Source of the DNA: Saprospiraceae bacterium
GTDB taxonomy: Bacteria; Bacteroidota; Bacteroidia; Chitinophagales; Saprospiraceae
Direction: 5' to 3'
NCBI GenBank assembly: GCA_025055285.1
Contig: JANWXM010000034.1
Span: forward strand, 1-33,012
Length of the DNA stretch: 33,012 nucleotides
Part shown: in pieces, positions 1 through 33,012 of the stretch
Position numbering within the stretch: the first letter of the stretch is position 1
Layout: each line of letters begins with the position of its first letter
Position numbers and translations under genes: made by a program
The notes under the pieces: model-generated
Database searches by the model: none
What the model saw: only the letters and a program-made list of their open reading frames with translations
What the model was told of the DNA's origin: nothing

Positions 1-2
1 AC

Positions 3-68
3 GAGGAGGTGGCCGAGTTGTTCGAGGTGCCGGTGGAGTTGGTGCGCCGCGTGCGGCAGTCGCTCTAG
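3..68 (+). CDS. C-terminal fragment of an unidentified protein
   Basis: Only the last 21 codons and a TAG stop are inside the window, so the gene begins upstream. The reading frame gives a charged amphipathic helix of the pattern EEVAELFEVPVELVRRVR. This resembles the C-terminal helix often found in Rpn/PD-(D/E)XK nuclease-like proteins and in other small HTH-like tails. That resemblance is by eye and too short to name the protein. The frame is preferred because the other two plus frames give less protein-like sequence and run on past this stop. Confidence 0.4.
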   Translation, partial: EEVAELFEVPVELVRRVRQSL

Positions 69-184
69 GGTCGTTGGCTGCGAGGTTTTAGGATTATTGT
101 TTTTTCTCAAGAAGAGTAAGAACGAGAAAGCTCTTGTTCGACATTAAGAGGCGGAATACTCGGTTCCAAAGTAGAGACTCACTT

Positions 185-202
185 CTCCTTCGCTAAAAGG
201 AG
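185..202. terminator. small hairpin between convergent genes
   Basis: CTCCTT (185-190) pairs with AAGGAG (197-202) across a 6-base loop. It lies between the stop of the partial plus-strand gene (68) and the stop of the minus-strand CBS gene (211). The plus side is followed by a modestly T-rich GGTTCTTAATT. The stem is short, so a terminator role is only possible. Confidence 0.25.
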
Positions 203-210
203 GTTCTTAA

Positions 211-873
211 TTACACCTTCAGATAAGCCATTAATGACTCGTAGCGCTCGCGTAGAGTATCGGTATAGTCCGATTCAGTAAAGGAATGTTTGACGTAATA
301 ATCATAACGGTTTAGAGCAGCTAGGACGCGCCCAAGATCTTGAGTATTAAGTTTGAGTGTAACCTCAATAACGTCGCTATTAGCTGGAGAGGTCACAAAG
401 GAAGCGAGAATCTTAGCGTTTTCCTCTTCAATAACGCGAGCGAGCAAGGCTAGCGAGTAATCTCGGCGATGCATCTCCAGCACGATAACACTGCCTGGCT
501 CAGTAAGAGAAGCTGTGTAGGCAAAAAACCGCAGAAGATCACTCAGCGTAATTACCCCCAAGTAATTTTCAGCATCGTCTACCACTGGTATGACAGTCAA
601 GCGGTTTTCGCCCATTATGCGCATGACATCAAAAATGTGGTCAGTATGGCGGACAAAAAACCGGCGCACTAAGGAGAATTCGTACTGCTCAATCGGCTCA
701 TATAGCTTGTGATTAAGTACATCCTCCTCCGAAAGAATGCCTACAAGACGGCCATTCTCTACGACTGGTAAATGACGTACGTGATGCTCGTTAAAGGCAT
801 GGAAAGCATCCTTGCCAGTTTGATTAACCGTCAGAGGCGGAATCTCTTGTGCGATGAGCATTTGAGCAGTCAT
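211..873 (-). CDS. CBS-domain protein (tandem CBS pair plus C-terminal ACT-like region)
   Basis: This 220-residue soluble protein has two CBS motifs in a row, at about residues 1-60 (ending in a VVENGRLVGILSEEDVL pattern) and about 75-128 (VVDDAENYLGVITLSDLL). A Bateman pair of this kind usually binds adenine nucleotides and acts as an energy or ligand sensor. Residues about 130-215 form an alternating beta/alpha segment of ACT-like appearance, as in AcuB-like CBS proteins. No catalytic domain is attached, so it is probably a regulatory or ligand-sensing subunit with an unknown partner. There is no signal peptide or membrane segment. The ATG at 873 is the first good start and places the first CBS strand at the N terminus, as is usual. 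It is transcribed alone, away from the DUF2911 gene. Confidence 0.85.
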   Translation of the reverse strand: MTAQMLIAQEIPPLTVNQTGKDAFHAFNEHHVRHLPVVENGRLVGILSEEDVLNHKLYEPIEQYEFSLVRRFFVRHTDHIFDVMRIMGENRLTVIPVVDDAENYLGVITLSDLLRFFAYTASLTEPGSVIVLEMHRRDYSLALLARVIEEENAKILASFVTSPANSDVIEVTLKLNTQDLGRVLAALNRYDYYVKHSFTESDYTDTLRERYESLMAYLKV

Positions 874-1199
874 ACTAGAAATATCTTTTCATGAGGCTGG
901 TAGCACCTTCGTGCACCTGATATTGATAACGAACGTTTACGGGGAGTTGTTCGGATAGTGTCCAACAAAGATTTAATTTTGTGCGTCAAAGACACGGCCA
1001 CTACTCTAACGGCACAAAGATTGGCGCAAAAAAAATTGCATGCAAGTGAAAAATCGCTTCCATAAGCTCGCAATTCCTAAAAAGGTACTGTAAGTTTCTC
1101 CAAATAGCAGGCGTTCTTTCTTTTTTTACTAACATCTAGGCCGAATCGGCGTTTTACTGCAAAATGAATAATTATTCACTAAAACCTGAACATTGAGAC
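874..1199. other. intergenic region between divergent genes
   Basis: These 326 bases separate the divergent CBS and DUF2911 genes and should hold promoters for both. I find no exact TAnnTTTG box on either strand, no convincing hairpin and no credible small gene. The stretch just before the ATG at 1200 is AT-rich. Confidence 0.5.
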
Positions 1200-2057
1200 A
1201 TGGGTAACTCTCTTTTAACGATTTTCTTCGCTTTTATCGTAGGGATAACCTCAGTATCTGCTCAGATAAGAGTACCGCAACCGAGCCCTTTGTGTAATCT
1301 TAGCCAAACAGTAGGGCTGGTGAAAATTGATGTAGAGTACTCTCGGCCTAGTGCTCGAGGTCGCAAAATTTTTGGCGGCTTAGTACCCTTTGGCGAAATG
1401 TGGCGCACAGGTGCAAACGCTGCCACTAAGATCACTTTTGCAGATGAGGTTAAGGTAAACTATGTTAACCTGCCAAAAGGCTCCTATGCTTTGTATACCA
1501 TTCCTGGCGAAAAGGAATGGACGATTATCTTCTACAAAAATACTTCTTTCTGGGGGGTACCAGATGCTAAATCCTTTAAAGAAGAAGACGTAGCTGCTCG
1601 TTTTAACGTCCCAGTTAAGACAGTAGCCGAGAAAGTAGAAACATTCACCATTAACATCAGCAACCTTACCAATAGCAGTGCTGACCTAGAGCTAGTATGG
1701 GAAAATACCAAGGTCGTCATCCCCATTCAGGTAGACACTGATTCAAAAGTCATGGCAGACATCAAGGCGACCATGGCAGGCCCCAAGGCGAGCGACTACT
1801 ACGCTGCCGCGCGATACTACTATGAAGAGAATAAAGACATGGAACAGGCACTAGAGTGGGTAAACAAAAATATTGAAATGGCAGGCGAAAAATTCTGGGT
1901 GCTGCGTCTGAAGGCCAATATACTGGCTAAATTGGGTCGCTATCAAGAAGCTATTGCAGTAGCTAATAGGAGCACCGAGCTGGCAAAAGCTGATGGCAAT
2001 ACCGAATACCCGCGCCTAAATGAAGAATCCATTGCAGAGTGGAAGAAAAAGCTGTGA
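1200..2057 (+). CDS. secreted DUF2911 domain protein with helical C-terminal region
   Basis: The 285-residue product begins with a signal peptide (about residues 1-21, hydrophobic core and an SVSA-Q cleavage site), so it should be exported to the periplasm or beyond. Residues about 25-170 match the DUF2911 pattern: the VEYSRPSARGRKIFGGLVPFG block, the WRTGANAATKITF motif and the LPKGSYALYTIPG strand-turn. DUF2911 is a beta-rich family common in Bacteroidota whose biochemical role is unknown. The last 100 residues are helical and look like one or two TPR-like hairpins (YYAAARYYYEENKDMEQAL, then ILAKLGRYQEAIAVA). The gene stands alone and is followed by a clear terminator at 2103. Confidence 0.88.
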   Translation: MGNSLLTIFFAFIVGITSVSAQIRVPQPSPLCNLSQTVGLVKIDVEYSRPSARGRKIFGGLVPFGEMWRTGANAATKITFADEVKVNYVNLPKGSYALYTIPGEKEWTIIFYKNTSFWGVPDAKSFKEEDVAARFNVPVKTVAEKVETFTINISNLTNSSADLELVWENTKVVIPIQVDTDSKVMADIKATMAGPKASDYYAAARYYYEENKDMEQALEWVNKNIEMAGEKFWVLRLKANILAKLGRYQEAIAVANRSTELAKADGNTEYPRLNEESIAEWKKKL

Positions 2058-2102
2058 TTTTTATGTCTCTTTCATTAGTGAAAAGGGATATTTGCTTTGC
2101 AT

Positions 2103-2133
2103 GCCCGTGCTTCCAGGAGGTACGGGCTTTTTT
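2103..2133 (+). terminator. rho-independent terminator after the DUF2911 gene
   Basis: GCCCGT (2103-2108) pairs with ACGGGC (2122-2127) and is followed directly by six T residues (2128-2133). It lies about 45 bases after the stop codon at 2057. Confidence 0.75.
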
Positions 2134-2170
2134 CTGTGGTGCGTTTTTCGAGAACTATGAGCAAGCTACA

Positions 2171-2178
2171 TACCCTTG
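2171..2178 (+). promoter_or_regulatory. possible -7 box upstream of the carboxylase gene
   Basis: TACCCTTG matches seven of eight positions of the Bacteroidota -7 consensus TAnnTTTG. A T-rich stretch lies about 22 bases upstream, but there is no clean TTTG. If used, the leader to the ATG at 2228 would be about 45 bases. Weak evidence. Confidence 0.3.
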
Positions 2179-2227
2179 ATTTTTCATCAAATGCGAACAG
2201 TTATTATCCTTTTTAAAAGAAAGTAAT

Positions 2228-3868
2228 ATGTCAAAAACTGACTTAAACATAGAAGCCGAGAGGAATGCCGATGCTATGCGTCTGGCAGTGGGCAAGATGA
2301 ACCGTTTGTTGGAACAAATAGCCCTGGGTGGTGGTAAAAAACGAATTGAAAAACTCCACCAAGAGGGAAAGATGACGGCGCGCGAGCGCATAGACTATCT
2401 ACTCGATCCTAACTCACCTCGACTCGAGATTGGAGCATTTGCTGGCTACGAGATGTATGCCGAACATGGCGGCTGTCCAGCAGGAGGTGTAGTGGTGGTT
2501 ATTGGTTACGTGCGCGGCCGCCAAGTGATCGTTGTAGCTAACGACGCCACGGTAAAGGCCGGTGCTTGGTTTCCCATAACAGGCAAAAAGAATTTGCGCG
2601 CCCAAGAAATTGCGATGGAGAATCGCCTGCCTATTATTTATTTGGTAGACAGTGCCGGCGTCTATCTGCCTATGCAAGATGAAATTTTCCCCGACAAAGA
2701 ACACTTTGGGCGCATTTTTCGCAATAATGCGCGCCTTTCTTCAGCGGGTATTCCGCAAATTGCCGCTATTATGGGGGCTTGCGTGGCAGGTGGAGCCTAT
2801 CTACCTATCATGTCTGATGAAGCACTTATTGTAGAGGGTACGGGCTCCGTGTTCTTAGCTGGGCCTTATTTGGTTAAGGCAGCTATTGGCGAACAAGTAG
2901 ACAAAGAAACTCTCGGCGGCGCTAAAACTCACTCGGAGATTTCCGGCGTTACAGACTACAAAATGCCTGACGACAAAACATGTTTAGATACGATTAAAGA
3001 ATTGATAGACAAGTTAGGCAAGCCGCAAACTGCTGGATTCGACCGCATAGCACCACGGCCTCCCTATGGCGACCCAAATGAAATTTTTGAACTCTACCCG
3101 GAAAATGGCGCTAAACCTTACGACACTGTCGAGTTACTGCGCCGTATTGTAGATGACGGCCATCTTGTCCAGTACAAAGAGCATTACGGAAAAACTATAA
3201 TTACCGCTTACGCGCGCATCGATGGCTGGGCAGTAGGTATTGTAGCAAACAACCGACAGGTAGTCAAAAATGCAAAAGGTGAAATTCAATTTGGAGGTGT
3301 AATATATTCTGATTCAGCCGACAAAGCCACCCGTTTCATTCTCAATTGCAATCAAAAGAAAATTCCCTTAGTGTTTTTCCACGATGTTACGGGTTTTATG
3401 GTCGGTACGCGCTCCGAACATGGCGGTATCATTAAAGACGGAGCAAAAATGGTCAACGCTGTAGCTAATTCAACAGTTCCAAAGTTTAGCGTGATTATTG
3501 GCAACTCCTTTGGTGCGGGCAACTATGCTATGTGTGGCAGAGCTTACGACCCTCGGCTTATCGTAGCATGGCCCACCGCGAGAATCGCTGTTATGGGCGG
3601 AGACCAAGCAGCTCGCGTCTTGACGCAAATTCAAGTGCAATCGCTCAAGGATAAAGGCCAAACTCCCGACCCAGAAGCAGAAAAAGCACTATACGAAGAA
3701 ATTAAGACTCGCTACGAGGCGCAAACAACTCCCTACTATGCGGCAGCCCGCTTGTGGGTGGATGCTATTATCGACCCGCGTGACACACGACGTTGGATTA
3801 GCATGGGTATTGAAGCAGCCAACCATGCTCCAGTGGAAAAATTCAACGTTGGCGTCCTTCAAGTATAG
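2228..3868 (+). CDS. acyl-CoA carboxylase carboxyltransferase (beta) subunit, methylcrotonyl/propionyl-CoA type
   Basis: This 546-residue protein has the full length of a biotin-dependent acyl-CoA carboxylase beta subunit. Its two crotonase-like halves transfer the carboxyl group from carboxybiotin to an acyl-CoA. The N half contains the ACVAGGAYLPIMSDE oxyanion-hole region near residue 185, then FLAGPYLVKAAIGE. The C half contains VFFHDVTGFMVG, an IIKDGAKMV stretch, and GNSFGAGNYAMCGRAYDPR near residue 424. The wording of these motifs is closer to methylcrotonyl-CoA carboxylase beta chains (leucine breakdown) than to propionyl-CoA carboxylase, but substrate cannot be fixed by eye. The partner alpha subunit carrying biotin carboxylase and biotin is not in the window. 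The ATG at 2228 is preceded by an A-rich leader. No signal peptide; cytoplasmic. Confidence 0.93.
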   Translation: MSKTDLNIEAERNADAMRLAVGKMNRLLEQIALGGGKKRIEKLHQEGKMTARERIDYLLDPNSPRLEIGAFAGYEMYAEHGGCPAGGVVVVIGYVRGRQVIVVANDATVKAGAWFPITGKKNLRAQEIAMENRLPIIYLVDSAGVYLPMQDEIFPDKEHFGRIFRNNARLSSAGIPQIAAIMGACVAGGAYLPIMSDEALIVEGTGSVFLAGPYLVKAAIGEQVDKETLGGAKTHSEISGVTDYKMPDDKTCLDTIKELIDKLGKPQTAGFDRIAPRPPYGDPNEIFELYPENGAKPYDTVELLRRIVDDGHLVQYKEHYGKTIITAYARIDGWAVGIVANNRQVVKNAKGEIQFGGVIYSDSADKATRFILNCNQKKIPLVFFHDVTGFMVGTRSEHGGIIKDGAKMVNAVANSTVPKFSVIIGNSFGAGNYAMCGRAYDPRLIVAWPTARIAVMGGDQAARVLTQIQVQSLKDKGQTPDPEAEKALYEEIKTRYEAQTTPYYAAARLWVDAIIDPRDTRRWISMGIEAANHAPVEKFNVGVLQV

Positions 3869-3937
3869 GTTTAGCGCCAACTTTAGATGCAAGAGCCCTA
3901 TTTTTATGCCCACCTAAACTGTTAGGTATAAGTAAGA

Positions 3938-5986
3938 ATGCGCCATCTTTTGCGAAAATTTTTAGCTGCTCTCGTCTTTACGGATATGGCAGCTACTCTA
4001 GCACCAGCGCAAATCTTTTGGACGGAGACTTTTGACGACTCCTTTCAGGCTGCAAGCCATTGGGTACACGGCGGCGTCAATGCTGGCCCTTCACAATGGG
4101 AATGGACAGCCAACCCTGCCGATGGCTACCAAGAACCCGGGTTAGTCCCTTTCGCTGCGCCAACGGCAAAAAAGGGTTATTTCTTATTCAATTCGGACGC
4201 TAACGGTCCTTCGCGGCACGACGTCTGGCTCACAAACCTAAATCGGCCAGTCGATTGTAGCTACCGTGTGGGTGTGCGGTTGCGCTTCTATACCCAATAC
4301 ATTTACTTCAGCCCGAGTGGTACGCGTGCACAATTGGGCGTTAGTACAGACGGCAGTAATTTTGAATATATTGTGCTGTTCGACGGTCATCCAGCCAATC
4401 TGCCCTTCGAAGGGTGGATGGAGGTAGAACTACCTCAAGCTGACAACGCACCGCAAGTATGGCTTCGATTTCGTTGGATCGGACAATACGAGTACCATTG
4501 GAAAATAGATGACCTAGCACTCGTCAGTTCATTGCCCCAAAATCCAGACTTCTGTCATACGGCTCTGGATATCAGCGAACTATTTCGAAAACCGGCTGGC
4601 GAAGTTCAGATTTCGCCAGTTGTTGATAATACGTACGCTACGACTACACAGATGGATCCTGTAGTCTCCTGCTGGGAGGAGACGCCCCAAGGCGAGCCAG
4701 ACTTCTTAGATAACACTTTATGGTTTGCCTTTACAGGCACAGGGCATCGCTACGACATCCAGACAGTACCTTGTTCTGCCCAGAACTATGTGGGCACAGC
4801 GCAAGGCCTCCTAGGCGATACCCAAATAGCCCTTTTTGAGGGCGACAATTGCAATGCTCTGAAACTTATTGCCTGCAACGATGACCGCTCGCCTATTGGC
4901 GACCCCGACTGGCGAGCAGGCCTTGTGATACCTACGACAGCAGGGCAACGGTACTTCTTGATGGTGGACGGCCACAGAGGGCCCAGTGGAGCGGCTCAAG
5001 GAGAGTTTTGTCTACAAGTTATGTGTTTGCGCGAGCTGCCGTGTCATAAGGGCTCAGTAGGCAGAGTGTCTGTTAGCTTGGATGGCTTAGTGTGTTTCAA
5101 ATCCTACTTAAACTATTACATAAAACTTGACACGACGAGCTTCTCACTGCCTACGGAGGGCGAGGTGTTTGGTATGGCTTGGTGTCTGAGCTCTCAGCCC
5201 ATCCCAGACTCTGTATGGCCAGGTGACTTGCCTGGAATAATCAGCACCGTATTCTCGCCCACCCTGAGTATCCCTGTGTTGGTCAACGACGGCAGCTTTT
5301 TTCCCTTCGGTACCTACTACCTCACACCAGTAGTCGTTGGCAATGGACTGCTTAAAGGGCCTGGACCCGCCTTTGTATTCAATGTGCGCCTCGACACCGG
5401 AGGGTGCTTCTTTGTAGGCGCCTCGCAACGCCTTGTGCTCTTGCCTCCCTTAGAGCCACTGGATGCTACTCTTGTGGTTACTCATGAAACGGTGCCTCCT
5501 GGCAAAAATGGATCCGTTCAAGTTATTGCAACAGGCGGCTCAGGACAATATCTGAACACACCCACGCTTTACGAATACTATTGGAGTCATGGGCCTAGAA
5601 CGCCCATCCTGAGTCAGTTGAGTCACGGTATCTATACGGTTACAATAGCCGACTTTGCAAGTTGTGTACCAGGAATTAAACGAGTAGCCGTGGTTCAGCA
5701 AATAGTGAATACCGCCGAGCCAGCAGCAAACTTGCTGCTGAACGTATTTCCCAACCCAACTGCTCAAGGTGTATGGGTACAGGCGGCACTACCTCCCGGC
5801 GTATCCGAGGGGTGGGTGCAAATCCTCTCTCCACTAGGACAGGTATTACTAAGCCGGCATATTCAGAGTAGTTCCCAAATGGACGAATACTTTGATGTAC
5901 ATACCCTGGCTCCTGGCCTGTATGTCGTTCGATTAATCGTTGACAATCTATCGACTATACAACGTTTCTTCATCAAACAGTATTAG
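3938..5986 (+). CDS. T9SS-exported multidomain surface protein
   Basis: This 682-residue secreted protein has an N-terminal signal peptide (about residues 1-25, cleavage near APAQ). Residues about 28-200 look like a jelly-roll/MAM-like lectin fold (a choice-of-anchor J style segment from TFDDSF to WKIDDLALV). Residues about 245-365 resemble a PPC-like beta domain (NTLWFAFTGTG, then GQRYFLMVDGH). A further cysteine-containing region and an Ig-like or SprB-like segment follow (about 510-600). The last 75-80 residues form a type A T9SS sorting domain: LLNVFPNPTAQGVWVQ, then LAPGLYVVRLIVD, ending in FFIKQY. It should therefore be exported across the outer membrane and attached to or released from the surface. 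No catalytic motif was recognised. Its TAG overlaps the stop codon of the convergent ATPase gene. Confidence 0.85.
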   Translation: MRHLLRKFLAALVFTDMAATLAPAQIFWTETFDDSFQAASHWVHGGVNAGPSQWEWTANPADGYQEPGLVPFAAPTAKKGYFLFNSDANGPSRHDVWLTNLNRPVDCSYRVGVRLRFYTQYIYFSPSGTRAQLGVSTDGSNFEYIVLFDGHPANLPFEGWMEVELPQADNAPQVWLRFRWIGQYEYHWKIDDLALVSSLPQNPDFCHTALDISELFRKPAGEVQISPVVDNTYATTTQMDPVVSCWEETPQGEPDFLDNTLWFAFTGTGHRYDIQTVPCSAQNYVGTAQGLLGDTQIALFEGDNCNALKLIACNDDRSPIGDPDWRAGLVIPTTAGQRYFLMVDGHRGPSGAAQGEFCLQVMCLRELPCHKGSVGRVSVSLDGLVCFKSYLNYYIKLDTTSFSLPTEGEVFGMAWCLSSQPIPDSVWPGDLPGIISTVFSPTLSIPVLVNDGSFFPFGTYYLTPVVVGNGLLKGPGPAFVFNVRLDTGGCFFVGASQRLVLLPPLEPLDATLVVTHETVPPGKNGSVQVIATGGSGQYLNTPTLYEYYWSHGPRTPILSQLSHGIYTVTIADFASCVPGIKRVAVVQQIVNTAEPAANLLLNVFPNPTAQGVWVQAALPPGVSEGWVQILSPLGQVLLSRHIQSSSQMDEYFDVHTLAPGLYVVRLIVDNLSTIQRFFIKQY

Positions 5987-8733
5987 GCAGGACGTTCGAG
6001 GGATTGCCGACGCTCGCGCCAACGCACCCAGCTTTTGTATAATTCCATGGTTATCAGAAGCGTGAGCGCAAGAAGAAGAAGCAGTATCCAGTCTCTCCAG
6101 TTGACGGGCTGAATGCGCAGAATTTTCTGCATAAAGGGTATGTGCATGCACACAATGTGGAGTCCCTGAGCAGCTAATACACCTATTACAAGTAAAGGAT
6201 TTCGAGCTAACGGTATGCGGAAGGCAGAGGTGCGTTCGGATCGGCAGTTAAACACGTGAACGTTTTGCATCAAGACAAATAACAATAACACCTCATTGCG
6301 CGCTTCGGCCTCGCTCATTCCTACAATTCGGATAAGCCAGTACCATAGGCCTAGAGTGAGTGCACTCATTACTATACCTGCCACTACAGTCTGCTCAATC
6401 ATGAGGCGATTAAAAATAGGCTCTGAGGGTTTGCGTGGTGGGCGCCGCATAGCTCCTGCTTCTCCTTTCTCAAAGGCCAAGGAGACGTCTTGAATACCGT
6501 TGGTTACAAGATTAAGCCATAACAACTGAACAGCCAGCAAGGGCGCGGGTAGTTGCACAACCACTGCGGCGAGAAACAAGAATACCTCCGCAGCTCCTGT
6601 AGAAACGAGCAAAGAAATCACCTTACGCACGTTGTCGTAGGCGTATCGCCCTTCTTCCACGCCCGCTACAATGCTGGAAAAATTGTCGTCAACAATGATC
6701 ATGGTTCCTGTTTCTTTGGCAGCATCAGTTCCAGAACCCATGGCTACCCCTATGTTGGCTCTTCTCAAGGCGGGCGTATCGTTGACGCCGTCTCCTGTTA
6801 CGGCAACAAATTCGCCTTGGCGAATAAGCGTGTCTACGATGTGAAGTTTTTGCTCGGGAGATACTCGAGCAAAGACATTAGTATTTCGAACCAAATTATC
6901 AAATTCTTTCGCGTGCGGGTCGGCAGCTTCCTTCAGTAAGCTTCCGCTAACTACAGGGTATAAGTGACTGGGACTTATCAAGCCTAACTCACGTGCTATA
7001 GCCTCTGCGGTAGCAGGGTGATCGCCTGTAATCATGAGCACGCGAATGCCAGCCTCCCGGCAACGCTCAACAGCCGTTTTCGCTTCTGGTCGCAAAGGGT
7101 CAATAAAACCTACCAAACCTAGGAAGCGCAAGCCACGCAGGGAGGCTGATGGTTGGTCTCTGCGTAAATGCAGACACGGGCCTCCCGCTACCGCTAATAC
7201 TCGCAGGCCTTCGGCCGCCATTGCATTGGCCTCTCGTTCAATCGCCGCGCAATCTAGAGCCACAATCTCTCCATTTACCCATACACTACCGCAGAAGCTC
7301 AAGACCGTTTCCACTGCTCCTTTCGCAGCCGCCCACAATTCACCGCTCTTTTCATAAAATGCCGCTGAATACTTGTTCTCAGATTCATATGGGATTTCTT
7401 CTACTAACTTAAAGCGTTTCTTCTCCTGCTCTGGCGCGATCCCAGCCTTATATAAAAGGGCCAATAAAGCTACATCCATTGCGTCGCCTTGGTGTTCCCA
7501 CTGACCTTGGGGAAGAGGGCGTAAACTCGCTTCGTTTGCCATCAGAACCGCCTCCATTAGCGGAGAGAGGGCTGATGTCTCGGCCAAAACATCGCCTTGC
7601 AGAATTTGTCCTATGCCATTGTATCCCTCTCCTGTAACGCGATAGTGCATGCCATCAGGCAAAAGAATGCACCGAACCGTTTGCTGGTTGACAGTAAGAG
7701 TGCCAGTTTTGTCGCTCGCAATCACCGTACAACTACCCAAACTTTCTACTGCTGTCAAGCGGCGTACTATGACATTCCGTCTCGACATGCGATGACTGGC
7801 TACTGACAAAGCTACCGTCAAAGCTACAGGCAGCCCCTCGGGAATGGCCGAAACCGCTAGCGCCACTACAAAAAAGAAGATGCTCATCCACGCGTAGCCC
7901 TGGGTTCGCAATATGAAAGTGAGCAATATGCTGACGACGAGAATAAACACGGTGATGTTTCGGGTAAACTGCTCCATGCGCACAACCAAAGGAGGCTTGG
8001 CTGTCTCCGACTCGGCAACGCGGCGTGCAATGGCGCCTACCTCCGTGTGCATACCTGTAGCTACTACTACGCCTACGCCGCGTCCTGCTGTAATAGTTGA
8101 ACCCGCATAGACCATGTTACGCCGATCAGCTAATGGCACATCTTCAGCAAGCGCTTTAGTGTCTTTCTCAACCGCAATAGACTCTCCCGTCAACAGACTT
8201 TCATCAGCAAGCAAACCACGCGCTGAGAGCAAACGCATGTCAGCGGGCACCCGAGCACCAGAATCCAACAAGACAATATCGCCAGGAACTAACTCTTCTG
8301 CATCTATTTCGCGTACACGCCCCTCGCGCCGAACGCGGGCTTGCAGACGAAGCATCTGCTGCAGACTTGAAGCGCTCCTTTGAGCCCTGTATTCTTGATA
8401 GGCGCCTAACGTCGTATTGACGCCAATAACAAACAAAATGAAGAAGGCATCTGTCAGTTCTCCTATTAATACCGAAATGCCTGCCGCTACTAATAGAATG
8501 ACAATCAAAGGACTGGCTACTTGGTGAAGAATGATTTCAAGAATCGTAGGTTCCCGAGGAGCAGGCAATGCGTTTGGCCCGTAATCCCTCAAACGAAGAT
8601 GCACTTCCTCTTCAGTAAGTCCCTCATGACAACTCCTCCACAAGCGTAACGCCTGATCTTCTGTTAGAGCATGCCAGGCTCTTGCTCCTTCAAGTCGAAC
8701 ATCAGTAGTGTGTATTGCAGGCTTCATAGTCAT
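5983..8733 (-). CDS. P-type cation-transporting ATPase (P2-like)
   Basis: This 916-residue inner-membrane pump has all hallmark motifs. LTGES is the actuator loop near residue 181, PEGLP is in M4 near 298, the phosphorylated aspartate lies in DKTGTLT at 341, and TGDGVND near 646 is the hinge. It has a cation-ATPase N-terminal region and about ten membrane helices. The architecture is that of bacterial relatives of SERCA/PMCA calcium pumps. The ion site differs, however. M4 keeps the glutamate in PEGLP and M5 keeps a glutamate (E716), but the position aligned with SERCA N768 is Gly713. M6 reads NLVTNGIQD, with Asn745 where SERCA has Asp800. The transported ion is thus uncertain. ATG at 8733 is used; a second ATG two codons later is equally possible. 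The gene is monocistronic. Confidence 0.9.
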   Translation of the reverse strand: MTMKPAIHTTDVRLEGARAWHALTEDQALRLWRSCHEGLTEEEVHLRLRDYGPNALPAPREPTILEIILHQVASPLIVILLVAAGISVLIGELTDAFFILFVIGVNTTLGAYQEYRAQRSASSLQQMLRLQARVRREGRVREIDAEELVPGDIVLLDSGARVPADMRLLSARGLLADESLLTGESIAVEKDTKALAEDVPLADRRNMVYAGSTITAGRGVGVVVATGMHTEVGAIARRVAESETAKPPLVVRMEQFTRNITVFILVVSILLTFILRTQGYAWMSIFFFVVALAVSAIPEGLPVALTVALSVASHRMSRRNVIVRRLTAVESLGSCTVIASDKTGTLTVNQQTVRCILLPDGMHYRVTGEGYNGIGQILQGDVLAETSALSPLMEAVLMANEASLRPLPQGQWEHQGDAMDVALLALLYKAGIAPEQEKKRFKLVEEIPYESENKYSAAFYEKSGELWAAAKGAVETVLSFCGSVWVNGEIVALDCAAIEREANAMAAEGLRVLAVAGGPCLHLRRDQPSASLRGLRFLGLVGFIDPLRPEAKTAVERCREAGIRVLMITGDHPATAEAIARELGLISPSHLYPVVSGSLLKEAADPHAKEFDNLVRNTNVFARVSPEQKLHIVDTLIRQGEFVAVTGDGVNDTPALRRANIGVAMGSGTDAAKETGTMIIVDDNFSSIVAGVEEGRYAYDNVRKVISLLVSTGAAEVFLFLAAVVVQLPAPLLAVQLLWLNLVTNGIQDVSLAFEKGEAGAMRRPPRKPSEPIFNRLMIEQTVVAGIVMSALTLGLWYWLIRIVGMSEAEARNEVLLLFVLMQNVHVFNCRSERTSAFRIPLARNPLLVIGVLAAQGLHIVCMHIPFMQKILRIQPVNWRDWILLLLLALTLLITMELYKSWVRWRERRQSLERPA

Positions 8734-8995
8734 CCACTGCTGAACATGGTCTGGGCAAAAAAAGAGCTTTTTACGCGGCCATCCTGCACTTGCCTCTCCT
8801 ATCTGTTGCTCAAACGAGCCAAGTGGGATATTCTCTCGTTATGGTTTGGATAATTTTCGCATAAACCAACGCTTTCAAGACTCGCTCAATTTAGATTTAA
8901 AGCCTCTCTATGTCTTCAATAACGTCTCTCGTCTATCCGTTGGGTGCGAGTGAAGTAGGTGCTCTATCTTCGCCGCATGGCTTGATCATTTTCTT
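8734..8995. other. divergent intergenic region
   Basis: These 262 bases separate the divergent ATPase and choice-of-anchor B genes and must contain both promoters. On the plus strand, TATCTTCG (8965-8972) matches TAnnTTTG at seven of eight positions, with TTG about 20 bases before it (8940-8942) and the ATG at 8996. That pair is a reasonable but imperfect Bacteroidota promoter. No box was found for the ATPase gene. Confidence 0.4.
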
Positions 8996-11377
8996 ATGAA
9001 ACGCATTAATCTTCTGGTATTTCTTCTCGAAGCATGCACAATCGTCGCCGAGGGACAAAATTTTAATATTCAATTGCGCGCTACGCTAGACTATCCTGGC
9101 CAAACGCTAGCAAACGTATGGGGCTACGCCCAAGATGGACGTGAGTATGCACTAGTAGGAGCTTCGCGCGGCTTGTCTATTGTAGATGTGACCAACCCCG
9201 ACACACCCATCCAGATTGTGCAAATTCCCGGTCCAAACAATCTCTGGCGCGAGGTTAAAACCTACAAACACTACGCATATGTAACTACGGAGGGCGGTGG
9301 AGGAGTACAAATCGTGGATCTAAGCAAATTGCCCGATCCAAACCTAGATTACCGCTATTACACGGGCACAGGAGAAATTGCCGGCCAGTTAGGAGCCATT
9401 CACGCCCTACATATTGATGAGACGCGCGGCTTTCTGTACACCTATGGAGGCAATTTTAACGGCATACGGGTACACGACCTCAATGCTGATCCCTTTTATC
9501 CCATTTATGTAGGTAAATTTGATGATTTAGGCTACGTCCACGACGGCTTTGTAGACAACGATACTCTCTACGCATGCCATATCTACGCCGGTCTCATGTC
9601 AATATTGGATATGCGCGATAAAGCCAACCCCAAGATCTTAGGTACAGTAGAAACGCCCTCTCGCTTCACCCATAATTCATGGATTCTCAGCGACCGAAAA
9701 ACAGTATTGACCACTGACGAACGCGTACCTTCCTTCTTAACTGCTTACGACGTAAGTGACCCGACGCATATTCGAGAACTAGACCGCTTCTCTACGAACG
9801 ACGGCCTTGGCTCTATCGTTCATAATACACACATAATCAACGACTATGCTGTCACTTCCTGGTATACCGATGGTGTAACAATTGTAGACGCTCACAAGCC
9901 AGACAATCTTGTTCTCGTAGGCCAATACGATACCTGGGTAGGCTCTTCCCCCACCTTTGATGGATGCTGGGGTGTATACCCCTTTTTTCCTTCGGGAACT
10001 ATAGTAGCCACCAATATTCCCTCTACTAGTCCTGGAAGTAGCCCCGGGCGCTTATTCGTGCTGACACCTACTTATCAGCGCGCATGCTATCTGGAAGGCC
10101 GTATTATCGACGGATGCAGTGGTCAACCGTTAGCCGATGCAGAAGTTAAGATTCTCAGCCCTTTAGTAACGCCTGTGAGGTTGACACAAAATGACGGCAC
10201 CTTTAAAACTGGCCAACCAACACCAGGCACCTTCGCTGTAACTGTTCGCAAACCCGGTTTTCAACCCATTACGGTTCAGGTTCCCTTCCAATCAGGCCAA
10301 GTCACTCGATTGGAATTGACTTTGCAGCCCATTACTGCTTTTCACGTTCAGGGTAGGGCAGTAAGAAAGGGTGTGGGAAAACCTCTAGCCAATCGGCAAC
10401 TTGTGTTGCGTGGCCCGGTAAATACCTACACTGTGCAAACCGATGCTCAAGGTCAATTCACTGTATCCTGTATGAGTGGTGGCAATTATCGAGTAGGCAC
10501 TTGGGGTTATCGCGTAGCCGACGTACTCGTAGAGGCCGATGGCCCTCTTACAATTGAGTTGGAAGCGGCCTACTACGACGATTTTGAACTAGACTTGGGC
10601 TGGACGACTGCCGCAACCGCTACTGCCGGCTTATGGGAACGCGGGATACCCATAGCAACTACTTTTCAAAATGCTCTTTCTAATCCAGGTACTGATGTAA
10701 ACTTTGACAATGGTGCCGAGTGTTACGTTACGGGCAATGCTGGCGGTGCTGCTGGCAACGATGACGTAGACAACGGCAGTGTAACCCTTATTTCCCCGCC
10801 GATGCAATTGAACGGCTACGCCGATGCAGTGCTTCGATACCATTTTTGGTTCTTCAATCGCGGTGGTAATTCTACGCCCAATGATCGCTTTGAAGTGCAC
10901 CTCAGCAATGGTATCCAAACTACAATTATTCGCACCGATACAGCTTCTTTAAGTGCTTGGCGGGCGTCAGGCGACATCCGCCTTCGCGACCATTTGCCTC
11001 TAACCGACGATGTACGAGTGCATTTTATTGCATATGATATCAACCCAGGTCACTTGGTGGAGGCTGCCGTGGACGCTTTCGAAGTCGTGCCCATACCTGT
11101 CTCTGCGCATCGCGAGGCATCAGCGTGGCTGGATTGGCAAATAGCGCCTAATCCGTCACCGTCATTTTTCTGGCTGCGCTACCGCACGCAAGGCACTGAA
11201 ATTGCGCGAGCTGAAGTAATCGACGCTCTTGGACGCCTTGTGGAAGACTACGAACTTTCCTCTGCTGAAGGAGAACTGCACTTTGGCCATACTCTGCCAC
11301 CGGGTTTCTATTTTCTGCGACTAAAGGCCACTGATGGTCAAGAGGTTAGCCAGCGAGTAATGAAGGTTCGCTACTAA
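8996..11377 (+). CDS. choice-of-anchor B family T9SS surface protein
   Basis: The 793-residue product starts with a signal peptide (about residues 1-20). Residues about 25-360 are a beta-propeller of LVIVD-type repeats (GLSIVDVTNPDTP, GVQIVDLSKL, LMSILDMRDKANP, LTAYDVSDPTHI, GVTIVDAHKPDNL), which defines choice-of-anchor B proteins. Two carboxypeptidase-regulatory-like beta sandwiches follow, near 362-445 (GRIIDGCSGQPLADAEV) and 448-520 (GRAVRKGVGKPLANRQLVL). A jelly-roll segment spans about 526-700 (DDFELDLGWTT, then VDAFEVV). The last 75 residues are a type A T9SS sorting domain (QIAPNPSPSFFWLRY, then LPPGFYFLRLKATDGQ). It should be delivered to the cell surface. Its function is unknown beyond probable binding or adhesion. 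It ends 21 bases from the convergent amidohydrolase gene, with no obvious terminator between them. Confidence 0.88.
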   Translation: MKRINLLVFLLEACTIVAEGQNFNIQLRATLDYPGQTLANVWGYAQDGREYALVGASRGLSIVDVTNPDTPIQIVQIPGPNNLWREVKTYKHYAYVTTEGGGGVQIVDLSKLPDPNLDYRYYTGTGEIAGQLGAIHALHIDETRGFLYTYGGNFNGIRVHDLNADPFYPIYVGKFDDLGYVHDGFVDNDTLYACHIYAGLMSILDMRDKANPKILGTVETPSRFTHNSWILSDRKTVLTTDERVPSFLTAYDVSDPTHIRELDRFSTNDGLGSIVHNTHIINDYAVTSWYTDGVTIVDAHKPDNLVLVGQYDTWVGSSPTFDGCWGVYPFFPSGTIVATNIPSTSPGSSPGRLFVLTPTYQRACYLEGRIIDGCSGQPLADAEVKILSPLVTPVRLTQNDGTFKTGQPTPGTFAVTVRKPGFQPITVQVPFQSGQVTRLELTLQPITAFHVQGRAVRKGVGKPLANRQLVLRGPVNTYTVQTDAQGQFTVSCMSGGNYRVGTWGYRVADVLVEADGPLTIELEAAYYDDFELDLGWTTAATATAGLWERGIPIATTFQNALSNPGTDVNFDNGAECYVTGNAGGAAGNDDVDNGSVTLISPPMQLNGYADAVLRYHFWFFNRGGNSTPNDRFEVHLSNGIQTTIIRTDTASLSAWRASGDIRLRDHLPLTDDVRVHFIAYDINPGHLVEAAVDAFEVVPIPVSAHREASAWLDWQIAPNPSPSFFWLRYRTQGTEIARAEVIDALGRLVEDYELSSAEGELHFGHTLPPGFYFLRLKATDGQEVSQRVMKVRY

Positions 11378-11398
11378 TTTTCTTACTGACAAGCGGTT

Positions 11399-12694
11399 CT
11401 ACTCGTTGACGAAGACTTTACCTGCGCGCATGACGGCGACCACGCGTTCGAAAGTGCGAATATTTTCCAGCGGATTGTCGCGAACGGCCACCAAGTCGGC
11501 AGCAAAACCAGGGGCAATGCGTCCGATTTCGTTTTCCAGCCCCAAAAGTTCGGCAGCATTCACAGTCGCGGCGCGCAAGATATCCCACGGTTTCATGCCA
11601 GCTTGAGCCATGTAGTGGAATTCCAGGGCATTTTTGCCGTGAGGGAATACACCAGCGTCAGTACCAAAGGCGATTTTCACTCCAGCCCGATAGGCACGCC
11701 CTAAGGTTTCCATGACGGTAGGCCCGATATCGAGAGCCTTCCGACGAACCACTTCAGGGAAAAAGCCATGAGCACGGCGAGCACTATCGGTGACAGCCCA
11801 TCCAGCGGTAAGGGTGGGCACATACCAGGTGCCACTGTGCGCCATGAGGGAAAGGGTTTGGTCGGTCATGAAAGTGCCGTGCTCAATACTGTTTACACCA
11901 GCGACAATGGCACGACGAGCACCTTCATCGCCATGGGCGTGAGCAGCTACGCGTACGCCCAAGTCTCTAGCAGTGCGCACGATAGCCACTAATTCATCTT
12001 CGGCATAATGCGGAAGTCGCCCATCGCGCGCTAGGCTCAGCACGCCGCCTGTAGCGGTGACTTTGATAAGGTCGGCTCCTCGGCGTATTTGATGGCGCAC
12101 TGCTGCCCGACAAGCATCAGGGCCATTGGCAATGCCATCTTCGACGCCAGGAGGTGGGTCGAATAGGTCAGAACGCGCACCGGTGGTATAGTCGCCGTGT
12201 CCGCCCGTAATGCTGATAGATTTGCCTGCCGTCAGAATACGCGGTCCTGGTATCCACCCTTGCTGAATAGCATTGCGTATCGCCAGATTAGCACCGCGCC
12301 CGCCTAGGTCACGCACTGTAGTAAAGCCTGCACGCAGGGTGCGTTCAGCATATACTACGCCTCGAATGGCATACTCGGTGTCGTCGAGCGTATAGCGATC
12401 GTAATAGGTCGTACGGCTTTGCTCCGACTCAATGTGTACATGGCAATCGATTAACCCGGGAAGCACTGTGTAATTTTTCCAATCTACGACTTGCGCTCCT
12501 ACAGGAGGTTGGAGGTAGCCAGGCTCTATGCGAGCAATGCGGTCTCCCTCAACTACCACCGTCATTTGCGTTAGTACACGTTCGTCGGTCATAGTAATTA
12601 GGCGCCCACAGTATATGTAACGCGTCTGAGCTTCGACAAATGGGCCCTTGACGAGAGACACTACGCAGAGCAGCAATGTACAGTAAAGCTTCAT
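11399..12694 (-). CDS. secreted metal-dependent amidohydrolase (imidazolonepropionase/prolidase-like)
   Basis: This 431-residue protein has an N-terminal signal peptide (about residues 1-23, ending EAQ), so it probably acts in the periplasm. The amidohydrolase superfamily metal site is visible. The strand-1 HxH is in LIDCHVHIES (His85 and His87). A conserved lysine in the DLIKVTATGGV block is the likely carboxylated bridging residue. His is present in the HAHGDEGARRAI and SIEHGTFM blocks, and the catalytic Asp is in FGTDAGVFPHG. This order is typical of the imidazolonepropionase-like/Xaa-Pro dipeptidase branch, but the substrate cannot be deduced. The start ATG overlaps the last codons of pcm by four bases (ATGA), so the two are translationally coupled and probably share the promoter at 13396-13427. 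Confidence 0.9.
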   Translation of the reverse strand: MKLYCTLLLCVVSLVKGPFVEAQTRYIYCGRLITMTDERVLTQMTVVVEGDRIARIEPGYLQPPVGAQVVDWKNYTVLPGLIDCHVHIESEQSRTTYYDRYTLDDTEYAIRGVVYAERTLRAGFTTVRDLGGRGANLAIRNAIQQGWIPGPRILTAGKSISITGGHGDYTTGARSDLFDPPPGVEDGIANGPDACRAAVRHQIRRGADLIKVTATGGVLSLARDGRLPHYAEDELVAIVRTARDLGVRVAAHAHGDEGARRAIVAGVNSIEHGTFMTDQTLSLMAHSGTWYVPTLTAGWAVTDSARRAHGFFPEVVRRKALDIGPTVMETLGRAYRAGVKIAFGTDAGVFPHGKNALEFHYMAQAGMKPWDILRAATVNAAELLGLENEIGRIAPGFAADLVAVRDNPLENIRTFERVVAVMRAGKVFVNE

Positions 12695-13350
12695 GATTTT
12701 TCATCCTTTTTATTTACTCCTTCCAAAAAGGGTACGAAGCGGAAGGCTTCGAATACTTCGTCCTGATATTCATCTGCTGCGAGGCGCGTGATGCGGTGCA
12801 TGTACTGCACCTCTTCGCCTACTGGAATAACTAATCGACCTCCTATAGCCAGCTGCTGGCGTAGGGGCTCGGGCACAAAAGGTGCACCAGCAGTGACAAT
12901 AATCCCTTCATAAGGAGCGTATTTAGGCAAACCGCCAAAGCCATCGCCCCAAAAACAGTATACATTTCGGATACCCAATTCTTTTAACAACGCTTTAGCG
13001 CGTAAATATAGGGCCTCCTGACGCTCTATGGTGTAAACACGCGCCCCCAGGGCTGCTAGAATGCTCGCTTGGTAGCCCGAACCCGTGCCAATCTCTAGTA
13101 CGCGGTCGTTAGGCTTTACTTGAAGGAGAGCCGTCATGTATGCTACTGTGAAGGGTTGAGATATGGTTTGTTTGTGACCGATAGGAAACGGCTTATCCTC
13201 GTAGGCATGGTCTTCAAAGGCTTTATCTAGGAAAAAATGTCGCGGCACGGCCATCATTGCCGTGAGTACAGCTTCATCGGTAATGCCGCGTTGACGGAGG
13301 GCCTCTACCATCCGCTTGCGCAAGCCTTTGTGCCGATAAGTATCCTTCAT
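12691..13350 (-). CDS. pcm: protein-L-isoaspartate O-methyltransferase
   Basis: The enzyme uses S-adenosylmethionine to methylate isoaspartyl residues, the first step in repair of damaged aspartate and asparagine sites in proteins. From the chosen start it has 219 residues, normal for the family. Visible motifs are GHKQTISQPFTVAYMT (substrate loop), VLEIGTGSGYQ (SAM-binding motif I) and GDGFGGLP. Cytoplasmic; no signal peptide. I chose the ATG at 13350 because MKDTYRHKGLRKRMVEAL is the usual N terminus. An in-frame ATG ten codons upstream (13380) adds a poorly conserved, cysteine-rich extension and lies very near the predicted transcription start. The gene overlaps the downstream amidohydrolase start by four bases. 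Confidence 0.93.
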   Translation of the reverse strand: MKDTYRHKGLRKRMVEALRQRGITDEAVLTAMMAVPRHFFLDKAFEDHAYEDKPFPIGHKQTISQPFTVAYMTALLQVKPNDRVLEIGTGSGYQASILAALGARVYTIERQEALYLRAKALLKELGIRNVYCFWGDGFGGLPKYAPYEGIIVTAGAPFVPEPLRQQLAIGGRLVIPVGEEVQYMHRITRLAADEYQDEVFEAFRFVPFLEGVNKKDEKS

Positions 13351-13395
13351 TGAAGACGCGTCCACAAGCCAACAACACATCTTCTACTAGTGCCC

Positions 13396-13427
13396 CAAAG
13401 TTAAGGGCTATTGCAGGCTTCGACAAA
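13396..13427 (-). promoter_or_regulatory. Bacteroidota-type promoter of pcm-amidohydrolase
   Basis: Read on the minus strand, TTTG (13427-13424), a 20-base spacer and TAACTTTG (13403-13396) match the Bacteroidota -33/-7 consensus exactly. Transcription should start near 13390, about 40 bases before the pcm ATG at 13350. This supports the downstream pcm start. Confidence 0.72.
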
Positions 13428-13498
13428 ATCTCCAACTTATGAGAACTTTATCGGTGACTTATCGGCATTCTTTCGTCTTAGATTAGCGAGTAGGTCTA

Positions 13499-14197
13499 GT
13501 GATAAAGCACGTGCTATTTCTATCCTTTTTCGTCTCTTTGCAGCTGAAATTTGCGTCAACTTTTTCACAGACCAACTTCGTTGTATCTTCTTTGACAGAA
13601 ACAGTTTTCTCTTCGCGTAGTAGAGCGCCACTTGTTTCGGATGCCGAACTGGTTACTCGCTTCTTGAAGGAGCAAGACCCCTACTCTTTTTCGCAATTAT
13701 ATCGGCGCTATGCGGCTCGAGTATATGCTAAATGCTTCTCTATATTAGCCAATGACGCTCAAGCCCGTGATGCTGTACAAGATATTTTCATCAAGGTATT
13801 TTTAAACCTTTCTCGTTTCAACGAAAACTCTGCATTTTCCACGTGGCTCTACTCCATTACGTATAATTACTGTATTGATCTGCTCCGGCGAAAGAAAAAA
13901 ATGCCGGTGTTGCTAGCAGATGACGTGAGTCGAATTGGCGATGAGCCGATACCAGACGTGCCTGATAGTGTCCTGCTAGAGATGAAGCACGAACGATTAG
14001 AGGTGGTACTTCAGCACTTGTCCGAAAATGACCGCTTAGTTCTATTAATGAAGTATATGGACGATATGTCTATTAAAGAAATGGCCGATTTTTTTCATAA
14101 GACCGAGAGCGCTATAAAGATGCAGTTAATGCGCGCTAAGCACCGCGCTCAGCTTGTATATCGCCAACTCTATGGAGAAGACCCTCTTGTGTCATAG
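13499..14197 (+). CDS. ECF-type RNA polymerase sigma factor
   Basis: The core is a sigma-70 family, extracytoplasmic-function type sigma factor. Region 2 runs from SFSQLYRRYAARVY through DAVQDIFIKVFLNL and FSTWLYSITYNYCIDLLRRK (core-polymerase binding and -10 recognition). Region 4 is LSENDRLVLLMKYMDDMSIKEMA followed by TESAIKMQLMRAKHR (-35 helix-turn-helix). The start is uncertain. The open frame runs from a GTG at 13499, but the first 40 or so residues are hydrophobic and unlike sigma N termini. There is no ATG before the core. A TTG at 13592 would give a 201-residue protein starting just before the conserved SDAELVTRFL segment, and I favour that or another internal start. It probably heads the operon that continues through the MscS-like and DUF3078 genes. 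No cognate anti-sigma gene is adjacent. Confidence 0.85.
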   Translation: MIKHVLFLSFFVSLQLKFASTFSQTNFVVSSLTETVFSSRSRAPLVSDAELVTRFLKEQDPYSFSQLYRRYAARVYAKCFSILANDAQARDAVQDIFIKVFLNLSRFNENSAFSTWLYSITYNYCIDLLRRKKKMPVLLADDVSRIGDEPIPDVPDSVLLEMKHERLEVVLQHLSENDRLVLLMKYMDDMSIKEMADFFHKTESAIKMQLMRAKHRAQLVYRQLYGEDPLVS

Positions 14198-14237
14198 GAA
14201 GGCCAAGTTGGATATGCCTTTATAATCTACCTCGCCT

Positions 14238-14504
14238 ATGTACGATTTCAACGCTTTCAAGAGCTTAGAAACTCGATGGATGTCCCAGTTGCCGCCAGAG
14301 TTGGAGTTCCAGGTGAGTAGTCAAGTGCGCATGGCTACTGCCGCTGGGCGTGTGATGGAGATCTTCGTGCCCAATGCCTTGCGCACTGCTGCCTACCTTA
14401 TAGGAGGTAGTAGTCCTACGAGGGTCCTGGGTTTGCCCTCAGGAAAACAGATAGAGGCTGATCCTTTTTCAATTGACTGGCGTCAACCGCCTAAACACTA
14501 TTAA
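14238..14504 (+). CDS. small hypothetical protein
   Basis: An 88-residue open frame starts at ATG 14238, 40 bases after the sigma factor stop, and ends 31 bases before the MscS-like ATG. It has no signal peptide or clear membrane helix. The middle contains a helix-like stretch (SSQVRMATAAGRVMEIFVPNALRTAAYLIGG) and the C-terminal third is rich in proline and glycine. I do not recognise the family. Position directly after an ECF sigma gene suggests a regulatory partner, but it does not show the zinc-binding HxxxCxxC pattern of classical anti-sigma factors. It is probably real, given the operon spacing and absence of any competing gene. Confidence 0.55.
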   Translation: MYDFNAFKSLETRWMSQLPPELEFQVSSQVRMATAAGRVMEIFVPNALRTAAYLIGGSSPTRVLGLPSGKQIEADPFSIDWRQPPKHY

Positions 14505-14535
14505 TTATCTTCCTTACCCTTGCCTGCTTTCGCAT

Positions 14536-15408
14536 ATGGATTTTATTACTAAATTTCGGGAGGGCGTCTTTGCCGAGCTAATAGCCCGTTTCTCAGAAGG
14601 AGCACCTAAGCTCTTATTTGCCTTACTCGTCTTGATTCTAGGGCGTATTGTGGCCGGACTACTCCGGCAGGTGGTTCAGCGCATTCTTGCCTTAGCTGGT
14701 GTCGATCGATTAGCTGAACAACTCAACAATATCGATCTTGTTCAGCGCACCGGCATGAAAGTCGAGTTATCTGCTATAGCAGGCCAAATGGTCTTTTACC
14801 TAACTATGCTGGCCTTTATCATCTTTGCTACTGACGTTTTGGATATTCCTGCCATTACCGACATGGTGCGCGACCTGATTAATTACCTGCCAGCGCTGTT
14901 TTCAGCCTTTGTTCTGTTCTTGTTAGGCCTCTTTTTAGCCGACATAGTGCGCAACCTTGTGCAGACTGCTTGCCAAAGTATGGGCATCCCCGCCGCTCGA
15001 TTGATAGGCACCGCTGTATTTTACTTTCTCTTCATCACTGTGACGGTCAGTGCCTTGGCTCAGGCAAAGATTAACACAGGCTTTATCGCCTCTAACTTGA
15101 CGGTCATCGTCGGGGCGTTAGCACTAGCTTTTGCTATTGGTTATGGCTTAGCGGCGCGCGATTTAGTGGCAAACTACCTCGCCAGCCAATACAATCGAGA
15201 CAAAATTCAGGTTGGGCAGGAAGTGCGTATTGCTGGAGTTAAAGGAAAGGTGGTGCACATAGATCTTACTTCCCTAATTCTCCAAACTCCGGACAAGGCG
15301 GTCATTGTGCCGATGAGCAAAATGATGACAGAGAAGGTAGAAATTTTTTATCCCGAAGCTGAGGAAGAAAACCTCTTGCCGCCAGAGCATCCTATCCAAG
15401 GGTCGTGA
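14536..15408 (+). CDS. MscS-like small-conductance mechanosensitive channel family protein
   Basis: This 290-residue inner-membrane protein has about five hydrophobic helices. It contains 'conserved TM helix' segments (PKLLFALLVLILGRIVAGLL near residue 25, and LPALFSAFVLFLLGLFLADIV near 120). An MscS-like pore helix follows (VIVGALALAFAIGYGLAARDLVANYLAS), then a short beta domain (VGQEVRIAGVKGKVVHIDL, then VIVPMSKMM). The large C-terminal alpha/beta domain of E. coli MscS is missing, as in many short family members. It probably helps relieve osmotic stress. The ATG at 14536 starts the usual N terminus; an upstream in-frame TTG at 14473 would overlap the 88-aa gene. TACCCTTG at 14515-14522 is a near match to a -7 box. 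The stop overlaps a possible GTG start of the next gene. Confidence 0.82.
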   Translation: MDFITKFREGVFAELIARFSEGAPKLLFALLVLILGRIVAGLLRQVVQRILALAGVDRLAEQLNNIDLVQRTGMKVELSAIAGQMVFYLTMLAFIIFATDVLDIPAITDMVRDLINYLPALFSAFVLFLLGLFLADIVRNLVQTACQSMGIPAARLIGTAVFYFLFITVTVSALAQAKINTGFIASNLTVIVGALALAFAIGYGLAARDLVANYLASQYNRDKIQVGQEVRIAGVKGKVVHIDLTSLILQTPDKAVIVPMSKMMTEKVEIFYPEAEEENLLPPEHPIQGS

Positions 15409-15434
15409 GAAACATTTTAAACAAAATATCTGTT

Positions 15435-16430
15435 ATGCGTACTTTATTGTTACTTTTCGCCTCGATTTTTGCATTCATCAGCTTTGCTCATGCTCAAAAT
15501 CCTGCCGCTTCAAAGGACACCACTTGGCGCTTTCAAGGCGGGCTAGGATTTGACCTAAGTGGTCTAGGCATTATCAACCCGCGAGTAGGAGCCGGAACTA
15601 ACCGCCTTGCGGTAGGTGGCCTTGGTACACTCTCAGCCAATCGCCTCTCTGCACGTTCGTTCTGGAGAAACCAGCTGTCGCTCCAATTGGTGCTCCAACA
15701 GCAGGGCCGCACCTCGCCTACTCAGCCTACCGGGTTTCTTAAGAACCTCGATGTCCTGCGCCTGACGTCTACGTACGGCTACAAAGTAGGGGCAGGAGAC
15801 AAGTGGTTCATATCGGCCGATTTGCTAGCTCAGTCGCAGTTGCTTCCAACTTATCAGAGCAACTACTTGCGGGCTACGAGAATTAACGGCAAGCCTGACC
15901 GCCTCGTAGCAAATTTCCTCTCGCCACTCATCACTCAGTTTTCGCCGGGAATTACTTTCAAACCTAATAAACACCTCAGCTTCCAGTATTCACCTGCCGC
16001 CGTGCGTTTTATTTATGTGGCTGATGACTCTTTAGCCATTCTGGATATCCATGGCAATGAAGTAAAAAAAGATGCTCAAGGCAACATCCTCGAATACAAC
16101 AACTTTTTCCTTGGCCTAGGTTCGGAGCTGATAGGTCGCTATGAAAACAAATACTTTAATGACCGCTTGGCCGTTGTAAGCTCGTTGCGCTTGTTCTCCA
16201 ATTATCTCGATAAACCTCAAAACTTGGTAGTGCTGTTTTCCAACAACTTCAGCCTTCAACTATTCAAGGGCCTATCCCTCGACTTGTTAGGAGAGGCATT
16301 TTACGATCCTAACCTAAAAATGATTATTGACGCGAACGAAAACCGCATTTACGGCGACGATGGCGACCGACAAGCTCCAGCAACCCAACTTACGGGAGCC
16401 TTTATGCTCAAATATAACGTGATCTTTTAA
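15435..16430 (+). CDS. DUF3078 outer-membrane protein
   Basis: The product is 331 residues from the chosen start. A good signal peptide (residues 1-20, MRTLLLLFASIFAF to AHA-Q) is followed by a beta-rich sequence with the DUF3078 pattern. That pattern is a glycine-rich first strand, an RLAVGGLGTLSANRLSARSFW segment, alternating aromatic strands, and a strand-like C terminus (AFMLKYNVIF) as expected for an outer-membrane barrel. DUF3078 is a Bacteroidota family of unknown function. The ATG at 15435 gives a standard signal peptide. A GTG at 15405, which overlaps the previous stop, would add ten residues before it. The TAA at the end shares its last A with the ATG of the phosphatase gene, indicating translational coupling. 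Confidence 0.82.
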   Translation: MRTLLLLFASIFAFISFAHAQNPAASKDTTWRFQGGLGFDLSGLGIINPRVGAGTNRLAVGGLGTLSANRLSARSFWRNQLSLQLVLQQQGRTSPTQPTGFLKNLDVLRLTSTYGYKVGAGDKWFISADLLAQSQLLPTYQSNYLRATRINGKPDRLVANFLSPLITQFSPGITFKPNKHLSFQYSPAAVRFIYVADDSLAILDIHGNEVKKDAQGNILEYNNFFLGLGSELIGRYENKYFNDRLAVVSSLRLFSNYLDKPQNLVVLFSNNFSLQLFKGLSLDLLGEAFYDPNLKMIIDANENRIYGDDGDRQAPATQLTGAFMLKYNVIF

Positions 16431-16891
16431 TGCGCATCTTAATGGTTTGTCTTGGCAACATCTGCCGAAGCCCGTTAGCGGAGGGAATTTTGAAACATAA
16501 AGCCCGACAACACAATCTGAACTGGTGGATAGACAGCGCAGGCACGAGCGCATGGCATGTAGGCGAATTACCTGACCCGCGCACTATCGAAGTGGCACGC
16601 CGATTCGGAATTGATATTACAGACCAACGCGCAAGGCAGATTAGCCTCAACGACTTTGAGCAATTTGACCTCATCTTTGCTATGGACCGCCAAAACCTTC
16701 GAGACCTAAGGGAAATGGCTCCCTCTTTGCAACAAAAGCAAAAGATTCGGCTTTTGCTCGATGTCCTCTATCCAGGCCAGGAACGCGAGGTGCCCGACCC
16801 TTACTATGGCGGCATTGAAGGCTTTGTGGAGGTATTCCGCCTCATTGAGCGGGCATGCGATCAGATAATTGCTCAATACAAACCTAAGTAA
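16430..16891 (+). CDS. low-molecular-weight protein tyrosine phosphatase
   Basis: This 153-residue cytoplasmic enzyme has the complete family signature. The P-loop CLGNICRSP has nucleophile Cys7 and phosphate-binding Arg13, the DSAGTSAWH block is near residue 35, and the general acid Asp123 sits in PDPYYGG. It hydrolyses phosphotyrosine in proteins or low-molecular-weight phosphoesters. Members next to polysaccharide export genes act on BY-kinases, but no such genes are seen here. It begins on the last base of the DUF3078 stop codon (TAATG) and is the last gene of the operon before a strong terminator. Confidence 0.93.
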   Translation: MRILMVCLGNICRSPLAEGILKHKARQHNLNWWIDSAGTSAWHVGELPDPRTIEVARRFGIDITDQRARQISLNDFEQFDLIFAMDRQNLRDLREMAPSLQQKQKIRLLLDVLYPGQEREVPDPYYGGIEGFVEVFRLIERACDQIIAQYKPK

Positions 16892-16910
16892 CACTTCGAT
16901 GCGCTAATGG

Positions 16911-16957
16911 AAAGGGCCTCCATGCGGTTTTTTCTCACCGTTGGGAGGCCCTTTTTT
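16911..16957. terminator. strong rho-independent terminator after the phosphatase gene
   Basis: AAAGGGCCTCC (16911-16921) pairs perfectly over 11 bases with GGAGGCCCTTT (16944-16954), followed by T residues to 16957. An inner CGGT/ACCG mini-stem (16925-16928 with 16937-16940) sits in the loop. The A-rich left side would also serve the other strand. Confidence 0.85.
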
Positions 16958-17146
16958 ATGAGACAAACCGTGCTACTTACTGCTACCTTGTGGTCACTGT
17001 TTTCAAGAAAGCGGCTATTCTATTTAAAAATCCGCAAAATGTTAAAAAAATAAATTTGACGAAAAAGCATATACTATTTACCCTAGAAGGCCTGTTTAAT
17101 AGGTGCTCTTTTAGGCAGTACGATCACCTGTGAATTCTTCTTGCTT

Positions 17147-17383
17147 ATGTTCAAATCGCATACTCGAAACAGCATCCTTCGATTTTTATACCACGAGATG
17201 ACGGCCGAGGAAGCTGCACGGATGAGACATCGCCTTAGCCAGAACCCTACGCTATGGGCGGAATTCGCTGAGCTACAGCAAGCAAAACAGACCCTTCCTC
17301 AAGTTCAATTTTTACCTGCTCCCGACACTATTCACCGCATCTTGCAATACAGTACAAAAACAGCTTTGGAGGTTCAGGTGTAA
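17147..17383 (+). CDS. small anti-sigma-like or unknown protein
   Basis: The product is 78 residues from the ATG at 17147; a TTG two codons earlier is possible but unlikely. The first half (ILRFLYHEMTAEEAARMRHRL, then NPTLWAEFAELQQ) resembles the N-terminal helical region of short anti-sigma-like proteins common in Bacteroidota. The second half is a linker and a short helix ending VQV. There is no membrane segment. It lies 190 bases beyond the terminator of the sigma-factor operon, so it is transcribed separately. A link to the ECF sigma factor 3 kb upstream is only an inference. AT-rich sequence before it has TTTG at 17055-17058 but no clean -7 box. Confidence 0.6.
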   Translation: MFKSHTRNSILRFLYHEMTAEEAARMRHRLSQNPTLWAEFAELQQAKQTLPQVQFLPAPDTIHRILQYSTKTALEVQV

Positions 17384-17410
17384 ACAAAAGCCTCGCTTGC
17401 TATGCATTTC

Positions 17411-18033
17411 TCACGCTGAAAACGAGAGCAGCAGCCCTTTGTACTGTAGCACGTATTCGTCGTTGATGGAGCATAAATTACCTTCCACAGCCTGCGCGAC
17501 TCGGCGACTTGCTCTTCAGGAGTAAAGACACCGCGCCTATTCACCTGCCAGCAGAACAAGTAGGTCAGGTGCAGCGTTCTGTTGCTCCAGAATACGTAGC
17601 GTATGCCCAGCTCGCCGCTCTAGCCGACGTCGTAAAGGTTGAAACTTCGGTCTATGGGAAGGTCTCTGGGCTGCAATTTGCCATCGTCCTGCAATTCCAG
17701 CATCTGCGCATGAAAACTTCGACTGCGGTATTAGCTGGCCGCTCCCCACACTTGCCAGCGCGTGCCGGCAAACCAGTCTAACGTCAGGCCATTGGCCAGA
17801 TATTCGAAGTCCTGGCGCAGGAAGAACCAGCCCGGTATGGGCTGTGGGTGAAGGGTCAAGCGGTCGAGTTCGCGCCCGACCGAGGCATTTGTCCGCAAGC
17901 GCCAGGCCCGCCGGAGGTTCCAGGAGACGCCTGCCAAGACTCTGAAGCCGGGGTTTTCGCCACGCAGTGTCGTTCGCCTATTCGCCTTGAGATAGAACGC
18001 TGCCGAACGGAAGCGGCTTTTGTAACGTCCAGT
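17411..18033 (-). pseudogene. decayed C-terminal part of a beta-rich, probably outer-membrane protein
   Basis: One minus-strand frame reads as protein-like sequence over about 180 codons. It starts with YKSRFRSAAFYLKANRRTTL, continues through WNLRRAWRLRTNASVGRE and GWFFLRQDFEYLANGL, then IDRSFNLYDVG and SGELGIRYVFWSNRTLHLTY. It is interrupted by in-frame stops at 17731-17733 (TAA) and 17620-17622 (TAG). Near 17486-17500 the coherent frame shifts by one, giving EGNLCSINDEYVLQYKG and a TGA at 17411-17413. The alternating aromatic strands and a strand-like C terminus suggest a beta-barrel. I cannot name the family. The N-terminal part is absent: the frame is closed at 18034-18036, near a hairpin. 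A homologue search with frameshift-aware translation would be decisive. Confidence 0.6.
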
Positions 18034-18059
18034 TTATTTTCCACGACATTGGAAAAGTT

Positions 18060-18100
18060 GGCAGGGTTGGAGCACCTGGAGGCATTTCTCCAACCCTGCC
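18060..18100 (-). terminator. 13-bp perfect hairpin downstream of the SprB-repeat gene
   Basis: GGCAGGGTTGGAG (18060-18072) and CTCCAACCCTGCC (18088-18100) form a perfect 13-bp stem with a 15-base loop. It lies 26 bases after the stop of the large minus-strand gene and is followed on that strand by AACTTTTCC. A terminator is likely. The same palindrome could also belong to a dispersed intergenic repeat family. Confidence 0.65.
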
Positions 18101-18125
18101 GAAAAGGGAAAGCTGAGCGCTGCGG

Positions 18126-21100
18126 TTACTGCTTCACCCAGGGCGTTGTCCAGGTCTGTCCTTGCGCATCAATGGCCTGCAGGTAGTACAGACCTGGCGG
18201 CAGGTGTGCAATGGCGATGTTCTGGCGAGCGTCGGCGGGTGTCAGCGTTTGCACCCATTGCCCGCGGGCATCCAACAGGCGCAGGGCGGTGGGTGCAATG
18301 CCGGCTATTTCGAGGCGGATGCTTTCGGCGGCCGGGTTGGGCAACACGCGCAGGCGCGCCTGAGCGCTCAGGTCGCGTGTGGAAATGACGTTATCCACCA
18401 CTACAGGCCCCAGCGTCCGTGTGCAGCCGTTTTCATCCGTAACGGTGAGCACGTAGCGGCCAGCATTCAGGCTGTCTAAGTTTTGTCGGCTGGCAAACGG
18501 CTGATTGTCTTTCGTCCACTCGAAGCGCAGCGCGCCCACGCCACCCGATACCGAAACCCGGATACGGCCTCGACCAGCGCCACCGACGTCGTTGACCACC
18601 GTGTCTAACGCAATAACAATGGGCGGCCCAACGGTTACTGTGAAAGAGCACGTGGCCTTGTTGCTCGAGGCGTCGCTCAGCTCGAATACCTGGAGCGTCT
18701 GGCCCACCGGGAAAATGCTGCCACTGGGCAGCCCTTGCACCAATTTTGGCTGCGCATTGCCCAGAGCGCAGTTGTCCGAAAACGTCGGCGCCGGGTATTG
18801 CACAGGCTTATCGGCGCAGCCCGTCTGCGCTGGCGGGCAGGTCAAGGTGGGCGGCATAACGTCGTTGGACGTTACCGTTACGCTGCGCAGGTAAAGACAA
18901 CCGTTAGCATCGGTAATCGTAACCCCGTATGTGCCAACACCGACGTCCGTTGGCGCGCCGCCCGGCCACGAAAACGTATAAGGCGGCGTGCCGCCCGAGA
19001 CAATCGTAATAACAATGCGCCCATCCTTGCTTTCCGGGCAGGAGGTCGGCGTTACGTCAATGCGGACATCCGGCAGAGCAGGTTGCGATACCGTAACTGT
19101 ACTAATGGCCTGACAACCAGCAGCGTCAGTAGCAGTAACTGTGTAAACACCGGCGGGCAGGTTGACAATGGTCGCCGTGCTACCGCCACTCGACCACTGG
19201 TACGCAATAGGCGGCGTGCCGTTGACCGGTGTAGCGGAAGCTGTGCCTGAAGCCTCGCCCGGGCAGCGAGCCGGTGTGGCCGATGTGGTTACCGTCAAGT
19301 TGCAGTTGAAGGCATTCACTACGACCGTTTGCACGGCTGTACAGCCGTTGGCATCTTGTACCGTTACAGTGTACGCGCCAGGCGCCAGGCCCGCAATGGT
19401 GGGCGTCGTCTGGCCGTTGCTCCATTGATAGGTATAAGGCGGCGTGCCGCCCACGGGCGCAGCCGTGGCCGTGCCGTCGTTGCGCCCAACGCCGGTTTCA
19501 GGCGTAGCGCTGGCGTTTGGTTGCAGGGCATTAGGGCCGGTTATCGAAACAGAAAGCTGCAGCGGACAGCCCGCGTCGTCGGTTATAGAAACGGTGTAAC
19601 TGCCTGGCGATAAGCCTGTAATCGTGGCCGTAGTGTCGCCCGTATTCCAGGAATAGCTGTAGGGCGGCGTGCCGTTGCTGACGTTGGCCGTTGCCGTGCC
19701 GTTGTTGGCGCCGAAGCATGTTACAGGCGTAGCGCTGATGGTAGCCGTCAGGGAGCAGTTGAAGCTGTTCACCGTAACCGTCTGGGCAGCGGTGCAGCCG
19801 TTGGCGTCCTGCACCGTCACGGTGTAAACGCCCGGCGCTAAGCCCGTGATAGTGGCCGTGGTGTCGCCCGTGTTCCAGGCATAGGTATAGGGCGCTGTGC
19901 CTCCCGTAGGTTCAGCGGTCGCCGTGCCGTCGTTGGCGCCGAAGCCCGTCTCGCCCGTAGCGGAGGCATTTACTTGCAGCACAGCGGGCTGTGTGATTTC
20001 TACCGATGCCGTCGCCGAGCAGCCCTCGCTGTCCGTGACGCTGACGAAATACGTGCCGGCTGCTAAGTTTTGCGCTGTTGCAGTAGTGTCGCCACTCGAC
20101 CACACGTACGCGAAAGGCCCTACGCCGCCGCTGCCGGCTGCCGTGGCGCTGCCGTCTTGTTGGCCAAAGCACGACACGGGTGTGGCATCTGTAATGGCTA
20201 CTCCAACCGGCGGCGATTGCACCACTGTTACGGTGTCGGTGGCCACACAGCCATTTATCGTATTGGTAACAAGGAGAATATACGAGCCGACGGAGTCCAC
20301 TAAGGGCGTTAGCGTGGTGTCGCCCGAAACAATATGCCCGTCAGGTGTTGTCCACAAGTAAGCGAAGTTTTGGCCTTGCGACGAGGCAGAGGCATCGAGC
20401 TGGAGGGTGTCGTTCTGGCAGTTGAAGTTAAGTGGCGGCGCTATGCTGGCAATGGGCGCCACGGTATCCAAGACCACCGTAGCCGAGGCAGTGTTTGTGC
20501 AGCCGTTAACCAGATTGGTTACAACAACGGAGTAAGTACCTGGCACAGTGGTTTGCAGGTTTTTTTGAGTGGAAGAGAAGCCTTCTGGTCCGCTCCAAGC
20601 GAAAGAGGCCGAATCAGCATTGGTAGTCAACGTCAGTTGGGCGAGCGTATCGGCACAAGTGAGCGGTTCAGCGGTAGCAGATGCGGTGGGCGGCACAGTG
20701 TCAATAGCAACGGTAGTCGAGGCGGTATTCGTGCAGCCGTTAGAGAATTTTGTTACCACTACCGAATAGGTACCGGGCACAGTGGTTTGGGGGTTTCGCT
20801 GCGTCGAAGAAAAGCCCTGTGGCCCGCTCCAAGCGAAGGTAGCCGAGTCGGCATTCGTAGTCAGCGTCAGTTGGGCCAATGTGTCGGCGCAAGTGAGCGG
20901 TTCGGCAGTAGCGGATGCCGTGGGCTTCACCGTGTCCTGGGCTACGACGACTGTGGCCGTATTCGTGCAGCCGTTGGCACCGTTCGTTACAGTTATGCTA
21001 TACGTTCCAGGGGCGGATACACTTGGGTTTTGTTGGGTAGAGGTGAAGCCTCCTGGCCCTGCCCAAGCAAACGTTGCTGGATTGGCATTGGTAGTAGTCG

Positions 21101-22664
21101 TCAACGCAATTACGGTATCTGCACACGTCAGTGTATCGGTCTGCACCGACACGGTGGGCGCCGTGGTATTGGTCGTTACAGATGCTGTAGCGGTCTTCGT
21201 ACAGCCGTTGGCAGGGTTAGTTACTGTTACCGTATACGTTCCCGGCGTGCTGGTCTGGAAGCTTTGCTGATTGCTGGAAAAGTTGTTGGGCCCTGTCCAG
21301 GAGAAATTGGCCGGATTGGCGTTAGTGCTCACCTGGACGGTTGCTGAGCTTTGCGCACAGGTAATGACACCAGCTGTAGCTACGGCAGTTGGCGGCTGTT
21401 GGTTGCTAGTGGCCGTTGTGGAAGCCGACGATGTACAGCCGTTGACGTTATTAGTTACCACTAGAGTGTACGTACCAGCAGCGTTGACGACGGGATTTAA
21501 TGTATTGGCGCCCGAGACGATGTTGCCGCCGTTAGAAGCTGTCCACTGGTAAGAGAAGTTAGGCCCACTAGAGGAGCCAGCGCCGTTGAGCGTAGCCAGC
21601 GGTTGCGAGCAAGTAAGGGTAACCGATGGCCCGGCGTTAGCGTTGGGCGGCGTTGTGTTGGCCATTACTGTCACCTGTGCCGAGCGGGTACAGCCCTTGG
21701 AGTCTGTGACGACGACCGCGTAGGAGCCTGGTGTGCTCACTTGAATGGGGTTGCCCGTTTGGCCGTTTGACCACTGGAAGCTATAGGGTGGCGTGCCACC
21801 TCCTGCCGTGGCCGTTAGAGTAGAAGTTGGGTTTAGGCAGGTAATTGGGTTGCTCGACGAAGCTGAGAGCGTTAGCAGCGGCGGTTGCGTGATGGTTACC
21901 GAGGCCGTGGCCGTACCACTGCCCGAAGCACCAGTTACCGTTACGGTGTAGGTACCGGCTGTTAAGTTGATCGCTGTCTGTCCAGTCTGACCGTTGCTCC
22001 ACAGGTAGGTATAAGGCGGTGTGCCACCCGAAGGCTCAGCAGTAGCACTGCCATTGTTGCCGCCAAAGCAGGAGACGTGGTTCACATTAGTAATCGTAAC
22101 CGTTAGCGGCGGCGCGCCTGCGAATGCATAAGTTTCGGAAAAGGCAAATGAAATGTCGCCACTAGTGCTGTTATTGCCGTTGCAGAAGTTTCCAACGAAG
22201 TAAAACTTTATAGTATTCCCTGCTGCAGAACCAGGCGACTTCCAGTTGAAGGCCCAGCTCACGGAATTGCCCGAAAAGGACTTTCCGCCGCGCTGTTCAA
22301 TGTACTCACGGCCATTGAAAAACTCTGTTCCGCTTTCACTGTTCACTGTCATTAAGTCACCAGCATTGTTGTTGTTGCCATCTACGACCACTAACTGATA
22401 GCCACCACGCACGGGGTTGCCGCTGGTAGCCGTAAGGGTAATGTCCATGGAATACGTTGTGTTAGGCTGAATCGTTGAAGGCAGACCGCTAATGCTGACC
22501 GTACCAGCGTAATTGCCACCGCCGTGACAGCCGTTACAGGTACCGTTGTCAAAGGGCGCCCCCGTGCGTCCGTTGGGTGGATTACCCGAATTAGCCAACC
22601 ACAGCAGTACGCCTAGCGCTACGCCCGCTATGCACATCAAGCGAGAAGGGTAGAACTGTTTCAT
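18126..22664 (-). CDS. giant T9SS surface protein: choice-of-anchor V domain, SprB/Ig-like repeats, HYR domain
   Basis: This 1,512-residue exported protein has a signal peptide or membrane-anchoring N terminus (about residues 1-26). Residues about 27-185 are a choice-of-anchor V domain with a CNGCH (CXXCH) motif at 43-47. About a dozen SprB or Ig-like repeats follow, typically 'SCFG..NGSATA..GGTPPYTY.WS.G' to 'AGTYTVTVTD..GC'. A HYR-like domain comes next (TLTCPPAQTGCADKPVQY, then VFELSDASSNKATCSFTV), then a last repeat. The final 75 residues are a type A T9SS sorting domain (RVLPNPAAESIRLEI, LPPGLYYLQA). SprB repeats are best known from the gliding adhesin of Flavobacterium, so an adhesion role is plausible. 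I chose the ATG at 22664 because the upstream 34 codons are basic and precede a normal signal peptide. G+C content is clearly higher than in flanking genes. Confidence 0.87.
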   Translation of the reverse strand: MKQFYPSRLMCIAGVALGVLLWLANSGNPPNGRTGAPFDNGTCNGCHGGGNYAGTVSISGLPSTIQPNTTYSMDITLTATSGNPVRGGYQLVVVDGNNNNAGDLMTVNSESGTEFFNGREYIEQRGGKSFSGNSVSWAFNWKSPGSAAGNTIKFYFVGNFCNGNNSTSGDISFAFSETYAFAGAPPLTVTITNVNHVSCFGGNNGSATAEPSGGTPPYTYLWSNGQTGQTAINLTAGTYTVTVTGASGSGTATASVTITQPPLLTLSASSSNPITCLNPTSTLTATAGGGTPPYSFQWSNGQTGNPIQVSTPGSYAVVVTDSKGCTRSAQVTVMANTTPPNANAGPSVTLTCSQPLATLNGAGSSSGPNFSYQWTASNGGNIVSGANTLNPVVNAAGTYTLVVTNNVNGCTSSASTTATSNQQPPTAVATAGVITCAQSSATVQVSTNANPANFSWTGPNNFSSNQQSFQTSTPGTYTVTVTNPANGCTKTATASVTTNTTAPTVSVQTDTLTCADTVIALTTTTNANPATFAWAGPGGFTSTQQNPSVSAPGTYSITVTNGANGCTNTATVVVAQDTVKPTASATAEPLTCADTLAQLTLTTNADSATFAWSGPQGFSSTQRNPQTTVPGTYSVVVTKFSNGCTNTASTTVAIDTVPPTASATAEPLTCADTLAQLTLTTNADSASFAWSGPEGFSSTQKNLQTTVPGTYSVVVTNLVNGCTNTASATVVLDTVAPIASIAPPLNFNCQNDTLQLDASASSQGQNFAYLWTTPDGHIVSGDTTLTPLVDSVGSYILLVTNTINGCVATDTVTVVQSPPVGVAITDATPVSCFGQQDGSATAAGSGGVGPFAYVWSSGDTTATAQNLAAGTYFVSVTDSEGCSATASVEITQPAVLQVNASATGETGFGANDGTATAEPTGGTAPYTYAWNTGDTTATITGLAPGVYTVTVQDANGCTAAQTVTVNSFNCSLTATISATPVTCFGANNGTATANVSNGTPPYSYSWNTGDTTATITGLSPGSYTVSITDDAGCPLQLSVSITGPNALQPNASATPETGVGRNDGTATAAPVGGTPPYTYQWSNGQTTPTIAGLAPGAYTVTVQDANGCTAVQTVVVNAFNCNLTVTTSATPARCPGEASGTASATPVNGTPPIAYQWSSGGSTATIVNLPAGVYTVTATDAAGCQAISTVTVSQPALPDVRIDVTPTSCPESKDGRIVITIVSGGTPPYTFSWPGGAPTDVGVGTYGVTITDANGCLYLRSVTVTSNDVMPPTLTCPPAQTGCADKPVQYPAPTFSDNCALGNAQPKLVQGLPSGSIFPVGQTLQVFELSDASSNKATCSFTVTVGPPIVIALDTVVNDVGGAGRGRIRVSVSGGVGALRFEWTKDNQPFASRQNLDSLNAGRYVLTVTDENGCTRTLGPVVVDNVISTRDLSAQARLRVLPNPAAESIRLEIAGIAPTALRLLDARGQWVQTLTPADARQNIAIAHLPPGLYYLQAIDAQGQTWTTPWVKQ
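20464..20934 (-). repeat. two near-identical tandem 78-codon repeats in the SprB-repeat gene
   Basis: Two adjacent 234-base units (about 20934-20699 and 20698-20464) encode PTASATAEPLTCADTLAQ... and differ at only about ten of 78 residues. Other repeats in the protein are much more diverged, so this pair is a recent internal duplication. Boundaries are approximate. Confidence 0.7.
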
Positions 22665-22835
22665 AATTCCGACAATTTTTTTATAGTGAATGAAAACAGG
22701 GCGAATGCGCCGCGATTTTTGATAAAAGGCCAGGAAGCGCCTCGCACTATGCAAGACGCTAAACAAACAAATACGCGAAAATTCGGGTGCTTCGATTTAC
22801 CCCATGGCACTCTCGCTAATGGTAAAAGGCCGAGA

Positions 22836-23654
22836 CTACTGGCGGATGAAACGCTGCGCCTGCCAAAGGCCGTCGGGCCCGCGCATGCGAACCACATAGG
22901 CTCCCGGCGCCAGATCGCCTACCCAAAGCGCCTCGCCCGCTGCCAGAGTGGCCGTGCGTATTAAGTGGCCAACGCTGTTGGTTAGCTCCACCTCCAGCCT
23001 CGTCGTCGCGTCAGACCCGCCGATGCGCACCCAGTCCGTTGCCGGGTTGGGATAAAGGCGCAGCACCGCCGGAGCAGGCAGGCGATGGGTCGAGACGGTA
23101 GTGTCCGGGCCGAAGCGAAACACGCGCACGTCTGTGAATGCAACGTCGCCACTGGAGCTGCCGTTGCCGTTGCAGAAATTACCAACAAAAAAGAAACGAA
23201 TGGTGTCGCGGCCAGCCGTCGCCGGTGAAGTCCAGGAGAAGTCCCAAGAGGCTGGGCCTCCATTGAACAACTTAGGCGCGCGTTGTTCGATGTACTCCCG
23301 GCCTGCGAAAAACTCGGTACCACTTTGCGAGTTTGTGGCGATTAAATCGCCTGCATTTTGGTTGTTCCCGTCTACCACCACCAGCTGATAACCACCGCGA
23401 TTAGGATTGCCAAGTAAGGGGGTCAAGGTGATTTGCAGAGGATAAGTAGTGTTGGGTGCAATTGTCGCCGGCAGGCCACTGATGCTGACCGAACCTGAAA
23501 AATTGCCACCACCGTGGCAGCTGTTGCAAGAGCCGTTGTCAAAAGGGGCGCCTGTGCGACCTGTAGGTGGATTGTTGGCGTTCGCCAACCAAACTAGAAT
23601 ACCTAGTGCTAAGCCACATACTCGTAAGAGAGGAGAGGTGTTGAGTTTATGCAT
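22836..23654 (-). CDS. choice-of-anchor V domain T9SS protein with CXXCH motif
   Basis: This 272-residue protein is a compact paralogue of the neighbouring giant gene. A signal peptide (about residues 1-26) leads into a choice-of-anchor V domain with CNSCH at residues 43-47, the same position as in the paralogue. Shared blocks are NPPTGRTGAPFDNG, GGYQLVVVDGNN, GTEFFAGREYIEQR and FFVGNFCNGN. A T9SS type A sorting domain follows directly (LRLYPNPATDWVRI, then LAPGAYVVRMRG). The protein should reach the cell surface. The CXXCH pair could in principle bind haem c, but no axial-ligand evidence is visible. The two genes are in the same direction with 171 bases between them. ATG at 23654 gives the usual N terminus. 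Confidence 0.87.
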   Translation of the reverse strand: MHKLNTSPLLRVCGLALGILVWLANANNPPTGRTGAPFDNGSCNSCHGGGNFSGSVSISGLPATIAPNTTYPLQITLTPLLGNPNRGGYQLVVVDGNNQNAGDLIATNSQSGTEFFAGREYIEQRAPKLFNGGPASWDFSWTSPATAGRDTIRFFFVGNFCNGNGSSSGDVAFTDVRVFRFGPDTTVSTHRLPAPAVLRLYPNPATDWVRIGGSDATTRLEVELTNSVGHLIRTATLAAGEALWVGDLAPGAYVVRMRGPDGLWQAQRFIRQ

Positions 23655-23723
23655 GGGAGAATTTTTTTACTCCTTAAACTACTAGGCAGTCTTGTGCTTT
23701 CACGTAACCCGCTTCTGCACGCC

Positions 23724-23758
23724 TCCACTTAAGGAAAAAGATCGATCTTTTTAGTGGA
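23724..23758. repeat. palindrome upstream of the choice-of-anchor V gene
   Basis: AAAAAGATCGATCTTTTT (23735-23752) is a perfect 18-base palindrome. It is flanked by TCCACT (23724-23729) and AGTGGA (23753-23758), with a 5-base TAAGG bulge on the left. It lies 70-100 bases upstream of the minus-strand ATG at 23654. It could be an operator, a transcript hairpin or a terminator for antisense transcription. Confidence 0.45.
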
Positions 23759-24190
23759 CAATTCAGCAAGTTGGATTATTTCTTACTTTTAACAACTCGG
23801 CAATTCCTATAAAAAAAATTGGGTTTCTCGTAAATATACGTTTTTTCGCAGCTTTTTGTTCACAAAAAAGATGAATCTTACCTGGTCTTTTGCAAATCTT
23901 CTTCACGGTGGCAATATCCCTTCTTTGCAAAATCCTGGAGAGTGCTGAAACTGCATTTTCCTTCAGGTTCATAAAGAAACGCTCAGAATCACACAAGAAA
24001 AATCCTTGGGACCCTTGGGCCTTCCTGCACGTCAGCTGCCGAGGAAAAATTTTCTTTGCTTTTCTTCAATCCTCTGCGACCTATTGTCGCTAAGAGCGCA
24101 GAAAAGGATTCAACAAGGCTATATCAACCGAGTAATAAGTGCTGCAAGAGCGCAGCATTTTACCCTAACCATTATTATGCAACATCCTCC

Positions 24191-24198
24191 TACCTTTG
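24191..24198 (+). promoter_or_regulatory. -7 promoter box of the thioredoxin-like gene
   Basis: TACCTTTG is an exact match to the Bacteroidota TAnnTTTG box, 26 bases before the ATG at 24225. No clear TTTG lies at the expected -33 position. Confidence 0.55.
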
Positions 24199-24224
24199 AG
24201 CACTCTTTTTAAATACTACCGTTC

Positions 24225-24722
24225 ATGAAGAGGTATTTTTCTGTAGTACTTCTGTGCTGCGTAGCGGCACTTCTAGCGGCTCAAGAGAATAAGCGCCTAA
24301 CTTCGGCAAAACTGAAAACATTGGAAGGACAAACGGTGGACGCCCAGGAAATTCCCCGCGCAGGTAAAATCACGGTCATTAGCTTTTGGGCCACGTGGTG
24401 CTCTCCTTGCAAAAAAGAACTAGATGCTATTCTCGACTATTACGAAGAGTGGAAAGAAAAGTACGGCATGGAATTGGTGGCCGTTAGCGTAGATGATTCG
24501 CGTACAGCAGCCAAAGTGCCCGCAATGGTGGCCCAGAAAAAGTGGCCCTATCGTATTTTACACGATTATAACAAAGAGTTCCAGCTTGCTGCTAATGTAG
24601 CGCAAATTCCGTACACGTTAGTGGTGGACGCCAATGGCAATATCGTCTACGAGCACACAGGTTACGCTCCCGGCGACGAGTTGGAACTAGAGGAGCAGCT
24701 AAAAGCCTTGAGCCGGAAGTAG
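24225..24722 (+). CDS. TlpA-like thiol-disulfide oxidoreductase
   Basis: This 165-residue exported thioredoxin-fold protein has an N-terminal signal peptide (about residues 1-20, ending LLAAQ). Cysteines at 11 and 12 leave a lipoprotein just possible, although the context is not a good lipobox. The active site WCSPCKKE has Cys59 and Cys62, within ISFWATWCSPC. A cis-proline loop (VAQIPYTLVVDANG) follows, and the chain ends in a short helix. Family members reduce or exchange disulfides in the periplasm, for example during cytochrome c assembly or redox defence. It is transcribed alone and converges on the tRNA-Leu gene, sharing the palindromic terminator at 24754-24781. Confidence 0.88.
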   Translation: MKRYFSVVLLCCVAALLAAQENKRLTSAKLKTLEGQTVDAQEIPRAGKITVISFWATWCSPCKKELDAILDYYEEWKEKYGMELVAVSVDDSRTAAKVPAMVAQKKWPYRILHDYNKEFQLAANVAQIPYTLVVDANGNIVYEHTGYAPGDELELEEQLKALSRK

Positions 24723-24753
24723 CGGGAGACATTTCGCAGCATCCAAACAGAAA

Positions 24754-24781
24754 TAGGGCTCGTCTTTAAAGACGAGCCCTA
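24754..24781. terminator. 28-base perfect palindrome, bidirectional terminator
   Basis: TAGGGCTCGTCTTT and its exact inverse form a 28-base perfect palindrome, TTTAAA at the centre, between the thioredoxin gene and tRNA-Leu. On the minus strand it is followed by TTTCTGTTTGG, as expected for a terminator just beyond the tRNA 3' end at 24796. On the plus strand the tail is less T-rich. Confidence 0.72.
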
Positions 24782-24795
24782 GAATGCTTCCTTTG

Positions 24796-24879
24796 TGCGG
24801 GAAGCGAGAGTCGAACTCGCATGACCTTGCGGTCACTGGTGTTTGAGACCAGCGCGTCTACCAGTTCCGCCATTCCCGC
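24796..24879 (-). tRNA. tRNA-Leu (anticodon CAA)
   Basis: An 84-base class II tRNA. The 7-bp acceptor stem is GCGGGAA with TTCCCGC. The D arm contains TGGCGGAACTGGTAGACGC, typical of leucine tRNAs. The anticodon stem-loop is CTGGT-CTCAAAC-ACCAG with anticodon CAA, reading UUG. The long variable arm is TGACC-GCAA-GGTCA, and the T arm is GCGAG-TTCGACT-CTCGC. The discriminator is A, as in tRNA-Leu. The 3' CCA is not encoded, since the next bases are CAA. The 5' end lies only five bases after the stop codon of hscB. Confidence 0.96.
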
Positions 24880-24884
24880 GCCTG

Positions 24885-25412
24885 TTATCGAGGTGCAAAG
24901 GTAGCAAGCTTTTCGCGAATGCGAAATAAATACCTTTTCTTTAAAAAATAATCGCGCACTTGCAATAAGTCTTCGCGGCTTGTTGGACTGTCCTCGGTGT
25001 ATCGGTCTAAAACGGGTGCAATAGCCTCGTCCAGCGCGCGCTCCAGTTGAGCAACTGCCTGTGTGGCTTGCTCTAAGCGTTTACCATCGAACTCTAGCTC
25101 TAGCTCCAGAAGGATTTCGTTGATGTCCATTACCTCGCTGAGAAACGCTTCGGGTACCCGCTGTTGACCTTCCTCATTGAGCAATCCTTTGATTTCGAGC
25201 ACATGACGCATCCGGAGCTCTGGGTGAGAAAGCGTTTGGAATGCCTCGTTGTTGAGGGTAGCAAGGCGCAACGTTTCTTCCTGATCTTCTGGCGAGGCCA
25301 AGGTGTAGAAATCTGGATGGTATTTTCTACTATTCTGATAATAAAGGTGGCGCAATTGCGCCTCGTCTATGCGAAAGGAAACGGGTAGTCCGAAAAATTC
25401 AAAATAGTTCAT
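24885..25412 (-). CDS. hscB: HscB-like Fe-S cluster assembly co-chaperone (J-domain protein)
   Basis: The 175-residue protein opens with a J domain (NYFEFFGLPVSFRIDEAQL) carrying the HPD tripeptide at residues 32-34, which stimulates ATP hydrolysis by an Hsp70 partner. It is followed by the helical C-terminal domain characteristic of HscB (LNEAFQTLSHPELRMRHVLEIKG, then the SEVMDINEILLELE stretch that contacts IscU). Length agrees with bacterial HscB (about 170). Cytoplasmic. The gene starts four bases after the rseP stop, so the two are co-transcribed. Other isc or suf genes are not nearby. Its last codons also form the promoter box of tRNA-Leu. Confidence 0.9.
   Translation of the reverse strand: MNYFEFFGLPVSFRIDEAQLRHLYYQNSRKYHPDFYTLASPEDQEETLRLATLNNEAFQTLSHPELRMRHVLEIKGLLNEEGQQRVPEAFLSEVMDINEILLELELEFDGKRLEQATQAVAQLERALDEAIAPVLDRYTEDSPTSREDLLQVRDYFLKKRYLFRIREKLATFAPR
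24896..24926 (-). promoter_or_regulatory. promoter of tRNA-Leu embedded in the 3' end of hscB
   Basis: On the minus strand TTTC (24926-24923), a 19-base spacer and TACCTTTG (24903-24896) match the Bacteroidota promoter, exactly at -7 and three of four at -33. The box lies within the codons for Ala-Thr-Phe-Ala near the end of hscB and predicts a start near 24890, about ten bases before the tRNA 5' end. Confidence 0.6.
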
Positions 25413-25416
25413 ATTC

Positions 25417-26766
25417 TCAAAAGAAGCGTTGAAAGAAATGACGCCACAGGTCTAGGCCAAAGGCATAAACCATGAGGCCGAGCAGGAGAAAAAAGCCTAT
25501 AGTAACAGCCCGTTCCACAACCCGATCACTAACCTTCCGACCAGAAATAACTTCCCAGAGAAGAAACATGACATACCCTCCATCTAGAGCAGGTATGGGT
25601 AACAGGTTCATAAACGCCAACAAAATACTCAACGATGCCGTAAGGGTCCAAAACCGTTCCCAATCCCACGAGGTGCCATACATTTTGCCAATACTAATGA
25701 TGCTTCCAAGGTTTTCCTTAACAGAAAGCTCGCCTCGAAACATTTTACCGAAGGCCTTTAGTTGATTGCTCAAAAATTCTATACCCATACGCACGCCTTC
25801 GGGTATCGCGGCTGCCAAGGAGTAAGGTTTGCGCTGGACGAGAAAGAAACCCTCGACACGAGGCCGTACACCAATAAGCCCTTGAGCAGTCAGCGTAAGA
25901 GAAAAAACAAGGGTATCGGCTCCGCGCAGGATGGTAATGGTTGCGGGTTTACCTTTGTTCGCTCGAGCTAGAGGAGTAAATTCATCGTAGAAAAGTGTGG
26001 GTTGGTCATTAAAAGCAATAATTCGGTCTCCTGGTTGAATGCCCGCCTCTTTTGCAGGCATTCCAGGCATTACTTCTGCTACATAGAAAGGTATTCGGGG
26101 ACTCATAAGCGTGTTTTTGGCTACTTTCTCCTTCACCAGGCGGTCAGCAATGTCGTCCGGTAGCCGAAAAGTGAGGGACTTCCCTTGGCGCAGGACAGTT
26201 ACCTCGCAGGCATTATTGAGAATTACTTCCTCGACGAATGCCGCCGGATCTACTTGGTCTATAGAGCGATTGCCTACCCGCAAGAGGACATCGCCTTGTT
26301 GAAAACCACACTCCAGCAAAATAGGCTCGAAGGCCAGCCCATACGGCAGGGAGTTATTGGGAATGTAGGACTTTCCGAAGAAAAACAGTAAAGCGGCGAA
26401 GATGAAGAAACCCAATAAAAAGTTTACCGTGACGCCACCGATCATGATGATTAAGCGCTGCCAAGCAGGTTTGGAGCGAAACTCCCATGGCTGAGGAGGC
26501 CGTTTTAAAGCCTCCGTGTCCATACTTTCGTCTACCATGCCAGCGATCTTGACATAGCCGCCAAGCGGAAGCCATCCAATGCCATATTCGGTATCGCCTT
26601 TGCGCGTTTTCCAGAGGGCATGGAAAGGAGCAAAATCAAAAAACAGGTAAAATTTCTCTACACGCGTCTTAAACCAACGCGCTGGGAAGAAATGGCCCAA
26701 CTCGTGTAGTAGGATGAGAAGCGAAAGGCTAAGCAAAAACTGCGTAATGTTGACAACAGTATCCAT
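25417..26766 (-). CDS. rseP: RseP-type site-2 intramembrane zinc metalloprotease
   Basis: This 449-residue inner-membrane protease has HELGH (His21, Glu22, His25) in the first transmembrane helix, the catalytic zinc site. The periplasmic region contains one complete PDZ-like domain (MPGMPAKEAGIQPGDRIIAFNDQP) and a preceding more degenerate one (ILLECGFQQGDVLLRVGN). The third zinc ligand region is FMNLLPIPALDGG near residue 390, followed by a last membrane helix. RseP cleaves membrane-bound anti-sigma factors and leftover signal peptides. An ECF sigma factor occurs elsewhere in this window, but there is no sequence evidence that they act together. It is followed directly by hscB. A -7 box lies about 85 bases upstream of the ATG. 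Confidence 0.93.
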   Translation of the reverse strand: MDTVVNITQFLLSLSLLILLHELGHFFPARWFKTRVEKFYLFFDFAPFHALWKTRKGDTEYGIGWLPLGGYVKIAGMVDESMDTEALKRPPQPWEFRSKPAWQRLIIMIGGVTVNFLLGFFIFAALLFFFGKSYIPNNSLPYGLAFEPILLECGFQQGDVLLRVGNRSIDQVDPAAFVEEVILNNACEVTVLRQGKSLTFRLPDDIADRLVKEKVAKNTLMSPRIPFYVAEVMPGMPAKEAGIQPGDRIIAFNDQPTLFYDEFTPLARANKGKPATITILRGADTLVFSLTLTAQGLIGVRPRVEGFFLVQRKPYSLAAAIPEGVRMGIEFLSNQLKAFGKMFRGELSVKENLGSIISIGKMYGTSWDWERFWTLTASLSILLAFMNLLPIPALDGGYVMFLLWEVISGRKVSDRVVERAVTIGFFLLLGLMVYAFGLDLWRHFFQRFF

Positions 26767-26850
26767 TTCCTAAAGTGTTAAACGCCGTCAGAGATGCGCC
26801 TAATTTCCAGAAAAAATAGAGAAAAGAGCTTCAAATACCTCATAGAACTG

Positions 26851-26858
26851 CAAAGGTA
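26851..26858 (-). promoter_or_regulatory. -7 promoter box of the rseP-hscB operon
   Basis: CAAAGGTA on the plus strand is TACCTTTG on the minus strand, an exact TAnnTTTG match, 85 bases before the rseP ATG at 26766. A TTTG occurs 23 bases upstream (26885-26882), slightly farther than usual. Confidence 0.55.
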
Positions 26859-27232
26859 GCGCGACAATAGGCGAACATCACCAAAAATGACTGCTGGCTG
26901 AAGCAAACGCATATAGAAACCGATTTTTCTATCCCACTTCCGTCGAGCATGCGCGCGCCTTATCAAGGAAGGAAGTAGTAGGTAGTAATTGGTGGAAATC
27001 CTGTTTTCTTGTCTTGATCGCTTCGTCTTTGGCGCCCTAGGTTCCTAGTATCAAACCTCAGTAACTGCGAAAAAGGTGTTTTTCGTTAGGTAAATGTTCA
27101 AAAGACTGCCGTTAACCAAAGGAGGAAAGAGTGCCTTTTGCTGTGCGCAGCTTAACAGTTACTTATACGTTTGTGGTAGAAAAATATCAACTTCATGGGC
27201 GATTGTCGCCTCGAAAGACTAGCGAAATACGC

Positions 27233-27240
27233 TACTTTTG
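27233..27240 (+). promoter_or_regulatory. -7 promoter box immediately before dnaX
   Basis: TACTTTTG is an exact match to TAnnTTTG and ends six bases before the dnaX ATG at 27247. Transcription from it would begin at or within a base or two of the start codon, giving a leaderless mRNA. No clear -33 TTTG is present. Confidence 0.5.
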
Positions 27241-27246
27241 TCGCGG

Positions 27247-29022
27247 ATGAGTACCTTCGTCGTATCTGCCCGAAAGTATCGGCCCCTGCGCTTTGAGGAT
27301 GTTGTGGGGCAGCAGCACGTAGCTCAAACACTAAAGAATGCCCTAGCTACGGGTCACTTAGCGCATGCTTTTCTTTTTTGCGGGCCGCGCGGCGTAGGCA
27401 AGACTACTTGTGCTCGCATCTTGGCTCGAGTACTTAATTGTGAAAATCGGACGCCAGCCTTCGAGGCGTGCCAGCAGTGTAGCTCCTGCTTAGCCTTTCG
27501 AGATGATGCCTCTTGGAATATTTTTGAGCTCGATGCTGCCTCTAACAACGGTGTAGATCATATTCGCGCTTTGGTGGAACAAGTGCGCATTCCGCCGCAA
27601 CGCGGCCAGTACAAGGTCTACATCATTGACGAAGTGCATATGCTCTCACAGGGCGCCTTCAACGCCTTTTTAAAGACTTTGGAAGAGCCGCCGCCTTATG
27701 CCGTCTTTATTTTGGCAACGACGGAAAAACACAAAATATTGCCAACCATCTTATCGCGTTGCCAAGTGTTCGACTTTCGACGCATCGAAGTGACCGACAT
27801 TGTCGCTCATTTGGCCAAAATCTGCCGGTTGGAAGGCATTCAAGCCGATGAGGAAGCTCTGCGCATTATTGCACAAAAAGCTGATGGTTCTTTGCGTGAC
27901 GCCTTGTCCATCTTCGACCGCCTTAGTAGCGCTGCGGGAGGAAGACCCATCTGCTACCAAACAGTACTAGAAAACCTCAATATCCTAGATTACGACTACT
28001 ATTTTCAAATTACCGATGCGCTGTTGAGCGAAGACACTTCGGCCGTGCTGCTCCTGTTCGACGACATTTTGCGAAAGGGCTTCGAACCTGAAATTTTTCT
28101 CACGGGACTTGCCGACCATTTGCGCAACTTACTGGTGTGCCGCGATCCGGCGACCTTGTCTCTATTAGAAGTAGGTGAAAACTTGCGCGAACGCTACCAG
28201 CAACAGGCTCAAGTAGCGTCGCTTTCATTTTTAATGACAGCCTTGTCGATAATTAACGATTGTGATGTCAACCTGAAAACAGCGCGGCACAAGCGACTGC
28301 ATGTTGAAATTGCCTTGCTTAGAATATGCTACCTGCTGCGAGCAGAATTGGTTCCTGGCTTTGCTGAAAAAAAAACGATTGATGTACCTCCATTGAGCCA
28401 TAAACTTGAGCCGTTACCGACTGCATCGGAATCACTTCCAAAAGTGCTAGCAAATTCACTGCCCAAGGCCTCAACCCAAGGAAATTTGCCTCCGTCTACC
28501 GCAACGGAGCTCAGCCCGCGCGATATGCAAGCGCTTCGTACCGACATAAAACTAGGGCGCAGGCGCATTGAAGACATCCCATTGCGATTAGACGCATTTG
28601 ACTCGGTTGTCGCAGAGGAGGCCATCCAAATAGCAAAGTTAGAGAGCCGCCTTTCGCTAGCAAACGTCTGCGCCGAATGGCAGAATTTTGCTAATACGAC
28701 ACCTTCGCCCTCGTTGCGCCAAGCTATGTCGGCTTCAGAACTTTCCCTCGAAGGAGAAAGTCTAATTGTTTACGTTGGGCTTGCTGTCCACAAAAACCTT
28801 ATTCAGGCCGAAATCAACCATCTACGCGATACCCTGCGCCGAAATCTGAATGCTCCAAAATTGAATATCCGCGTGCAACTCGACGAGCAAAGAGCCTCTG
28901 CCGTCGAATTGCCCAAGCCGCGGCGTATACTGACGGCAAAGGAAAAACTCGACCAGATGGTTCAAGCTAACCCCGCCGTACTTGACCTGCTTAAGCGCTT
29001 TGAACTAAAAATTGACGAGTAG
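27247..29022 (+). CDS. dnaX: DNA polymerase III subunit tau (gamma/tau)
   Basis: This 591-residue clamp-loader ATPase connects the replicase core to the sliding-clamp loading machinery. Domain I has Walker A GPRGVGKT (46-53), a four-cysteine zinc knuckle (Cys65, Cys75, Cys78, Cys81), Walker B VYIIDEVH (124-131) and the SRC arginine-finger motif (170-172). The lid and collar domains continue to about residue 365. A low-complexity linker (about 370-420) then leads to the tau-specific C-terminal region, which has a helical domain ending FELKIDE. The start is the ATG at 27247. A TTG three codons earlier falls inside the promoter box and is rejected. A run of nine A residues at 28367-28375, exactly at the domain III/linker junction, may generate a short gamma-like form (see separate feature). 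Confidence 0.95.
   Translation: MSTFVVSARKYRPLRFEDVVGQQHVAQTLKNALATGHLAHAFLFCGPRGVGKTTCARILARVLNCENRTPAFEACQQCSSCLAFRDDASWNIFELDAASNNGVDHIRALVEQVRIPPQRGQYKVYIIDEVHMLSQGAFNAFLKTLEEPPPYAVFILATTEKHKILPTILSRCQVFDFRRIEVTDIVAHLAKICRLEGIQADEEALRIIAQKADGSLRDALSIFDRLSSAAGGRPICYQTVLENLNILDYDYYFQITDALLSEDTSAVLLLFDDILRKGFEPEIFLTGLADHLRNLLVCRDPATLSLLEVGENLRERYQQQAQVASLSFLMTALSIINDCDVNLKTARHKRLHVEIALLRICYLLRAELVPGFAEKKTIDVPPLSHKLEPLPTASESLPKVLANSLPKASTQGNLPPSTATELSPRDMQALRTDIKLGRRRIEDIPLRLDAFDSVVAEEAIQIAKLESRLSLANVCAEWQNFANTTPSPSLRQAMSASELSLEGESLIVYVGLAVHKNLIQAEINHLRDTLRRNLNAPKLNIRVQLDEQRASAVELPKPRRILTAKEKLDQMVQANPAVLDLLKRFELKIDE
28367..28382 (+). other. dnaX: A9 slippery tract in dnaX with immediate stop in shifted frames
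   Basis: The codons GAA AAA AAA ACG contain nine consecutive A residues (28367-28375). Insertion of one A in the transcript, or a -1 ribosomal shift on the heptamer A AAA AAA, gives AAC GAT TGA, ending at 28382 and yielding a 378-residue protein. Loss of one A gives CGA TTG ATG TAC CTC CAT TGA, which also stops within seven codons. Both truncated forms keep the ATPase and collar domains and lose the tau tail. In Thermus thermophilus an A9 run in dnaX does this by transcriptional slippage, and in E. coli dnaX uses a -1 frameshift. Confidence 0.6.
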
Positions 29023-29183
29023 CCCTACCACTACTTTCTTTTCGATGCCCTCTTTGGCATTCAAAATGAAGGAAGCCTCTCCTCTGCTCACAGGGCAGTC
29101 TACACCGACTCAATGCTACTAAAAACGCACTTTAAAGCCTATAAAAGTGTGCTGGGCATGTCTACCAAACGCAGGTGCAAAGA

Positions 29184-29262
29184 GTTAGAGGGAGAGGGAA
29201 CCTTGGCATCTAACTTAGGCAGTAGAACCTTTTCTACCTGCACCCTCTATCCCTCTCTGAAC
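29184..29262 (+). repeat. long imperfect hairpin downstream of dnaX
   Basis: A purine-rich arm, GTTAGAGGGAGAGGG (from 29184), can pair with the pyrimidine-rich arm CCCTCTATCCCTCTCTGAAC (29243-29262) with two small bulges. The loop contains its own perfect stem, GTAGAA (29222-29227) with TTCTAC (29232-29237), around CCTT. GGCTTTTCTGTTT follows the right arm. This could be a dnaX terminator or a structured or mobile intergenic element. Confidence 0.45.
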
Positions 29263-29342
29263 GGCTTTTCTGTTTAATTGCGTCTTCCTCAACCGAACGA
29301 CTATCCTAGAGAAGAACCGTATTCTGTCTCGCTTACTTAGGG

Positions 29343-29373
29343 TTGATCGCTAAAATTTAGTGGTGTACTTTTG
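29343..29373 (+). promoter_or_regulatory. Bacteroidota-type promoter of the DUF5682 gene
   Basis: TTG (29343-29345), a 20-base spacer and TACTTTTG (29366-29373) match the -33/-7 consensus. The expected start is near 29379, giving a leader of about 27 bases before the ATG at 29406. Confidence 0.62.
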
Positions 29374-29405
29374 TTTACGACATAAGTCGCTCAGCATTCT
29401 TTGCG

Positions 29406-31607
29406 ATGGCCAACGTTTGGATTTACGGCATTCGCCACCACGGTCCTGGTTCGGCACGTAGCGTGCGGGCTGCATTGGAACACGCCCGACCGGATATACT
29501 GCTCGTCGAAGGACCCGCCGACGCAGAAGATATGCTGCCGTGGATCGGACATGCCGATTTAAAGCCGCCTGTAGCCTTATTAGTGTATAACCCAAAGAAC
29601 CTAAAGCAGACGGCCTTTTTCCCTTTTGCAGAGTTTTCGCCCGAATGGCAAGCTCTCTCCTACGGCTTGCAAGAAGGCATACCTATTCGTCTTATAGATT
29701 TGCCTATGTCGCTGGCATTTAGCCTCAGGGCGACATTGTCTGGAGATGAGAGCCAGCAGTATGCTCTCTACGACCCTTTTGGCGACCTCGCTCGAATGGG
29801 CGGATACACAGATGCGGAGCGTTGGTGGGAAGTATATTTTGAACGACAGAAATACGGTGACGCTCAGGAGGTCTTCAGCGTGATTCTAACATTGATGCAG
29901 GCGCTGCGCAATGCTCGACACGCTCGGGGCGAAAAAGAGCCTTTGGAAGTGCTGGTGCGCGAAGCGTTCATGCGAAGCAGGATACGACGCACTCAGCGCG
30001 AGGGTTTTAAGCGTATCGCAGTGGTATGCGGAGCCTGGCATGGGCCAGCGCTAGCCCAAGTAGAGGCAATCTCGACGAAGAGCGATGAGGCTTTACTGAA
30101 GCCGCTTAAGCGCCAGCCAACGCGAGCGACGTGGATTCCATGGTCATTTGACCGGCTAGCGCGTCAGAGTAATTATCCAGCGGGAGTGTGGTCGCCAGCG
30201 TGGTACCAGGCGCTGTGGAATGGCGACGCTGAATTAGAGCATTGGTTTTCCCGTGCAGCCCAGCTGCTGCGTCGCAAAGGCCTTTTTGCTTCGCCCGCTC
30301 AGGTAATTGAAGCGGTTCGGCTGGCACAAACCTTGGCAGCTTTGCGAAATACTCCCGTAGCGGGCATCGAAGAACTGCGCGAGGCTGCTATAACAGTCTT
30401 GTGCCAGGGAGCTGAAAGCGCCTATGCATTGATAGAGCGACACCTCGTGATAGGAGATGCTCTGGGTCAGACGCCTGCAGATGTACCTCGCGTACCTCTA
30501 ATAGCAGATTTCGAGGCTCAAGCACGAAGTGCTCGACTTAAACTAAGCCCAGAAGAGGAATGGTTGGAATTGGATTTGCGGGAAGAGGCGCATTTGCGCA
30601 AGAGCCGTCTTTTACATCGAACGAAATTAGTGGGCGTACCCTGGGGGCGCGAGCAGATCGTCCGTGGGCGAAAGGAGGGTCGCTTCCACGAGCAATGGGT
30701 GCTGCGCTGGCTACCCGACTACACGGTGCAACTCATTGAGGCGGGTCAATGGGGTGGTACCCTAGAGGAGGCTGCGGTTCATTACCTCTGCTGGCAACTC
30801 TCGTCAGAGAAATCCTTAAGTAAATTGGTAGAATTATTGAGCGATGCCTTGAAGGCTGATTTGCCTGCTCTACTCGAACCGTTGCTCAAGCGTCTAGAGG
30901 AGTCGAGTGCTCAGAACCAGGATATACTGGCATTAATTGATGCCGCCTTGCCTTTAATAGAAATGTTGCGCTATGGCCATGCGCGCCAATTAAATTTAGA
31001 GGCAGTAGAACAACTTCTCCAGCGCCTTATTCCGCGAATATGCGTTCAATTGCCCGGAGCCTGCGTGGAACTCCCAAATGACACAGCTGCACAGTTGCTC
31101 AAGCGAGTGCTCGCCATGCATCGAGTGATTCACCTGTGGCATCCTGAAGTTTATCTCCCTCTGTGGCAGGAGGCGTTGCTTCAAATTGCTGAACGCGGGT
31201 CTCCTCTGGTGGCGGGTCTTTGTGTTCGCTTGCTATTGGAAGACGAAGTGTATACCGTGCAGCAGGCGACGGAGGAGATGCAGTTTCGGCTTTTCCACGG
31301 GCGTTCGTCATGGGACTCTGCCTCCTGGTTGGAGGGCTTCCTTCATGAGGGCGGTCTCCTGTTGCTTTATCGCCCTGCCCTTTGGCAAGTACTCGATGAC
31401 TGGGTTTGTGCTCTTGAAAAGGAAGCTTTTGACCAGGTACTTCCACTCTTGCGCCGCACATTCAGCGCTCTTAGTGAAAGTGAGCGCAAAAAATTATTCA
31501 TGCTCGTTCGGCATACACAACGAGGTGATGTTCACTCTCGACCTGCCGAGCTAGACTCTATCCGACTGGAGCTTTTGCGCCCTTTATTAGAGAAGCTTTT
31601 CCCTTGA
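29406..31607 (+). CDS. DUF5682 family protein
   Basis: This 733-residue soluble protein has two motifs I associate with DUF5682: the N-terminal GIRHHGPGSARSV block (residues 7-19) followed by LVEGPADAEDML, and VVCGAWHGPAL near residue 205. The N-terminal third looks like an alpha/beta catalytic-type fold with conserved histidines. The rest is mainly helical (LLRRKGLFASPAQVIEAVRLAQTLAAL and later repeats), like a scaffold. The function is unknown. Family members usually sit in clusters with MoxR-type AAA+ ATPases, VWA-domain proteins and SWIM zinc-finger proteins. None of these is present here on either side. The gene has its own promoter and ends five bases from the convergent response regulator gene. 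Confidence 0.75.
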   Translation: MANVWIYGIRHHGPGSARSVRAALEHARPDILLVEGPADAEDMLPWIGHADLKPPVALLVYNPKNLKQTAFFPFAEFSPEWQALSYGLQEGIPIRLIDLPMSLAFSLRATLSGDESQQYALYDPFGDLARMGGYTDAERWWEVYFERQKYGDAQEVFSVILTLMQALRNARHARGEKEPLEVLVREAFMRSRIRRTQREGFKRIAVVCGAWHGPALAQVEAISTKSDEALLKPLKRQPTRATWIPWSFDRLARQSNYPAGVWSPAWYQALWNGDAELEHWFSRAAQLLRRKGLFASPAQVIEAVRLAQTLAALRNTPVAGIEELREAAITVLCQGAESAYALIERHLVIGDALGQTPADVPRVPLIADFEAQARSARLKLSPEEEWLELDLREEAHLRKSRLLHRTKLVGVPWGREQIVRGRKEGRFHEQWVLRWLPDYTVQLIEAGQWGGTLEEAAVHYLCWQLSSEKSLSKLVELLSDALKADLPALLEPLLKRLEESSAQNQDILALIDAALPLIEMLRYGHARQLNLEAVEQLLQRLIPRICVQLPGACVELPNDTAAQLLKRVLAMHRVIHLWHPEVYLPLWQEALLQIAERGSPLVAGLCVRLLLEDEVYTVQQATEEMQFRLFHGRSSWDSASWLEGFLHEGGLLLLYRPALWQVLDDWVCALEKEAFDQVLPLLRRTFSALSESERKKLFMLVRHTQRGDVHSRPAELDSIRLELLRPLLEKLFP

Positions 31608-31612
31608 GGCCG

Positions 31613-32782
31613 CTACTTGGGCAGCACGTACTTATGCACGTCTTCTTCCCGAACGACGTTGTCACACAGGATGAGCAACCGCTCAACGACGTTAGCTAAT
31701 TCTCGAATATTGCCCGTCCAATTATATTCCTGCAGAGCGCGAATCGCTTCCGGAGTGAAGTGCTTCGGCGGGTGGCCATAGTCATCGCTAATGCGGCGGT
31801 TGAAGTGCTCGATTAGTAAAGGTATGTCCTCTCGACGCTCGTTAAGCGAAGGGACCTGAACTACAATGACCGCCAAGCGATGGTAGAGGTCTTCGCGAAA
31901 CCGCCCTTTCTCTATCTCTTTGCGCAGATCTTTGTTCGTAGCAGCAATGACGCGAACGTCAACCTTAATCTCTTTTGTGTCGCCTACTCGAGTAATTTTA
32001 TTCTCTTGGAGAGCGCGCAACACTTTGGCTTGAGCGTCTAAGCTCATATCGCCAACTTCATCAAGGAAAAGCGTTCCTCCATTGGCCTGTTCAAACTTGC
32101 CGGGACGGTCTGCTATCGCTCCCGTAAAAGAGCCCTTTTTATGACCAAAAAGTTCACTCTCAATGAGTTCGGAAGGAATGGCCGCGCAGTTAACTTCTAC
32201 CAAAGGGCCATTGGCGCGCTGACTCTTCTGATGAATCCAGCGGGCTACTAATTCCTTGCCGCTGCCGTTGGGGCCCGTAATGAGCACTCGGCTCTCTGTA
32301 GGCGCTATCTTTTCTATCATGCGCTTTACCTCTCGAATAGGTGCGCTTTCGCCGACCATAGTTATGCCCTTTGTGTTGCCCTTCACCTGCTTCTCCAGCT
32401 TCTGTTTGGTGGTTACTAGCTCGGCTTTCTCCATGGCGTTGCGCACCGTAATGAGGATGCGGTTCAAGTCGGGCGGCTTAGAGATGAAATCAAAAGCGCC
32501 TTTCTTTACTGCTTCCACAGCCGTATCAATCGTCCCGTGCCCACTAACCATAATAACGGGAGTTTCGGGAGAAATCATCATGATGCGCTCTAGCGCCTCG
32601 ATGCCGTCCATCTTGGGCATCTTGATGTCCATGATGACGACATCGTACTTTTGGTTTTGAACTTTGGACACGCCTTCTTGTCCGTCAGCTGCTTCTTCTA
32701 CTTCATACCCTTCAAATTCAAGAATTTCTCGCAACGTGCGGCGAATAGGCACCTCATCATCAACGATTAAAATTTTCGCCAT
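31613..32782 (-). CDS. NtrC-family sigma-54 response regulator lacking a DNA-binding domain
   Basis: This 389-residue protein has a receiver domain (acidic Asp8 and Asp9, phosphoacceptor Asp52 in VVIMDIKMPKMDG, Lys102 in FISKPPD). A sigma-54-interacting AAA+ domain follows: Walker A GPNGSGKE at 170-177, GSFTGA at 217-222, Walker B TLFLDEVGDM near 237, and a sensor/lid region to GNIRELANVVERL. It ends a few residues after the AAA+ lid. Typical NtrC proteins have another 60-90 residues with a Fis-type helix-turn-helix, and this one has none. GSFTGA keeps the T that contacts sigma-54. It may activate from solution or through a partner. No histidine kinase lies beside it in the window. ATG at 32782 gives the standard receiver N terminus. 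Confidence 0.92.
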   Translation of the reverse strand: MAKILIVDDEVPIRRTLREILEFEGYEVEEAADGQEGVSKVQNQKYDVVIMDIKMPKMDGIEALERIMMISPETPVIMVSGHGTIDTAVEAVKKGAFDFISKPPDLNRILITVRNAMEKAELVTTKQKLEKQVKGNTKGITMVGESAPIREVKRMIEKIAPTESRVLITGPNGSGKELVARWIHQKSQRANGPLVEVNCAAIPSELIESELFGHKKGSFTGAIADRPGKFEQANGGTLFLDEVGDMSLDAQAKVLRALQENKITRVGDTKEIKVDVRVIAATNKDLRKEIEKGRFREDLYHRLAVIVVQVPSLNERREDIPLLIEHFNRRISDDYGHPPKHFTPEAIRALQEYNWTGNIRELANVVERLLILCDNVVREEDVHKYVLPK

Positions 32783-32960
32783 GGGAACTCTTTGGTTATC
32801 GCGTTAGTTGCCCACAAAGAAAACAGCTTTATCACAAACGCTAATAATTTACGGCAGTTTGTTTTGATGAGTCAAAACTGACTTCATTTGGGTAAAGTTT
32901 TATAACTTTTGAGATAAAATCTTGTGAGGCCGTTTAATGCATCTTCCGCACCCCTTCTTC

Positions 32961-32968
32961 CAAAAATA
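32961..32968 (-). promoter_or_regulatory. possible -7 box upstream of the response regulator
   Basis: CAAAAATA is TATTTTTG on the minus strand, an exact TAnnTTTG match. It lies about 180 bases from the ATG at 32782 in A/T-rich sequence without a properly spaced -33 box, so a chance match is possible. Confidence 0.25.
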
Positions 32969-32988
32969 GAGAATAATGCCAAAAGTTG

Positions 32989-33012
32989 TAATCTTGCAGG
33001 ATGGAGACACAA
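32989..33012 (+). promoter_or_regulatory. possible promoter box and start of a gene leaving the window
   Basis: TAATCTTG (32989-32996), seven of eight matches to TAnnTTTG, is followed after four bases by an ATG at 33001 that stays open to the window edge (four codons). The spacing resembles that of dnaX and would give a leaderless transcript. Too little sequence remains to confirm a gene. Confidence 0.25.

Follow-up and report, generated by a model that had tools for sequence, protein, structure and literature searches.

The run of nine adenines at the junction between the core and the tail of the dnaX gene described here is very likely a programmed slippage site, on which RNA-polymerase slippage would yield both a tau-like and a gamma-like DnaX, and, judging from the sequences compared, A-run slippage in dnaX looks widespread in Bacteroidota. 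The window, by which we mean the whole stretch of DNA that was analysed, is 33,012 nucleotides long. We are confident that the gene is DnaX (DNA polymerase III gamma/tau); its product scored above the curated cut-offs of both NF011531 (696.2 bits against 685) and TIGR02397 (435 bits against 250) and contained the Pfam domains PF13177, PF22608, and PF12169. The features on which the argument rests are the following:

27250..29022, forward strand: dnaX, full-length (tau-like) frame of 590 residues, 66.0 kDa, an ORF with NCBIfam and Pfam matches
27262..28335, forward strand: clamp-loader core, domains I-III (TIGR02397 over 27262-28329; PF12169 to 28335)
28367..28375, forward strand: putative A9 slippage run, in GAA AAA AAA ACG, present as A9 or A10 in 23 of 24 genus members
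28380..28382, forward strand: TGA closing the -1 frame, reached by +1A transcripts or a -1 ribosomal shift, for a product of 377 residues
28394..28396, forward strand: TGA closing the +1 frame, reached by -1A or +2A transcripts, for a product of 381 residues with -1A
28376..29019, forward strand: tau-specific tail, a variable linker and then a C-terminal part that the tail HMM recognises in relatives

The full-length frame starts at ATG 27250, with an alternative TTG start at 27238, and closes at TAG 29020-29022. Matches to the core end at residue 360 for TIGR02397 (residues 5-360) and at residue 362 for PF12169 (residues 246-362), and the junction GAA is residue 373, which places it 13 residues past the former and 11 past the latter. 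Codons 373-375 read GAA AAA AAA and are followed by ACG, so the sequence-only reading was right to place nine in-frame adenines at the core/tail junction (28367-28375, 11 codons past the last core domain). After a -1 shift or the addition of one A, the frame continues AAC GAT TGA; the stop had been correctly predicted two codons on (28380-28382), although the product, given earlier as 378 residues, computes to 377 (42.4 kDa) from ATG 27250. Loss of one A leaves six sense codons before TGA 28394-28396, in agreement with the prediction that such a transcript ends within seven codons, and the predicted product is 381 residues (43.0 kDa). The tau tail of this gene is made only when the frame is kept. 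A PHROGs search of the tail added nothing.

In the mechanism that we propose, RNA polymerase would slip on the nine As during transcription of dnaX, and the resulting pool of transcripts would vary in its number of As. Transcripts with 9 (or 9 ± 3) As would be translated into the 590-residue tau-like protein, and the others would meet a nearby off-frame stop, with a gamma-like product of about 377-381 residues, namely the clamp-loader core without the tail. From the sequences we infer slippage, its occurrence at the level of transcription, and a use for the short protein.

As a word, A9 is expected about once in a window of this kind: the dinucleotide content predicts 1.12 occurrences and one was found. 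We therefore rejected the notion that A9 is a rare word by itself, and the evidence lies in its position and conservation. A pattern search of the source genome, with retrieval of the matching stretches, returned 45 other runs of nine or more A or T, of which 40 lay outside any ORF of at least 100 aa. Among the five located in ORFs, only one was a run of A on the coding strand, and that run, as read from the translation, seems to precede the true start of its gene.

Conservation within the genus was assessed in 24 dnaX genes, one of them that of the window; G014, represented by a fragment only, was left out. Glu-Lys-Lys was encoded at the junction in all 24, and the run was A9 in 22, A10 in one, and an interrupted A7 in one (G010), with GAA AAA AAA and a following A in 23 of the 24. 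The linker flanking the run varied in both length and sequence. A stop closed the -1 frame at the same place in each of the 23 members with A9 or A10 (TGA in 22 and TAA in one). Alignment with relatives, the check proposed by the sequence-only reading, thus found the A run kept in 23/24 genes and the -1-frame stop in 23/23, rather than the AAG-encoded Lys-Lys that it had held would count against slippage. Elsewhere in these genes AAG made up 25% of Lys codons and GAG 33% of Glu codons, which gives GAA AAA AAA for Glu-Lys-Lys a chance of 0.38 per gene (Lys AAA 0.75, Glu GAA 0.67), a value that was not multiplied over the genus because the genes are related. Codon usage of this sort (AAA for 75% of genus Lys codons), together with the expectation of about one A9 per window, could be read as favouring a different account, which we consider very improbable, in which the run is kept for its linker lysines or A-rich codons, the stops are there by coincidence, and full-length DnaX is the one form that matters. 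In the exceptional gene, G010 (L012, near locus position 2600), the interrupted run is soon followed by a 0-frame TGA, with the tail encoded in the +1 frame, reflecting either a real change or an assembly (MAG) error.

The survey beyond the genus comprised 374 dnaX loci (371 distinct), 294 of them from whole genomes at every level from genus through family, order, and class to phylum and 80 from named records. Three genome searches found dnaX in 117/119, 117/119, and 116/118 genomes, and the 374 loci are a subset of all the matches obtained, taken best-scoring first and supplemented by chosen ones; L001 and L040 were dropped as repeats, and three more pairs are duplicates, hence the two totals. 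In each locus we scored the longest stretch of A in the 300 nt past core position 355. Locus L010 ends at the end of its contig, yet was scored as having no run in the counts based on 374, 371, and 237 genes, and was left out only of the tree count of run and no-run states.

Runs of A9-A13 were found near the junction in 301 of the 371 distinct Bacteroidota genes (304/374 loci). At class level and below the count was 208/237 genes, and 63 of the 73 family codes had such a run in one or more genes. These counts are non-independent, since the species surveyed include close neighbours. The runs of at least nine As began at a median of 20 codons past core position 355 and at 61 codons at the farthest. 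Named examples included Aureispira, Pedobacter, Mucilaginibacter, Hymenobacter, Chitinophaga, Aquimarina, and Flagellimonas, and the best-scoring named dnaX among the matches listed was that of Aureispira (Saprospiraceae).

The distribution of run lengths was sharply bounded from below. Across the 374 loci, the junction run was A9 in 88, A10 in 195, A11 in 18, A12 in two, and A13 in one; shorter runs were A8 in one, A7 in 11 (two of these twelve A7-A8 runs are over 80 codons downstream and may be unrelated), and A6 in 12, and 46 loci had no run of at least six. Of 316 junction runs with at least seven As, 304 were therefore A9-A13. Away from the junction, a count over the first 1,750 nt of these genes gave 579 A6, 216 A7, 52 A8, seven A9, and four A10, or 11 runs of at least nine in 649,817 nt. 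According to the accessible parts of PMC1088944 and PMC5009743, nine As or Ts support efficient slippage in vivo, and a threshold at nine fits polymerase slippage and not a heptamer. This bears on the main alternative, that programmed -1 ribosomal frameshifting at A AAA AAA makes the gamma-like form from faithful transcripts, which we regard as unlikely. A valid -1 heptamer, A AAA AAA, does stand in frame in the window, but seven As would be enough for it, and nearly all of the runs of seven or more reach nine.

The off-frame stops near the run point in the same direction as the preferred reading, transcriptional slippage. Among 226 genes with a continuous frame, the median distance to a stop was 2 codons in the -1 frame and 4 in the +1 frame, and the stop fell within 10 codons in every gene for the former and in 94% for the latter; the whole-ORF medians for the same frames in the same ORFs were 9 and 12 codons. 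Both stops fell within 10 codons in 212/226 of these genes, compared with 131/467 of the other runs of six or more As in the same ORFs, and in 58 genes lacking a run of at least seven, measured about 15 codons past core position 355, the medians were 10.5 and 11. That the -1-frame stop is the nearer one would also be expected from ribosomal frameshifting, which would select it as well, but the +1-frame stops are close too. Stops this much nearer than at other A runs count against a demand for lysines or codons, and Lys-Lys dipeptides elsewhere in the 374 genes were written AAAAAA in only 322 of 705 cases; on stop proximity and this codon usage, we rejected lysine demand as the sole cause.

In 78 genes, the core frame itself stopped 0-9 codons past the run, and with an HMM built from the tails of the continuous genes, a homologous tail was found out of frame in 75 of them, in the -1 frame in 68 and in the +1 frame in seven. 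The HMM gave no match in the remaining three, two of which lie near contig ends, and with these left out the tail frame was 0 in 226, -1 in 68, and +1 in seven of 301 genes. A core frame that ends at the run, with its tail out of frame, makes little sense unless the frames are mixed, which again speaks against the run serving lysines or codons only. That 68 of the 75 assigned split tails were in the -1 frame is compatible with a ribosomal shift, but a -1 shift cannot serve the seven tails in the +1 frame, two of which are in both sampled species of one genus (g31). The split state was common to entire genera (all six genes in g30 and all three in each of g82 and g111), so that sequencing error is not its general cause, although it may lie behind single cases. 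For five of the seven +1-tail genes, we know of no second sampled genome that shares the state, and two of these five belong to g150 and g4, in which the other sampled members are 0-frame; some of the +1-tail genes could thus be sequence errors. Separately, L205 has a 0-frame TAA near the junction and a +1 tail (71.6 bits with the HMM) and lacks any A run of at least six; either its slip site is another one or its assembly is wrong.

On a tree of the 301 genes, built with FastTree only, the tail frame changed at least 37 times, compared with a mean of 68.6 for shuffled labels, so that the frame is also strongly inherited; counting only genera with at least two genomes of one state, there were at least seven changes. 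Eight genus codes held more than one tail frame. We lean slightly toward the view that slippage in Bacteroidota dnaX is strong enough to make the tail frame nearly neutral, such that the run is conserved and the frame is not. If so, the gene would work with its tail in any of three frames, and lineages would drift between a form in which tau is encoded and gamma arises by slippage and one in which gamma is encoded and tau arises by slippage, including a +1-tail form that is beyond the reach of -1 ribosomal frameshifting.

Variation of the tail frame among species, and within a genus in those eight genus codes, might also suggest that the A run is a tract of DNA-level (replicative) phase variation, by which single cells toggle dnaX between long and short forms, and homopolymers are indeed prone to mutation. 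We give this reading hardly any credence, even less than the one based on lysine codons: run length was held at 9 or 10 in 283/304 junction runs of at least nine, a recognisable tail was retained in 75 of the 78 split genes, close stops in both frames are not explained by toggling alone, and losing tau should harm a cell lineage.

The surroundings of the run gave little sign of the elements that stimulate a ribosomal shift. In the window, the sequence downstream of the run (28376-28435) had a z-score of -0.46, with no clear structure, and no match to the Rfam DnaX element was obtained in 27200-29100; the earlier remark that no stem-loop is obvious therefore stands. For 300 of the 304 genes with runs of nine or more, the mean downstream z was -0.42, compared with -0.26 at a control position, and z fell below -2 in 10.7% as against 8.0% at the control, and on these scores and the lack of an Rfam match in the window a downstream hairpin as a stimulator is not supported. 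The words GGAG, GAGG, and AGGA were likewise absent from the 30 nt upstream of the run in the window, as the sequence-only reading had observed of Shine-Dalgarno-like enhancers. Among the relatives, these words were somewhat enriched directly upstream of the run, occurring in 59/304 genes as against 10-32/304 at six other offsets, a point in favour of a ribosomal shift, and given this mild enrichment a ribosomal contribution in some lineages is possible. In the same 304 junctions, G was enriched (31-40%) at positions -8 to -4. The base after the run in relatives was C in 41%, G in 35%, and T in 24%, so that G was not preferred and A AAA AAG, as a ribosomal site, was not favoured. Taken together, the threshold at nine, the tails in three frames, and the lack of clear downstream structure argue for the preference for transcriptional slippage expressed in the sequence-only reading.

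In its anatomy, as far as its sequence goes, the window gene resembles the dnaX of Thermus thermophilus in each feature compared. That gene undergoes transcriptional slippage on an A9 run (Larsen et al. 2000, as related in the accessible parts of PMC1088944 and PMC5009743), and in both genes nine As lie between core and tail, the tau frame is continuous, and stops stand nearby in the two other frames (after 2 and 6 sense codons in the window). The organisms belong to different phyla, and for Thermus, in those parts of the sources, slippage was measured and gamma is about equal to tau, whereas the present case is built from sequence; moreover, unlike in Thermus thermophilus, the short form of the window would end 15-19 residues past PF12169. 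In Escherichia coli dnaX, a -1 frameshift takes place at A AAA AAG, with an upstream Shine-Dalgarno-like element and a downstream stem-loop (accessible parts of PMC5009743 and PMC3711429). As in E. coli, gamma is predicted here to arise inside the tau reading frame, where A-rich lysine codons precede a stop, but the run of the window is followed by C (A AAA AAA ACG), with no A AAA AAG, no clear stem-loop, and no upstream Shine-Dalgarno-like element.

A third type is the two-ORF dnaX of Antonov 2013 (PMC3711429), described in the accessible text of that paper for 17 genes from 12 genera, all with -1 shifts, in 12 of which the core frame ends near an A7-A10 run. There, shifts in both directions are taken as a mark of transcriptional realignment. 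The 68 split relatives with -1-frame tails match this type, in that the core stops at the run and the tail follows in the -1 frame, an arrangement in which tau would depend on slippage; the window gene differs in having a continuous frame, and the seven relatives with +1-frame tails differ from the all -1 set in the accessible text. That text names only Chlorobi members, and the set may include some Bacteroidetes. In a literature search that covered mainly titles and abstracts, and subscription journals thinly, we found no report of dnaX slippage in Bacteroidota, of +1-frame tails, or of a phylum-wide pattern, and the accessible part of a paper on a flavobacterial endosymbiont (PMC3971599) treats dnaX only as present or absent, with no mention there of slippage. 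The slippage mechanism itself is already known, from Thermus and from the two-ORF dnaX genes of Antonov 2013; the wide extent, the labile frame, and the +1 tails appear to be additions to it.

The need for a short clamp-loader subunit outside a few model groups is an old question, and the retention of the site in most of the sampled families, along with the three frame arrangements that can stand in for one another, speaks for a need for both forms. The set of dnaX genes with tails in three frames also offers a natural series on how RNA-polymerase slippage sets a protein ratio. We further infer that split-type dnaX genes are likely to be annotated as a short DnaX with the tail missing; according to the accessible text of PMC3711429, none of the 17 genes of Antonov 2013 was annotated in RefSeq.

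A run of at least nine As was absent from 70 of the 371 genes, comprising 46 without an A run of at least six, 12 with A6, and 12 with A7-A8. By level, these were 25 from the phylum outside the class, 18 of the same class, six of the same order, four of the same family, and one of the same genus, and 16 were named records, 13 of them filed under class Bacteroidia. In such genes gamma may be dispensable or absent, or may be made otherwise.

Three loci without an A run (L204:2787, L220:3592, and L223:3592, 0-based; two labelled Bacteroidales and one Bacteroidetes, with cores 74-83% identical) have a UAG in frame at the junction, set in all three within CATAGATTGC, and a homologous tail follows it without a change of frame (70-80 bits with the tail HMM). 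This arrangement suggests readthrough of the stop codon, or reinitiation, as a further route to gamma and tau. UAG also closes some of the other long stop-to-stop frames of these loci, so that a changed genetic code is not indicated. A search for the UAG-junction pattern in 395 genomes of the class returned two matches, L436 and L437, of which L437 was rejected, as reading it showed that it is not dnaX. Four other genes without the run (L101, L105, L201, and L208, of the same class and Bacteroidaceae) have in common a peptide just past the core, roughly G-(R/H)-(S/G)-(S/P)-x-x-x-(I/L)-K-P-(V/I)-F, which from its sequence is possibly a binding motif in the linker. Lastly, the dnaX contigs of L010 (G028:C94) and L213 terminate in CTGTCTCTTATACACATCT, which looks like the Nextera mosaic-end adapter and which we take to be untrimmed adapter in public assemblies.
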